Positions 1 to 64,000 of a stretch of 64,000 nt of DNA are shown here, piece after piece (the stretch's first letter is position 1; the number at the start of each line of letters is the position of its first letter). Below the pieces are notes generated by a model. That model was not told the origin of the DNA, did no database searches, and was given only the letters and a program-made list of their open reading frames with translations. The position numbers and the translations under genes are program-made. The DNA is from Candidatus Altimarinota bacterium. GTDB taxonomy: Bacteria; Patescibacteriota; Gracilibacteria; BD1-5; UBA2023. The stretch is taken from the NCBI GenBank assembly GCA_028713325.1, contig JAQTON010000001.1, forward strand, positions 323,454 to 387,453, given 5' to 3'.

Positions 1-2
1 GT

Positions 3-167
3 CAGATTGAAACATATTCCTGGGATTTCTGAGATGGGACTACTTCCGAGGAATCAAACCCTACGCATACCTATCAAGAAAAAGGAAAATACATCGTAAA
101 AATTACCGTGACATATACCGACAGAACAGTACGATCAACCGACAGAGAAATAACGGTTGTTGAATAG
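3..167 (+). CDS. C-terminal end of a PKD-domain protein (5' partial)
   Basis: Only the last 54 codons are inside the window; the start lies upstream. The frame beginning at base 3 encodes a canonical PKD fold: YSWDFGDG, then NPTHTY and GKYIVKITVT, and it ends at TAG. The glycine of WDFG is written TGA, so the gene is readable only if UGA is glycine. PKD domains are extracellular beta-sandwich modules of surface proteins, so this is probably the end of a secreted or anchored protein; its main function cannot be seen. A terminator follows directly. Confidence 0.85.
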
Positions 168-173
168 GTTATA

Positions 174-213
174 AAAAAATACCTCAGGAAATATTTCCTG
201 AGGTATTTTTTTC
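174..213. terminator. Bidirectional intrinsic terminator
   Basis: Inverted repeat ACCTCAGGAAA / TTTCCTGAGGT flanked by an A-run on the left and a T-run on the right. It lies between the convergent PKD gene and thrS and can stop transcripts from both sides. Confidence 0.85.
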
Positions 214-225
214 TATTTACTTTTT

Positions 226-1998
226 TTATAACCTCTTGTTCTCGATTTCTTTTTGAATATTTTCGATGAAATTCACCAGTTTCACTTCGCTCTGTTCTTT
301 GGTTTTGTAATTACGAACGGCGACACTTTTTTCGTTCATCTCTTTCTCTCCGACGACGAGGATATAGTTCGTGTGCGAAGTTTCCGCATTTCGGACTTTT
401 TTGTTGAGCCCGTCATTGGAGTTGTCGAGTTCGGATCGAATTCCCGCTTTCTTGAGACTATCCTGCACCTCCTGAGCATACCCGAAAAAGTTCTCGGAAA
501 CGGGAACGACGACGGTCTGAACCGGAGCGAGCCAGAGCGGAAAGGTTCCGGCGAAGTGCTCAATCATGATTCCCATGAATCGCTCGAGAGATCCGGCAAT
601 CGCTCGGTGGATAACAACCGGTCGTTCCTTCTCGTTTTTTTCGTTGATAAACGAGAGATCGAATCGCTCCGGGAGATTAAAATCGCACTGAATCGTCGCA
701 AGCTGCCACTGTCGTCCGATAGCGTCGCGGAACATGAAATCGAGTTTTGGTCCGTAGAACGCTGCTTCTCCTTCAATCCTTTTATAATTGAGACTGTTTG
801 CTTTCGCTGCGTCTTCGAGGGCGTTCTCGGCGGTATTCCAAGCTTCGTCGGTTCCGAGATATTTAGATTTGTCCTCGCCTCTGACGGAGAGGGAAACCCA
901 GTATCCTTCCATCATTCCCATGGTCGTGTAGAACTGCTTGATAATCGAGACAATCGTCGTTACTTCGTCCTTGATTTGTCCGACTCGGCAGAAGAGATGT
1001 CCGTCGTCCTGAGTGATGGAACGCACTCGGGTGAGTCCGGAGAGTTGTCCGGTTTTCTCGTCGCGGTACACGGTCGCGGGTTCGAAGTATCGGATCGGCA
1101 TATCGCGGTAACTGAATTGGTTATCGGCGAATATCTGCATATGGTGCGGACAGTTCATCGGCTTCATGATGAATGCTTCGTCCTTTCCCTGAACCCGGAA
1201 GAGCTCGTCTCCGAATTTCGCCGCATGTCCGGAACACTCGTAGAGTGCTTCCTTCGCGATATGCGGAGTCCAAACGCGGTGGTATTCCTTGTCCGCGTGC
1301 ATCTCCCAGAGGTAATCCTCGATTGCCTTGCGGATGATCATCCCCTTCGGCTGCATGAGCGGAAGTCCCGCCCCGATGAGCTCCGAAATCGTGAAGAGTT
1401 TGAGTTTCTTCCCGAGGATTCGGTGGTCCCGTTTCTTCGCTTCCTCGAACATTTTCAGGTGGTGTTCAAGTTCTTCTCGTGTCTCGAATGCAAGTGCGTA
1501 GATTCTCGTTAACATCTTGTTTTTTTCGCTTCCTTTCCAGTACGCTCCGGCGATTTTGTCGAGTTTGAAAGTATTCTCGTCGATCTCAATCGTCTTCTCC
1601 ACATGAGGTCCGCGACACATATCCACAAATGCTTCCGCACCCTGCTGGCTTATATTCCGGTAGAATCCGATTTCAGTCTCTCCACCTGCTTTCAGGTCTC
1701 GAGCCATCTCGACTTTGTAGGGTTCACCCTTGCTTTCGAGGAACTTAATCGCCTCGTCCACGGGCATCGTGGAGTGCTCAAACTTCTGGTTTTGTTTGAT
1801 GATATTCTTCATCTTCTTCTCGATATCTTTCAGAGCTGCTTCCTCGAACTTCACCTCACCGAAGTCGAAGTCGTAGTAGAAACCATTCTCGATATCGGGT
1901 CCGATGGCGAGTTTAACATCCGGATACAGAGACTTAACCGCCTGTGCCATGATATGGGCGAGGGAATGGCGAGTGGTGGAGATAGGGTAGGAGGACAT
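226..1998 (-). CDS. thrS: Threonyl-tRNA synthetase, TGS domain absent
   Basis: Cytoplasmic class II synthetase that charges tRNA-Thr. The 590 residues start directly at the editing domain: HSLAH (H11, H15) and the MCRGPH motif (C128, H132), which clear mischarged serine. The catalytic core has the zinc cysteine in MNCPHH (C283), motif 2 (RYFEPATVYRDE) and motif 3 (HRAIAGSLERF), followed by the anticodon-binding domain (about 490-590). Standard bacterial ThrRS is about 640 residues and begins with a TGS domain; here it is missing. No upstream in-frame start would restore it. No in-frame UGA is used. Start ATG at 1998 has no Shine-Dalgarno. The gene stands alone between a terminator and a repeat-bearing spacer. 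Confidence 0.97.
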   Translation of the reverse strand: MSSYPISTTRHSLAHIMAQAVKSLYPDVKLAIGPDIENGFYYDFDFGEVKFEEAALKDIEKKMKNIIKQNQKFEHSTMPVDEAIKFLESKGEPYKVEMARDLKAGGETEIGFYRNISQQGAEAFVDMCRGPHVEKTIEIDENTFKLDKIAGAYWKGSEKNKMLTRIYALAFETREELEHHLKMFEEAKKRDHRILGKKLKLFTISELIGAGLPLMQPKGMIIRKAIEDYLWEMHADKEYHRVWTPHIAKEALYECSGHAAKFGDELFRVQGKDEAFIMKPMNCPHHMQIFADNQFSYRDMPIRYFEPATVYRDEKTGQLSGLTRVRSITQDDGHLFCRVGQIKDEVTTIVSIIKQFYTTMGMMEGYWVSLSVRGEDKSKYLGTDEAWNTAENALEDAAKANSLNYKRIEGEAAFYGPKLDFMFRDAIGRQWQLATIQCDFNLPERFDLSFINEKNEKERPVVIHRAIAGSLERFMGIMIEHFAGTFPLWLAPVQTVVVPVSENFFGYAQEVQDSLKKAGIRSELDNSNDGLNKKVRNAETSHTNYILVVGEKEMNEKSVAVRNYKTKEQSEVKLVNFIENIQKEIENKRL

Positions 1999-2104
1999 AG
2001 TTCTAAAGTTAAAAGTTATAAAGTTCTAAGGTATGATTTTGTCCCCCTGACAAGGGGGATTAATGGGGTTTAGTAGTTTAGTGTCGGTTGCGGACAGAGG
2101 ATTT

Positions 2105-2134
2105 GTCATTGCGAGCGTAGGCGAAACAATCCAG
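2105..2134. repeat. Short dispersed-type repeat in thrS/lipoprotein spacer
   Basis: The spacer 1999-2164 holds no gene. It contains a GTCATTGCGAGCG...GAAACAATCC segment of a type I know as an interspersed repeat in many unrelated bacterial genomes, and at about 2042-2058 a small CCCCCT/AGGGGG inverted repeat. Only one copy is in this window, so repeat status rests on recognition. Confidence 0.4.
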
Positions 2135-2164
2135 GTTAAATATATTTCTATTACTATTTAAAAA

Positions 2165-2848
2165 TTAGAATTCGGAATTATGCTTACAATATCCGTATGA
2201 AATATAACTCTGTATTCAAAAGGTTGTTATTTCAACATAGTGCTTATCTGAATCAAGAGACATTTTAAAAACAAAACCTTTATCAGTATCTTTTGGTTGT
2301 AATATTCTATATAATCATGAAAGAGCTCCGTTGGTTTCATAAGAATCGCATCATTTTTCATCACATCGCATGAATATTGGATCATAAGCCTTTGATATGA
2401 GATTAAATACCGTTGGCTCAATATTTTTACATCATCATTTTTCATCACACACTAATTTCTTTAAAGGAATGCAAATTATTGTATGATCGGGCAGGAAAGA
2501 ACTTTTTTTATAAATCTGTTCTAGTTCTAGATTTCTGGAATTTGTATTAATTTGATCAGAACTAGATTTTGGAATAATTACTCCAGTCAGTGATTGTCAT
2601 TTTTCCTTTAACTGCCCTGATATTTCCTCTTTCTTACCTTCTTCTTTTTTCTTATCAATCTCTTTTCATTCCTCATATTTCTGTTTCTCAAGCTTAAATT
2701 TTTGTAATTCTAAGTCCTTATCACTTTTCATCTCTGTAACTTGTTTCTCCAATTCTCCTATTTTCTTTACATTTCCATCATTCCAATCCACCGAACAGCT
2801 CGTGAGGAGGAGTGAGGAGAGGAGTGTGAGGGCGAGGTAGTGTTTCAT
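2165..2848 (-). CDS. Lipoprotein of unknown function (code-25 reading)
   Basis: Read with UGA = Gly this is a 227-residue lipoprotein; the standard code stops it at residue 60. It begins MKHYLALTLL and has a lipobox LLLTSC, so it should be exported and lipid-anchored. After the anchor come CSVDWND, a charged coiled-coil-like stretch (about 25-90), then a folded part with two similar CDEKG motifs and a C-terminal ISYGYCKHN. The six in-frame TGAs fit glycines in motifs such as CDEKGGC. A paralogue with the same CSxDWND start and a coiled coil lies at 4435-4935. I recognise no enzyme family. Confidence 0.85.
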
Positions 2849-2884
2849 ATGGGGGTGGGGGTAAAAAGGTAAAAAGGTGATTTC

Positions 2885-2914
2885 GTCACCCTGAATTTAT
2901 TTCAGGGTCTTCCT
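2885..2914. repeat. Palindromic end of GIY-YIG element, left
   Basis: CGTCACCCTGAA-TTTA-TTTCAGGGTCTTCC: a palindrome that is also an inverted copy of the one at 3230-3260. Together they bracket the GIY-YIG gene. Confidence 0.7.
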
Positions 2915-2919
2915 ATTTT

Positions 2920-3210
2920 TTATGAGGTTATATCCTCGTACAAATCTTTCCATTCTGGATTCTTCGCTTCAATCAAATTAATCTTCCAATCCCGATGCCA
3001 ATTCTTCAATTGTTTTTCTCGTTCAATTGCATGAATGATATTATCGAATACTTCGTAATATACAAGATGTTTGCAATTATACCGAGTAGTAAAACATTTT
3101 GGATCGACAGTATTTTTATGTTCCCAGATTCGTTTTGTTATATCGGAAGTAACTCCGATATAAAGAGTTCATCTTTTCTCATTGCTGGTAATATAGATAT
3201 ACCCTGACAT
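2920..3210 (-). CDS. GIY-YIG domain endonuclease-like protein
   Basis: 96-residue single-domain GIY-YIG protein (UvrC N-terminal/homing nuclease fold; the small YhbQ-like class). It shows MSGYIYITSNEK at the start, then GTLYIGVTSD, where the first glycine (residue 14) is TGA, then KRIWEHK, with an arginine and the ExxKQLKNW stretch (ERE-KQLKNWHRDWK) typical of the family. It is missed under the standard code. The start ATG overlaps the extended 3' end of rhuM in another frame. The flanking inverted palindromes suggest that the protein belongs to, or acts on, these repeats. Confidence 0.88.
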
Positions 3211-3746
3211 AAGTTCTTAATAAGGAAGTGGAAGATTCTGAAACGAGTTCAGAATGACGGATTATCTTTATTTTTCTGCAACGCAGGCATTGTACTTTTT
3301 ATCTTAAGAGTCAGACTATCTTCATCTGCTCTATTTCCGATAAGCTGTATGGTTTTGTGAAGTTCTGCAAGTCTTTTTTCATTGAATGCATATCCTTGGA
3401 CAAGATACTCTTTGAGTCGAGCCGTTGCCCACTGGCGAAATTTCGTTGCTCGGATGGAGTTGATTCTGTATCCAACCGAGAGAATCATATCCAGATTATA
3501 GTGCTGTACCTGATATACTTTTCCATCTTCGGCAGTATGTGCAAATTTTGCACATACTCGATTTTTCGCAAGTTCTTCAGTTTTGAGAATGTTGCGGATA
3601 TGCTTTGTCACAACGGTTCTATCAATGTCAAAAAATTCCGCAATCTGTGCTTGGCTTGCCCATATAGTCTCCTGTCAGCTATCCAAAAATAGATCCACTT
3701 TATCGTCGTAGATAATTATTTTATTAGTAGTAACTTTATAGGACAT
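3138..3746 (-). CDS. rhuM: RhuM family protein, 3'-truncated
   Basis: Starts ATG 3746 (MSYKVTTNKIIIYDDKVDLF). The N-terminal winged-helix-like segment ASQAQIAEFFDIDRTVVTKHI and the block YNLDMILSVGYRINS...TKFRQWATARLKEYL are the hallmarks of the RhuM family, found in genomic islands and near toxin or defence genes; its biochemical role is not settled. Full-length members have about 330 residues. Here family similarity ends near residue 160 and the tail is encoded by the palindrome and by antisense to nothing else of the family. One TGA (residue 24) is read as glycine. The real stop under code 25 is TAA at 3138, overlapping the GIY-YIG start. Probably disrupted by the insertion, so function is doubtful. 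Confidence 0.75.
3230..3261. repeat. Palindromic end of GIY-YIG element, right
   Basis: GGAAGATTCTGAAACGAG-TTCAGAATGACGG, palindromic itself and the inverted counterpart of 2885-2914. It supplies the last codons of the interrupted rhuM. Confidence 0.7.
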
Positions 3747-3769
3747 GAGAGGAAAGATTAGAATTTTTT

Positions 3770-3806
3770 CTAAAAAACTCCCGCCTTTTTCGAGGCGGGA
3801 GTTTCG
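3770..3806 (-). terminator. Strong hairpin terminator just upstream of rhuM
   Basis: Stem AAACTCCCGCCT / AGGCGGGAGTTT with a six-base loop; on the minus strand it is followed by a T-run. It lies only about 25 bases before the rhuM start, so it terminates a short minus-strand transcript or attenuates rhuM. Confidence 0.85.
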
Positions 3807-3910
3807 TTTTTGGTTCAAAACAAAAATACCTACCCGATGGGGGAGTGAGAGAGAGCCGTGAGGGTGTTAAGTCGTGCGACCATAACGATGGGTTGGTGAG
3901 GAGATTTATG
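3770..3910 (-). ncRNA. Candidate small RNA or rhuM leader
   Basis: A minus-strand promoter (TTGATT, 16 bp, TACAAT at 3944-3917) fires into about 140 bases without a convincing gene and ends at the strong hairpin at 3775-3804. The only ORF inside is 18 codons (MVARLNTLTAL..., TAG stop) with no ribosome binding site. It could be a free small RNA, or a leader whose terminator controls rhuM. I recognise no RNA family. Confidence 0.45.
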
Positions 3911-3916
3911 AGAAGT

Positions 3917-3944
3917 ATTGTATGAAAAAGAAAAAGAAAATCAA
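3917..3944 (-). promoter_or_regulatory. Promoter of the minus-strand short transcript
   Basis: On the minus strand: -35 TTGATT (3944-3939), spacer of 16, -10 TACAAT (3922-3917). It is divergent from the promoter at 3993-4020. Confidence 0.5.
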
Positions 3945-3992
3945 ATAAAAAAATCCCGGGGCGTTCGATGTGCAAATTCCTGCTAAAAACTT

Positions 3993-4020
3993 TTGACAAA
4001 TATTTTGAAAAATCTATACT
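3993..4020 (+). promoter_or_regulatory. Promoter of the 4098 gene
   Basis: Perfect -35 TTGACA (3993-3998), 16-bp spacer, -10 TATACT (4015-4020). The transcript would have a leader of about 70 bases before the gene at 4098. Confidence 0.7.
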
Positions 4021-4097
4021 CTCCACGTCATTTCCCGCTAACTAACCCGTATCGGGCAGTTTGGTGAAGGGGAGACAAATACTTTTGGGAGGTAATG

Positions 4098-4358
4098 ATG
4101 GACAAGCGTGGCAGTCGTGGCAGTTTTCCCTTCAAAAAGAGGCATGTGAAAAGCGGGCAGACTGCCTGCTACAATGCCCGTGATTTGCGAATGGCATTGA
4201 TAAGGAATTGCAACAAGATATCCGTTGTGATAGCCGAAATCCTTGTCGCTATCAAGGTGCAAAAAAAAAGAATCGCTGCGAAAGTGATCAATTGGTTGCA
4301 TGATACGGCAAAAAATTACGAGCAAGCGAAAGAAGTACTGAAACTCGTTGCACCATAA
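4098..4358 (+). CDS. Small basic protein, unknown; atypical Shine-Dalgarno gene
   Basis: 86 residues, MDKRGSRGSF..., very basic, no signal peptide or membrane segment; the C-terminal half is helical (IAAKVINWLHDTAKNYEQAKE). I chose ATG 4098 over 4095 because a perfect GGGAGG (4087-4092) is 5 bases upstream of it, against 2 bases for 4095. Most genes in this window have no Shine-Dalgarno, so this gene stands out. It contains no UGA codon. Own promoter (3993-4020) and terminator (4377-4411) make it a monocistronic unit. Family unknown; a small nucleic-acid-binding protein is only a guess from charge. Possibly acquired by transfer. Confidence 0.65.
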   Translation: MDKRGSRGSFPFKKRHVKSGQTACYNARDLRMALIRNCNKISVVIAEILVAIKVQKKRIAAKVINWLHDTAKNYEQAKEVLKLVAP

Positions 4359-4376
4359 GTCCTCCCAAGAGGCAAA

Positions 4377-4411
4377 AAAGGCGGAATCCCACGGGAGTCC
4401 GCCTTTAATTT
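4377..4411. terminator. Bidirectional terminator
   Basis: Stem AAAGGCGGA / TCCGCCTTT with an A-run to the left that becomes a T-run for the minus strand. It closes the 4098 gene and the convergent minus operon ending at 4435. Confidence 0.85.
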
Positions 4412-4434
4412 ATATTTTCTTCACCGAAGAGATA

Positions 4435-4935
4435 TTATGGAATGAAGACACCTCTCTCATCCTCTCCTTTGAGCTTCTGGAGTTCGCTTTCCCATTTCTC
4501 GCAAGTATTCACTCCTTGTTTTTCCCCGAGAATTTTCTCGCATCCGATAAGGGGTTCCGTCGCACCGAAATCGTCTCCGTATTGATAGAGTGCTTGGCGT
4601 TGCATCGGAGAACCGTCCTTCGCGTAGGTATCGGTAACCCGTATCCAGAGACAGGCATCCTTGACGGGGCTGTAGAAAATCCCCCCGATACTGAAAACCC
4701 CAAGGTCTGTATACTTTTTCCCGAGTGAATCTATCCTTTTTTCGATATCGGAAGTGAGTGCTCCGCAGCGGGTACGTTTTTCGAAGAGCATCATACCGGT
4801 GGAAGTGCTGGTTTTGAGTTCGGTGATTTGTTTTTCAAGATCGGTGATTTTCTGTTCCGTCGAATCATTCCAATCAATCGAACAGGAAGCGAGGAATAAG
4901 GTAAAAGCAAGAGCAATAATGAAAATATTTTTCAT
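4435..4935 (-). CDS. Lipoprotein, paralogue of the 2165-2848 product
   Basis: 166 residues from ATG 4935 (MKNIFIIALAF...), with lipobox FLASC and then CSIDWND, a short coiled coil (EQKITDLEKQITELK) and a globular part with four cysteines. I reject the longer upstream reading because the signal peptide begins at 4935. It shares the CSxDWND lipobox region and following coiled coil with the lipoprotein at 2165-2848, so the two form a small family. No UGA codons. Last gene of a minus-strand cluster with the prepilin peptidase. Function unknown; exported and lipid-anchored. Confidence 0.85.
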   Translation of the reverse strand: MKNIFIIALAFTLFLASCSIDWNDSTEQKITDLEKQITELKTSTSTGMMLFEKRTRCGALTSDIEKRIDSLGKKYTDLGVFSIGGIFYSPVKDACLWIRVTDTYAKDGSPMQRQALYQYGDDFGATEPLIGCEKILGEKQGVNTCEKWESELQKLKGEDERGVFIP

Positions 4936-4961
4936 ACAGGGAATAGTGAAAAAATAAAATT

Positions 4962-5282
4962 TTATTTGATGAATATCGCTGCCAGAAATCAGAGAGTTCC
5001 GAGACCAAACCCGATTTTTGATCAAAGATTAGGGGTTTCTCCCGTGAAATAATAGATGATGAAGGGCTCAAGGATGAGGATTGCTGTGATGGAAACGATA
5101 TAGATGAGCCAGAGGTTTTGCATATATTTATACCCGAGATAGTATCCATATAGGAGAAAAATCCCCGCGATACACATAAGAACGATGAGAGGAACGGTAT
5201 TTTTCCCTTTTATGAAAAGTACTTCCGAAGTAACGGCGAGAAATTCGCCGAGAAATATGAGGAAGAGTGCGAAAAATTGCAT
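4962..5282 (-). CDS. Small integral membrane protein
   Basis: 106 residues under code 25 (the standard code stops at 86). Starts MQFFALFLIFLGEFLAV, with about three hydrophobic segments: 1-20, 28-48 and 55-78. Two UGA glycines lie in the glycine-rich tail (GSKIGFGLGTLGFL). It sits 14 bases after the prepilin peptidase and 26 before the lipoprotein, so it is co-transcribed with both. Family not recognised. Confidence 0.75.
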
Positions 5283-5296
5283 GATACTTTATATTT

Positions 5297-6148
5297 TTAA
5301 AATGTAAAAAGTTTCGTATACCATTCCATAATCGGCGTATACCAGAAAAGAGAAACATACAGTCAGAGTGCGAGATAGGGACCGAAAGGAACTTCGGTAT
5401 TTCGGTTGCGATTAAAGAGGAGGATAATAATCCCGATGATACTTCCCGCGAAGTACGCAAGGAGAAGTCCAAGTGCCGCAATTTTCGCTCCCGCTACAAG
5501 CCCCATAAAGAGGGCGATTCGGAGATCTCCCCCGCCCATCCATTTTCCTTTTGAGGCAAAAATTTGAATATAGAAAAAAGCAAATATCCCGAACGCTCCA
5601 AGTGAGGCATTGATGAGGGGGATATTAAGTATGTCATTATCGAATGGGAGAAAGTGGTCAAACAGAGGAATATGTATCCCGATTGATGCGATGAAGAGAA
5701 GGATGAAGAGAAGGATATTTGCCGATATAAGCACCTCGTCGGGTATCTCCATAAAGAGGATGTCATAGAAAACGAATACGATTGTCACAAAAGCGACAAT
5801 GAGAAAAAATCCAAGTTTCATCATCTCTGTGTAAGATCCGGAAAAAAGAAGAGTTTGGTCTATGAGTGCATATCCGGAGAGCATAAAAAGAAGCCCGGTC
5901 GTGAATTCGAGAAGTGGATAGATAGGGGAGATTTTCTCTTTGCAGAATCGACACTTCCCCCTGAGAAAGACATACGAAAATATAGGGAAGAGATCGAGCG
6001 TCCCGAGAGTATGTCGGCACTTCGGACAATGACTTCGTCCGGTTGCGATTCCCCCTTCCCCGCTCCTGATACGCCAGATAAGCACGGAAGCGAAACTTCC
6101 GAACAGAGTTCCGAAGATGAAGAGGGAAGTAAGGAAAAATGGGGTCAT
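5297..6148 (-). CDS. pilD: Type IV prepilin peptidase / N-methyltransferase
   Basis: Membrane aspartyl protease that cleaves the leader of type IV prepilins and methylates the new N-terminus. The N-terminal domain has the zinc tetrad C41-x2-C44 and C66-x2-C69. The catalytic aspartates are D129 (FYDILFMEIPD) and D208 in GGGDLR. About eight hydrophobic segments, 283 residues. The C-terminal signature PFGPYLALG ends in a UGA glycine; without recoding the last helix (GLYVSLFWY) would be lost. A likely substrate, a prepilin-type protein, is at 27177-27623. Gene is 9 bases after the RecO-like gene. Confidence 0.95.
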
Positions 6149-6157
6149 AGAAAAAGG

Positions 6158-6739
6158 TTAGATATATTGACTCATGCAAATCTGGTTGATTCATCGAATC
6201 TCCGCAAGTATTTCCGAATTGAGTTCCCGGAGTTTTACAAATGCCTGAATCGAATAGGAATCGATATTTTTATAAATTTTGCGAAAAATAATACTCTCTT
6301 TGGTCTCGTTTCTTTTCCATCCTGCCCCATGAATCTTCAGAAGCTTCATAACAAAGAGCTCTTTCGCCTTCTCACTCGATTCTTTGTTGCTGAAAAAAGG
6401 GAGAAGCGTCACATAATCGGTATAGATTTGTCCGTGAGGGCTTCCTGCTGGACAGAAAAGGGATATGGACTGCACACAGAGGAGCGAACAGAGGATGGAA
6501 ATATAATCCAATTCTTCCGTTCGGATGGTGTGTTTGACACTGCTCTGCTCCAAGGTATTTCTGGATCCCTTAGTTGAGATAACACACTGTATCACGCTCC
6601 CGTGATCGACGGAGGCAATCTGTTTCTTTTTCTTGACCCATGCCCGTATTTTTCCGAAGTCTCTCGTGAAGAGTTCATGGAGTTCCTCTCCGTCTCGGAT
6701 AGGAATCTTTTTGAGGAGGATGGCTTCGGTAGTGAACAC
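6158..6739 (-). CDS. recO: RecO-like DNA repair protein
   Basis: 193 residues. The N-terminus MFTTEAILLKKIPIRDGEELHELF... and GKIRAWVKK match the OB-fold of RecO, which loads RecA onto SSB-coated DNA in the RecFOR path; the rest is helical with an LLCVQSISLF-type middle. The zinc cysteines seen in some RecO proteins are absent and the protein is shorter than usual (about 240). One UGA glycine lies near the C-terminus (EIRGINQ). recR is present at 21796. Assignment rests mainly on the N-terminal block. Confidence 0.65.
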
Positions 6740-6803
6740 GAATTACAGATTACGAATTACTCATTTTATGAATCCACCATCATTTTTTTTGGAGGATAAT
6801 TTA

Positions 6804-8741
6804 TTATCTCACTATTACTTTTCCGTCAGATACCTCGAAATTCACCGTATATACTCCCGTATCGGTTGCGGCGATGATGGTTCCGTCCTTCGGTACGGTA
6901 ATAGAACCTATTTTCCCTTCTACAAACTCGATTTGTCCGATATATTTAATGGCACTGACATCCCTATAATTCTTATTATCCGGTTCAAAAACCCAGACTC
7001 TATTTCCGAGAACGAGATACAGATAGTTGAGGTTCGGAGCATTGAAAAAGCTCGGAATGCTTCCGTCATCGAGGGTATAATTTTCCGGGAGATTATTGAT
7101 TCGGATAGAACGCTTGGTGTAGCTTGGAAGTCCGAAAATCTTGTCGATAGTGAGATCTTCCTTTAGGATATAGAATCCTCCGTCGATACCGAAAGTGAGG
7201 ATGGTATGGTTTTTCGTGTCGGCTGCCTCAAAAACGTCCGTTTTGGAAGCGAAACCATTGATCCCCGGTTTATGTTTATAGAGTTGTTTTCCGTCCTCCG
7301 CGAGGATATAGAGATTGGAGTTGAAGAACTTGATAACCCTTCCCTTTTCCCAAGTTTTCTGTCCTTCCACATTCACGTAGCTGAATTCTCCTTTATAGAA
7401 ACGGAGAAGTCGGTCTGTTTTGGTAAATATATAGATGTATCCGTCCGAACTTATGTCCGATGAAATAGCCTCTTCTCCATCCGGGTATGCGTATTTCTGC
7501 ACCTCTCCTCCTTTTACGTAAGGACCGATAAGGGAAGATTTTCCGACAAAATAGAGTTTTTTGCTGAGCTCAAATATTCCATTTACCTGGAAATCATTTC
7601 CTTCAAAGAGGTATTCCGAAGGGGAAGTTTTCGGGTCAAATGATTCCACTCCGTTTATTTGTTTTTTGAGAATGGAGATATCCGAGAGAAGTTTTTTTAC
7701 ATCATTCAAAAAAACCTGTTTTTTACGAACCTCGAAGATGATATCTTCCGCTTTTTTGATATTTGCATTGAAGACTTCCCGATTTCCCATGTCTTTGTTG
7801 GATTTTTCAATGATGAGCTGTGCCTCGATGAGTTTGTTTTTGTACTCCTCCGGTATGGTGGTGTTCGCTTTCTGGATAAAAATCGAGGAGAGTATAAAAT
7901 AGAGAAGTCAGACACAAACAATCACTCCAAGTCCAAATAATCCGGATCTGAAATATTTATTATTACCATCGATTCGTTTTTTTATTTCTGCTACGAGACG
8001 AATTACCTGCTCATTTTTTTTGCAAGCATCATATGCAGACTTTCCTTGTTTTTTTACCAGAGAGAGAGCTTTTTCCAAGGAAGTTGTATCCCATGTAAAA
8101 GTGGATTTTTTTGCAAGCTTTTCTGGATTATAAAGGAGGATTAAATCGGTCGGAACTTCACGAATTTCTCTTGAGAGGAGATTTTCTATGATATGACCGG
8201 TCTCTTCCTTGAGATGAATTTTTTCATCGGTCATTTCAAGTATATCCTCCTGCGTCAGATAATCAAACAGGTTCGTATTACTGATACAAAGAGTATCCAT
8301 AGATCCTATAATCCCACTGGAGATATAGGAAAATTGTGGCACTTTCTCGAGAAGTCCCATTCCTTCAGCGATGTTTATGATCTTCCCATCTTTCATAAGG
8401 TAGGCAAAAGCATTTTTGAGTATGGAGAAGTGAAGGGTAGAATCCTGTACTATCCCTATAAAAATCGAAAGACTCTCAAAATCTGATTCTTTTTCTATCT
8501 CCTTGAAGTATTTATTGAGGCGTTCAAGGAGGTATCCGAAGTGAGCATACGTATCGTTTCCTATGGCAATAGAATTTGTGAGGATCAAATCGATGATGGT
8601 ATTCTCGATGAAAGATCCGAGTTTTTCATCGTGGAAAGATACTTGAAGAAGGAGAAGCGATCCATTATTGGTCTCGATTTTTCTGGATGAAAGGAAATTA
8701 TTTCCCACTCTCTCATTTTTATAAATGGTTGCTTGAAGCAT
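6804..8741 (-). CDS. Membrane protein with degenerate PP2C-like and beta-propeller-like domains
   Basis: 645 residues; two apparent genes are one frame joined by a UGA glycine at 7908. Residues 1-250 follow the order of a PPM/PP2C phosphatase fold: SLLLLQVSF, LSIFIGIVQDSTLHFSILKNAFAYLMKDGKII, then DTLCISNTNLFDYLTQEDI, which mirrors the LLCSDGL block. The metal-binding aspartates are not preserved, so it may be a binding rather than a catalytic domain. A single membrane helix follows (about 270-292), then a coiled coil (about 300-345), then an outer part with repeated beta strands (LYFVGKSSLIG, GYIYIFTKTDRLLRF, LYILAEDGKQLY) like a propeller. It may sense or signal across the membrane. First gene of the minus operon. 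Confidence 0.75.
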
Positions 8742-8851
8742 AACAAGTGATTATTTATGGCTACATATATATGCAAATGTATTCAAAACAAGGCTTTTGT
8801 CAAAAAAAATGGAGGAAATACTATTTTCATACCGTGTAAACATGTGAAGAT

Positions 8852-8879
8852 TTGCATATAACATAATATATGTTATAAT
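8852..8879 (+). promoter_or_regulatory. Promoter of the 8935 gene
   Basis: TTGCAT (8852-8857), 16-bp spacer, perfect TATAAT (8874-8879), 55 bases before the start codon in an AT-rich divergent spacer. Confidence 0.7.
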
Positions 8880-8934
8880 TTAATTCCATCTACACAAATA
8901 CACATATAAATTTATATTATCATTTCATTCGCAT

Positions 8935-9189
8935 ATGACAAATACTCTCCAGGTATTTCCTCCATTTATACGGGGAGCCATAGAAAGAAAAGACATGAAT
9001 GTTCTCCTTAGTACAAGACGAAAATTACAAGAAATTCTTTCTATCGTTCATGATAAGCATCATTTTTCCCATACTCATGATTTTACTTTGCCTTCAAATG
9101 AAAAGTGTGGAAATACGGTATCGGAAGAATTGGAAGTAGTAAAAAGAGCAATTGGTATAGTAATGGAAAAGGAACACTCTGTTCAATAA
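8935..9189 (+). CDS. Small protein, unknown
   Basis: 84 residues (MTNTLQVFPPFIRGAIERKD...), soluble, with a histidine-rich stretch (HDKHHFSHTHD) and a helical C-terminus (EELEVVKRAIGIVME). Monocistronic: its own promoter and a terminator directly after. No UGA. No family recognised. Confidence 0.6.
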   Translation: MTNTLQVFPPFIRGAIERKDMNVLLSTRRKLQEILSIVHDKHHFSHTHDFTLPSNEKCGNTVSEELEVVKRAIGIVMEKEHSVQ

Positions 9190-9213
9190 AAACTTCAATA
9201 GAGAAACCCGTAC

Positions 9214-9252
9214 AAAAAATCAGTTTTCAATCGAAATCTGATTTTTTTTAAA
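9214..9252 (+). terminator. Intrinsic terminator
   Basis: AAATCAGTTTT / AAATCTGATTT-like stem followed by eight T residues, after the 8935 gene. Confidence 0.75.
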
Positions 9253-9315
9253 GCAATGTCAGCGATTTTCTAGCTATGGAAATATTGACGAGTATCGTTG
9301 TAAAAAACTTTTTTC

Positions 9316-9342
9316 TTGCAAATTCCCTTATGACGTTATAAT
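9316..9342 (+). promoter_or_regulatory. Promoter of the helicase-nuclease gene
   Basis: TTGCAA (9316-9321), 15-bp spacer, TATAAT (9337-9342), 27 bases before the ATG. Confidence 0.6.
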
Positions 9343-9368
9343 AGAAAAAATTATCCCACTTTTTCAGT

Positions 9369-12300
9369 ATGACCCATCAAAATTTCGAATCCGTGTATTC
9401 TCGTCTCAATACCAAACAAAAACAAGCGGTCGATACCATTTATGGTCCCGTGATGGTTATCGCGGGACCCGGAAGCGGGAAAACCGAACTTCTTTCTGCT
9501 CGGGTCGCAAACATCCTCCGAGAAACGGATGTGAATCCCGGAAATATCCTCTGTCTGACTTTCACGGACAATGCTGCAAAGAATATGAGGGAACGCCTAT
9601 CTCGCATCATCGGTGCGGATGCATACAAGGTGGCGATTCATACATTTCATAGCTTTGGTAATGACGTACTGAATCGATACCGTCACCGAGTTTCGGACTA
9701 TGCGGAAGCTTCTCCGATCGACGATATAGAAGTATCCCGTCTGTTCGACGAAATTTTGATCGCTCTTCCATGGAACGACCCCTATAAACCCGGACAAAGT
9801 GCCAACGAGAAAATCCGTGAACTTCGGGAAGCCATTAAGAATTTGAAGGACGCTGGAATTACACCTGAAGAGTTCGGTGAGATTATTGCCGTCAACAAGA
9901 AAACGATGAATATTGTGAATCCGCTTATCCGAGCTTATCTCGACGAGCTTTTTTCGCTCGGTCAGAAAAAAGAAGATAAAACACGAAAATTGGAACTGTT
10001 TCAATCTTTTACGGATGCGGCAAATGAGGTGCTTTCTCTGCTTCCGAAATATCACGGAGTGCATATGAGTTTCGCAAATATGTTTCTACAAAGCCTGTCT
10101 GAAGCTTGGGAATCGCAAGAAAATGAATCCGACGCGAAAATTATCACCAAATGGCGAGATGAATGGCTAGAAAAGGATCACCAAGGAAAATATATCCTCA
10201 AAGACAGTGTTCGTCTTGATAAACACGAGTCCCTTGCACGAATTTATTCGCTTTATCGAGACAGGATGAAGGAGCGGGGATACATCGACTTTTCCGATAT
10301 GATTCTCTCGGCTATCGGACTCATCGAAGAATATTCGGATGTTCGGGCAAATCTTGCCGAACAATATCAGTTTGTTTTGATCGATGAATATCAGGACACG
10401 AACGATGCACAGATGCGGCTTATTACCGATATCCTCGAAGTGAGCGAGAGTCCGAATGTATTCGCGGTCGGAGACGACGATCAGTCCATATACAAATTTC
10501 AGGGAGCCAATACGAAAAATATCCGCCTATTTAGAGATCGCTGGCCGGATACCGAGCTTATCATCCTCGATACGAACTACCGTTCCAATAGTGAGATTAT
10601 CGAGGTTTCTCGCCGACTTATGGACGCTTCCATACACTCCATAGGCGACATCTTTTCCGGTGCGACGAAGTCTTTCCATTCCCATCGAGGGACGGGAGGA
10701 AAAGTGATACGGCAGGTTTTTGAAAATGAAGCGGAGGAGCTCGTTTGGATAGCGGATGATATTGCGAAAACCGTTGAATCTGGCATTCTTCCTCATGAGA
10801 TTGCGGTTATTTCGAAGAAAAATAAAACTCTTGAAAATCTCGCGAAAGTTCTGCTTTCAAAAAACATTCCCGTGGTACTGAGTCGAGACGAAAATATATT
10901 CGACTCCGAGGAAGTTCGGCTCGTGGATGAGATTCTCGAATACCTCGTATCTCTCAGAAACGACGGAAATCCGCGAGATGAGATTCTTCTCTCCATTCTT
11001 GCTCATCCGTGTTTCGGCGTGCATCGTCTCACCATCTGGGAGATTTCCAAATCCATTCATCATGCCAGACGAGAAGAGAGAAAATCTTGGATTGACACGC
11101 TTCGTACTCATGCCGATACGAATCTCCGAAATCTTGCCAATTTCCTCATAGAACTCTCTATTCTTTCTCACCATACGAGGCTGGAAGATTTGATCGATTT
11201 TATTACCGGAGCGAACGCTCTCGGTATCCCCGACGAGTACGATGAAGATCCGACCAAAAATCTGATCCAGATCGATATGTTTGGAGGAGGAAAGAAGGAG
11301 TATATATCTCCGATATATGCCTATTATTTTAACAGAGATAGAGTTGAAAAAAATAATATTTCAGGAACTATGCAAAAGCGAAGTAATTCGAGTGAAAATC
11401 GAGAACCGGAATGAGTCGTACGAAGTCAGTACGGCGAATGAGGAAGCAGAGATTTGAACTCGAAAGACGAGTTTTTCCATAGTTCCATCTATGCCAGACA
11501 TCTTGCGAATTTGCGAAAATTGGTCGAAGCGGTACGAACGTTTAAAAATGGCGTATGATTCCTTTCTATCCTCGATTACGGTGAATTTATCCGTCTCGTG
11601 AAAAAGTATGACATCAAGATTTCCGCTTCTCACCTCATCGGAAATGACCGAACGAGCGTGAACCTCATAACCGTGCACAAGGCAAAGGGGTTGGAGTACG
11701 GACGAGTATATGCCATGGGATTGACGGAGAAGCAATACAAACTCGGGAAATTCGGAGGATCTCCTTTGCCGAAAAACCTTCCGCTCGCTGCGGAAAAAGA
11801 CGACGACGAAGATATCCTCCGTCTCGTTTACACGGTATTTACGCGTGCAAAAAACGAACTCATCCTCTCGTATGCTCGGAAAAACCTCGCAGAAAAGTCC
11901 GATAACCCACTCGGGTGTCTCACGAATATCGAAGAACCTTTTTCTCCGATGGAGAACATATCCATCGATTCGCTCACATTTTTTCTCGAACGCGAACGAA
12001 AGGAACTTTTCAGTCTCCCGTATCAGTGAGACGAGCGAAATTTCCTCCTCGATCGCATCGAGAAACAATTCGTCATGAATACGACGGCGTTGCAAAATTT
12101 TCTCAATGTGGCGGATACGGGTCCGGAAGTGTTCATCAGCAACAATATCCTCCGATTTCCGCAGGCAAAAAGCGTGGCAGCGAGCTACGGATCGGCTATG
12201 CATTCGGCTCTCGAACAATTCTTCAATGAATACAAGAGTTCCGGACTCTTTCATAAACAACGACTCTTTGATGCGTTCAAAACTTCTTTTAAAAAAGAAG

Positions 12301-12878
12301 GGTTTGACGAGGATATCGAGCGGGACTATCTGAATCGCGGACAGGAAAACCTCGAAGCTCTCTATGGAGAAATTACCGGAAAAAAGTATGGAGAACTGCA
12401 TCTGGAATATGATTTCCGAACTGCCGGAGGCTGGGTATTTCTCGATGATATTCAGATTACCGGGAAAATCGATCGAATCGAAATACTGGAAGGAAACAAA
12501 CTCATTGTCACCGACTACAAAACCGGCGGAGGATTCGAATCTTTCTCGGATACCGGTTCGGCATACGAGAAAGTGAAGAAATGGAAATACAAACTCCAAC
12601 TCTGTTTTTATGCCGTTCTCTTCGAGCTTTCTCCGAGATGGTCCGGATTCCGAAATAACGAATATTCTCTCGTATTTGTCGAACAAGACCGAAAGACCGG
12701 ACAGTTTATGACTGTCACGGAGTACATCCAACAAGGGGAAATAGAACGCACGAAATCGCTCATCCGTGCGGTTTCACTGAAGATTCATTCTCTCGATTTT
12801 CCCGATATTTCCGCATATGATAAGAATATCGCCGGGATTCGTCAGTTTGAGGAAGATTTGTTGGAGGGGAATGTGTAG
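9369..12878 (+). CDS. UvrD/PcrA-type helicase fused to a PD-(D/E)XK nuclease
   Basis: 1169 residues once several UGA glycines are read through; the standard code gives three fragments. Superfamily 1A helicase: Walker A AGPGSGKTE (32-40), Walker B with IDEYQDTN (about 337-344), VGDDDQSIYKFQGA, TNYRSNSEI, TVHKAKGLEYG and VYTVFTRAKNELIL. The C-terminal 260 residues hold a RecB/AddB-like nuclease: GSAMHSALEQFF (the H ligand), GKIDRIE and IVTDYKTGGG. It should unwind and resect DNA ends in repair, standing in for AddAB/RecBCD. Residues 666-706 are encoded by a dispersed palindromic repeat lying in frame between the helicase motifs. Monocistronic with promoter and terminator. Confidence 0.93.
11364..11486 (+). 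repeat. Long-hairpin repeat, copy A, in frame inside the helicase gene
   Basis: Ends GGAACTATG / CATAGTTCC are inverted; inner CGTACGAAGTCAGTACGG hairpin. Length 123 bases, exactly 41 codons, starting on a codon boundary. Two of the helicase's in-frame TGAs lie in it. Same family as 36082, 40281, 43895, 57208 and 63276. Confidence 0.85.
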
Positions 12879-12895
12879 TACTGTCCAGAATGGTA

Positions 12896-12930
12896 AAAAA
12901 GAGAACGAGCACTCGTTCTCTTTTTTTGTC
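12896..12930 (+). terminator. Intrinsic terminator after the helicase gene
   Basis: AGAGAACGAG / CTCGTTCTCT stem, three-base loop region, run of seven or more T. Confidence 0.92.
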
Positions 12931-13005
12931 AAGACGTATTATTTTACAATTCAAAAATGATATGTTAATCTGGTCTCTGTAAGTATATATTCTCACTATT
13001 TTATT

Positions 13006-16000
13006 ATGTCTCTACGAAAATACCAAGCGGCGATTCTTATTATCACCATAAGTAGTTCTGTATTTTTTCCTTCCGCACTTTTCGCGAAAGGTAATACAAG
13101 TGCTTCTCAGACTTCTGTTCTTTCTAAGGAAACTCGTCAGAAACTTCTTCAAGGGAAACAGCAATTAAAATCACTCTGAAATCCTAAAGAATACGCGAGT
13201 ATGGAAGTGCAATGGGATAACGAGAAACAAAAACCATGAAAAATTCGCAAGCTTCATAAAAAAGCATCGAAAGATATCGTCGGAGATACCAAGAAAGTAA
13301 TCGGAGATATTTCTTCTCTCTATAGTATCGCTCCAACATATGTTCCCGATTTGCGTCTTGAGAAGGATACAGTTTCCAAGACGACAAAAGAACGACATGT
13401 TCGATTGCAACAATTTCGCAATAATCTGGAGATTATTTGAGGAGAACTTATTTCCCATGTTGATAAAGATGGATTTGTATATCAGATAGACGGTGCTATA
13501 GACACTCCAAACATCTCCACAATTCCAAAAGTATCTGCTACAAAAGCACTGAGTATTGGAAAGCAGGAACATGGTACAAAAGCAAAATTCAAAGTAACAA
13601 AGAAACCAGAACTCGTACTCTATAAATTTGCATCTGCGTACATTCTCGCTTATAGGTATACTATCAGTTATGATGATCCAGTTGCTCATATGGGACAATG
13701 GATTTATTATATCGATGCTAATACCGGAAAGAAAATAAATAGTTATAGTTTGACTGATAGTATTGACACTCCTACAGTATTGAGTGGAACAATTCTTGGT
13801 GGTGAATGAGGAGCTATTAAGACATTTACTGGAACATTTGATACTATCGGAAATAAATATTATACTTCTGATATGTTTTCTCTAAATAAATCCTATTTAA
13901 TATACAATGCTTCATCTAATACTGGAATATATACAGATGCAAGTAATATTGCGAATAGATTCACTTCTGATTGGGGGAATAGTGATACTACAGAGATATC
14001 GGCAGCATATAATATGTCGAAAACCTTGGAGTATTATAATACACTCGGATTTGGAACGAATAATATTATCTTCACTTGGACAGGGCAAACTGAATTACCA
14101 GTCATAGTACATTATGGAAGCGGATACAATAATGCCGCATGGAATCCTGGCGATGGTCTTTATATAGGAGATGGGGATGGAGTGAATTTTAAACCACTTG
14201 CAGTTTTGGATATCGTGGCACATGAATTCGGACATGCTTGGACAGATAATACTTCAAATCTCGTGTATCAAGATGAACAATGAGCGATTACTGAATCTTT
14301 TTCCGATATTTCTGGAGTAAATGTGGAGTTTTATACACAGCAAAGTGCTACAGATATATACCCAAATACTGGATCATGACAAGCAGATTGGCTTATAGGA
14401 GAAGATGCAGTAATCGGAAGAACAGCACTTCGTGATATGAGAAATCCTGCGAATAGTGCCACAGTAGGTACGGGAAATGAACAACCGACAAAATACAAAG
14501 GAAACTATTGGTATTTTGGTTTCTGAGACAATGGGTGAGTTCATTATAACAGTAGTATTCAGAACTTTTTTTACTATCTTCTCGCTGAAGGAGGATCAGG
14601 GAATAATGAAGGAATTCTTTATAGTGTCGACGGAATCGGTATCACCGAAGCTTCACGAATCGCTTTTGAAACCAATACGCATTTCGTTACGAGTACGACC
14701 GACTATAAAGGCGTACGCCAGGCATGGATCGATGCGGCAAATTCTCTTCATCCGACAGACTCAAGTTTTGCTGCATCGGTGAAAGTGGCATGGGATGCTG
14801 TCGGAGTAGTGAGTGATCCTATAGTATCGCTCGCTACTTCTACAGAAAGTTTCGAAGACGATACAAACCTTCCGGTTGGATATACTTCATCTCTTCTTGT
14901 AGGAACTGGAAATATTTGGTCTGTAACAACGACTACAGGAGCGATGGGGAGCAATAGTCTTATTTCTGGAACAATAGAGGATGATCTGACATGGACGGGA
15001 AATTGGGATAATTACCAATCGAAATTCAGTACTACTTCCTTGTCTTTATCAGGAGTGAATGATGATGGATATATGACTTTTTATTGGAGAACATCTTCGG
15101 AATCGATATTTGATACTCTTGATTTTTATATTGATTGAGTAAAGAAGAAAAGTTGGTCAGGAATCAATCCGTGGTCATTTTATAACGAAGCTATTACTTC
15201 GGGATCACACATATTTAAATGGGAATATTCAAAAGATTCGTTTATGACTGGATGACTTGATCAAGTAGGTATCGATGCAGTACATATGGTATCGATGATT
15301 GGTACTTTGGATGTAAGTTCTGATACGGGAAGCGGACAATATGTTTCTTCATCTGGATTTCAAGGTATTTTCAATACACCAACTTCCTATGATTATGTCG
15401 CATCTCGTTCTGACGGTCAAATGTCGAAAGGAAGTGCTTCCGGAACCGTTTCTTTTCCGCTTGTTGGTATGCCAGAATGATTCGGAAGTATAGACTTTCA
15501 ATACCGTGATTCCAATGGATTTCTGAGTCAGATTTTTACACAAAATTTCTTTTTCGATTCTATTGCTCCAACTACTGCAGAAATATTAACACCTGCCAAC
15601 TTCTGACTGTATAGTACTGGAAATATCACACTTTATTGGAATCCTGTTACTGATACGGGTGCTTGACTCTCTGTTGTCCCCTATACCTATCTTGTTTCTA
15701 CGAACAGTGGATTTATAAGTACTGTAGCATCTGGATCTATAAGTTTTACTGAAACTACTCTTTCTCTTGCAGACGGCGTATATTTCGCAAAAATTGAGAC
15801 GAGAGATCTTGCGGGAAATATCAGTACGTCGCCAGAAATCTCCTTTACTATTGATACCATAGTTCCAGTGGCACCAACCAATATTTTTGTAAATAATGGA
15901 ATTGTCATCGATGCAAACACTCAAGCAGGAGTTACAATTTCCGGATCTTGAGGTCTCTCTGAAAGCGGATCTATCATAAGCTATAATATTTTCTCTTCTT

Positions 16001-18153
16001 CATGAAGTGTTTCTGAAACTGGATTAATAGATATTTCCGGATCATTTTATTTCTCTGGAATCGATGTATCGAGTCTTGATGACGGAATGCTCAATTATTC
16101 ACTTTGAATGATAGATATCGTTGGAAATACTGGAACAATCGCCAATGGTACTATCGGAAAATCCGTGATTCCCGCAGCGGGAAATATATTATTTCTTTCT
16201 GGTACTTACTCTAATACTATCACGACAAACATAGAAATATCAGCCGCGAAACCAGTTTCGTATACTCTCTTCGGAAGCGGCATCGTATCTATAATTACAG
16301 GTTCTCTTGCTTCATCCGGAAGTGTTACTATCCCCGTTGATCTGAGTGCAACCGATGGAAACAAAACTTTACAGATAGATTTTACTGACAGTGCGGAAGT
16401 TGTTACTACGACATTTGCCTCTATTATTCTCGATACAACCCCACCAACCTTATCTATCAATTCTCATAGCAGTTGAGCACAAGTAATCGGATCCACTCTT
16501 CTTTTGACCGGTAGTGTCTTTGATATGAACGGTCTTGCGAGTACGACTCTCAACTCCATTTCTCTCTCTTCGTCTTCCAATTGGTCCAGAATTATGAATC
16601 TCTCCGGAGGAAGTAATGTATTTACTCTTGTTGCCATAGATAGTGCTGGAAACAGCAATTCACTTCCTATAACTATCGAGAGAGAAATTGCATTATCAAA
16701 TATTATTACCTCTCTTCTTCCAATAGGAATTCAGATAGATTTTGAAACAGATTTAGTGGCAACCGGTGTAATAAATTATGGAACAGATTCGGGAAGTTTC
16801 AGTGATTCCCAAGAAGCTATCTCTTCCGATGGACTATATCATAATCTTACTCTTACAGGACTTAGTTCAAATACTCTATACTATTATACTATCCAAGGGG
16901 TGATGACTCCATATTCTTCCGCTATTCTCTCAGGATCTTTCCGATCCTCGACCATCCTCGATATCAGTACTATTTCCAATAGTGTCGTGTCTACCGGGGC
17001 AGTGATATTTTCCGGAGTATCCAGCACGGGAGATACCGTATTTCAAAGCACAGGAACTCTCTCTATTGCTAATGAAAATATCCCCGAAGATACAATAATC
17101 CTGAGCTTGAGCGGGCTTACTATTACAACAAGCGGAACTGGAATTTGGGATGGTATGATAGAATCTCCAAAGACCACGGTTCTTACAGGTGCTTCTATTT
17201 CAGAAAGTGGTTATACATTAACAGGATCTATCTATAAAGCAGGAAATAATACAACCTCTCTTACTCTCAGCGGAATCCTCGCAACGATGCAAATATATGT
17301 CGGAACCAATTCGAATGGAGATACGCTCCGTGTCTATAGATCGGATACCGGATGACTTTTTGATCCTATTGATTCCTGTATTGTTTCTCTTTGAATCTGT
17401 CAATTTCAGACGAATCATTTCTCTTATTTTGCCTTTGCCACCCCGAGTGATAGTACCCCCGATACTTTTACATTTACTGCACAGACGGGCGTGGAACGAT
17501 CGGTAAATACTGACTCCAATATTGCAACTCTTTCAGGAACCAATACCTCTTCGGTTATCAGTATATCCTGAGGATCATATTCTATCAATAGCCTTGCTTA
17601 TACAACTGCCACGGGAATTATATACAATGGTGATACGGTTAAAGTACGAGTAATGTCTTCCTCGTCATATAACACTATCTCACAAGCAGTAGTAACGATA
17701 GGCAGTGTGTCCGCAAGTTTTTCCGTGACAACTAAATCAGCACCAGTTGTATCTTCTGGCGGTTGAGGTGGAGGCGGTAGTTATACCACATCGCCAGTTA
17801 CAACAACCACCACAGGAACTACTTCTATAATTCCTAATAAGCCAATTACTCCACCAGTAGTTTTAAAATCTGGACTATTCGCCTCTAATTCAATCGTTTC
17901 TGCATATGATTTTACGATAAATAAACGAATACCGCAAAAGGTTGCCGCCGAGCTTAATTTCTTTGTAACTAAACTTGTAAAAAATATTGATAAAAATGCT
18001 GGAAATAATGAGAAGAAGAGAAATCAATACAAACAAATAGTTAAAAGATATATTATAAATCGAGTGAAACAATCATCTGATGAACGAGAAAAACGAATTA
18101 TGCAATATCTTTATAAGAGATCCTCTGTTGTCATGAAAATGGTAACACAATAA
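13006..18153 (+). CDS. Giant secreted M4 (thermolysin-family) metallopeptidase
   Basis: 1715 residues with about 21 in-frame UGA glycines; unreadable under the standard code. Order: signal peptide (1-30); FTP-type propeptide (about 115-165, VRLQQFRNN...GGELISHVDKDGFVY) and a PepSY-like segment; catalytic domain. Zinc ligands HEFGH (H406, H410) and E430 in GAITES, where the spacing of 20 from the second His equals thermolysin; DNGGVH with H513 is the transition-state histidine. Two of the invariant glycines (G426, G511) are UGA. After about 620 come repeated Ig/FN3-like beta modules, a Gly-rich linker (about 1585) and a basic helical tail (1640-1715). Probably degrades host or environmental protein at the cell surface. 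No cell-wall anchor was recognised. Confidence 0.95.
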
Positions 18154-18165
18154 GAAGTTTACTAA

Positions 18166-18202
18166 ATAATACCACCAAAGAATTATCTTTGGTGGTATTT
18201 AT
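18166..18202. terminator. Terminator between convergent genes
   Basis: TACCACCAAAGA / CTTTGGTGGTA stem followed by TTTAT; lies between the protease gene and the minus-strand gene ending at 18230. Confidence 0.75.
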
Positions 18203-18229
18203 AAAAATGATTTTACTACAGTTCAACGA

Positions 18230-20311
18230 CTATTTAACAGAGAAGGCTTTCGGGGGATTGTTTTGTATAACATCGTCATAAATGATGACAAAAGGATCTT
18301 TATATTCCCCTGTATCAAGTGTCCCATTCCCATTCTTATCCCACCCGGTATATCCACGACGCACATAATTAAGATCGTACATGATTGATTTGTCGAGATC
18401 ACTTGTCTTTGATCCTCCGGGTAATATATATGATCCGGAATCACCTATGGCTCATCCAATCGTATTACGAGTAAGAAGAAGTCCTTTGAGAATGAGTTGG
18501 ATTTTGAGTGCATTTGTTCTTGTAATAGTATTTTGAATATATGGATTTCCAGCGCTATCTGCACTCATAAATCCTCCATCTGCACAGATATACGCCTGAA
18601 TTTTTGTGACAGTATTTTTTACGTATATATTCCCGATATCCGTTCGAGACTGGTCATCCCTAAGAGCGATGATACCGAATTTTTGTCCGACAGTATTCAG
18701 ATTATCGGAAATAATGACATTTCCGTTACGCACCACGAGAAGTTCATATGATTGATCTCCAAAGAGAGTGATATCTCATTCCACATACTTCACACCATTG
18801 AAAATATCCCCGTTCTTCATTCCTCGTGTCATATCGGTTACATTTTTCTTCACTGACGAGCGTATATCAAAAAGCGATATATCAGAAAAGTTTTTTATCT
18901 GTCCGGTAATCACTTGTTTTCCCTGTCCCTGAATCTGTCCGACAACACGAACTCAGAGAAATTCACTTACTCCCGTATCCAGATATCGATCGGTCGGAGA
19001 CTCCGTTTGCGAGAGATAATAACGAACATCTCTACCACCTAAAGAGTAATATATTTGTGGATCAGCTCGAAGCGTTGTTTTTGAGATATTTGCAGTTCCT
19101 TTATAATTGAGAGTAAAATTCACTTGAGGAATACCCGTAAGTCCCGTTTCGGAGTTTTTATTCTGTATCAGAAAATTCGTAGTATCCACAGGATTTAGTG
19201 TAGATAGAAATGTATTTATTGTGTAAGAAGGATTGATTGTAGATTTTTGAATAATTCTCATCTCTGCTGTTTGCTCTGTTCAGACATTAAGAGAATCTCC
19301 ACCATTGATTCAAAGAGTTCCTATAAAAGGTTTATTAAAACTATAAGGGATATTGGAAAGCTCCATGGAAGTTCCTCCAAGCTGAAAGGTCATCTTTCCA
19401 GTAGTGGACGAGAACGGAGATACCGACTTTATGTTATTTATATTTATGGTGAAATTATTTGATGTGGAAGTTGGTATTCCAGATGAAGATACATTTGAGA
19501 AATTCATGGCATTTCCCGGTTGACTTGAATCAATCCTATTGGCACGTATATTGGAAGTATCCACTATATTTGATAGAATACTATGTCCTCCCCATCCAGT
19601 AATCCCTTTATTTTGATTGGTTCCTGCTATTACGTTCATAGAAACGGTACAGGTATCGCTGTTGTTGGCATATGTACTATTATTACAGGTGCTATATGCA
19701 GAAGAACTCAGTTGAAGGTTTATTGTTTTTGTCTCCGTTGCAATAGCAGGTTGCGAAGCGTTTCATGGACAACCTCCATTGCAACTGGTACCGCTTGCTA
19801 CTCCATCTACGTAGGTGGTGGTACAAGTCCAGTTCGCAGATGCAGAGTTCGCTTGCCAAGTATTGGTTTGCGAACAATTGATCGTTCCGGCTGTAGTCCA
19901 ATTGGAATTGATACTACAATCAGACCAGAGAGGGGAATAATCAGAAATATATATACAAGAATCAGGGGAAGTTGAGTAAGTTATAACTGGAGGAGGAGGT
20001 GGTAGAAGTACTACCGAATATGATACAATCGGTTCATTGGAGCAGCCTAAAATTAATTGAGTACCACTTAGGTAAACTTGAGCTCAAGCCCATGGAAAAA
20101 GTTCAGCTACTTGAGTATTTATTACAGGAATATCTGCTGGATTAAATATTGGATTCGCAAGTGTATAGGCATCCATAATGGCAACTATTGATGCAGCATA
20201 ATTTGCATTATGAGATGCATCTCAGATCTCTGTATATGCTGCTGCATTTACATGATAAACTCCTGAGAAGAATATGAATAATAGAGTTATGCATTTTATA
20301 ATTGTTTTCAT
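18230..20311 (-). CDS. Secreted Cys-rich surface protein, unknown
   Basis: 693 residues under code 25. Signal peptide MKTIIKCITLLFIFF...VNAAA. Then a proline run (LLPPPPPV, about 105), a Cys-rich domain (about 115-215) with SPLWSDCSINSNWT and CNGGCPGNAS, reminiscent of modules with paired disulphides in secreted proteins of this phylum, then long beta-rich repeats and a C-terminal calcium-loop-like GWDKNGNGTLDTGEY. That D-x-N-x-N-x-x-D pattern looks like a dockerin or EF-hand calcium loop. It faces the M4 protease convergently and is followed 45 bases upstream by the TPR gene in the same direction. No family name can be given. Confidence 0.85.
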
Positions 20312-20355
20312 AGAAAAAATAGATAAGTAATGAGTATTTTGTGAGTTGTGTTTCT

Positions 20356-21699
20356 TTACTTTGTCTTATATAGATTCATTATTATTTGAAGATTTTTTAC
20401 AAAAACATCATTTGTTTTGAGTTTATCAAAAGGTCAATTTTTTGCCATAAAATCCGTTATAAAACCTGCATAATATACTTTATTTTTTCCATCAAGTACC
20501 TGATTAAGATAAAAAATGCTTTTTTCAGCATATGAGCTCAATGCATAGGCTCTTGCTAAATCATATAAAGCAGATTGCTTCATATTTTCTTTTTCATTTT
20601 GCATTAACATTATATCCTGTCATGATACCTCTAATTGTTTCTCAAAATTTGCTATAGCATTTTTATAGTCATCTTTTATATAGAAATATACTCACAGTTG
20701 CTTATAGGCACTTGAACTATTTGGATATAATTCTATCGCTCTTTGTAAATTTGGCACCGCCTTCTCTATATCTGTTCATCACTTTTGAATATATCCAATC
20801 CCAAGATTTATATAATTTCCTGGATATGCTTCATGAGCTTTGATTCCAAGAGTAGCATATTTTATAGCTACATCCGTGCCACCTTTTCCGAGATATATAC
20901 TACTTAAATCAAAATATACTTCCGCTTGTGTAAAACTATTAATACGAAGTAGTAAAAGTTTATTAAAATATGTTTCAGCTGCTTCTATATTATTTTTACT
21001 GTATTCATATCTGCCCCTATTTAAGAGATTTTCAGGCATTTCAAATCCTCATTTTTCCGCAAGTATATAATACCCATTAGCTTTTTCTTTATCTCCCATC
21101 AAATCATATACATGACCTATCTGGTTCTTAAAAATAGCATTGAGTTTATCAGTGTTCGATGAGACCTTGAGTCCTTTCTCGTACCATGTCAGAGCATCCT
21201 CATATCGTTTCGTTATCTCGTAGGCATATCCTACGAAGTACATACCCTGAGCTCCGTAGTCATCCTCGCTGTTTTCAGTGATAGTTTGCATCGCCTTGTC
21301 GGCATATTCTTTTTCTTTATAATAATAATTTCCATATTGAAGATAGGTCTGAGCCAAGATTATTTTGGAGTTTACTTTTGATGTGGTTACACCCGTACCA
21401 ACTCAGATAGACTCATCTTTTTTTACCACTTTCTCCCAGAGTGGAATAGCTCACTTTATATCCCCGTCCTCCAGAGATTTTTTCGCTGCCGCAAAATCGG
21501 GATCCGTGTTGTTTTTCGGATTATCGAGATAGTCATTCAGGTTTTCCGAGGGTTGTACCTGGTTTTTAACTATCGTTGCCGTTTGTTTCCTTTCTCAAGT
21601 ATTTTTTGTTTTAAGAAAAATAATAGAAGTTCCTCATAGAATGAGGATGAGGGAAATAATAAGGAGTGATTTATATGAAAAGAAGGATGATGATTTCAT
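20356..21699 (-). CDS. Membrane-anchored TPR protein
   Basis: 447 residues. N-terminal membrane helix (about 12-32, LLIISLILILGGTSIIFL), then a disordered linker, then at least six tetratricopeptide repeats: AQTYLQYGNYYYKEKEY, GYAYEITKRYEDALTWYEKGL, QIGHVYDLMGDKEKANGYY, NYINLGIGYIQKG, SAYKQLGVYFYIKDDY. About eight UGA glycines. TPR arrays act as protein-binding scaffolds; the anchor places the repeats outside the cell. It precedes the Cys-rich secreted gene and may help assemble it, which is inference from position only. Confidence 0.88.
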
Positions 21700-21744
21700 G
21701 AATACAGAGATTATATTTTATTTTAAATATAATAATCATTTCTA

Positions 21745-21771
21745 ATTATACGAATTTAAATATTATTACAA
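21745..21771 (-). promoter_or_regulatory. Promoter of the TPR gene
   Basis: Minus strand TTGTAA (21771-21766), 15-bp spacer, TATAAT (21750-21745), about 46 bases before the ATG. Confidence 0.55.
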
Positions 21772-21795
21772 GTTTTCTAAGATAAGGAAAAGATT

Positions 21796-22395
21796 TTATC
21801 TCTCAATCCTCCCCTTAAACGCATTGATGAGCGTAATATCGTCCGCATATTCGATGTACCCGGCATTCGGGAGACCTTTGGAAAGTCGAGTGAGTTTCAG
21901 ATCCTTTCTTGGGATATTCTCCTCGATATAGAGGTTGGTCGCTTCACCCTCTATATTCGGATTGGTGGCGATAATGAGTTCTCGAATCTCGGGAGTGTTT
22001 CGGACTCGATCGAAGAGTTCAGAGAAATGAAGTACATTGGGCATGCGACCGTGGATAGGGGAGATGGAACCTCCGAGGATGTGATAGTACCCGTGGAAGA
22101 TACCGAGTCGCTCGATGGAGAGCATATCGAGGTAATCCTCCACGACACAGAGTGTATGTTTCTCTCGGGTCTCATCCGAACAGATAGCACAGATAGTTCG
22201 GTTTCAATCGGTGAGTCCGAAACAAGTCTGGCAATCATGTACGTCTGTCTGAAGCTTCTCAAGTTCTCGTGCGAAGTTTTTCACATAGGAGCCATTGGCT
22301 TTGAGTAAAAAAAACGCGAGTTTAACCGCGGTCTTTTCGCCGATTCAGGGCATATAGGAGATGAAGTCGATGAGACGCTTGAGGGTTTCCGGCAT
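21796..22395 (-). CDS. recR: Recombination protein RecR
   Basis: 199 residues, the usual RecR length. Helix-hairpin-helix MPGIGEKTA near residue 15 (the first G is UGA), a C4 zinc finger (CQTCFG...CAIC) and a Toprim block beginning LCVVEDYLDMLSIE with HVLGG-like YHILGGSISP. It works with RecO (6158) in RecFOR gap repair. The start ATG shares its A with the TAA of the upstream gene (TAATG), which suggests translational coupling. Confidence 0.95.
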
Positions 22396-22760
22396 TATTT
22401 ATTGAATGTAAGATGTGAATCTTTTAATACCAAATATCCAGGACTGTCGACGCTTTCCATTTTCTCGATCATACTATTGGAAGTGAGCGTATCGAGGGAT
22501 TCTGCCTCGGCGATGCGGATATTGATGAGGTTTTCTTCGAAAGTGAGATTTTTGCGGGTGATTTCAAGATTACGGATGTTGTATCCTTTTGTAGCATTGA
22601 TATTGAGAACCCATACGTAGTAGATTCCAAGAGCTCCAATCATAAAAAGTGCAAGAACATATGTTTGGGTGAAACTAAATCTATAATTCTCTCGAGAAGT
22701 CTTTCTCTCGGAGAAAAAAGGAAATGTACCGCGTTTCATTACCAGTATGTTTGCATTCAT
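22395..22760 (-). CDS. FtsL-like bitopic membrane protein
   Basis: 121 residues with a basic cytoplasmic N-terminus (30-40 residues), one membrane helix (about 34-55, YVLALFMIGALGIYYVWVL) and a coiled-coil-like outer part (EITRKNLTFEENLINIRIAEAESLD). This topology, plus its place directly after rsmH as in dcw clusters, suggests an FtsL/FtsB-type divisome protein. Sequence identity in this family is always poor, so the name is inferred. A shorter start at 22739 is possible. Confidence 0.6.
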   Translation of the reverse strand: MNANILVMKRGTFPFFSERKTSRENYRFSFTQTYVLALFMIGALGIYYVWVLNINATKGYNIRNLEITRKNLTFEENLINIRIAEAESLDTLTSNSMIEKMESVDSPGYLVLKDSHLTFNK

Positions 22761-22774
22761 AGGAGAGGGGTAAG

Positions 22775-23725
<951 letters not shown>

Positions 23726-24021
23726 ATTGTCAAAAAGTGATGAATGGGAAATAAAATATTTCCTATAGAGAAATTATCCTTTTTTCCTTTATTGTCAAAC
23801 GAAAAGGTATATTTTTTCTTGAAAATATCTTGACAAATAATGAATAGTATTTATAGGAAGCGACAAGTTTTTAACAATCTTTGGACAATTTGGTATTTTT
23901 TTGTCAAAAAGTTTGTAAAAAAATAATAATTTTATCCAAATAACACCTATTTTTTTTCGTTATTTTTTCTATATTTACTCAGGATTATGGTGGTTTATCC
24001 GAAAAATGAATATCTATTCAT
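23726..24021. other. AT-rich divergent spacer
   Basis: No gene. Several TTGACA/TTGTCA hexamers and T-runs. On the minus strand TTGTTA, 16 bp, TATAAA (about 23878-23851) could serve rsmH; on the plus strand TTGACA (23830) with TATAGG is a weaker candidate. Confidence 0.4.
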
Positions 24022-24049
24022 TTGCATATTTTCCGGTATCATATAAAAT
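24022..24049 (+). promoter_or_regulatory. Promoter of the 24089-26258 unit
   Basis: TTGCAT (24022-24027), 16-bp spacer, TAAAAT (24044-24049), 40 bases before the start. Confidence 0.6.
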
Positions 24050-24088
24050 GAAATCATTATTTTTTTAGACTTCTCTAATCGACTACCT

Positions 24089-24280
24089 ATGGATATTACA
24101 CAATTAACACCTGACACATACGATATTGGCTGATGTGTGTTTACTGAGCAGGAATTTGTGGAAAAACTCTGTTTTCATGTATATGAGGAAAAATCCTTAG
24201 AAGCATGCAAAAGTTGCATCAGTAGATGTCATACGATTTCAACCTTATCTAAAATCCTATCCGATAAACAACCGACGTAA
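24089..24280 (+). CDS. Small Cys-containing protein, unknown
   Basis: 63 residues, MDITQLTPDTYDIGGCVF..., with one UGA glycine in IGGC and five further cysteines, including ACKSC and SRC, so it may bind a metal or form disulphides. It has no signal peptide. Its TAA ends one base before the ATG of the M23 peptidase gene, a clear two-gene operon. Missed by standard-code gene calling. No family recognised. Confidence 0.65.
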
Positions 24281-24281
24281 T

Positions 24282-26258
24282 ATGAAAAAACCCTTCCTTT
24301 TCTTTTCCTTTTTTCTTGCAGGCATTCAGGCTGTTTCTGCCGGATCTTTCGTCTATCCGTTCGATCAAATTGCGAAACCCGCTTGTAAGTATTCCGCCTG
24401 GAGTATGCTCGGTGATGATTGTAAAATGTCACTTCCGCGGATTTCCGGTGCCGATTATACAAAATACAAGGACAATAAAGAATATCGTCGTATTTATTCC
24501 GTACTTTATTGAGCAACCTATAACTACGGATGGGATGTGGGATATGGAAGTCATCTATGAATGGATATTTCTACGGCACAAGGAACCCCCGTTCACTCTA
24601 TCGGCGATGGAACGGTGGTTTCCGCCGGGTGGCAAATGGGATGGGGAAATACGGTTTCCATCAGACATACGCTTTCGGACGGAAAAGCGCTCTATTCCAA
24701 TTATTCCCATCTCTCGAAAATAAACGTGACAAAAGATGCTTCACTGAGAGCAGGCGATACGATTGGAGAAGTCGGAAATACGGGAAATTCCTATGGAAAT
24801 CATCTGCATTTTCAGATTGATGCGACCACTCAGGCACATCCCTATTATTACGTCACTTGTGGGAAATGAAAGAATCCTCTGACAATCGTCGATCAAGGAC
24901 TCTGTCGAGATTATTTGACCGCAAATACTATCGATCCCATAGCCTTTCTTGAGAATGGAACCATCACAACGACCGCAGCTGTTCAAAATCTTCAAGAACA
25001 AGGAAAGAAGGCACCAAAAATCGAACAAAAGACTATCAAAACTCGCGAACAGATTCTTGACGAAGAAATAGAGGAATTCTTCAAAGACCATACTCTCTCG
25101 GTGAGTCTCTGAGTTCCATGAAACAATATCGAAGCAGGAAAAACGCATACTGCACGAATCAATGTAACGTATCGTAATCGTCCATTTACCGGAAGTCTTC
25201 CAGCAGAATGACTCATTCTTTCCTACGACCGTGCCGGAATCAAGCTTTTTCCAGATATAGTTATCGCCATCGAAAACGGGGTACGGGAATTTCAGATTAC
25301 CGGGGTGAAGCCGGGGAAATACGGGATAAGTTTCAAAATCGGAAAACGAATATTTCTTACAACAAGTATAAATATCTATAAAAAAAGCGAAATGATAGCT
25401 CCGGAACAGGCGGTTATTATCCACAACAAGTCCATCGTTCTTGCGGATGAAAAGCTTACCGGAGTAGTGTTTCGAACCAAGTACGCCTCAAATCAAATCG
25501 ATATTCCCTATAATGGACGCTACATCCTTAAATCTCTCACGGGAAAAGCGAAATTTTGCAATGTTTCTAAGCGAAACGTTCGCAAATGTAGCACGAGTGA
25601 ATTGGTGGAAGAATTGGAATTCGGGTATGAGGATACTTATCGTGGAGTTCTTTTGGCCAATATTCTCCCATTCGATTATATGCCCATCAGTTTGGTGGTC
25701 GTCAAAAAAAATACGGGAAAAATTCCCGCAAAAACTATCGCAAAAAGTAAGGCCGATATTCTTATAACCAATCCGAACGGTATTGATAAAACATATACCT
25801 ATTTTCCCGACGTGATCAGTGCGTTGAAGAAAGGACTTATGAAACCGAATTCCGGGTATATCCTCCAAGATCGCGAACTTATCGGAAAACAAGCGAAGGA
25901 GCTCGTACGAAACGCCCTTGCTCACCTCTTCCTCAGATCGGGAGATAATCAGATAAAAAAACAACAAATCCTCTTACGGATGAAGGATTTTGAAACACGG
26001 GCAATGAAATTCGATGATTATAAAAAAATATCCCGTGCAGAATTCGCAGGATTGGTCGTAGGAATTCTCGACGGTCCCCCTCTCGTGATTGAGGAAAAAA
26101 AATGGATCGATGAGGCAGGAGAATACAAAAATATGATCACCACCCTTCGTCTCCGATATGATTTTGCATGGAAAGATCAGTTCGCCACTCGATATTTTCA
26201 GTCAGACAAGAGTATTACGGTGGGGGAGAGTATGTATATGATAGAAAAAGTGTTATAA
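24282..26258 (+). CDS. Secreted M23 (LytM-type) peptidase with long C-terminal extension
   Basis: 658 residues. Signal peptide MKKPFLFFSFFLAGIQAVSA. The M23 zinc site is HLGMD (H91, D95, with UGA glycine 93) and HLHFQI (H174, H176), with the typical GTPVHSIGDGTVVSAG between. It should cut peptide bridges in murein, its own or that of a host. After a linker (about 215-270) come a beta-rich domain (VSLGVPGNNIEAG...) and a charged helical C-terminus that looks partly like an SLH module (FPDVISALKKGLMKPNSGYILQ; ISRAEFAGLVVGIL). That would tie it to the wall. Co-transcribed with the 63-residue gene upstream. Confidence 0.92.
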
Positions 26259-26380
26259 GGATTTCTGAAAAACTGCGAATTTCTTCGTTAGAGAAATTTT
26301 ATTCTCAGTCACTTCCACACTAGGAAGCTCCTTTCGAAAAAATTTTTCTGCCTTGAACTTCTTGTTTTTGAGAAATCCTC
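26259..26380. repeat. Long-hairpin repeat, divergent copy H
   Basis: Ends GGATTTCTGAAAAAC / GTTTTTGAGAAATCC are inverted; inner CTTCC...GGAAG stem. Begins directly after the TAA of the M23 gene. Length and architecture equal the other copies; the core sequence differs. Confidence 0.6.
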
Positions 26381-26413
26381 AATATAGAAGATTTCTATAG
26401 ATTTTTTTCCATT

Positions 26414-26440
26414 TTGCGTATTTTATTTTCTCCATATACT
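26414..26440 (+). promoter_or_regulatory. Promoter of hrcA
   Basis: TTGCGT (26414-26419), 15-bp spacer, TATACT (26435-26440), 31 bases before the ATG. No CIRCE inverted repeat is seen here. Confidence 0.5.
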
Positions 26441-26471
26441 CTTCATATCTTTTATCTCCGTAGCAGAATCT

Positions 26472-27176
26472 ATGAAAATGAAAAAAATCGATACGCGAAA
26501 AGTTCAGATCCTCAAGCTCATTATCGAGGAATACATTCAAACCGGGGAGATTACCGGTTCGAAATCCCTCCTCAAGAAGTATGACCTTCAGGTTTCGAGT
26601 GCGACTATCCGCAATGACATGGCAGCTCTCGAAAAGATGGGACTTATTTTCCAGCCCTACAATTCCGCGGGACGCTTGCCAACGACCCGAGGACTTCGAG
26701 TATTCGTTGATTATCTTATGGAACAGATGCCGTGAGTGTTTTTGGAGGCGGAACAAGCGGTAGTGGAACGGGCTGTGGACGCACGACTCGACGACACGCT
26801 CTATCTGCTCGTATCGCGACTTATGAAGATAACAAACGAGATTACCTTTGCCTGCATTCCGTCTCTCGGGGCCAATTACTATCTCGGAATTTCCAATTTT
26901 CTCGAGAAAAATACGCTTTCTCTGGGGAGTGATGTCTATAATATCATCAAAGTACTCGAAAATAAACATCACTTCATCGATCTTCTCGAAGGACTTGATA
27001 TCGGAGAGAAAGTCTCCGTATTTATCGGAGAAGAGAATATATTCCCCGACCTCGAAAGCTGTACGATGGTGGTAAAGAAGATCAATATAGAAGGGAAGAC
27101 GGGGTATCTGGGTATTCTCGGTTCGCTCAAGATGGATTACGCGTTCAATATCGCCGCCATGAGGAATATATTATAA
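26472..27176 (+). CDS. hrcA: Heat-shock repressor HrcA (short form)
   Basis: 234 residues with one UGA glycine. The N-terminal winged helix is typical: ILKLIIEEYIQTGEITGSKSL, VSSATIRNDMAALEKMGLI and PYNSAGRLPTTRGLRVFVDYL. The C-terminus has the GAF-like effector part with GANYYLGISNFL and FIGEENIFPDLESCTMVVKKI...TGYLGILG. Usual HrcA is about 340 residues; the insertion domain is largely missing. It represses chaperone genes through CIRCE sites; no CIRCE was found near hrcA or the dnaJ-like gene, so the targets lie elsewhere. Confidence 0.92.
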
Positions 27177-27623
27177 TTACTGTCCGACGACAAAATCATA
27201 CTCTTTCGATTCCGTTCCGTCACTGAGGGTATTATATATTTTCAGGGTTCCCGTATTATTCTCTACGCGAAAATAACTCCAAAAAGTGGTTGCCCCCGTT
27301 TCGGTACCGCTTATTTTTTCGAGGGAGATTCCGGTGAATGAAAGAGCGGGATCGTAACTTCCCGTAAAACAGTTGAGATTATCCGTACCGAAGTGGAGAC
27401 TCTGCGTTCCGGTTATTCATAAAAGAGAGGTATATCCAAACGACTGTATACAAGTCTTGGATGAGAGAAAAAGCTCATCCATCGTCCGAGAATACTGGAG
27501 GTTCGTGGCTTGTCGGGTATTATTGGAGATGAGCGTTAAGATAGCAAAAAAGACACTTGAGAGTATAAGGGAAGCGACCAGTACTTCGATGAGGGTGAAG
27601 CCGGATTTTTCGAGAGATTTCAT
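27177..27623 (-). CDS. Type IV pilin-like / pseudopilin protein
   Basis: 148 residues. The N-terminus MKSLEKSGFTLIEVLVASLIL is a class-III prepilin signal: basic leader, cleavage after G, F+1, E+5, then a hydrophobic helix. The rest is a beta-rich head with two cysteines (SKTCIQ, NLNCFTG). UGA glycines extend the product beyond residue 68. It is a probable substrate of the prepilin peptidase at 5297-6148 and a minor pilin or secretion pseudopilin. It converges on hrcA with no gap. Confidence 0.85.
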
Positions 27624-27726
27624 ACAGATGATATGTAATAGAGATATTTATGTTTAGTATATCCAAAAAATAAAAAATCCTCATTTTTTCTTAGAAATAC
27701 TTTTTCATAAAAAGCCAGTATTTTTT

Positions 27727-27754
27727 TTGCAATTAAAAAAATAAAGTCTACAAT
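27727..27754 (+). promoter_or_regulatory. Promoter of the giant SLH protein
   Basis: TTGCAA (27727-27732), 16-bp spacer, TACAAT (27749-27754), 36 bases before the ATG. Confidence 0.65.
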
Positions 27755-27790
27755 TGGCGGGTTTCTTATTCTTCATAACATTGTATTTTT

Positions 27791-30700
27791 ATGAAAGCAT
27801 CTCTTTTTTCCCGAAAACTCCTTGCCGGAAGTCTTTCGTTTTTTCTTTTGAGTTCGAACCTTTCCTTTCTTGGAGTGAATATTGATTCTATAGATACGAC
27901 GTATGCAATATATACGGCATATGATCCGAATCAGGTATATTCATCGGGAAGTACTTTTAATTACAGTGGCATCGACATCGATGTTACGGGAACGGGAGTG
28001 GGAAATACGAGTAGTACGTATTTTCCATGATGCGATACGAAAGATATCGCTGTATGGAGCGGATCTTCCGTACAAATCTGGTCGGCATGTAATGCCGGAG
28101 CTTCGACGTCATATAGCGGAAGCGGACAATCTGTGGTTATTGCCGATACGACGGATGCAACTGGAGGTCCGTCGGTAGGACAGCGATCTTATATGGGGGA
28201 TTATTATCAATGGCACAGAAATGAGGCCATTGCCACCGGCACACCTTCCACCCCAACTCTTGCAAATGTGGATTCCGGTGCAATCATAGCTGGACACTCG
28301 ATTTTTGTAGTCGGAAGTATCAATTACTCCTATAATTGGACAGCTTTCACCGGATCGAATACAGACCCATTATGGACAAATTCTCCTTGCGGATCGGGGT
28401 ATGTTATGCCTCTCTCATCCGATTGGATAAATGCAAAAAATATTCTTGGAACCGACTTGGGTTATTTTGGGAGTACATTGAAACTTCCCCTTGCCGGAGC
28501 AAGAACCAGCGACGGACAGTATGTTTCCGGACATGGAAAATATTGGTCCGCAAATCCAAACGGAGTGAATGCAAGCGGTCTTTGGCTTGATTCTAGCGGA
28601 TCGGGAAGTATTAATGCTACGGATAGTCGGCAGCGAGCCATCGGGTCATCGGTTCGATGTATGATGAATCTTACCTGATCGGGAGGTGGTGGTGCCGGAA
28701 GCGGATCCGGAACTACTAACTATATCCCGGGAACTTCTTTCCAATCGCCCATTCAAACGATATTTTCCAATTCCGGACAAGTAGCGACTACCGGTTCAAT
28801 CGTTTTTTCCATCACCAACGACCGAATGCAGACCATGTCGGGGATAACTATGCTTTCTATCGGACTGAGCGATGCGTTCGTTTTGGATGCTCCGACTCTG
28901 ACGGCTTTTTCCGGAGTACTTGCAACCAACACCTGTAGCGGTGCTGTGACGATCAAAAAAGACAGTACTGCTGGTGGAGCGACTGCCAATTCCTCTATGA
29001 ATATAATCGAGTGTAAACTTACTACTCCATTGTCGACTTTCGATACGGGTGCGATTATGGAGATATCGCTCAATGGCGTTACCAATCCAGGTATTCCCGG
29101 TCGATATTCGCTTGGGACGAAACTGAAAACTTCCGCTTGGGACGAGTTTTTCTACGGAGAAACTCTCATCAAAGATAATTACGATCTCGCTCCTCCGGTT
29201 CTGACGGGAGTGTTTCCCATCGGTGAGTACCAATTGTTATTGGAGTTCAACGAACCGATACACACCGATTATATGAACAATTCCATAACGGGAAGTTTTT
29301 CACCCGCTCTCTCGCTCTACAGTTCCTATACCGACTATAATAACCCGAAAAAATTGTTTTTAAGCACTTCCGCTCAGACCGGAGCAACGGCATATTCTTT
29401 CAATGTTACGGGAATCAAGGATTTCAACGGGAATATCGCCACCGCAACCGGGAATTATACGTCCTATGATCCTACTGCCAAAGATCTGGATTATATTTCT
29501 CCGTATATGTTTTCTCAAGGGAAGAGCTATACCGGAGTATCTCTCTACGGAAAAAACAATATATTCTCGGGAGTGACATCCGGACAGATAAGCATCGGAA
29601 CGCTTTCTGGAATCACCTTTTCCAATATTGTCGTCGATGAGGCAAACAAGATACATTTTCAATCGGACATATCAACCGGTGCAGTACTCGGAAGCAGGGA
29701 TATTTCCGTAACCGTTGCGGGAACGAACTACAAACTCTTCAATGCTTTCTGGATCGATAAAAACTGGGATAATTATGCATTTTGGCAAAATATTTCTCCG
29801 ATCAATTACAATGATTCGGCAAAAACCGGACAACTGAAAATAGAATTTAGCGATACCATTTCGAATGTCTGAGATCTGAGCGTGGACAAAAACTACGGAA
29901 CCACTGTTCTTATTCCAAGTATTACCGCTCAGGCAATGAGTGGAAATATCCTCTCTTTGACGCTTACGGGAGTGGAATCGGGAGTGGGGTACGATCTCTC
30001 CTTCTCGGGCATAACTTTTGCCGGAGGAAAGATATTGAATGAGTACAACAATAAGGCATTTTTCTCGTTTTTCGATGGAAACTACGCAAATCAGATACTT
30101 CCGCCGATTGTAAATTACTCTTTCCCCGGAGATTTTTCGTGGGATATTCCCGTGCAGGATATGACCGCTACCGGATTTATCATGAAGGTGGGGTTTGATC
30201 AGGAACTTGATCTCGTCACAATCACTTCCGCAAATATTAAATTGAAAGATGACATGGGAAATGAAGTAACAACCACGCTTTCCTATACGGGAACGGAACT
30301 CACTGTTTCTACCGATCTTCCATTATCGTACGGTACGAAATATTCCTTGAATCTTTCCTCCAGTGTAAAAAGCGATAAATGATTGAATCTTGTCGGGAAT
30401 ATTCCGATGAACGAATGAGGAGGGCATAAAATCACTTTCAATACCATCGCAAATTATACTGCCACTTCCGGATGAGGTGGAAGTTCCGGTGGACCATATC
30501 CAATTTCAGGATGAACGGATTTCTCTATTCAAAAAACCGATCCGTTCTTCGGAGCACAGGATGTTCCGTATGATGCGAAAATGCGGGTTATTTTCAATGA
30601 GACCATCGATAAAACCACGGTAAATACCGGAACGGTACGACTCTATAATATCAATGGAGCCACTCCGGTTCAACGTTCAATAAGTCTCACGTATGACAAT

Positions 30701-33700
30701 GATTATTCTCCAAAAACCCTCTATGTAAACGGAGGATCATTGAATCCAAACGAGAAATACCGACTCGTTATCGCGGGATCATGATCGGGAGTAAAATCGG
30801 TAAAAAATCAAACCCTCAGTACTTTTTGAAGTGGGTATATTGTCGAGTTTAAAACCGGAAACAATACTGCCGCGAGTATCCCTCTGAATATTATGTGGGA
30901 TTACTCCTCTCCCGACAATACCTCATTTGAGGTGGGCTTTTCTTCTCCCATTGATGCATCGACCGTGAATGCCTCATCGGTATCGCTCTACCAGAGCGGA
31001 GGAACCAAGGTAACTTCTTCCGTGAGCTATAATCACTACGCAAATTCCATAAAATTGGAACCATCCATCGAACTTCTTGCCAACACTCAGTACAAAGTTG
31101 TTCTTAAATCGAATATCATAAAAGATATCGGAGGAAATAGTATCGCGACGGGAAGTCTTGCAAATAACTTCACATATAACAGTGCCAACAACACCATAGA
31201 AAAATCTTATTCCACCGCTGGAGCTGTGGTTATGCCTTTCTTTGTAGATTCGTTTTGGGCGACCCCGACAAATATGGAGATAAAATTCTCCAAGCCGATA
31301 TCGGATGCCCTCAATAAATCCAATTATAGCATCACTTACTGTAATGCTGTGGGAGCTTCCATCTGTACCCCCGACACTTCACTTCCTCTCACGGATGCGA
31401 TTATCAAGTATAACGATATAGAGAGAAAAGTATCTATCGAGTGACTCTCCATCCCTCCTTCTGTCAATGGAACGCAAACCGTCGTAGCGATCAATCTTAC
31501 CAATGTAAAAGACAAATTTTTGAATTCCCTCAGTACTCTAACTCAGCAAACCGTTCTTTTTAATGAAAATGTCGGTACATCATTTCAGGCGACAACTCAG
31601 GCTATAGAACTCAAAGCGAATGTAAATCCGCAGAATAATACTGCCGGAAAGAAGAATCTCTATTTCATAGATTTTCCGGTCTCTTCTCAGCTTACCACTG
31701 GATCAAAAATCGAGGTATCTTTCCCGAGTCAGTTTGACCTGACAAGTGCGAAGTTTGACAGCGGTAGTTACGTCAATTATGTGAACGGCGATAAAACCAA
31801 ACCAAAGTTCACCATCGTGAAATTGGCGGATAAGAATATCCTGGAATACACGATCACTTCTGATTATGCCGATATTCTCAGAGAGAATGATTATATTGCT
31901 TCCGATGTGCAGGATATCGTAAATCCTCTGCAGGCAAAAGACTATACGACCGATGGATATGCCGTGGAAATCACTACAAAAAATATCTCCTCGGTAGTTT
32001 TATCCAAAATTAAATCAAATCCTCTATTTATCAAAGAATCTCCAACAGGAAATACCCTCAAAGCTATTACGATTCAGTTTAAAAATAGTAGCGGAGCAAC
32101 ACTCACAGGAGCAACTATTTCAGGAGCAGTTGTTTGACTCAATACACCTTCTGGGTATGAAGAACTCATCGCTAATACAAATGGAACGCTTATTTTTACT
32201 GGAGAAGTGAATCAAAATTACTCGATCTTTCTCACTCCCGAGATTCGGATAAAAGATCTAAATACCAACACGTACACAGGATCGAATTACATATCTACGA
32301 ATAACCAGTTTATCAATATATTCTTGGATGAGAACAAGACGATAGATATCGTCTTGAAAGATAAAACGGATACTAATGAATTTGTTACCCTCTCCGGATC
32401 CATCACCGGACTTTCCGGAAAAGAGCTCACTATCTGGGTGTCGAGTCCGAATGGGTTTTTCAATAAAGATCTCTGAATCATAGGATCTCCCGCTTCTTTT
32501 GAATTGCAAGTACCGAAAAATGCAGGATATACCACTATCGGTATAAGTCCTACTATGGCACAGGGTGCTATGGCAACAAATTACAAAGCACCCGATTTTA
32601 TGCCACCAAAACCTTTGAACGTAAGTGTGGGAACGGCTAATATTTCAAATCTGAACTTCGTCGTAGAATCCGCAACTATTGATTTCACTGTCGTGGTAAA
32701 AGATAATTCCGGTTCTGGAAAAGCAATACCGAAAGCCAATGTCTATGCGTACTCCCCATCGGGAGACAGTATGGGGCTCTATGGACAAACCGATGCTGCC
32801 TGACAGGTGAAGTTCAAGACAAAAGCCGGGGTTTATACCTATGGTGCGTATATAGAAGGATTGCCAACTCCCGCAGAACAAACTATTACCATCGGTGGAG
32901 CCGGTACCTATACGGGGAATCTCGTTGTTATTATGCCGAACAGGACGATAGAAGGAAAACTTCTGAATGGAAATAATCCGATATCCGGAGTAAATATCTC
33001 TGCCTACAATGAGACAAAGTGAGTATATCTCAATACTATGACCGATACTTCCGGAAATTATAAGTTCTACGTAGAGGATGGAACATGGAAGCTTTCGGGT
33101 TGGGTACAAGCATATGGTTCACTTGCAGAAAAAACCCTTACCGTGAGCGGAGACAATCTTGTCAATCAGAACTTTGTTATAACACAGGAATGAATGTACA
33201 CTATAACAGGATCGGTGAATCTCGGATCCGCTTCCGGAACGGGTATATCCGGAGTGAATATCTTTGCCGAAAGCACGGATAATGATTATGCCAAAAATTT
33301 CTTTGCCTTCACCGACGATAGCGGAAAATTCAATCTTTCTCTGAAGAATGGAACATATAAGCTCCATGCGTATCATCCTCAATATGGAGAAGTCGGAGTG
33401 AAAAACAAAACCGTCAATAGTGCTGACAGTTCTGTTGGAGCTTTTGTGATAGAAGCACCGAAATCGGTAACCATTACCATGACCGGTGCAGGATTGCCGA
33501 GTGATTTATCGAAATTCGAGTGGATCGTCGACGTATTTGATAATACGAACAAGAAGTGATTCAATAAAAAGATAAAAACCCTTACCGGATATACTTTTGA
33601 TAATGTCGGATCTGGAACCTATGACGTGAAGATAAATGTTATGGGAATCGGGCAAGTGTTTAATTCCGGAAGTTTCGTAGTGGATGCAAACAGAACGATA

Positions 33701-36079
33701 GATATAGATATTCAAGGGACAGAGCAACCCGTAAGCCTTGGTGGAACGGTATATATTACCGGAACGACCACCCCTTTGCAGGATGCGTATGTCGAGATAC
33801 GAAATACCCTCACAAAACAATCTTTCTGAGTGAAAACAAACGCTCTCTGAGTATTTGATATTAAACTCAAGAAAGGAATAAATTATGAACTCATGGCAAA
33901 AAAACCGGGATATGAGAAATCAACAATCTTCACCGGAACGATCGCAAATACCGGAACCACTCTTGGAAATATGTATCTGAAAGCTCTTACGACCACTATT
34001 AACGTATCTGGAACGGTTTCCGGATTATCCGGAAGTCTGGATTCCAAAAAGGCATATTTGAGTCTTCAATGAGTAAATGGAGAAGGATCGGATACTTCCA
34101 AATGGTTCGGACAAGAAGTAACGATATCCGGATCTACCTTTACTCTCTCATGAGTTCCTGCAAATTTTGGAAGTGGAAAACTTATATTTGCCACACAAGG
34201 GTATGAAATGAAGGCGGATAGCATCAGAAATTATGCAAGTTCCAATATTGCCGGAATCACATTGAGTCTTACTTCTTTACAGGTTTCTGCTCCAAAATCA
34301 CTTCCTATCACTCCATCTCAGGGTTGAGTACTTTCCGATAATGATGCGGGTATGAAACTCACCATGCCAAGCAATGCTCTTGGAACATCGACGGATCCAG
34401 GTACGGTCGTTGCAAAAGAAACCTCCGTTATACCGAATACTCCGGGAGGAGAACCGGTCGGATGAAAGGCGAAAGAGATTTCTGCAACCGATTCCAACGG
34501 ACAGCCTATTACGAGTTTCAATAGTGACGTAACACTCGAGTTGACCTACTCCGGAAGCGAGTTTACCGCAACCGCTTCCTGAATAACGCTCGATGAAGTG
34601 AAGAATATGCAGGTATCCTACTACGATAGCACCACGGAGAGTTGGATAAGTCTTCCCACGATTCTTTCATCCAGTTCCGGAAGTATATTCGATACCTATT
34701 CCGGCTCTACGCTTTTGTCGAGTCTGAATCCGGAAAGTCTCGTATTTACCCTCAAAACAAAAACGGATCACTTTACCCTCTTTACGGCACTTATAAGTAC
34801 CGTGGTTGCCAATGCTTCCGTGGCTTCAACCACTACCTCATCCACTCCTCCTTCTTCCGGATGAGGTGGTGGTATATCATCCGTTTCTCTCACAACCGGA
34901 ATCGCTGCAACGTTCAATGGTATATCCAAGTATCTCGGAGATACGACGCAGAGTATCGTCCTCAAATCCGGAACCAATATCAACAGTGTTCTCTCGATTA
35001 AACGAGACGGAAAAGTTATCGCTCTTACTGACCTTCTTAAATCTGGAGTAAGTACCGTTTCGAGTGTGAGTAAAAATCTCGTAAGTTTCGCTGTCGGTGA
35101 CGTTATTTCCACATCCAAAAACGGAAGTCTCGAAATCGCTCTCGACGGATATTCCAAGATGCAAATCGCTCCGGGATCGAGTATGAAGATAGCAGAAGTG
35201 GGGAACGGATTCCTCTCCTACGAGAACCTCGGAGGAAGTGTCCAATATCAGTTCGATAAACGAGACGGCGGAAAGTTCGAATACAAAGTAAAAGGAAAAA
35301 CTGGATACGCGACGATTCGCGGAACGACTCTCTCGGTTACTTCCGATGCGAGCAAGGATGTATATAAACTCATCGAAGGAAAGATCGATATCTACAATGC
35401 TTTCCTCAAAAAAACCATTAGTCTTGTTTCCGGAGACAGTTATATCGCGTATGCGAACGGAACGGAAGATACGAGTAAAATAGTATCGTCTAAAACCTCC
35501 TCGGGCATTGTTCTCCCTTCAAATCCTCCCACGCCGGTTGTTTCAACAGTAACTCCCTGCGGTCCGTACGGAGATGTCGATACAAAGAGTGAATGGTGTT
35601 CGTATATTACGAAATTGAACGGAAAAGGGATAATCCGTACCAATGCCACCTACGAACCGAATCGCAATATTTCCCGTGCGGAACTCCTCAAGATGGCGAA
35701 TCTTTCCCGATGAACTACTCCCATATTCAACAAGCTCTATACCTATGCCGACATTAAGACGACCGATTGGTGGGCACCGTACGTGTCGACTGCCAAGAGA
35801 CTTGGATATATCTCTGCAACCAATGTAAATTTTGACCCAAATCGACCGATTACTCGAGCGGAAGCTATGAAGATCATCATGAATTTCTCCTGAGAGAAAA
35901 TGAGTTTCGATTCGAAGTATACTTATGGTGATATCAGATCCACTGATTGGTGGGCACCGTATGTATCCACTGCCAAAAAGCTCGGACATATTTCCGCAAC
36001 CGGAACAAAATTCCGACCGAACGATTCCATCTCTCGAGCGGAGGTGGCGAAGATTCTCTCCAATATATTCTTCAAGTAA
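27791..36079 (+). CDS. Giant S-layer-type surface protein with SLH and FecR-like domains
   Basis: 2762 residues, open only because about 26 TGA codons are glycine. Signal peptide 1-40. Residues about 70-300 resemble the Fibrobacter major paralogous domain (CGSGYVMP, GKYWSAN). Next are several bacterial Ig-like modules of the Big_5 type (LSYGTKYSLNL about 846, LNPNEKYRLVI about 985, LLANTQYKVVL about 1095). From about 1730 to 2080 there are carboxypeptidase-regulatory-like repeats (ISGVNIxA...DTSGNYKF). A FecR-like beta domain (about 2430-2560, GYATIRGTTLSVTSD) follows. Three SLH motifs (about 2590-2762; two with TTDWWAPYVSTAK/STDWWAPYVSTAK) anchor it to the wall. Likely the main surface or adhesion layer. 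Confidence 0.95.
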
Positions 36080-36081
36080 GG

Positions 36082-36199
36082 GGACTTCTGTAAAATGCGA
36101 ACTTCATGTTCAAGCTTTACGTTCATCGTTCTCCGTACATGAGTACGGTTCACTCTGATACGCAGTTTTCGCACGAATTTCATCATTTTTCAAAAGTCC
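36082..36199. repeat. Long-hairpin repeat, copy B
   Basis: Ends GGACTT / AAGTCC; core with CGTTCTCCGTACATGAGTAC. Starts two bases after the stop of the SLH gene. Confidence 0.85.
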
Positions 36200-36230
36200 T
36201 GGAATCAGATATCTTTATAATTTTTATATC

Positions 36231-37301
36231 ATGAAAAAAATCTTTCTCATTCTCTTTCTGAGTATCTTCCTTACTTCCGGTCTTTCTTCCTGTTTTTGGG
36301 ATTCTAAAACCGAACAAGAGAACAAGGATGTTTCCTATTACAAAAACCTTTGGAAAGATACCTTTCGATCGTATCAGGTCGCTGTAACCAAGATTCCGAA
36401 GAAAGGGAAGTTCGATTTCGAGCTCGGGACTCTGGTGAGTGGAAATGGCGAAGCACTTTCGGAGTTTGGAGGAGTAAAATTTCAGGAGAAATTTTCGAGT
36501 ATGAGTATCGGGTTTCTCGGAGACTATAACTTCGAGGATGAGGAGCATCCGAGTATGGACGCGACTATAAAGGTATATCTCAACAAACGAAGTTTCTGAG
36601 CGGGAGATATCGACATCACCTTCCATATCGACGGAAGCGGTGCTACTTCCTATAGCCTCAATCATCTCGATCGTACCACACTCGAATTTTTCGGTGCTCC
36701 AAAAGATATGATAGACGATTTGATGCTTTCTTTTGAGGAAAATCAAGGAAAGATCATTCGTTCCGATACTCATGCAGAGTTTCTCAAGGAAATATTCGCA
36801 ACTCTCGTGGTAAGTAAAAAGAATTCTCCGCTTCGTGAAAACTCCAAGGAAGAAGAGAGGAAAATCATCGATGCGTTTCTCGATACGGAAGTGCTCGAAG
36901 TGACGGGTGGAGTAGAAAAAGAAGAGGATATTTCCACTTTGACTATGAAACTCAATCCTGAAAATATGATACGGTTTCTCAATCAGGTTGCGACAATACT
37001 TGGCGGAGATGAAGCAAAAAAAGAATTTGACTCCAATACAGATCTTCTCAAGAGTTTCACTCTTGCAGGAACGATGGATATAGAGAACAAAAAAATCATC
37101 GATTCCCGAATACTTTCCGAAATCCCTCTGAGTTCCATCGATCTCAAAACCGGAGAGAAAATATATGATGCGTTGATAACGGAGAACAGATTTATCTATG
37201 CCAATCCGGAGCGATTCGATGTCGATATTACCACGCTCATATCGACGAAAAACACTCCAAACAATAAACTTCAACTTCACTTCCGATGACTCATAAAATA
37301 A
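36231..37301 (+). CDS. Lipoprotein, unknown
   Basis: 356 residues. Signal MKKIFLILFLSIFLTSG with lipobox LSSC. The body is a mixed alpha/beta protein with no enzyme motif that I recognise (SYYKNLWKDTFRSYQ..., FDFELGTLVSGNGE, GFLGDYNFEDEEH). Two or three UGA glycines, one at 37287. Under code 25 its stop (TAA 37299) is 16 bases inside the following cyclase gene, so the two are translated from overlapping frames and are co-transcribed. It may be a periplasmic partner of the cyclase's CHASE2 sensor; this is inferred from coupling. Confidence 0.88.
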
Positions 37302-39322
37302 CAGCATGGTTTCGTAACATTAAAATAGAAAAACACGATTTCCTCTTTTATGGAATCGTGTCTCTTGGTATTTTGATTCTTCTGTTTCTTCTTGCTCTGT
37401 ATTCCAATTATACGCTGGTATCGTCGTACTTTGGTCTGAACAAGAGCTTGACGGATAAGGATATAATCGTGGTTGCACTCGATGAGGAGACCCTGAACTC
37501 CAATAAATTCAAGAGATATCAAGATATCACCCGTTGCGACTATGCGACGCTCATTCGAAATATCCTCTACGGAGATCCGAAAGTGATTGTGATGGATATG
37601 GTATTTTATCAAAAAGGAGAAAATGAGGCCTGTGATCGTGAACTCACTGATATTCTCGAGAAAAATCCGAATGTGATTATAGGAGCCGAGTACAATGAAA
37701 AAACCCGATCGCTTCACACGGATCTTTTCGGAGCGGGGAATTACGCGGGAAGCATGGGAATCATCAACACCACTTCCTATAATTCGTTCAATGTTTTCAA
37801 CTTTAATCTCGCAGACTATCGGAATCGTGTTCGGCTCTATGAAAAGGGAGGGGATTTCGTACTTCCTATAAGTATTGAAGCATATCGTCTCGCTCATAAC
37901 CTCCAAAAGCCGAATGTCACGAGTGACGCCATCCTTTTTGAAAACGGAACACAAATCCCGGTCGATGACGGACATATAAATATAAACTTTTTTACTCCCG
38001 CTTATAAAACGGTAGGATTTATCGATGTACTCGAAAATTCCAGTCGTTCGAGTATATTTACCGGGAAAGTGGTGTTCGTTGGAGCAACGGCACCGGATAT
38101 ACATGACGAGTTCCTGACTCCGTACAATACCTCGACCGTTATGCCCGGAGTAATGATTCACGCGAATCTCTATAATACGCTTACGACACAGAAGTTCATC
38201 GATTATGAAAATCTCTATGATTTTCTCGCGAGAAATATTTTTATTGTTTTCGTATGCGGATGTATCCTCGCAGGGATGAGTCATATTGTCTATGGAGTGG
38301 TATCGTCATTCGGTATCGTCATACTCTATATATTGATATCCATCGGCGTATTTAAATATATGGGTATAATAGTGGAGATATTTCCACTCATCGTTTCATA
38401 TGCGGTTACGAGCCTTGCTATCTATTTCAAAAAATTTATCGAGGAACGAAAGTCGAAAGATCAGGTAAAAGCGATTTTTTCCCGATATATCTCGGAGGAT
38501 GTGGCAAATGAACTTATCAAACTTGGAATCGAAAATATGCATCTCGGATGAGCGGAGCGGGAAGTGACGGTATTTTTCTCGGATCTTGCCGGATTTACCG
38601 ATCTTTCGGAAAATCTCAAACCTGAGGAACTCGGAAAGATTCTCAATATCTATTTCGAAGAAATGTCCTCGATTATTCTCCATCAAAAAGGGACCATCGA
38701 TAAATTTATCGGAGATGCGATTATGGCATTTTGGAACGCTCCACTCGATCTTCCGAAGCATGCGGACAGTGCTTGTGTCTCAGCATTACTGCAGAGACAG
38801 GCACTCGAAAAAGTTCGTGCAGCCATCAAGGCACTCGGATGCGAAACATTCATCGATATGCGTATAGGAATCAATACCGGGAAGGCGATTATCGGAAACT
38901 TCGGATGTTCCAAACGCTACGATTATACCGCTCTCGGAGATACCGTCAATCTCGCTTCCCGTCTCGAGTCTATCAATAAACAGTACGGAACCAATATCAT
39001 CATCAGCGAATCCACCTATGAGCAGATCGAAAAGAATCGGTTCCTTGTTCGGGAGCTCGATCTCATAACGGTAAAAGGGAAGACAAAACCGATAAAAATC
39101 TATGAACTTCTCGGATTTAACGATCATTCCGAACCGGAAAAAATTCAATTCTATAGTGAAGCACTCGCTCTCTATCGATCTAGGAAATTTTCCGAAGCAA
39201 AAAAACTCTTCGAAAAAATAGGGGATACGCCATCGAAAAAATTCATCGACCGTTGCGATGAATTCATCAAAAATCCTCCGCCGGAGGACTGGGATTATGT
39301 GTATCGGTTTAAGGTGAAATAA
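37286..39322 (+). CDS. CHASE2-domain adenylate/guanylate cyclase (class III)
   Basis: 678 residues. Membrane helix 18-40; extracellular CHASE2 sensor about 50-310 (DIIVVALDEETL, PKVIVMDMVFY, GKVVFVGATAPDIHDEFLTP); three helices about 310-385; cytoplasmic cyclase about 415-600. The GGAEREVTVFFSDLAGFT motif carries metal aspartate D433 and a UGA glycine at 422; DKFIGDAIMAFW has the second aspartate; ALGDTVNLASRLE completes the site. The residue pair (K before FIGD, T in YTAL) favours ATP over GTP, but this is tentative. A short TPR-like tail ends the protein. Makes a cyclic nucleotide in response to an outside signal. Confidence 0.95.
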
Positions 39323-39357
39323 AAATAACCCCGAGTACTCGGGGTTATTTTTATAGA
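39322..39357. terminator. Bidirectional terminator
   Basis: AATAACCCCGAG / CTCGGGGTTATT stem with A-run and T-run on the two sides, between the cyclase gene and rimO, which converge here. Confidence 0.92.
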
Positions 39358-40880
39358 GCGTATTTTACGAATTCTCCAATCTCTAATTCTTTTTTGTCCC
39401 CCTCGATCATAGATAATTTCACCTCATCGTACTCGTCCACTTCCGGTGCTTGTATCTCTCGGCGGATTATTGTTTTTTTCTCGTCAAAATCCATAATGTA
39501 TCCGGAGAATGTTTTCCCTCGGGCGTTTTTTGCATGTTTCGCATAAATCTCATCAAGAACCTTGGAGAGTTTCTTCATCCGTTGATTCACGACCGCTTCA
39601 CTCACTTTTTGGTCGAGTTTGGAGCTCGCAGCGAGTGCTTCGTCGTGATATTGGAACACTCCGACCGATTCGAAATCGTGGCGTTTCACGAATGCGAGAA
39701 GGTGCTGGAAATCCGCGTCGGTCTCACCCGGGAATCCGATGATGAAACTCGTCCGTATGAACGCATCGGGAAAATTCTCTCGGAGGGATTTCAGGAATGC
39801 TTCCACATGTGCCTCGTCGTAGTGGCGTCCCATGCGTTTGAGGATGTGTTCGCTCGAATGCTGAAAGGGGATATCGAAGTAGGGGAGGAGTTTCTTGAGA
39901 TTTTTCAGTCGCTGTATATGGTCGAGCGTCAGGATGTCCGGGTACATATAATAGAGCCGAATTTTAAAGTCTCCCGGAATCGCCTCGATTTGTTCGAGGA
40001 GTTCGAAGAGTTTCGGTTCACCATAGAGATCGGTTCCGTATCGGGTCGTATCCTGAGCGATAATCTGAATCTCTCGGATGCCGTTTGCGAGCATGGTGTG
40101 CACTTCTTTCACGACATCTTCCATCTTTCGACTCGTCTGTTTCCCGCGAATCTGCGGGATGATGCAGAATGTACAACTATTGTCGCATCCTTCTGCTATT
40201 TTTAAGTATTCATACCCAAAAGGTGCATGAATATACGCACGGACTTCGTCACCTCTCCAAATAAACGCACTCTTCGGTAAATGAGAAATAACTTCAATCT
40301 TCGCGTTCAAATCTTGCATTTCCTCGTTCGCCGTACTGTCTTCGTACGCCTCACTACGGTCCGCGATTTTCGCACGAATATTATCGTTCTTTCCCATTTC
40401 CTGTGTCCCACTCTTTTTTATACTTTTTTCTCCAATCGAATTGAGATATTCAGTCAACTTCTTCTCCTTCGACTGTTTCATCGCCACTTTCGCTCGCACG
40501 ATGGCACTCATATCGATTCCGACGGTCTTCCCGAAGAGAAGCCCTTCAATCGTCGTATAGCTGATGAACGGAACCACCGAATGGAGATTCTTTAGACTCG
40601 AGAGAAACGAATCGTCTTTCACGGATACATAACACCCCATGAGGATCAATTTCTTCCCGAGATTGTCATAGTGACTGAGAGTCTGTTCGGACTCCGCACG
40701 AGCCGATGACAGGAATCCGCAGGTATTGACTATCACATAATCCGCTTCCGGGTCTTCCGGGTCTTCTATATACTCGATGGGCGTGCGGTCTGAGTACTTC
40801 AAAATCTCCCCGATAGCGAATTCGAGGTCGACGAGGTTTTTGGAACAACCGAGGTTGATGGAGGAGAAGCGAAAGGACAT
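39351..40880 (-). CDS. rimO: Ribosomal protein S12 methylthiotransferase RimO with repeat-encoded insert
   Basis: 509 residues; typical RimO is about 440. UPF0004 domain with C12, C54 and C83 for one 4Fe-4S cluster; radical SAM motif EGCDNSCTFC (C232, C236, C239) for the second; PYFDIPFQHSS and a C-terminal TRAM domain. It adds a methylthio group to an aspartate of S12. The extra residues (about 161-200) sit between the two cluster domains and are encoded by a copy of the dispersed hairpin repeat. MiaB is less likely because of the RimO-like GCDNSCTFCIIP and IPFQHSS context. Last gene of gatB-cupin-rimO. Confidence 0.92.
   Translation of the reverse strand: MSFRFSSINLGCSKNLVDLEFAIGEILKYSDRTPIEYIEDPEDPEADYVIVNTCGFLSSARAESEQTLSHYDNLGKKLILMGCYVSVKDDSFLSSLKNLHSVVPFISYTTIEGLLFGKTVGIDMSAIVRAKVAMKQSKEKKLTEYLNSIGEKSIKKSGTQEMGKNDNIRAKIADRSEAYEDSTANEEMQDLNAKIEVISHLPKSAFIWRGDEVRAYIHAPFGYEYLKIAEGCDNSCTFCIIPQIRGKQTSRKMEDVVKEVHTMLANGIREIQIIAQDTTRYGTDLYGEPKLFELLEQIEAIPGDFKIRLYYMYPDILTLDHIQRLKNLKKLLPYFDIPFQHSSEHILKRMGRHYDEAHVEAFLKSLRENFPDAFIRTSFIIGFPGETDADFQHLLAFVKRHDFESVGVFQYHDEALAASSKLDQKVSEAVVNQRMKKLSKVLDEIYAKHAKNARGKTFSGYIMDFDEKKTIIRREIQAPEVDEYDEVKLSMIEGDKKELEIGEFVKYAL
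40281..40400 (-). repeat. Long-hairpin repeat, copy C, in frame inside rimO
   Basis: AAATGAGAAA / TTTCCCATTT ends, inner CGTACTGTCTTCGTACG hairpin. 120 bases, 40 codons; adds residues 161-200 without a stop in the rimO frame. Confidence 0.82.
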
Positions 40881-40889
40881 AATGGATGG

Positions 40890-41195
40890 TTATATTTTAT
40901 TTCAAGGGAAGGATTTTTCTTTGATGATGAGATATTCGGCATCATTACTTTTTGCTGAAATTTTGTGTGCTTCTCAGGACTCAACCATAAGTAGTTCCAG
41001 TACTTTAAGAGCAAAAAGTTCTCTATTGATTTCGACGGTGAGCTTTCATTTTAGGAGCAGATAGTACTCCGCAAAATCATGAGTATGTTCATTTTCCTCT
41101 TTTAGAGGACGACCAGTAGAGTGTTTGATCTGGATATTTGAGCCATTCCAATGTCCACAAAACCATCATTCTGGATTTTTTGAAAATGTTTTCAT
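40890..41195 (-). CDS. Cupin-domain protein
   Basis: 101 residues with four UGA glycines; hidden under the standard code. The sequence HTHDFAEYYLLLKGKLTVEIN followed later by VESGEAHKISAKS matches the two motifs of a single-domain cupin (metal-binding beta-barrel), with His and Glu ligands in motif 1 and His in motif 2. Substrate unknown. The start is 12 bases after gatB and the stop 9 bases before rimO, so the three genes form an operon. Confidence 0.8.
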
Positions 41196-41207
41196 TTGAT
41201 AAATTTG

Positions 41208-42662
41208 TTATAAAATCCCCTTCAAAATCTCTGTAAACATCTTTGGGTTTCCTTGTCCGGCACTCGCTTTCATGCACTGTCCGACGAAGAATCCGAAGAG
41301 ATTCTCTTTTCCGGATTTGTATTCGGCAACCTGCCCCGGATTATCGGCGAGGACTCTCTCGGCGATTGTCTTCAGGGCTCCGGTATCCGATACCTGACGG
41401 AGATGTAATTCATCAATAATCTTGTTAGTATTTCCATCTTTTCATCTCTTGAATAGTTCTTCAATAACTATTTTTGAGTTTGTTGATGATAATTCATCTT
41501 TATTGACTAAATTAATTACCTCTGCTAATTCATTGGTAGAAAAGCTTAGATTTGTAAAATCGTGTATATCTCAAAATACAGATCGAATATTATAATCCTG
41601 CATGATTTTAAAGAGAATAGTCGTGATATATGAGCAGGACTTCTTGGCATCGCCACTGAGTTTCACGAGCTCTTCGTAGAAGTCGGAAAGTTCTCGGGAA
41701 GCTGAGAGGATTCGTGCGTCGTCGGCTTGAAGTTTATATTCGTTGACATATTTCATCCGTCGATCGATGGGGAGGTCTCCGATGGCTCGTGCTTCGATGA
41801 ATTCCTTGGAAATAACGAGCGGTGGGAGGTCGGGTTCCGGGAAATATCGGTAGTCCATGGCGTCTTCCTTGGATCGTTGGGAGGAGCTCATCCCTTTTTC
41901 GTCGTCCCATCCGCGGGTTTCCTGAGGAACCTTTCCTCCTGCTTCGACGATCTTGATTTGGCGTTTGAATTCGTTGTCGATAGCACGCCCGATAGCGGAG
42001 AAGGAATTGATATTCTTGAGCTCGACACGGTTGTTGAGGATGGTTTCCCCGGGCTTCCGGATGGAGATATTCACATCGCATCGGAGTTGTCCTTTTTCCA
42101 TGTCGGCGTTCGAAGCTCCACACCATCGCATAAGTTTCTGGAGTTCTTCGAGGTATCCGATAACATCTTCCTTGGAACGGAAATCCGGTTCGGTCACGAT
42201 CTCCATGAGGGGACTTCCGGCACGATTGTAATCACAGAGAGTTTTATTCCCCGAGTGGATGAGCTTTCCGGCATCTGCTTCGATGTGCATTCTCTCTATT
42301 TTGAAGGATTTCACTTCGTCTCCGACCATAGCACGAACCACTCCATGCTGAACAATCGGGTGGTAGAGCTGAGTAATCTGGAAACCGGACGGATTATCCG
42401 GATAGAAATAGGACTTTCGGTCGAATATCGAAGTCTCGTTGACCGTACATCGAAGAGCCTGACCTGCACGAACCGCGAGGTCGATGACCCGTTCATTCAG
42501 AACCGGAAGAGCTCCCGGAAATGCCATACAATACGGACAGGTATGGAGGTTCGGTTCGTCGGCGAGTTCCACCGCGTTTCGGCAGGCACAGAACATTTTG
42601 GTTTCGGATTTTATTCGGACATGGGTTTCGAGTCCCATGACGATTTCGTATTGGTTTTCCAT
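41208..42662 (-). CDS. gatB: Asp-tRNA(Asn)/Glu-tRNA(Gln) amidotransferase subunit B
   Basis: 484 residues, full GatB length once UGA glycines (for example at 41571) are read. MENQYEIVMGLETHVRIKSETKMFC start, the zinc cysteines (FCAC, CPYC), LKNINSF, EDAMDYRYFPEPDLPP and a YqeY-like tail ending in NPKMFTEILKGIL. With GatA and GatC, not in this window, it amidates misacylated Glu-tRNA(Gln) or Asp-tRNA(Asn). That implies the organism lacks one or both direct synthetases. Confidence 0.97.
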
Positions 42663-42689
42663 AATTTTTAAGAGTAGAAAGTATATTTG

Positions 42690-42785
42690 GAGATTTTAAA
42701 AATGTATTTTTCACTTGCCTCTCGGAACTCGTCTCTTATCTGATGACTCAGACAGTCCTCGGTGCGTTCAAAAATCATTTTTAAA
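42690..42785. repeat. Possible divergent long-hairpin element
   Basis: GATTTTAAAAATG / CATTTTTAAAATC-like ends are inverted, with a weaker inner stem. Size and layout fit the dispersed element, but the core matches poorly. The spacer 42663-43105 otherwise shows no gene. Confidence 0.4.
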
Positions 42786-43105
42786 ATCGGGCTATATCTT
42801 CTATGAGATAGTAACCCGAGTATTGTATGGAAAAGTACGAAAAAGCAAGACAGAAGTGAGTTTTTTAGATAGGTCGGTCAAGAGAGTTTATAAAAGTATT
42901 TTTATCGAGGGAATTTCTTTTGTAATGTATTCTTTCTTATTCTGACGAAGGTATTCCAAAATTTCTCCGTTTTTGTGGATATTTCTGAAGTTTTGTTTTA
43001 TTAAATATCGTATTTTATCATTTTTTTCTCTAAGACTTTTTTCTCCGCTTGAGGGAATTTGCTATTTACAGTACTGAGATTATTATAATTTCTCGAAGTT
43101 TTGAT

Positions 43106-43133
43106 TTTACAATGAAGATTTTTTCTCTATACT
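43106..43133 (+). promoter_or_regulatory. Promoter of tpiA
   Basis: TTTACA (43106-43111), 16-bp spacer, TATACT (43128-43133), followed by GACGAAA. A similar block ending in TATTCTGACGAA lies at about 42925-42950 and may be a duplicated, weaker copy. Confidence 0.65.
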
Positions 43134-43167
43134 GACGAAACTTTTAATTCCTCATCAAATAATTCGT

Positions 43168-43894
<727 letters not shown>

Positions 43895-43896
<2 letters not shown>

Positions 43897-44016
43897 AAAT
43901 ATGAAACAACTTCGATATTCATATTCAAAGACTCCGTTCCTCGTTCTCCGTACAAGTCGTATGGTTCACTTCAGTACTCGCTTTTCATACGAATCTCATC
44001 GTTCTTTCATATTTCT
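43895..44016. repeat. Long-hairpin repeat, copy D
   Basis: Ends AGAAATATGAAA / TTTCATATTTCT; core CGTTCTCCGTACAAGTCGTATGG. Overlaps the last bases of the tpiA stop codon. Confidence 0.85.
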
Positions 44017-44060
44017 GGAAAATTAAATTTTATTTTAAATCTCTAATTTTTTCTTAATTT

Positions 44061-45425
44061 ATGTGATCTAAATCCACCAATCCTACTACCGGAGAAGTTA
44101 TCTTCGAAGTGCCCTATATTAGCGAAGCGGAGCTTGCAGTTAAAATCGAAACGGCAGCGAAAGCGTACAAAGCTTGGAAAAACACTCCGCTTGCCGAAAA
44201 ACAACGATTTTTCACCGCTCTTGCGGAAGTTCTTGAAGCGAAAAAAGGTGAACTTGCGAAGCTCGATACTCTTGAGATGGGAATGCCAATTGCGGACGCT
44301 GCTGGAGATATCGCGAAATCCATCGGAACCGTCAAATATTTCCGCGACAATGCAGAGAAACTCCTCTCCCCGAAAGAGTTTGACGAGAGTGGAGCAAAAG
44401 GACGAATCGTGTACGAGCCACTCGGAGTTCTCTACTGCGTTACTCCTTGGAATTTCCCATTCAACCAGGTGATTCGCTCGACTATCCCGAATATCATCGC
44501 CGGGAATACCGTTCTCGTGAAACATGCATCCAATGTTCCTCAGGCAGCCATTGCTCTTGAAGCGGCATTTCTTGAAGCGGGATTTCCTGAGGGAATCTAT
44601 ACGAATCTTCTGATCCCATCTTCATTCTCAGAATCGATCATTGCGAACAAGGCCGTCGTGGGAGTCACTCTCACGGGAGGGGACAAAGCCGGACGAGTGA
44701 TTGGTTCGCTTGCCGGAAAATACCTGAAACCTTCGGTTCTCGAACTCGGAGGTTCGGATCCATTTCTCGTACTCGATAATAATCGTCTCGACGAGATTGT
44801 AAAATCTGCCATTTCCGGACGTATGTCCAATTGCGGACAGAAGTGTAATTCCTCGAAACGATTCATCGTCCTTGAAAAATATTATGAGGAATTTTGTCAA
44901 AAATTCGCGAAAGGGATGAGCGAGCTCGTTATCGGAGATCCGATGGATCTTACAACCAAGGTCGGCCCCGTTGCGAAAGAGGATATGCTCGAAGAAATCG
45001 CATCCCAAGTCACGGATAGTATCCGTTCCGGAGCGAAACTCCTCACGGGGGGAGTCCGTCTCGATCGTCCCGGGTATTTCTATGCCCCGACCGTTCTTGC
45101 GGATGCAGGACCGGGAACTCGAGTATTTGACGAAGAGGTTTTCGGTCCGGTCGCACCAGTTGCGAAAGCCCGCGATATCGAAGAAATCATCAGACTTGCC
45201 AATGCCTCACGTTACGGACTCGGATGTTCTATCTTCGGAGATGATCGAACGCAGATCGACTACGTTGCGAATAGAGTTGAGGCCGGAAATGTGGCTATCA
45301 ATAAAATCGTTACGAGTTACGCCTTCCTCCCATACGGTGGTATCAAAGATGCCGGATACGGGAAAGAACTCGGGGAACACGGAATCAAGACATTTATGAA
45401 TGAAAAAGTGATTGTAGAAGGGTAA
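44061..45425 (+). CDS. NAD(P)-dependent aldehyde dehydrogenase, succinate-semialdehyde type
   Basis: 454 residues from ATG 44061, whose second codon is TGA (M-G-S-K-STNPTTGE); the NPTTGE motif is the usual start of this family, so the longer reading is right. Rossmann part with VTPWNFPFNQ, the catalytic glutamate in VLELGGSDPF, and the nucleophile C262 in NCGQKCNSSKRF; C-terminal NKIVTSYAFLPYGGIKDAGYGKE. Best match is the GabD/YneI branch acting on succinate semialdehyde; substrate is not proven. Follows tpiA across a repeat. Confidence 0.92.
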
Positions 45426-45439
45426 TGATTTCTCTTTTT

Positions 45440-45480
45440 TAAAAAAATCTCTATCATTTGATGATAGAGATTTTTTTATT
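45440..45480 (+). terminator. Intrinsic terminator
   Basis: ATCTCTATCA / TGATAGAGAT stem with seven T residues after the dehydrogenase gene; an A-run on the left lets it also act on the minus strand. Confidence 0.88.
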
Positions 45481-45505
45481 CTTTTTTGAATTTAAATTTA
45501 AAATT

Positions 45506-45739
45506 TTATAAAAAGTGTCGAGTTCTATTTCTTATTTTTTCTGATAAGGAATGAGAAGGGATTAAACAGTCTTCTCATAATTTAACTCAAAATTTCGATC
45601 ATAAAAGTTCCGTGGTGCATATATTATATGTTATCTCTTCTTCCCATCATGATAAAACAGCCATGACATAATGAGGAGTTCATTCAAATAGAACTACATT
45701 CGTTTTCTTATATATCGTATTCATCGTATTCATACTCAT
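45506..45739 (-). CDS. Hypothetical protein (code-25 only)
   Basis: 77 residues, MSMNTMNTIYKKTNVVLFEG..., with five UGA glycines in otherwise protein-like sequence (HYVMAVLSGWEEEITYNIC, GVKLGEDCLIPS). It fills most of the 510-base spacer between the dehydrogenase and pheT. No promoter or ribosome binding site is evident and no family is recognised, so it may be chance; the amino-acid composition favours a real gene. Confidence 0.45.
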
Positions 45740-45873
45740 AATTTTCCTGTTTAGAAATATTAGTATCAATATATAATTATATTTTTGATAAAGTCAATTC
45801 TTTGTGAGATTACGGCATTTTGGTTTTGATTTAGTTGGAAATAGGGGGTTTATTTAGTTTTTTCTATTCTCTT

Positions 45874-45901
45874 TTGAAAAAATCGACAGTTTCCATATAA
45901 T
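45874..45901 (+). promoter_or_regulatory. Promoter of pheT
   Basis: TTGAAA (45874-45879), 16-bp spacer, TATAAT (45896-45901), 38 bases before the ATG. Confidence 0.65.
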
Positions 45902-45939
45902 CAGCAAAAATATTATCCCTTTCCAATATTATTTCCCTT

Positions 45940-48381
45940 ATGAAAATCCCTCTTTCCTGGATATCTCAATATACCGATATTTCTCCGCTTCTTCGGAAAC
46001 AAAAAATCAAAGAACTTGCTCATCTTTATTCCATTCATACCGCTGAAATCGATGCCATCGAGGAAGTGGGAACGGAGGACAAAGTCGTGGTTGCAAAAGT
46101 TGTATCTACCCGACCGCACCCGGATAGTGACCATTTGAATCTTGTGGAGCTCAATTGCGGTTCTCTCGGGAAACGAGCTATCGTCTGCGGAGCGGAGAAT
46201 GTCCGAACGGCAAAATTCGTTGCGGTGGCACTCGTTGGAGCGAAGCTTGGGAAAGAACGGGATTTCGAGATCAAACTCTCGAAAATTCGCGGAGAAGCGA
46301 GCGAAGGGATGATCTGCAGTGAGGATGAACTCGGACTTCAGGAGGAACGGGCACCGGGCATTATGGTTCTCGAAAATCATTTTCGGGAAAGTCTTCTCGA
46401 ATCGAAACTCGGAACGCCTTTTTATGACCTTGAGGTCAGTATTCCGGGAAATGGAACTCCGAGTTATTCTTTCCCTTTGAAAGATACTGTTTTCGAAATC
46501 GACAACAAATTCATCACGAATCGTCCGGATCTCTTCAGCACTGAAGGAAACGCACGAGAATTCGGTGCGATATTTTCGCTTCCATTTCATCCGTATGCTC
46601 TTAAACTTCCAACAATATCCGGAAAACTCTCTGTAAAAATCGAGACCCCGAACGTACTTGCGTACGAGCTTCTTTCCATTAAAAATATCGGGGTCGGAGC
46701 TTCTCCGCTCGGAATCGACCAGATGCTCCGAAAAGCGGGGATTACTCCGAAGTATGATCTCGTGGATATCACGAACTTCGTCATGACCGAGCTCGGTCAG
46801 CCAATGCACGCCTTCGATGCGGAAAAAGTGACGGGAGATATCACCGTTCGTCAGGCACGGGACGGCGAGACTCTGCTTGCACTCGATTCCAAAGAGTACA
46901 CTTTGTCAAGTAAAGATATCGTCATCGCGGATTCCGAAAAAGTGCTTGCCATTGCGGGAATCATCGGAGGGATGAGCTCGGCAGTAAGTGAAACGACAAA
47001 AAACGTCTACTTTGAATCCGCTTGTTTTGATCCTGTTTCCATTCGACTCACTTCCCAGCGACTCGTAGTGCGAACCGACAGTTCGATGCGTTTTGAGAAA
47101 TCGCTCGATCCAACTCTTGCGAGCCGAGTGCTTCCACGAGTATTCGATATATTGAAATTCCTCGAGAAAAACGAGACTTGTACCGGAGTTTTTTCATATC
47201 TCGATACGGCGAAAGTTCGAGATATCACCATCGATACCGATCTCGCTTTCGTGGAGAAGAAACTCGGACTTGGGATTTCAAAAGAGCGAACAGAAGAGAT
47301 TCTCCAAAGACTCGGGTTTGAAGTATCTTTCACGGGTGAGAATTTTTCTGTGAAAGTTCCGTCTTGGAGAGCAACGAAAGATATTTCCATCAAGGAAGAC
47401 TTGGTCGAAGAAATCGGACGAATCAACGGATATGAACGGATTCCGAATACCCCGATCACCGGGCCTTTTTCCATTGCCGAGAAAAATAAATCCATTGAAC
47501 TTCGAGACCGCATCAATGCGTATTTTTCATCGCAGGGATTATTTGAAGCGTACAATTATTCTTTCTCCAACCAGCAAAAAGACGCCCTTGTCGGATATGC
47601 GGACGACAGCAATGCAGTGCATATTCAGAATGCATTCAATGTGGAATATACGATGATGCGTCGCTCCATGGTTCCGAATCTCTTGGAAGCGACGGCCGAG
47701 AATTTGAAACAAGAAAAACGATTCGGGTTTTTCGAAATCGGGAAAGTATTCGAGAAGCTTGAGGAAAATGAGTTTAGTGAAAAAAAGGCACTCGCAGGAG
47801 TTTTGGTTTGAGAGGATATCGTAAAATTTCGTACGGTTCTCGACGGATTCCTCCGTACCGTTCTTCCCGGAAAAACATTTGCGGTTGAACAGGGAACAGA
47901 AAATATCGCCTCGTTTCATCCGAATAAATCCGGACGATATATGGTCGATGGTGAAATGATTATAAGTTTCGGTTCGCTCCATCCCGGTGTTGCTGAGTCT
48001 TTCGGACTCGCAAACGCAGATATACTTCTTTTCGAGGTAGATTACGAGAAACTCTCCCGTCATTTCGCGACTGCAAGTTACAGGTTTACCGAAATTGGGA
48101 AATATCCGGGTATCACTCGAGAACTCAACTTCGTATTCGACGAAACGATTCCGGTGAGCACGATTGTCGCAAAGATTTCGAGTGTCAATCCGATACTTTC
48201 GAGCTTCTCAGTGGTGGATATATTCCGTGACGAGGCGAAAATAGGAGTGGGAAAGAAGTCCGTGACATTCTCGTTTCTGATACAGGATTTGACGAAAACG
48301 ATTACCGATGAGGAAGCACTTGTTATTCAAGAGAATATTATTGCGAAATTGGAAGGAGACGGGGTGAAGCTCAGGAAGTAG
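45940..48381 (+). CDS. pheT: Phenylalanyl-tRNA synthetase beta subunit
   Basis: 813 residues, normal length. EMAP-type tRNA-binding domain (about 40-155; RPHPDSDHLNLVELNCG), B3/B4 editing part (DITNFVMTELGQPMHAFDAEKV), B5 domain, class II-like core (LVEEIGRINGYERIP; MRRSMVPNLLE) and a C-terminal FDX-ACB anticodon domain (about 720-813). One UGA glycine (LVGEDIV). Works as an alpha2beta2 enzyme; pheS is not adjacent. FAD oxidoreductase gene follows after 25 bases. Confidence 0.96.
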
Positions 48382-48406
48382 TGATTTAAAATCATAAAAA
48401 TAATCC

Positions 48407-50014
48407 ATGCCCCACCTTCTCCGCCTCGAAGAAATCAAACTCACGCTCCAGGACGATGAGTCCATGCTATCCGATAAGATAGCGAAAATCCTTCAAATCC
48501 TCAAGGAGGGGATTGTGTCGTACAAGATCGTGAAGAAATCCATTGATTCTCGAGATAAACAGAATATCCTCTTTATCTACAGCGTGGATGTGGATTTGAA
48601 GGAGAGAAATGTGAATATTTTGAAACCGAATCCCGTGAAACATCGGGCGAAGTGGGTGGAGGAGTATGTGTACGAGATCAAACAGGTTCCTGAAAATATC
48701 GAGAGAAAACGACCGATTGTCGTTGGAACGGGTCCTGCGGGACTTTTCGCGGGGCTCGCGCTCGCGAAGGCGGGGCTCCGTCCTATTATTATTGAGCGAG
48801 GAAAGGCGGTGGATGAACGAATCAAGGATGTGGAAATTTTTATGAAGACCGGGAAACTCGATACGAGTTCCAATATCCAGTTCGGAGAAGGTGGGGCAGG
48901 AACTTTCAGTGACGGAAAACTCTATACGATGATCAATGATCCTCGATCGAAGTATGTCTTCGAGGAGCTTGTGGAAGCCGGAGCACCGGAAGAGATTCTC
49001 TATACGGCGAAAGCCCATGTTGGAACCGATAAACTCCGAGTTCTCGTAAAAAATCTCCGAGAGAAAATAATATCGCTCGGCGGAGAAGTACGGTTCGAAA
49101 CCTGTTTGACGGATTTGGAAATAGAAAACAGTGTATTAAAAGCGATTATCGTGAATGGAGGAGAGAGGATTAAGACGGATATCCTCGTCCTCGCGGTCGG
49201 ACATTCGGCACGCGATACGTATCAAATGATCTATGATAAGGGACTTCAGATGACCCAGAAGGCATTTGCCATGGGAGTCAGAATCGAGCACGATGCTGGT
49301 ATGATTAACCGTTCGCAATTCGGAGATGCTTGCGTAGATCCGAAGCTTGGGACGGCGAGTTATAAACTGGTTACTCATTCGGAGCAAGAAAGAAGCGTCT
49401 ATTCGTTCTGTATGTGTCCCGGTGGACACGTCGTGGCAGCTTCGAGCGAAGAGGGGAGGCTCTGTCTTAATGGGATGAGCGAATATCTCCAAGACAGCGG
49501 GATTTCCAATAGTGCTCTCTTGGTCGGAGTGAATCCCGAAGATTTCGGGTCAAGTCATCCGCTCGCGGGAGTGGAATTTCAGAGAAAATGGGAAGAAAAG
49601 GCTTTCAAACTCGGAGGAAGCAACTACTACGCACCCGCTCAATTGGTCGGAGATTTTTTGAAGTGAGTACCGTCCAAATGACTCGGGAAACTTGGTTCCA
49701 CGTATCTTCCGGGGATTACTCTGACGTCTCTCGATGAATGTCTCCCGGATTTTATTACCAAAGCTCTCCGGAAAGCACTTCCGGAACTCGACAGGAAAAT
49801 AAAAGGATTCGCATCGAACGATGCCATATTGACCGCCATAGAGGCACGAAGCTCTGCGGTTCTCCGAGTCGTGAGGGATAAGGAAACTCTGGAATCAAAC
49901 ATTGCGGGAATCTATCCTGTCGGAGAGGGGGCCGGATATGCCGGAGGAATCACCTCGTCGGCGATTGACGGGTTGGTGATTGCGGAGAAGATAATAGAAA
50001 AATATTCAAAATAA
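48407..50014 (+). CDS. FAD-dependent dehydrogenase (NAD/FAD-utilising, COG2509-like)
   Basis: 535 residues. An N-terminal segment of about 100 residues precedes the dinucleotide fold VGTGPAGLFAGLALA (106-120). Then IERGKAVDERIKDVE, the family block FGEGGAGTFSDGKLYT, VLAVGHSARDTYQMI, CMCPGGHVVAASSEEG and YPVGEGAGYAGGITSSAIDG near the end, which binds FAD. Two UGA glycines near 49664 and 49679. Substrate of this widespread family is not known. Co-transcribed with pheT by position. Confidence 0.93.
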
Positions 50015-50067
50015 AATATTATTCGCACCGAACGATATTTTTGAGCATAAAATTGTGTCTTCTTTGT

Positions 50068-50262
50068 TTAAGACGCTCGAGTTTTCGTATCGAATTTTCT
50101 CGAATATTTTTTATTTTGTTGGATACTTTCCATTGTATTGTTTCCGATGGGTTGTTGTATATTATTTTGATAATTTGTGTCAGTATCTTCTGAATCCGAA
50201 CACGAAGACAGAAGGAGTGATTGAAGTATGATGATACCTATAAGAAGAGGAAGTTTTTTCAT
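50068..50262 (-). CDS. Small lipoprotein
   Basis: 64 residues: MKKLPLLIGIIILQSLLLSSC signal and lipobox, then a polar, Asn/Gln-rich disordered tail. No UGA. Convergent with the FAD oxidoreductase gene. Function unknown. Confidence 0.7.
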   Translation of the reverse strand: MKKLPLLIGIIILQSLLLSSCSDSEDTDTNYQNNIQQPIGNNTMESIQQNKKYSRKFDTKTRAS

Positions 50263-50499
50263 AGATTTTGGAGATTGAAATAGTGTAAAAAATAAATAGC
50301 AAGCCTTCTAATCAAAGGTTTGGATTTGTAAAACGGAAGGAAAATCCTTAATTTTGCGTATTGTAAGAAAAAAATTGAATTTGTAAAATTTTTCTCTTTT
50401 TTCTAAATTACTATTAAATGGTAACTTAATTAAGTTACCATAACTATTATTTTGATTCTGAAATTCAAGCGTTATACAATGCGACGAAATAAAAATCTT
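50263..50499. other. AT-rich spacer before the rpsF operon
   Basis: No convincing gene; a 65-codon minus-strand ORF (50308-50505) is low-complexity. Contains the perfect palindrome at 50419-50440. Confidence 0.4.
50419..50440. promoter_or_regulatory. Perfect 22-bp palindrome, possible operator
   Basis: Two half-sites TGGTAACTTAA in exact inverted symmetry with no spacer (TTAATTAA centre), 60 bases upstream of the rpsF promoter and about 155 upstream of the small lipoprotein start. The symmetry fits a dimeric regulator; no T-run follows, so it is not a terminator. Confidence 0.45.
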
Positions 50500-50527
50500 T
50501 TGCATTTTCCCTCATTTCCCCTATAAT
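50500..50527 (+). promoter_or_regulatory. Promoter of rpsF-ssb-rpsR
   Basis: TTGCAT (50500-50505), 16-bp spacer, TATAAT (50522-50527). It gives a leader of about 125 bases before rpsF, long enough for the S6:S18 autoregulatory structure known in other bacteria; I could not confirm that motif. Confidence 0.7.
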
Positions 50528-50658
50528 CCAGCGGAACTTTTTGGAAGATACGTGGTGCGGTACTAGGGAACCTCTCATTTCCTTCTCATAAGATTCATTT
50601 TTACTTTATATCTTTCTTGCAGTTTTTTATACTGTAAGATATCTAATCCATAAGACTC

Positions 50659-50952
50659 ATGAGAAAATATGAACTTATGCTCATCCTCAATCCGGAGCTC
50701 GGAGATGCGGGTGCTGCAACCCTCCTCGTGGAGGTAAAAGCCGAACTTGAAGCCGTTGGTACTAAAATCGACAAAGAAGATATCTGGGGAGTGAAAGATC
50801 TTGCTTACAAGATCAATAACTCTAAAACCGGATACTACGCTCTCTATACTCTCACTCTTGAGAAAGGGGATTTCTTCGCCGTAACGAACGCTTTCAATTT
50901 GAAGAAGGATATTTGGAGAAATATGTTTGTTCGACTAGAAAGTGCAGAGTAA
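50659..50952 (+). CDS. rpsF: 30S ribosomal protein S6
   Basis: 97 residues, MRKYELMLILNPELG... with DIWGVKDLAYKI and GYYALYTLTL, the ferredoxin-like S6 fold. Pairs with S18 in the 30S platform. Forms the classical rpsF-ssb-rpsR order with the next two genes, but a repeat separates it from ssb. Confidence 0.96.
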   Translation: MRKYELMLILNPELGDAGAATLLVEVKAELEAVGTKIDKEDIWGVKDLAYKINNSKTGYYALYTLTLEKGDFFAVTNAFNLKKDIWRNMFVRLESAE

Positions 50953-50959
50953 TTTCATA

Positions 50960-51110
50960 ATTCGAATTTAAATTTTCGTTTCCTCTGGCCCACGAGGGGA
51001 GTTAAATAGCTTCCTCGAAAATCGTACGGTTCACTCCGGTGACACCGCAAGGGTGCGTTATGGCGTCGATTTGCATTCGAATTCTATTGTTCTTCAATAT
51101 TTCTAAAATC
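50960..51110. repeat. Long-hairpin repeat, copy E (rearranged)
   Basis: Shares CGTACGGTTCACTCCGGT, CGATTTGCATTCGAATT and the ATTGTTCTTCAATATTTCT end with the other copies, but the middle has an additional CACCGCAAGGGTGCG hairpin. Lies between rpsF and ssb. Confidence 0.65.
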
Positions 51111-51137
51111 AAAGATTTTATCATTATTTAATTGACT

Positions 51138-51548
51138 ATGAGAACTGTTAATAAAGTTATCCTAATCGGAAATGTTACGAAGGATCCATATATCAAATCC
51201 ACAGTTGGAGATAAAAAAATCGCACTTTTCACGGTGGCGACGAATCGTTATTATCGCGATGCTGCCGGAGTCAATCAGAGCGAAGCGGAATATACTAACT
51301 GTGTTGCCTGGGGGCCTCTTGCTGAGCGAATAGAACAATTCCTTGTAAAAGGAAAGCTCGTGTATATCGAAGGACGTCTGAAAACTCGCGTTATCGATAA
51401 AGAAGACGGAACGAAACTTCACAAGACGGAAGTAGTTGTTTCCAATCTCATATTCCTCAATAAACGAGAAGATTTCACAGAAGATGAAGAGATAATAGAT
51501 GACACGGTGCTGAGTCATTTTGATGACCTCGCCGATGATAAATTTTAA
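51138..51548 (+). CDS. ssb: Single-stranded DNA-binding protein
   Basis: 136 residues from ATG 51138 (MRTVNKVILIGNVTKDP). OB-fold motifs VATNRYY, YTNCVAWGPLAERI, GKLVYIEGRLKTR and VVVSNLIFL. The acidic tail ends in SHFDDLADDKF rather than the usual DDDIPF, so the partner-binding tip is altered. A TTG six bases upstream is the alternative start. Binds ssDNA in replication and repair. Confidence 0.96.
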   Translation: MRTVNKVILIGNVTKDPYIKSTVGDKKIALFTVATNRYYRDAAGVNQSEAEYTNCVAWGPLAERIEQFLVKGKLVYIEGRLKTRVIDKEDGTKLHKTEVVVSNLIFLNKREDFTEDEEIIDDTVLSHFDDLADDKF

Positions 51549-51582
51549 AAAAATAATTTTTAATTACTAATACTCCATTCCT

Positions 51583-51867
51583 ATGGCTAAAACTATTTGC
51601 CCTATCGAGGCTCTCGGTATAAAAGAAATCGATTACAAAGATACCGTGTTTCTTCGTAAATATATTACAAAGTTCAACAAAATCGTTCCACGATACTATT
51701 CAAACGTTGCTCTCAAGAATCAACGAAAACTTGCTCAAGCAATCAAGCGAGCTCGTTATATGGCACTTCTTCCATATGTTCTCAATCCTCGTGCATCTGC
51801 TACACCGGTTAAGACTCTTGTAAGCACTCCAATAGTGATTGCAGATACATCGGACGAACTTATCTAA
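51583..51867 (+). CDS. rpsR: 30S ribosomal protein S18
   Basis: 94 residues. Core YKDTVFLRKYITKFNKIVPR and LKNQRKLAQAIKRARYMALLPYV is diagnostic. A C-terminal extension of about 25 residues is unusual for the family. Ends the rpsF-ssb-rpsR unit. Confidence 0.96.
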   Translation: MAKTICPIEALGIKEIDYKDTVFLRKYITKFNKIVPRYYSNVALKNQRKLAQAIKRARYMALLPYVLNPRASATPVKTLVSTPIVIADTSDELI

Positions 51868-51871
51868 AAAA

Positions 51872-51902
51872 AGAAAAAGAGTGATTTATCACTCTTTTTT
51901 TT
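51872..51902 (+). terminator. Intrinsic terminator of the rpsF operon
   Basis: AAAGAGTGAT / ATCACTCTTT stem, run of eight T. Confidence 0.9.
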
Positions 51903-51929
51903 GACTTTTTAGCATTGCTTCTATATAAT
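51901..51929 (+). promoter_or_regulatory. Promoter of the pilin-like gene
   Basis: TTGACT (51901-51906), 17-bp spacer, TATAAT (51924-51929), placed directly behind the terminator. Confidence 0.7.
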
Positions 51930-51966
51930 GCACGGCGTTACTTCTATTTATTAATTTTTTAGCACT

Positions 51967-52323
51967 ATGCAGGTACTCAAAAAAGTTGGTTTTATCTCTC
52001 TTGCAACTCTTGCTTCTATTGAGCAATCTTTCGCGGCGATTAATTTTGGTGGAAGCAGTGTTTCGCAAAATATTTCGGGAAGCTCCAATACAGCCGATAC
52101 AACTATTCAAAATCTCGTAGGAAATGTTATGTTCTTTCTCGGTATTATCGCGGTTCTTTACGGTCTTTACGGAGGTTTTCTTATCATGACTGCCGGTGGG
52201 GAAGACGATAAGGTGAAGAAAGGAAAGACTATTCTTATCCAGGTTGGTCTCGGACTCGTGGTTATCTTCCTTGCAAACTCCATCGTTCAATGGGTTCTCT
52301 CGAAAGTTCTTACCAACGCGTAA
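51967..52323 (+). CDS. TrbC/VirB2-like pilin (integral membrane)
   Basis: 118 residues: signal peptide ending near SFAAIN, a Ser/Gly-rich loop, then two membrane helices (about 58-80, NVMFFLGIIAVLYGLYGGFLIM; about 92-114, ILIQVGLGLVVIFLANSIV) joined by the basic turn TAGGEDDKVKKGK. This hairpin layout is that of VirB2/TrbC-type pilins, common in candidate phyla bacteria where a role in DNA transfer or surface pili is suspected. Own promoter and terminator point to strong separate expression. Confidence 0.8.
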   Translation: MQVLKKVGFISLATLASIEQSFAAINFGGSSVSQNISGSSNTADTTIQNLVGNVMFFLGIIAVLYGLYGGFLIMTAGGEDDKVKKGKTILIQVGLGLVVIFLANSIVQWVLSKVLTNA

Positions 52324-52339
52324 TATTTCTCGGATTTTT

Positions 52340-52376
52340 CAGAATCTCTCAATCTTGGTTGAGGGATTTTTTGTGG
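52340..52376 (+). terminator. Intrinsic terminator
   Basis: AATCTCTCAA / TTGAGGGATT stem and T-run after the pilin-like gene. Confidence 0.85.
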
Positions 52377-52387
52377 ACTAAAAAAAG

Positions 52388-52415
52388 TGGACAAAAGAGG
52401 GATTTTTCATAATAT
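52388..52415 (+). promoter_or_regulatory. Promoter of leuS
   Basis: TGGACA (52388-52393), 16-bp spacer, TAATAT (52410-52415), 33 bases before the ATG. Confidence 0.5.
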
Positions 52416-52448
52416 GAAAAGGAATAATTCACTCACTCAATATCGACT

Positions 52449-55049
52449 ATGTACAATCCGAAAATTACCGAACCGAAATGGCAGAAGTTCTGGGAAGAAC
52501 ATGATACTTTCCGGACTCTTTCCCCTGCCGAAGCGGGGAGTAAACCGAAAAAGTATATTCTTTCCATGTTCCCATATCCATCGGGAGAAGGGCTTCATGT
52601 CGGACATGCGAAAGTATATTCTGCTACCGATGCGTATGCCAGGTATTGTAAAACACGTGGGTATAATGTGCTCCATCCGATGGGATGGGACGCTTTCGGA
52701 CTTCCTGCGGAGAATTATGCTATCAAGACCGGAACTCACCCAGCGGTTACGACCGCGAAAAATGTCGCAAACTATACTCGTCAGATGAAATCCATCGGAC
52801 TCTCGTATGACTGGAGTCGCGAAGTGAATACAACTGATATTGATTACATCAAGCAAACTCAGTGGATATTCCTGAAGCTTTTTGAGCGAGGACTTGCATA
52901 TGAACAGGATCTCCCTATTAACTACTGTCCGAGTTGTAAAACTGGACTTGCCAATGAGGAAGTAGTCGGAGATAATATCTGCGACCGCTGTGGAACGAAA
53001 GTGGAACGACGCAAGATTCGTCAGTGGGTTCTGAAGATTACCGAATACGCAGAGAGACTCCTTGCGGATATCGATACACTCGATTGGCCAGAGAGCATCA
53101 AAGAGATGCAACGAAACTGGATAGGGAAGAGCGAGGGGGTGGAGTTTCGTATGAAAAAAGTGGGAGATGAAGCGAAAGAACTTGCCGTGTATACCACCCG
53201 AATAGACACCGTCTATGGGATGACCTATGTCGTGCTTGCTGCTGATCATAAGGACGTGAATAATTGGATTACTGCAGAACAGAAGGGAAAATGTGAGAAA
53301 TATATTGCTGACTCGAAGGCAAAATCAGACCTCGATAGAACCAATGAAGGAAAAGAGAAAACCGGAGAATTCACCGGGTCTTTTGTGGTGAATCCTTTCA
53401 ATGGAGAACAGATTCCGGTTTGGATAGGGGATTATGTACTTGGGAGCTATGGAACCGGAGCGGTTATGGCAGTTCCTGCACACGATGAGCGAGATTTTGA
53501 GTTCGCGAAAAAACATGATTTGGAAATAAAGAATGTTATTATTCCAATGAGTTGAAGGCAGGATGAATTTAATAAACCCTACACAGAAGATTGACTTGTA
53601 AAAGACCCGAGAAATGACCATGTAATATTTTCTTCTGAGGCACGTAGTTTATTTGCAAATATAGCCGAGAAAGAAGGCTTCGGGAAGAAGAAAACGAACT
53701 ATAAGCTCCGTGACTGGCTCTTCTCCCGACAACGCTATTGGGGGGAACCGATTCCACTCATCCACCTCGTGATCGAAGACCTCAAAAAAACTCCGCATAT
53801 TTCAGATATCTCCCAGGCGGTTGATCCGAATCTCGCCTATATTCTGAAACGCGATCCAACTCCCGGAGAAGATTGTCGGGGAACTCTCTGCAAAGGAAGC
53901 GGAAAAGTTCGTGAACTCATCATCGGCGGAAAAGTGGTTTCCAAAATCTACGACGGACTCTATGGGAAGATTATTTGTGATTACAAGCTTCCGCTCGAGC
54001 TTCCAGAAGTTGCAAACTACGAACCGGCAGGCGATGGAAATAGTCCGCTTGTGCTCGTTCCGAGTTTCGTGAATGTGACTCTTGCAAGTAATCTCTCCGG
54101 AAAACGCGAGACCAATACTATGCCACAGTGGGCAGGGTCTTGTTGGTACTATCTTCGATTCATGGATCCTCGATTTCCAGATGCTCCGGCAAGTAAAGAG
54201 ATGATCGAGTATTGGGGACAAGTCGATAAATACGTCGGTGGTGCGGAGCATGCCGTACTTCACCTTCTCTATGCCCGATTCTGGCACAAGGTACTCTTCG
54301 ATATCGGAGTAGTGTCTTTCAAGGAACCGTTCCAAGACCTCATAGGCGTGGGACTCATCCTCGGTCCAGATGGAGGGAAGATGAGTAAATCTAAGGGGAA
54401 TGTCATCAATCCAGATGACGTGGTGAAAGAATACGGGGCTGATACCCTCCGTATGTACGAGCTCTTCCTTTCGGATTTTCGTGATGCAGCTCCTTGGGAT
54501 ACCGATGCAATTGTCGGAGTGCGACGTTTCCTCGAACGCTCCCAAGCGATTTTCGAGATTCCCAAGTTCGCTGCAGACGATATGAAAGCGATGAAACTCC
54601 TCCATAAAACCATTAAGAAGGTCGGAGAAGATATCGAGGCATTCAAGTTTAATACCGCCATTTCTGGTCTCATGATCCTCCTTAATGAAGGAATTCCCAA
54701 GGATGTGGAAAATGCACTTGAATGGAAAGAGAATTTCGCTATGATGTTACATCCATTTGCTCCGCACTTAGCAGAGGAACTCTGGCAGATGCTCGGAAAA
54801 ACCACTTCCGTATTCGAGGCGAGTTGGCCGGAATACCAAGAGTTCATGCTTGTGGACGACGAGGTGACGATTGCGATACAAGTGAATGGAAAACTCCGTG
54901 GAACGCATGTATTCTTGAACGGAGTTTCTCAGGAAGAGGTCGCTTCGAGAGTTATGGAAGATCCGGAGATTGCCAAATGGATAGAAGGACTCACGATCGT
55001 CCGGGAAATATTCGTTCCGAATAAATTGTATGGTATTGTCGCAAAATAA
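52449..55049 (+). CDS. leuS: Leucyl-tRNA synthetase
   Basis: 866 residues, normal length. Class I signature HVGH (50-53, in PSGEGLHVGHAKVY), zinc-binding CPSC...CDRC, CP1 editing domain (about 225-420; VYTTRIDTVYGMTYVV and AVPAHDERD), GGAEHAVLHLLYARFWHK, KMSKS (about 644-648) and the anticodon and C-terminal domains. Two UGA glycines near 53553 and 53592 link what would otherwise be two ORFs. Confidence 0.97.
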
Positions 55050-55193
55050 AAAATTAACTTGAGATATTCGCGTAAAGGATTATTATTTCTCGTCCATATG
55101 AAGCTGTGGATATCCTCAAATATACCAAGACCATGTGGGCGTCGAAATAAAAAATCCTTTATACTCACTTTTTAATTATTAATTTTCTCTATT

Positions 55194-55412
55194 ATGACTA
55201 CTCCGTTTCCGGAAGATGAGGAGGAAGATGAACTTCTCCTTGGTACTGTTGATATAGACGAGGATGATATCGAAGCGAACGAGCTTGAGATAACTCTTGA
55301 GGATGTAGAGAATCTTGAGGAAGAAGAAAACATCGGACATAAAGTGCAGACATACGATCCGGCAGATGACGGAACGGATAATTATTTCGATGAGCGATAT
55401 TTCGATGAATAA
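55194..55412 (+). CDS. Small, strongly acidic protein
   Basis: 72 residues of which about half are Asp or Glu (EDEEEDELLLGTVDIDEDD...; VENLEEEENIG). No signal, no UGA. Such proteins can be DNA mimics or RNA-polymerase delta-like factors, but there is no sequence proof. A -10-like TATACT lies at 55160. Confidence 0.6.
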   Translation: MTTPFPEDEEEDELLLGTVDIDEDDIEANELEITLEDVENLEEEENIGHKVQTYDPADDGTDNYFDERYFDE

Positions 55413-55420
55413 CATTTTTA

Positions 55421-55512
55421 TCATACTGAACTTGTTTCGGTATCTTATTCCGTAAAAGTGTAGATCTTCCCGGAGGCAATCCTTTAGGGCTGAAATAAAT
55501 TCAGTATGACGG
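55421..55512. repeat. Paired-palindrome element, copy 1
   Basis: Begins TCATACTGAACTTGTTTCGG, ends CTGAAATAAATTCAGTATGA in inverted orientation; inner AGATCTTCCCGGAGGCAATC. About 92 bases. Matches 62782-62892 in ends and inner block, and its ends resemble the GIY-YIG flanks. Confidence 0.7.
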
Positions 55513-55542
55513 TTCTGTAGTTTTGTATTAACTTTCATTTTT

Positions 55543-56235
55543 ATGCCAAAAAAAGATCCGTACTCAGTTCTCGGGGTTTCCAAATCAGCAACGCAGGATG
55601 AGATAAAGAAAGCCTATCGCAAGCTTGCCATGCAGTACCATCCCGATAAAAATAAGGGAGATAAAAAAGCTGAGGACAAATTCAAAGAATTGAGTGCTGC
55701 ATATGAAATACTCGGAGATGCCAAAAAACGCAAGGAACATGATACTTTCGGTTCTGTCGGAGAATGATTTGGAGGTTCTTCGTGAGGAGGACAGGGGTTT
55801 GGCGGTTATGAGGATATCTTCTCGCAGTTTGGCGGAGGAGGAAAAAGCAGCTCTCAGGGTTTCGAATTTGATCTCGGCGATCTTTTTTGAGGGGGTCAAC
55901 GACAAAAGGGAAGAACTTCTTCCTATGAGGAAGCTTCTCGTACCCCAAAAACAGAATCGGAAAAACCATCGCTTGATGTTGTAAAAACTATTGAAATTCC
56001 TATTTTCGACCTGATTCTCGGAATGAAACTGGATGTAGAAACGGTGTATAGTAAACATCTTACGTTGACTATTCCACCCGGAACGAAAGCGGGAACCAAG
56101 TTTCGGATTAAGGGAAAAGGACGACAAAGCTCTTGAGAAATGGGGGATATGTATGTCATCGTCGAAGGAAAAATGCCGAAAGAAATTCCGGAGAACATAC
56201 GAAAGCTTCTGGAGAGTATCAAGGATCAATTATAA
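55543..56235 (+). CDS. DnaJ-like co-chaperone without zinc finger
   Basis: 230 residues under code 25. J domain 5-70 with HPD (33-35); a Gly/Phe-rich linker (about 73-110) in which several glycines are UGA; one C-terminal substrate-binding domain ([49 protein letters not shown]). The CxxCxGxG zinc repeats and the second barrel are absent, so it is a shortened type II (CbpA-like) J-protein that stimulates DnaK. Under the standard code only the J domain would be seen. Confidence 0.92.
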
Positions 56236-56265
56236 AAAAATCCCCGTTGAAGAACGGGGATTTCA
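56230..56265 (-). terminator. Terminator of the 56297 gene
   Basis: AATCCCCGTT / AACGGGGATT stem; T-run on the minus strand. It overlaps the dnaJ-like stop codon and probably also helps end that transcript. Confidence 0.82.
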
Positions 56266-56296
56266 GAAATCCGCCTCCTTTGGTCAGATTATGGAA

Positions 56297-56659
56297 TCAT
56301 TTTTTTTCAGGCTGTTCCATCTCTTCGTCGGAACTGTCCGGGAGGAAGAGTGCAACAATAATAAAGCCCGTAGTTATCAGTGTCATAAACCAATTCCACG
56401 GCAATCTTATCCAATACCACAGCAATATAAATATTGCTACCATGAATAGAAGAAGGAGTAAGGACAACCAGAACGGCCATGTCAATGCGAAAAACACCAA
56501 AGTTAGTGCGAGGGCAAATTTGGCTACTGCTTCCGTCCGATAGAAGCCGAATTCCATCAAAAATTCCCCTGATTCTTTCCGAACCACCAATAAGCAAAAA
56601 AACAGAAAGAATACGCTTATTGCCCCAATCAGCCAAATTTCCCAAAATTCATGACCCAT
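56297..56659 (-). CDS. Small membrane protein; atypical Shine-Dalgarno gene
   Basis: 120 residues (MGHEFWEIWLIGAISVFFLF...) with three to four hydrophobic helices (about 8-25, 42-60, 62-85, 88-105) and an acidic tail SDEEMEQPEKK. A perfect GGGAGG is 4 bases upstream of the ATG, unlike almost every other gene in the window. No UGA codons. It sits alone, inverted between plus-strand genes. Family not recognised; may be acquired. Confidence 0.72.
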   Translation of the reverse strand: MGHEFWEIWLIGAISVFFLFFCLLVVRKESGEFLMEFGFYRTEAVAKFALALTLVFFALTWPFWLSLLLLLFMVAIFILLWYWIRLPWNWFMTLITTGFIIVALFLPDSSDEEMEQPEKK

Positions 56660-56763
56660 GATGCCTCCCTAAAATATTTATTTTTGAAATTTTTACAATC
56701 CCGGTGGTTTTTCGTTCCGGGAAATGCTGAGGAAACTTATACTCTTTTACCCCACTTTGTCAA

Positions 56764-57210
56764 ATGAAAATACTTCTCCTCGATAATATTCGTTCTATCC
56801 TTAATGTCGGAGCTCTTTTTCGTACCTGTGACGGTGCGGGTTTTGAGAAGATTGTCTTGACGGGCTTTACTCCGACTCCCCCAAGGAAAGAGATTAGCAA
56901 AACCGCTATTTGAGCCGAGAATTTCGTGGCATGGGAGTATTATAAAAACCCTCTGGAGTATATTCGGAACTTGCGGGAACAGGGGTATCGGATTTTCGTT
57001 CTCGAACAAACTCCCGAGAGTGTCGATTTTCATAAAATAGCTTTTATGGAGTATGAGAATATCTGCCTCGTTCTCGGAAACGAGATAGAAGGGGTTCAAA
57101 AAGAACTCATAGATCTTGCACATCACTGCATAGAGATTCCTATGCTCGGGCAGAAACAATCGCTCAATGTTGCGACGGCAGGGGGTATTTGTATGTACCA
57201 GTTCCTTTAG
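56764..57210 (+). CDS. SpoU/TrmH-family RNA 2'-O-methyltransferase
   Basis: 148 residues: only the SPOUT catalytic domain. Motif 1 NVGALFRTCDGAG, motif 2 LVLGNEIEGV and motif 3 KQSLNVATAGGI form the knotted SAM site. One UGA glycine (AIGAENF). The substrate, tRNA ribose (TrmH/TrmL) or rRNA, cannot be told. The TAG stop begins repeat copy F. Confidence 0.92.
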
Positions 57211-57332
57211 GAATTTCTGCAAAATGCGAACTTCGCATTCAAATCTTCCGTTCCTCGTTCTCCGTACAGTCGTACGGTTCACTTTGGTACTCGATTTTCA
57301 TACAAATTTCATCATTTTTCAGGAGATTCCTA
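57208..57332. repeat. Long-hairpin repeat, copy F
   Basis: Ends TAGGAATTTCTG / CAGGAGATTCCTA; core CGTTCTCCGTACAGTCGTACGG. Its first three bases are the TAG stop of the methylase gene. Confidence 0.88.
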
Positions 57333-57348
57333 ATTTGCATTCGTAAAT

Positions 57349-57377
57349 TTGCACAAAAAATCCTTATATGCTATAAT
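57349..57377 (+). promoter_or_regulatory. Promoter of the MFS gene
   Basis: TTGCAC (57349-57354), 17-bp spacer, TATAAT (57372-57377), 27 bases before the ATG. Confidence 0.7.
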
Positions 57378-57404
57378 GAGAACAAATCATCTCATATAAA
57401 TTTT

Positions 57405-58931
57405 ATGGAAAATACCGTACAAGCACCCTCTCAAATAAACTTCGTTTCAACAGAGAGTAGTTTCGATGAAACGAGAAGAAAAAACTTCTTCACGTATGGA
57501 TTTATCGCATCTTTTGTTTGGATGTGTTTTCATTTCACTCTCGTTTTCTTTTTCTGATTGCGATTGGAATCCGCTCTGCTTGTGGGGGTGTTTCTCGGAA
57601 TAGGGAACTTCGTCGCATTTCTCGCAGACAGCCCGGTTGGAGTCCTTCAAAAATACATCTTGCCGAAGAAACTTTTCATCATCTCGGCAGTCCTTATGTT
57701 GGTGGTTTCCCTCATATTTCTCTATTTCATCTTCTGATCCAGTTCTCCAAGTTCGAACTCGGATTCTCTTCTCTCTCTTTTTCTCAATTCCGGTATCAAC
57801 ATTCTCCTCCTTTTTATATCGGTTGGACTCTATGGAATCATCAAGGAACTGAGCGACGTGACATCATTGTCATATATCATGAACAATGCCGATCCTTCCG
57901 AGTATGCCGACCTTTTATCTCGGAACAATATCTTTTCGTGACTCGGTGCATTGGCGGGACTCGTTTTATCTGGAGTAATCCTCTCCTTTAATCTTTTTGT
58001 CGCCGTCTCCATTCTCGTTTTTTTCATAGCGATTTTCATCGTATTCATCGTCATTTATTTCGACAATTCGAAGATGGCTATAAATATCAATATCAATGAC
58101 ATCAGAAAACTGAAAATCATATCTCCGAAAGAAACCATAGAATCGGTCAAGCAGTACGCTATTTCTCAAGTACAAAAAACGGATTTTATGAAAGTGGCAA
58201 GAGGTATGAAATTTATCTTCCTCAAACCCATGCAATTTCATCTGAAGATTGATTGGAAAGAAATTGCGACAACCACAAAAGAGGATCTTAAGTCTTTTTA
58301 CGAGGTTCTTTTCATAGTACCGTTGAACAAAAGACTTATGATTATGTCTCTGGTAGTTATTTTTTTTGGTTTTTGGGATACGTTCGTCATAACCTTTCTC
58401 GTTGATTTTTTGAATAAAATCATAACAAATAATGACAATCTTCTCCTTCAAACGAGGCTTTTCACCGGATATATTTTCATTGCTCTGCTTGCCATACCAG
58501 CTTTTGGGGCACAGATTCCGCTCATCGGACTTTCGAAAAAAATAGGAACTTTTTTCGTTATATTTTCGGGGGTTCTCCTTTCCGGAATATCTATGTTTCT
58601 TTTCGGGGTGTTCGATGGATTTTTTGTTATCCTTCTTTTGGGTATCGGAAACAGTATCGGGTATGCGGCTGCGATGCCACTTGCACAGGGAGAATTCTCC
58701 GATTCCTATAATCAAGTCTATGCGGAGAAACGCCACCTCACGGAGATTGATTCCAACGCCTCGGCCGCCCCGCTCAAGATGATATTGAATCTCGCGAATG
58801 TCGTAGGTCTCATCGTCGGAGGAATCCTCGTCGCTACGGTTGGATTCAATGGAACATTTTTTGTTCTCGGAATACTCCTTATGACATTGTTCTGAATGAG
58901 CATAGTCAATAAAGGAAAATGGGGATTATAA
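57405..58931 (+). CDS. MFS-type membrane transporter
   Basis: 508 residues with about 11-12 membrane helices, four UGA glycines and a central cytoplasmic loop (about 230-300), the usual layout of a major facilitator. Glycine-rich helices (LLVGVFLGIGNFVAF, LLLGIGNSIGYAAAMPLAQGEF, NVVGLIVGGILVATVGF) support this. No substrate motif recognised. Under the standard code only the second half is open. polA follows after 69 bases. Confidence 0.82.
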
Positions 58932-58938
58932 AATCAGT

Positions 58939-58966
58939 TTGGAAAATTCCCATCCATCGATAGAAT
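58939..58966 (+). promoter_or_regulatory. Possible promoter of polA
   Basis: TTGGAA (58939-58944), 16-bp spacer, TAGAAT (58961-58966); a small GCTGA...TCAGC hairpin lies between it and the ATG. Confidence 0.4.
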
Positions 58967-59000
58967 AGTGCTGAATATTTAGAACTCAGCATTCATTTCT

Positions 59001-60470
59001 ATGTCTTTTCTCGACATCCGTCACTACAAGTACCTTACATCCATCATCGATCGAAATCTGGATTTTCCTGCGTTCATGGATTTCGAGCATCATTATCAGG
59101 TGTCTGCAAATAAGGAGCAATACTCCATCGAAAAAGCGTATTTTTCCTACAAGGAATCTCTTATTGAAAACACTATAGATCCCAAACTTCGGTCCATTAT
59201 CGATATGGAATCGGAACTTCTTCCGGTTCTATCAGATATGGAGCGAACGGGAGTGTATGTGGATGCGGAACAACTTCGTGTCATCGGTGAAGATATCGCG
59301 AGGGAGTCGAAGAATAAAGAACTCGAGATATACGACCTCGTCGGCGAGAGGTTCAATATCAACTCCGCGAAACAGGTGCAGGTAATCCTCTTCGAGAAAC
59401 TCGGAATCCCCGTTTCCAAGAAGATCAAGACCGGATATACCGTCGATAACGAGGCACTTTCCCTCATCGGACAGAAGTATGAGATAGCGAATATCATCCT
59501 CCAGTATCGCACGCTTGAGAAACTTCGCTCCACCTATATCGATGGACTCCTGAAGGTGATAAACCCGGAAACGAAACGTATCCATACCACCTACAATCAG
59601 CTCGGTGCTTCCACCGGGCGACTCTCTTCGGAAGCACCGAATCTTCAGAATATCCCTTCAGGAGAGGGGTATCCGGCACAGATCAAATCTTGTTTCCGTC
59701 CTAAACCACCTCACTCCACCTCCCACAAGGGGGCTGCCTTCGGGGAGCCTCTTCCTGGAGGAGAGGGAGTTTCTGAGTACTTATTTTTGGTTGCGGACTA
59801 TTCGCAGGTGGAACTCCGAATCCTGGCAAGCCTTTCGGGAGACGCATCTCTCATAGACACTTTTACCCGATGAGAGGATATTCATACCCGTACCGCTCGT
59901 TTTCTCTTTGGGGAACAGACGACTATTACTTCCGAGCTTCGCCGAATCGCGAAATCGGTCAATTTCTGAGTCATTTACGGCATTACGGGATTCGGTCTCT
60001 CGAAAGTCATCAACACCTCGCCCGCCGAAGCTACAAAATACATCGATGCTTTTTACGCGATGTATCCGGGAGTTCGCACCTACTACCAGTCCATACTCGA
60101 CGGAGCTCACAAGAACGGGTATGTGGAGACTTTTTACGGACGTAGACGCCACACTCCCGGTGTGCGAGATAGCAATAAGATGATTCGTGCAGGAGCGGAA
60201 CGGGAGGCTATCAATATGCCGATTCAGGGAACCGCCGCGGATATTATCAAGATTGCGATGATAGAGATAGCTCATTTTCTCGAGAGGGGTTCATATAAAT
60301 CCCGGATGCTCCTGCAGGTCCATGACGAGCTCGTTTTCGAGGTGCATGAAAGTGAAAAAGAGGTGGTGGAGAAACAGATTCGTTCTATCATGGAAGGAGT
60401 TTTTTCGGGGAACGTGAAACTCCTCGTGGATATCCATACGGGAAGAGATTGGGCGGATGCGAAAGGGTAG
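59001..60470 (+). CDS. polA: Minimal DNA polymerase I (polymerase domain only)
   Basis: 489 residues. Thumb and palm begin about 65 (SELLPVLSDMERTGVYVD); motif A VADYSQVELRILASLSGD; the O-helix RRIAKSVNFGVIYG, whose glycine 323 is UGA; motif C LLQVHDELVFEV. The 5'-nuclease domain is absent and only some 65 residues precede the polymerase, so no working 3'-exonuclease. PolA is normally about 850-930 residues. Just before motif A about 22 extra residues (about 236-257) are encoded by a palindromic repeat. It would fill gaps in repair and lagging-strand synthesis without proofreading. Confidence 0.95.
59707..59772 (+). repeat. Palindromic repeat in frame inside polA
   Basis: AAGGGGGCT...AGCCTCTT inner stem and CTCACTCCACC / GGAGGAGAGGGAG outer arms. 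G/C-rich relative to its surroundings and unlike the 120-bp family. Adds Pro/Gly-rich residues between the fingers entry (SCFRP) and motif A. Confidence 0.7.
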
Positions 60471-60473
60471 GAG

Positions 60474-60507
60474 AAAAAATGACCGGCTCTATCGGTCATT
60501 TTTTATT
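60474..60507 (+). terminator. Intrinsic terminator of polA
   Basis: AAATGACCG / CGGTCATTT stem followed by TTTTATT. Confidence 0.85.
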
Positions 60508-60533
60508 GCAAAATCCTCACTTTTCCCTATAAT
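60506..60533 (+). promoter_or_regulatory. Promoter of ychF
   Basis: TTGCAA (60506-60511), 16-bp spacer, TATAAT (60528-60533), immediately behind the polA terminator. Confidence 0.75.
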
Positions 60534-60588
60534 CTCGCTATCGTCCTTTTTAAGGATATTTTTTTAATTTTGCTAATCACTCATCTTT

Positions 60589-61677
60589 ATGAAAGTCGGA
60601 ATCGTCGGACTCCCAAATGTCGGAAAGTCTACTCTCTTTAATGCCCTTACTAAGTCCTATGCCGCGGAAGCGGCGAACTTCCCGTTCTGTACTATCGAAC
60701 CGAATGTCGGAATCGTAAACGTAAACGATTATCGTCTCCAGAAACTTTGTAAGACAGTGAATGGACAGAAAATAGTCCCTGCCAACGTCGAATTCGTGGA
60801 TATTGCGGGACTCGTGGAAGGGGCGAGCAAAGGAGAGGGACTTGGAAATAAATTCCTTTCGCACATCCGTCAGGTCGATGCGATTCTCCAAGTCGTTCGG
60901 GCTTTCGACGATACCAATGTGCATCATGTGTCCGGTTCGGTGAACCCGAAGCGGGATATCGAGATCATCAATACCGAGCTCATTATCGCCGATCTCGAGA
61001 CACTCGAGCGTCGGATCGGGGACAATATGAAAAAAGCACGTTCCGGGGATAAAGAAGCAGTGATTCGTACTCCTATTTATGAGACTCTCAAGACCCACCT
61101 CGAATCGGGGAAGCTTGCGGTGACACTCGATCTCGATGAAGAGCAAAAGGCTCAGATTTCCGATCTTTTTCTCCTGACCAATAAACAGTTTATCTACGCT
61201 GTAAACGTCGCTGAAGATAAGCTTCTCACGAGTGAGACGGAATTGCGTACCGTTACTGGGATTTCTGATGCGAATATTCCCGTGCTTCCGGTGAGTGCCA
61301 AGATCGAGATGGAGATGCTGGAATTCAGTGAAGAAGATCGAATGGCGTTCCTCGCAGATTATGGAGTAACCACGAACCCGATGGATACAATCATATCCAC
61401 TTGTTACCACCTCCTCGGACTTCAGTACTACTTCACTGCCGGAGAGATTGAGGTCCATGCATGGACGATCCATCAGGGATGGAAGGCTCCCCAAGCTGCG
61501 GGAGTGATCCATACCGATTTTGAGAAAAAATTCATCAAAGCGGATACGGTAAACTGGAAAGATCTGGTCGATTGCGGAGGATGGGCACCAGCCCGGGAAA
61601 AAGGGAAAGTCCGCATGGAAGGGAAGGAATACATCGTTCAGGACGGAGACGTGATGCTTTTTAAATTTGGAGCGTAA
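60589..61677 (+). CDS. ychF: Ribosome-binding ATPase YchF (Obg family)
   Basis: 362 residues, normal length. Walker A GLPNVGKST (7-15), switch FPFCTIEPNVG, VEFVDIAGLVEGASKGEGLGNKFL, and the altered G4 motif (NVAE) that gives YchF its ATP preference; C-terminal TGS domain (TAGEIEVHAWTIHQGWKAPQAAGVIHTDFEKKFIKA). Associates with ribosomes and stress responses. No UGA codon. Confidence 0.97.
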   Translation: MKVGIVGLPNVGKSTLFNALTKSYAAEAANFPFCTIEPNVGIVNVNDYRLQKLCKTVNGQKIVPANVEFVDIAGLVEGASKGEGLGNKFLSHIRQVDAILQVVRAFDDTNVHHVSGSVNPKRDIEIINTELIIADLETLERRIGDNMKKARSGDKEAVIRTPIYETLKTHLESGKLAVTLDLDEEQKAQISDLFLLTNKQFIYAVNVAEDKLLTSETELRTVTGISDANIPVLPVSAKIEMEMLEFSEEDRMAFLADYGVTTNPMDTIISTCYHLLGLQYYFTAGEIEVHAWTIHQGWKAPQAAGVIHTDFEKKFIKADTVNWKDLVDCGGWAPAREKGKVRMEGKEYIVQDGDVMLFKFGA

Positions 61678-61742
61678 AGAAATCTGAAATAACTATTTGA
61701 CTTTTTTCTAAAATCAGTAAAATTGGCACGAGTATTTGGTAT

Positions 61743-61758
61743 GTGCTAATTGTAGCAC
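61743..61758. other. Small hairpin in ychF/61857 spacer
   Basis: GTGCTA / TAGCAC inverted repeat without a T-run. Further on, TTGAAT (61803) and TAATAT with a 17-bp spacer may be the promoter of the next gene. The spacer holds no gene. Confidence 0.35.
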
Positions 61759-61856
61759 AATAACATCAATCTACTTGTCAAGCGAAAAGAAGAGAGAAAT
61801 ATTGAATAAATACGCAAAACCGTGTAATATATCCAAGTATCCTAAATCACTCATCT

Positions 61857-62198
61857 ATGAATTACTTCATCATCAAAAATATCGTCGAAACCACTCTCCA
61901 GCACTTTGCCTGCAAAGAGTGCGGGACGAAAGCGACGGAGCAGAACATCCATATCCTCGGAACTGCCGGAAACAGCCTCAATATGGAGGTGATATGCCAA
62001 GAGTGCCAGGCATCCGGAGTTATCAAAGCCGAGATGAATATCATGGGTATCAATACCTCGCCGGCACAGTTCGCGGAACAGATCAAAAAAACAGTGGAAG
62101 ATACACGAAAAGGGGAGGCCATAAAAGATGCCGATATCCTGAAGGTTCGCGAAGATCTTCAGAAGACCAGTTCGGTGAGTGATCTTTTTAATTCTTAA
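61857..62198 (+). CDS. Zinc-ribbon protein, unknown
   Basis: 113 residues. CKEC (19-22) and CQEC (47-50) form a likely zinc ribbon; the second half is helical and charged (AEQIKKTVEDTRKGEAIKDADIL). No signal or membrane segment. No UGA. I recall similar small proteins in candidate phyla genomes but can give no function. Followed after 24 bases by the 62223 gene. Confidence 0.75.
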   Translation: MNYFIIKNIVETTLQHFACKECGTKATEQNIHILGTAGNSLNMEVICQECQASGVIKAEMNIMGINTSPAQFAEQIKKTVEDTRKGEAIKDADILKVREDLQKTSSVSDLFNS

Positions 62199-62222
62199 TA
62201 TTTATTTCCTAATAACCTTTTT

Positions 62223-62657
62223 ATGATAGGTAAAATATTTGCGAGCATCGTCCTTATATCGGTTCTCTATGTTTTCGGCGTTTTTTTCGCACCGAATCTG
62301 AGCGACAATGTCGCTGAGAAGCTCGGAATCACCTCGGTCAACACTCTTGTCCGTCAGTTGAAAAACGGGGCCGATTCCACTTCCGAAACACTTTTACAGA
62401 TCAGGGATGCCTCGGGAGCCATCAATAATGTTCGCGGAATAGTCGATCAGGCAAACGAAAAAATCAACAAGACCACTGAAATGATCAATACCATCCGTCA
62501 GACCTGAGAACAGAAGATAGGACAGGTGCAGAAAACGGCCGAGTCCATCAAGAAAGCGGGGGAAGCCATAACAGAGGTACAAAACAATATTTCCAATCTC
62601 ACGAGTCTCTCCGGAAGCATTGCTGAAAGCGGAGTGATTACGGGGACGGGAAAATAA
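62223..62657 (+). CDS. Membrane-anchored coiled-coil protein
   Basis: 144 residues under code 25 (standard code stops at 94). N-terminal membrane helix (about 4-24), then a long helical, heptad-like region (SETLLQIRDASGAINNVRGIVDQANEKINKTTEMI...QKTAESIKKAGEAI) ending in a Ser/Gly-rich tail. One UGA glycine in the helix break (RQTGEQ). Likely a structural or scaffolding envelope protein. Confidence 0.78.
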
Positions 62658-62667
62658 GAAAATGAGC

Positions 62668-62702
62668 AGTGAAAAACCGGATTTTTTATCCGGTTTTTTT
62701 GA
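62668..62702 (+). terminator. Intrinsic terminator
   Basis: AAAAACCGG / CCGGTTTTT stem with T-run after the coiled-coil gene. Confidence 0.88.
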
Positions 62703-62781
62703 CTGTCTTTTTGGCTCGCGAAGAAAAATTTTACTTTTCCGGTATTTTCCATACTATTCTCTTGTAGAAAAATACAATCAG

Positions 62782-62892
62782 TCATACTGAACCTGATTCA
62801 AGTATCTTCAGCTTTTTCTTAAATAATATGAAAAGATAGCGGAAGATTTTCCCGAAGGCAATCCTTTGGGGTTGAAATGAATTCAAGATGAC
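62782..62892. repeat. Paired-palindrome element, copy 2
   Basis: Begins TCATACTGAACCTGATTCAA, ends TTGAAATGAATTCAAGATGA inverted; inner GAAGATTTTCCCGAAGGCAA and CCTTTGGGG shared with 55421-55512 (there CCTTTAGGG). Confidence 0.7.
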
Positions 62893-62921
62893 AAATCAAT
62901 TAATACATCACTCCTTTTCTT

Positions 62922-63269
62922 ATGAATCTTCTTCAGGCATTCTTCATCGTTTCCGGTTTTATCATCTCCATCATCGCTTTCGATATCGCGAAACGACAGA
63001 AGTTCAATGCACTCCATTTTCTCGTGTTTATCGGAATCGGGGTTGGACTCCTCGTTTTTACGTTTTTTCCAAGTTTTCTGGAAAAAACGGGACAGTTATT
63101 TGGAATTCCCCGCGGTGCGGATGTGCTCGTGTATGTGAGTATTATTTTTCTTTTTTATTTCGTCCTTCTCCTTCTCAATAAATCGGAAAAGAATCGTGAA
63201 GACATCACCCGGCTTGTTCGGGAAATAGGGGTTTTAGAAGATAAACTTCACCAGCATGACCATAAATAA
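62922..63269 (+). CDS. DUF2304-type membrane protein
   Basis: 115 residues: three membrane helices (about 3-20, 32-50, 66-86) and a C-terminal coiled coil (EKNREDITRLVREIGVLEDKL). This is the layout of DUF2304, which usually stands next to a family-2 glycosyltransferase, as here. Probably helps membrane glycan assembly. No UGA. Confidence 0.85.
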   Translation: MNLLQAFFIVSGFIISIIAFDIAKRQKFNALHFLVFIGIGVGLLVFTFFPSFLEKTGQLFGIPRGADVLVYVSIIFLFYFVLLLLNKSEKNREDITRLVREIGVLEDKLHQHDHK

Positions 63270-63275
63270 AAATAG

Positions 63276-63399
63276 AGAAGTTTATAGAAAATGATGAAAT
63301 TTACATGAAAAACGAGTACCGGAGCGAGCTGTACTAAATAGTACAGTGAGTGATGGAGCGGAGTTTTGAATGAAAAGTTCGCATTTTATAAAACCTTCT
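63276..63399 (+). repeat. Long-hairpin repeat, copy G
   Basis: Ends AGAAGTTTATAGAAAATG / CATTTTATAAAACCTTCT; core CTGTACTAAATAGTACAG. The start codon and first ten codons of the glycosyltransferase gene lie inside it. Confidence 0.88.
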
Positions 63400-64000
63400 G
63401 AGATTATCTTTTTGATAAGAGCCTACAACGAAGCTTCGCGTATCGCTCCGGTTATAGAGTCGATTTTACATGCGGGTTTTATTCATATCCTCGTGGTGGA
63501 CGACGGATCGAAAGACGACACTCTCGAGGTATTGTCGCAGTTTCCGATCCTCCATGTCGTGCATCATCCGTTCAATCGATGAGGCGGTGCGGCACTCGAA
63601 ACCGGGTTTGAGTATATTCGCCGTAACGGAGAGGAAATGGGTATCGAGTATGTCGTGACTTTCGACGCGGACGGACAACATCACATCGAGGATATACCGG
63701 CTTTTATCAAGGCTTTTCAGAAAGATCCGTCGCTTGATCTCGTTCTCGGTTCCCGCTTCATCGTCAAAACCCACAGCAATGTCCCTTTTTTCCGGAGACT
63801 CATCCTCCTCGGCGGGCAGTTCTTTACTCTCTTTATCAGCGGAGTATGGTTGACGGACGCACATAACGGATACCGCATGATGCGACTCGAAGCGGTAAAA
63901 AAGATTCGCCTCACTATGGACGGAATGGAATACGGTTCGGAGTTCGTCGATGAGATGCGAAACCAAAAGTGCCGATTCGCGGAAGTGCCGGTCAATGTCA
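63370..64000 (+). CDS. Family 2 glycosyltransferase (3' partial)
   Basis: 210 residues visible; the gene runs off the window. GT-A fold: IIFLIRAYNEASRI, VVDDGSKDDT, the metal-binding DAD motif in TFDADGQH, VLGSRFI and DAHNGYRMMR. Resembles polyprenol-phosphate mannosyl/glucosyl transferases. A UGA glycine lies in NRGGGAALETG. ATG 63370 is the only reasonable start and is inside repeat copy G, so the first residues (MKSSHFIKP) come from the repeat. Pairs with the DUF2304 gene. Confidence 0.93.

What the first reader, a model, noticed from the sequence alone, without database searches (positions are those of the whole stretch)
11364..11486. Repeat copy A is translated inside the UvrD-like helicase-nuclease
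The element is exactly 123 bases, starts on a codon boundary and carries no TAA or TAG in the gene frame, so it adds residues 666-706 between helicase motifs IV and V. Two TGAs within it are tolerated only because UGA is glycine, so the recoding itself widens the sites where the repeat can sit.
Basis: seen in the sequence. Interest (0 to 1): 0.82.

Follow-up and report, generated by a model that had tools for sequence, protein, structure and literature searches.

The report
Palindromic repeat translated inside essential genes
A 123-base hairpin-forming repeat, present in at least 60 copies in this tiny bacterium and its sister species, has inserted in frame into a DNA-repair helicase and other housekeeping genes, and is readable as protein there only because this organism reads the stop codon UGA as glycine.

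Summary
Window 11364-11486 is a 123-bp palindromic element that starts on a codon boundary and adds residues 666-706 to a UvrD/PDDEXK helicase-nuclease of a Candidatus Gracilibacteria genome (code 25). The family has at least 60 copies in this genome and 10-61+ in each of six congeners; 24 of 34 stem pairs show compensatory changes. Two congeners and the full-length homologues of other genera lack the residues. Four other congeners carry different inserts at the same loop, at least one of them a second dispersed palindrome family. The same parallel filling occurs in SufS, PcrA and KsgA; copies also sit in UvrA, RlmE, RimO, MurG, PheT, MurB and RadA.

Of 91 copies placed in four genomes, 19 are inside genes: 18 sense, at least 14 in one frame that encodes a hydrophilic peptide and is closed without UGA=Gly. 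Another 52 abut (-3 to +4 nt) the stop codon of an opposite-strand gene. The recoding claim is partly supported: recoding opens that frame and triples the open frames, but antisense frames and the second family need no UGA; hydropathy probably explains the orientation. Closest known kind: Rickettsia palindromic elements. Translation is inferred, not shown; the mobilising enzyme is unknown.

The parts
9369..12878 (+). UvrD-like helicase with C-terminal PD-(D/E)XK nuclease, 1169 aa, code 25 (UGA=Gly)
   Evidence: translation; Pfam PF00580, PF13361, PF12705; homologues in 57 of 59 related genomes
11364..11486 (+). Palindromic repeat, inserted in frame; adds residues 666-706 GTMQKRSNSSENREPEGVVRSQYGEGGSRDLNSKDEFFHSS
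11364..11372 (+). 5' terminal arm GGAACTATG; the arm sequence differs between copies but co-varies with the 3' arm
   Evidence: helix 1: 8/8 pairs with changes on both sides
11478..11486 (+). 3' terminal arm CATAGTTCC
11412..11414 (+). UGA codon 682 inside the element, read as Gly
11439..11441 (+). UGA codon 691 inside the element, read as Gly
39351..40880 (-). RimO (30S ribosomal protein S12 methylthiotransferase) carrying a second in-frame copy
   Evidence: NCBIfam TIGR01125, 366 bits, over its cut-off
40278..40400 (-). Older in-gene copy of the family inside rimO, sense, read in another frame (no UGA); 97% identical at the same site in congener G004
36081..36200 (-). Copy abutting the stop codon of the gene 27791-36079 (+), antisense to it
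43895..44016 (-). Copy overlapping the stop codon of a gene ending at 43896 (+) that looks like triosephosphate isomerase; copies sit at the same place in G003 and G006, a different repeat in G001
57210..57330 (-). Copy overlapping the stop codon of the ORF ending at 57210 (+)
63277..63398 (+). Further copy, not clearly in either habitat
   Evidence: 95 bits
26258..26379 (-). Weak, degenerate copy starting at the stop codon of ORF 24282-26258 (+)
   Evidence: (39 bits), ORF

Best explanation
Shown by sequence: the 123 bases are one copy of a genus-wide, hairpin-forming repeat of about 120 nt that inserted in frame into a permissive loop of the helicase gene; the copy is private to this species among those sequenced. 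Inferred: it is transcribed and translated as part of the protein, adding 41 hydrophilic, probably disordered residues that leave the fold intact, as Rickettsia palindromic elements do. The in-gene copies that survive are those that keep the frame, have no UAA or UAG and encode a soluble peptide. The sense orientation satisfies this because all its frames are hydrophilic, and its frame 1 is open only because UGA is glycine here. The loop is a tolerance hot spot: sister species carry other inserts, including a different palindrome family, at the same place. How copies move is unknown; the compensatory changes along the whole stem suggest that the folded single strand (DNA or RNA) is what is recognised, or what is kept by selection.
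For: Empty sites: G003 and G006 and the full-length homologues of other genera lack the residues. Repeat family. Covariation. Different inserts at the same loop in G001, G002, G004, G005; the G004 insert belongs to a second dispersed family (57 hits in G005, 30 in G004, 25 in G002). Same pattern in SufS, PcrA and KsgA; in SufS and PcrA the solved structures 5j8q and 1pjr have only 3-4 residues between the aligned parts. 11 of 11 inserts found in relatives by homology are in frame and stop-free ((1/3)^11 about 6e-6). 18 of 19 in-gene copies are sense and at least 14 share the QKRSN..PEG frame; sense frames have mean GRAVY about -0.9 to -1.0, antisense about -0.1 to +0.3. UGA=Gly: Gly is the commonest aligned residue at 153 of 245 UGA codons, and a UCA-anticodon tRNA is present. 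The AlphaFold model gives pLDDT below 50 for residues 655-706.
Against: No peptide, RNA or biochemical evidence was available; translation of the insert is inferred. The in-gene set in the four genomes was found with a caller that needs an open frame, so broken copies could be missed (the 11 homologue inserts are free of that bias). No target-site duplication could be defined and no mobilising enzyme was found, so mobility rests on dispersal and empty sites. The structure model used only 17 sequences, so low confidence is weak evidence of disorder. Five of 14 orthologous element pairs are 93-98% identical while their flanks are 80-84%, which a purely neutral passenger would not show.
Confidence: 0.86

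Rival explanations
1. The hairpin is removed or skipped before the protein is finished: spliced from the mRNA, or bypassed by ribosomes like the byps of Magnusiomyces mitochondria, so it never becomes protein.
For: Long stable hairpin, mobile, in essential genes, and hairpin shape conserved by compensatory changes.
Against: A skipped element need not keep frame or avoid stops, yet 11 of 11 homologue inserts are in frame and stop-free, and 18 of 19 in-gene copies are sense, at least 14 in one frame. A nested 24-nt insert in the KsgA copy also keeps frame.
Confidence: 0.05
2. The family is a functional nucleic-acid element (3'-end hairpin, terminator or mRNA stabiliser, REP/BIME-like) whose main home is directly after stop codons; in-gene copies are by-products kept because the structure also works, or does no harm, there. 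This is compatible with translation of the in-gene copies.
For: 52 of 91 copies lie -3 to +4 nt from the stop codon of an opposite-strand gene; the stop next to the window copy at 43895 is native, conserved in a congener without the element there. The RimO copy and some stop-adjacent copies are 93-98% identical between species; at RimO 1 of about 23.5 synonymous sites in the insert changed against 55% in the flank.
Against: Eight of 14 orthologous pairs are about as alike as random copies (0.62-0.81 against a mean of 0.71); no conserved U-tract seen; in-gene copies have the opposite orientation to the stop-adjacent ones; the helicase copy is private to this species.
Confidence: 0.35
3. Recoding drove the invasion: UGA=Gly created a coding niche, and the sense frame has adapted to be read with UGA as glycine.
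For: The frame most used contains one to five UGAs in every in-gene copy of that type and is closed under the standard code; 51% against 17% of frames open.
Against: Several antisense frames are open without recoding; the second palindrome family enters the same loops without UGA; Rickettsia elements do the same (PMC2229807) in an organism where, from general knowledge, UGA is a stop.
Confidence: 0.3
4. The 41 residues are ancestral helicase sequence and the DNA repeats elsewhere derive from it.
For: None found.
Against: Absent from G003, G006 and other-genus homologues; a similar peptide sits in unrelated proteins.
Confidence: 0.01

Closest known systems
Rickettsia palindromic elements (RPE; Ogata et al. 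2000, as reviewed in PMC2229807 and PMC10969869)
   Same: Palindromes of about 105-150 bp, dispersed, stem-loop with terminal inverted repeats, in frame inside conserved housekeeping genes, also present between genes, no clear target-site duplication; one RPE-bearing enzyme (Gmk) is translated and active.
   Different: No known sequence relation (no Rfam match); host is a Gracilibacterium, not an alphaproteobacterium; the frame used needs UGA=Gly; most copies abut stop codons in antisense orientation; several kinds of insert fill the same loops in sister species.
Bacterial MITEs with open frames (ERIC, Correia/NEMIS 107 bp, YPAL; PMC2229807)
   Same: 100-200 bp, stem-loop, sometimes fused in frame to genes.
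   Different: Terminal arms are not conserved in sequence here, only in pairing; no target-site duplication seen; no partner transposase of the three families searched.
E. coli REP/BIME elements (PMC12306157)
   Same: Palindromes, a part of them close behind stop codons.
   Different: About 120 nt rather than 20-40; no Y1/RAYT transposase in the genome; a fifth of the placed copies are inside genes.
Mitochondrial byps (Magnusiomyces; from memory)
   Same: Mobile hairpins in protein genes.
   Different: Here frame and absence of stops are kept in all cases found, which a skipped element does not need.

Membership tests
Rickettsia palindromic elements (works like) | Palindromic repeat of about 100-150 bp, many copies, long stem-loop | tested here: met
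Rickettsia palindromic elements (works like) | In-frame, stop-free insertion into conserved protein genes with empty sites in relatives | tested here: met
Rickettsia palindromic elements (works like) | Inserted segment present in the mature protein | not testable with these tools
   needs proteomics; shown for Rickettsia Gmk (PMC2229807)
Rickettsia palindromic elements (membership) | Sequence homology to RPE families; restricted to Rickettsia | tested here: inconclusive
   No Rfam match in ten loci; RPE sequences were not at hand for direct comparison; host is a Gracilibacterium
MITE | Conserved terminal inverted repeats | tested here: inconclusive
   Arms pair in each copy, but their sequence varies between copies with compensation (helix 1)
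MITE | Target-site duplication | tested here: inconclusive
   None recognisable; the empty sites available are too diverged
MITE | Partner transposase in the genome | tested here: inconclusive
   No Y1_Tnp, DDE_3 or DDE_Tnp_1; other transposase families not searched; genome 95% complete
REP/BIME | Extragenic 20-40 bp palindrome with RAYT (Y1) transposase | tested here: not met
   120 nt, 19 of 91 placed copies in genes, no Y1_Tnp
Genetic code 25 | UGA read as glycine | tested here: met
   Gly commonest at 153 of 245 UGA codons; UCA tRNA; orthologous ORFs spanned by UGA
Translational bypass (byp) | Insert skipped, so frame and stops are irrelevant | tested here: not met
   11 of 11 homologue inserts in frame and stop-free

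The most novel reading that the evidence does not exclude
A single palindrome family that lives in two precise and opposite habitats: antisense, with its hairpin base touching the stop codon of genes, and sense, inside essential genes in one reading frame that exists only because UGA was reassigned to glycine. The family would be a functional 3'-end hairpin that gained a second, protein-coding niche through codon reassignment.
Probability: 0.3. Interest if true: 0.88.

Novelty: new variant of a known kind. Interest (0 to 1): 0.76.

Why it matters
In-frame palindromes in essential genes are best documented in Rickettsia, with reports in Wolbachia and for a few MITEs. Finding them in a reduced, recoded lineage, with parallel filling of the same loops by unrelated inserts in sister species, gives natural replicates for asking how new protein segments arise from non-coding repeats. 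It also links a genetic-code change to tolerance of mobile DNA in a way that can be counted. The stop-codon habitat suggests that the repeat also has, or exploits, a role at gene ends.

Tried and rejected
Ancestral sequence: rejected by empty sites. Known RNA family: no Rfam match to the element in ten loci. REP/RAYT: no Y1 transposase. IS630-type (DDE_3) and IS4/IS5-type (DDE_Tnp_1) mobilisers: none found. Stop-codon survivorship alone as the cause of the sense orientation: rejected, because antisense frames are as open or more so, yet 18 of 19 in-gene copies are sense (P about 2e-6); hydropathy of the encoded peptide is the better explanation. Uniform nucleotide-level conservation of the element: not upheld, only six of 14 orthologous pairs are 88% or more identical. 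Target-site duplication: not resolvable. dN/dS inside the inserts is uninformative because synonymous sites are constrained too. The literature searched holds no report of such repeats in Gracilibacteria; the follow-up RPE paper looked for by DOI is not held. A Pfam scan of further host proteins failed on a coordinate error and was not repeated.

Full report
Observation. The ORF at 9369-12878 (+) encodes a 1169-residue UvrD helicase with a PD-(D/E)XK nuclease domain. Under table 25 it is open; under table 11 it has four UGAs, two of them inside 11364-11486. The element starts at the first base of codon 666 and is 41 codons long, between motif IV (residue 400) and motif V (residue 764). It folds as a single hairpin with nine-base complementary ends.

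Genome and code. The window lies in a 1.05-Mb, 95%-complete genome. Its nearest named relatives are Candidatus Gracilibacteria MAGs. UGA is glycine: at 245 UGA codons of the aligned helicases Gly is the commonest residue in 153, and a tRNA with anticodon UCA is present at G000:C1:506736-506811, which ARAGORN labels SeC because it uses the standard code.

A repeat family. Blastn with the element finds 37 matches below E=1e-3 in the genome. Forty copies were collected. A 32-copy alignment gives a consensus hairpin of 34 pairs, 24 with compensatory changes on both sides; 95% of cells pair, and no shuffle reaches any of the five measures. The outermost helix varies most and still pairs, so the ends are conserved in pairing, not in sequence. 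A covariance model finds at least 60 copies here, at least 61 in G001, 31 in G004, 30 in G003, 24 in G005, 11 in G002 and 10 in G006. It is patchy in the rest of the family (at least 61 in G013, 24 in G022) and nearly absent from the rest of the order.

Empty and refilled sites in the helicase. The homologues of G003 and G006 and the full-length ones of other genera have no insert at this place. G001, G002, G004 and G005 have inserts at the same loop that are different sequences, all strongly folded and all in frame. The G004 insert (G004:C1:314747-314848) belongs to a second, GC-rich palindrome family with 57 hits in G005, 30 in G004, 25 in G002, 10 here, 1 in G003 and none in G001 or G006. 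Whether the G001, G002 and G005 helicase inserts are themselves dispersed repeats was not tested. The AlphaFold model of this helicase gives pLDDT below 50 for residues 655-706, between two helices; the alignment was shallow.

The same in other genes. In this genome, copies of the family are in frame in UvrA, SufS, PcrA, KsgA, RlmE, RimO, a probable glycosyltransferase (my reading; no NCBIfam match) and others. SufS lacks the insert in G001, G002, G003, G004 and G006; PcrA lacks it in G001, G003, G004 and G006; KsgA lacks it in G004. The filled homologues have other palindromes at the same place, or in KsgA of G001 and G006 another subtype of this family. In solved structures the break falls at a short stretch: SufS 5j8q residues 187/192 and PcrA 1pjr residues 347/351. 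All 11 inserts found in relatives by homology keep the frame. In the relatives, copies of this family were also found in MurG, PheT, MurB, RadA, RlmE and RimO.

Orientation and frame. Of 91 copies placed in four genomes, 19 are in genes: 18 sense and one antisense. At least 14 of the 19 use the frame whose peptide is QKRSN..PEG... That frame carries UGAs and is closed under the standard code. Among 72 non-genic copies, 221 of 432 frames (51%) are open with UGA as glycine and 72 (17%) without. Antisense frames are at least as open as sense ones, so stop codons alone predict under half of in-gene copies in sense; 18 of 19 has P about 2e-6. Sense frames encode hydrophilic peptides and antisense frames neutral to hydrophobic ones, which I take as the likely reason. 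The remaining preference for frame 1 among sense frames is modest (P about 0.009).

Second habitat. 52 of the 91 copies have their hairpin base within -3 to +4 nt of the stop codon of a gene on the opposite strand; no other distance occurs although -8 to +15 was allowed. At window 43895 the upstream gene, a triosephosphate isomerase by its sequence (my reading), keeps the same C-terminus and stop codon in G001, which has another repeat there, while G003 and G006 have this family, with nested inserts. E. coli REPs within 15 nt of a stop codon are reported to stall ribosomes (PMC12306157), so a role at gene ends is plausible but untested.

Conservation. The RimO insert is 97% identical between G000 and G004, with 1 of about 23.5 synonymous sites changed against 55% in the flank. 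Over 14 orthologous pairs, element identity is 93-98% in five, 88% in one and 62-81% in eight, the last like unrelated copies (mean 71%). Locus-specific constraint, conversion and re-insertion cannot be separated here.

Mechanism. Shown: dispersal, hairpin covariation, insertion relative to homologues, in-frame and stop-free state, dependence of the used frame on UGA as sense, two habitats. Inferred: translation of the insert, tolerance as a disordered loop, loss of other insertions by selection. Unknown: the mobilising enzyme (no Y1_Tnp, DDE_3 or DDE_Tnp_1), the target-site duplication, and whether the hairpin acts as DNA or RNA.

Comparison. It works like Rickettsia palindromic elements (PMC2229807, PMC10969869) but is not shown to be a member. 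It differs in host, in needing the recoded UGA for the main frame, in the stop-codon habitat, and in different inserts filling the same loops in sister species.

Noticed in passing
Stop-adjacent copies, e.g. window 36081-36200, 43895-44016, 57210-57330 and 49 others in G000, G001, G004, G006: The base of the hairpin lies within -3 to +4 nt of the stop codon of a gene on the opposite strand in 52 of 91 placed copies; reason unknown.
   Followed up: partly
L024 (C5:178546), L026, L027 (KsgA), L029/L030, L066, L197, L198: Smaller palindromes of about 24 nt (AGCTATTTAGCTCCCCTCGTGGGT and variants) are nested inside copies of the family, often at the same internal position; the one in KsgA keeps the frame.
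   Followed up: partly
G005:C83:1517-1618, G004:C1:314747-314848, L084, L085, L104: A second, GC-rich palindrome family (peptide PHPNPLLKGEG..) is inserted in frame in helicase, PcrA and KsgA of sister species at the same loops.
   Followed up: partly
L015 PcrA, residues just before the element (..DFKGEGIR): The residues next to the PcrA copy resemble the GC-rich family's peptide, as if this element had inserted into an older palindrome.
   Followed up: no
L196 (G001), behind the tpiA-like stop codon: A different repeat (GCGATACCCTC..AGCAATCCAG) occupies the 3' flank where three congeners have this family.
   Followed up: no
G001:C73:10191-10312 (L164): The only in-gene copy found in antisense orientation, in a RadA gene.
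   Followed up: partly
window 35738-36001: Two 84-nt direct repeat units (76% identical, peptide WWAPYVSTA..) at the end of the large gene 27791-36079, resembling S-layer-homology repeats.
   Followed up: no

Follow-up and report, generated by a model that had tools for sequence, protein, structure and literature searches.

Can an essential replication gene carry a mobile repeat in frame next to one of its most conserved motifs, and if so, where did the repeat come from? The question is raised by a 64,000-nucleotide stretch (the window) of a Candidatus Altimarinota genome (GCA_028713325.1, contig JAQTON010000001.1, positions 323,454 to 387,453), in which a preliminary description, made from the sequence alone, noted that a G/C-rich nested palindrome has expanded polA beside motif A, and concluded that at least two repeat types have entered essential genes of the window. 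Here we report that the insert is real and that it belongs to a dispersed palindromic family found in frame in many conserved genes of related Gracilibacteria.

The insert before motif A of polA

Under NCBI table 25, in which TGA is read as Gly, the polA frame includes two in-frame TGA codons and its product matches Pfam DNA_pol_A at E 1.2e-135 (Table 1). When this protein was aligned to solved Pol I chains, the largest insertion was 21 residues just before VADYSQVEL, while motif A and the other conserved blocks are intact. The interval given in the preliminary description delimits the repeat exactly (CACCTCACTCC...GGGAGTTT), and its GC content is 63.6%, against 47.7% for the rest of polA and 41.8% for the window. 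The inner arms exist, but as a single DNA strand the stretch folds no better than shuffled sequence (z -1.05, 32 of 200 shuffles as good), so palindromicity alone is not beyond chance here and the evidence is homology. The exact hairpin occurs once in the window (chance mean 0.01) and once in the genome; the exact inner hairpin has 0 matches in viral contigs, and the insert is not a member of the 120-bp repeat family of the window. The best Rfam hits are eukaryotic microRNA families far below their gathering scores, which we take as chance. An intein is likewise not indicated, as an insert of 22 residues is far too short and no intein family appeared among the Pfam matches.

Table 1. Coordinates of polA, its palindromic insert and two copies of the 120-bp repeat, as positions in the window.
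Position	Strand	Feature	Sequence
59001..60470	+	polA: family A DNA polymerase domain, 489 aa in table 25 (TGA = Gly), without a 5'-3' exonuclease domain	
59707..59772	+	In-frame palindromic insert (long variant); net 63 bp longer than the empty site of sister species	peptide PPHSTSHKGAAFGEPLPGGEGV
59707..59717	+	Conserved outer end of the family; third block of the BoxC/triplex layout	CACCTCAC-CC type
59727..59735	+	Left arm of the inner, nested hairpin, present in the long variant only	AAGGGGGCT
59746..59753	+	Right arm of the inner hairpin	AGCCTCTT
59757..59772	+	Right stem arm and end of the palindrome	GGAGGAGAGGGAGTTT
59790..59816	+	Motif A codons, intact directly after the insert	VADYSQVEL
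11362..11445		Copy of the 120-bp repeat reading through inside a 1177-codon UvrD-like helicase ORF	
40320..40403		Copy of the 120-bp repeat in a stop-free frame of a 512-codon ORF on the minus strand	

PolA was found in 57 of 59 related genomes, and the region could be read in 29 of the 30 loci fetched (27 further genomes with PolA matches were not read): three have the insert and 26 do not. Within the genus (this genome, G000, and the sister genomes G001, G002 and G004 to G006), the DNA alignment shows an empty site in G001, G004 and G006 and inserts of +63, +36 and +39 bp in G000, G002 and G005, all in the same codon gap and all multiples of three. The short inserts read KVPHPNPLLEGEGA and EPIPHPQPLSQRARGV. 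The long form found here occurs also in leuS of G002, where the DNA is 84% identical over 61 bp (E 3e-11), at the leuS site where G004 carries the short form; the long form thus looks like a short palindrome that gained a second palindrome at its tip. In trees of PolA, LigA and CysS, built to ask whether the polA insertions of G000 and of G002/G005 are one event, G002 and G005 group together (support 90 in the concatenated tree) and the rest is unresolved.

The AlphaFold2 model of the protein (mean pLDDT 81.9) leaves residues 239-255 of the insert below 50 and predicts the motif A strand, residues 260-268, and the rest of the polymerase core well. The simplest view is that the insert is translated as a Pro/Gly-rich, probably disordered, flexible surface loop at a turn. 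While this polA lacks the 5'-3' exonuclease domain, G004 has a separate PolA-type exonuclease ORF which itself carries a palindrome copy.

The claim of two repeat types in important genes of the window is also supported. The copy of the 120-bp repeat within the UvrD-like helicase ORF (Table 1) lies in the loop region where the G004 homologue carries two copies of the palindrome described here, and one UvrD-like helicase ORF of G004, of 1118 codons, holds an inverted palindrome pair and a further copy, all in frame. The identity of the family, its many other host genes and the nuclease described below could not be seen from the sequence alone.

A dispersed palindrome in frame in conserved genes

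Short copies gave the consensus ACCTCACCCCAACCCTCTCCT-loop-AGGAGAGGGAGTT, in full layout CCTCACCCC-AA-CCCTCTCCT-loop-AGGAGAGGGAGTT, from which a covariance model was built. At E <= 0.1, 35 of 59 relatives have matches: 15 in this genome, 45 in G002, 59 in G004 and 100 in G005, but 2, 2 and 0 in G001, G003 and G006, where both strands of one palindrome can be counted. In this genome ten distinct sites pass E <= 0.01, G002, G004 and G005 hold 31, 43 and 76 matches, and in an even draw over the phylum 36 of 192 genomes have matches at E <= 0.001. The polA copy itself is so degenerate that the short-form model scores it only at E 0.88; its membership rests on the homologous long copy in leuS and on the short copies at the same polA site. 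The stem is kept through paired changes, with 35 cells changed on both sides against 2.8 in shuffles, although the alignment was fitted to the model.

The layout is that of the BoxC/PIT/TM_ECO triplex motif of E. coli (PMC4666352), with a C-rich stem, a G-rich stem and a second G-rich block at the printed spacings. Allowing small spacing changes, 108 of 140 genus copies and 50 of 64 copies from four genomes of another family lie within five substitutions of its consensus, CCCTCNCCC N3-6 GGGNGAGGG N3 GGGNGAGGG, against 0 of 140 and 0 of 64 shuffled, although only 8 and 3 match exactly and the polA copy has no match within five substitutions; we therefore regard the latter as a derivative rather than a typical member. 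The 140 copies are the non-overlapping copies of at least 33 nt among the best 150 of 197 rescanned matches over 91 loci, the regions of the best 121 of the 150 matches in G002, G004 and G005 having been taken, and the 64 remained of 73 matches in a sample of high-scoring copies only. A typed Gracilibacteria consensus finds 526 of 5426 E. coli genomes, and the one place examined, 91% identical to it, is intergenic and matches the published consensus exactly. In E. coli MG1655 all 23 copies are intergenic and no mobile element was found with them (PMC4666352), whereas here most copies read through genes in frame, the loop-proximal pair is usually T-A, and a nuclease is found between copies.

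Of the 140 copies, 102 lie in a stop-free frame of an ORF of 200 aa or more with at least 30 aa on each side (5 of 9 in this genome, 16 of 27 in G002, 36 of 39 in G004 and 45 of 65 in G005). Random positions of the same loci do so in 76%, so copies neither seek nor avoid genes. NCBIfam named a host family in 19 of 20 proteins submitted, among them LigA, CysS, LeuS, RNase R, MnmA, HflX, RsmF, TsaD, ClpB, Elp3, PcrA, RecG and MutY, often with the domain match split at the insert; the twentieth, a membrane-protein-like ORF of this genome, had none, and one of those named matched only through its S1 domain. LigA has the insert in G000, G002 and G005 and not in G001, G003, G004 and G006, while CysS has it only in this genome, among six read.

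Reading frames are not used evenly. In this genus 39 of 102 copies use the PHPNPLLxGEG frame (expected 20.8 from open frames, p 2.6e-5), while in G054 and G055, of another family, 22 of 27 use the TSPQPSP frame (expected 6.2, p 2.3e-10), although copies are related to each other and these p values are optimistic. The same loops are hit in different families, sometimes in different frames, as in PcrA and LeuS; these pairs were chosen because their flanks looked alike and give no rate. We suggest that insertions arise anywhere and that those breaking the frame or falling in structured parts are lost, so that survivors sit in frame in tolerant loops, the same loops again and again, a reading we consider likely.

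DUF559 nuclease genes and inverted palindromes

All 29 close pairs of palindromes are in the same order, + then -, with the CCTCACCCC ends outside. A DUF559 domain (PF04480, Vsr-like, of the PD-(D/E)XK superfamily) was found inside RsmF and RecG ORFs: in RsmF of G004 and G005 and RecG of G005 and G055 the nuclease lies between a + and a - palindrome and everything is one open frame, and an 854-aa ORF of G036 shows the same bracket. One RsmF ORF of G005 (locus L223, 1621-3678, minus) holds five palindrome copies plus a DUF559 nuclease domain in a single open frame. Over the best DUF559 locus of 30 genomes, palindrome sites lie within 150 bp of the nuclease at 35 per 9,000 bp and elsewhere in the same loci at 9 per 77,621 bp; however, only 9 of 30 are bracketed in + - order, 8 have one correct side and 13 have none in the expected orientation. 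Over 59 genomes copy number goes with DUF559 number (rho 0.55, p 5e-6), and 15 of 16 genomes with ten or more copies have DUF559 against 20 of 43 others (p 0.0009). The one exception is the genome studied here, which is 94.9% complete and has no DUF559 match.

Independent of our model, inverted repeats between the two flanks exceed every one of 107 control pairs at 20 of 29 Gracilibacteria loci, one locus having been left out for a cut flank. In plasmid-collection records from cyanobacteria, alphaproteobacteria, Deinococcus and others (21 of 25 listed were fetched, several of them close relatives), 15 of 21 loci have flanking inverted repeats that at most 1 of 100 shuffles reach, 12 of 21 exceed the 95th percentile of mismatched flank pairs, and six show no significant inverted repeat. 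Some ends are BoxC-like (Sinorhizobium, Synechocystis, Pseudanabaena galeata) and others are other palindromes; in P. galeata the nuclease lies inside a 4.9-kb gene, and in Sphingomonas parapaucimobilis plasmids DUF559 genes with palindromic flanks sit between operon partners (transhydrogenase subunits; sufB and sufC).

Based on these observations, we propose that the complete element is palindrome, nuclease gene and inverted palindrome, that inverted pairs and single palindromes are its nuclease-free derivatives, and that the polA insert is such a relic. We are highly confident that the polA insert is an in-frame, degenerate long copy of a dispersed palindrome, and consider the explanation as a whole likely, but that the DUF559 endonuclease moves the family is more tentative, with the evidence evenly poised: no target duplication or excision was demonstrated, and the nuclease could also have invaded palindromes rather than moved them.

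Origin of the palindromes and related systems

The last of these possibilities, a homing-type nuclease that cuts and invades pre-existing palindrome pairs while the palindromes multiply by replication slippage, triplex-induced repair or an unknown transposase, is the strongest alternative, though we think it the less probable. Inverted pairs without nuclease are common, usually about 10 bp apart, nuclease genes sit between such partners, and triplex motifs are linked to instability (PMC4666352). On the other hand, copy number follows nuclease number over genomes, and in other phyla the nuclease is flanked by palindromes of other sequence, as expected of element ends, although a nuclease with a loose palindrome taste would look alike. 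A passive palindrome of the REP type, copied in trans by a RAYT (Y1 transposase) as GTAG REPs are thought to be, would fit the REP-like layout (hairpin, inverted pairs, dispersal), intragenic REPs in Pol I, UvrD and tRNA synthetases are reported (PMC3733652), and 17 of 59 relatives hold Y1_Tnp. It is nevertheless unlikely, as the consensus ends are ACCTCACCCC and GGGAGTT rather than GTAG, Y1_Tnp is absent from all four repeat-rich genomes of the genus, including this one, and copy number does not clearly go with Y1 transposases (rho 0.23, p 0.07); G003, with fourteen Y1_Tnp matches, mostly fragments at contig ends, has almost no palindromes of this family.

An adaptive role, in which the insert, or palindromes in repair and replication enzymes in general, alters fidelity or another activity, has in its favor the position next to motif A and the recurrence of LigA, PolA, PcrA, RecG and MutY as hosts, the pattern on which PMC3733652 speculates about mutators. 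We consider it very unlikely, although enrichment of gene classes was not tested, because hosts also include tRNA synthetases, RNase R, HflX, pilins and penicillin-binding proteins, and the PolA loop is absent in half of the genus, differs in length and sequence, and models as disorder. While the turn varies by a few residues among PolA proteins, a native low-complexity Pro/Gly loop is refuted by the long copy in leuS of another species and the short family copies at the same site in two species.

Palindromes in frame in bacterial genes are already known. Rickettsia palindromic elements (Ogata 2000, 2002; reviewed in PMC10969869) are inserted in frame in many unrelated genes and kept as extra peptide, but are about 150 bp long, of apparently unrelated sequence and from another phylum, and here the peptide frame differs between lineages. 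Intragenic GTAG and CGTC REPs (PMC3733652) lie in frame inside repair, replication and tRNA genes, DNA polymerase I among them, but appear to be of other sequence families and tags, most copies there are intergenic, and CGTC REPs have no known dedicated transposase. In REPtrons (PMC3733652) an enzyme gene is bracketed by palindromes otherwise spread through the genome, the enzyme being an HUH Y1 transposase there and a PD-(D/E)XK-type nuclease here. DUF559 has been described as a mismatch-repair-like protein of Caulobacter (PMC12907096) and reported with a transposase in repeated recombination hotspots of Legionella (PMC12308824), while here it is found inside other genes and bracketed by palindromes. 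In a literature search confined to open papers, we found none that links DUF559 with palindromic ends, nothing relevant on palindromes in Gracilibacteria, and none containing any of six peptide strings of the repeat. What appears to be new is that copies are mostly in frame in core genes with lineage-preferred frames, and that some bracket, in inverted orientation, a Vsr-like DUF559 nuclease, even inside recG and rsmF.

BoxC-type palindromes have been known since the 1990s without a mover or a function, and the nuclease reading, if right, gives a testable origin for a common class of bacterial repeats and a natural record of which loops of polymerase, ligase, helicase and tRNA synthetases tolerate insertions. 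It is possible, though we hold this only tentatively, that DUF559 nuclease genes with palindromic ends are a widespread, unrecognized class of bacterial mobile element, and that BoxC-type and similar REP-like palindromes across phyla are its nuclease-free derivatives. In Gracilibacteria the element would then have become a protein-coding parasite, copied into surface loops of core enzymes in a lineage-specific reading frame, sometimes with the whole nuclease in frame inside RecG or RsmF. The changed genetic code would also make more frames of the repeat harmless: 21 of 102 in-frame copies contain an in-frame TGA, which would be a stop in the standard code, and 572 of 840 frames over copies are open in table 25 against 441 in table 11.
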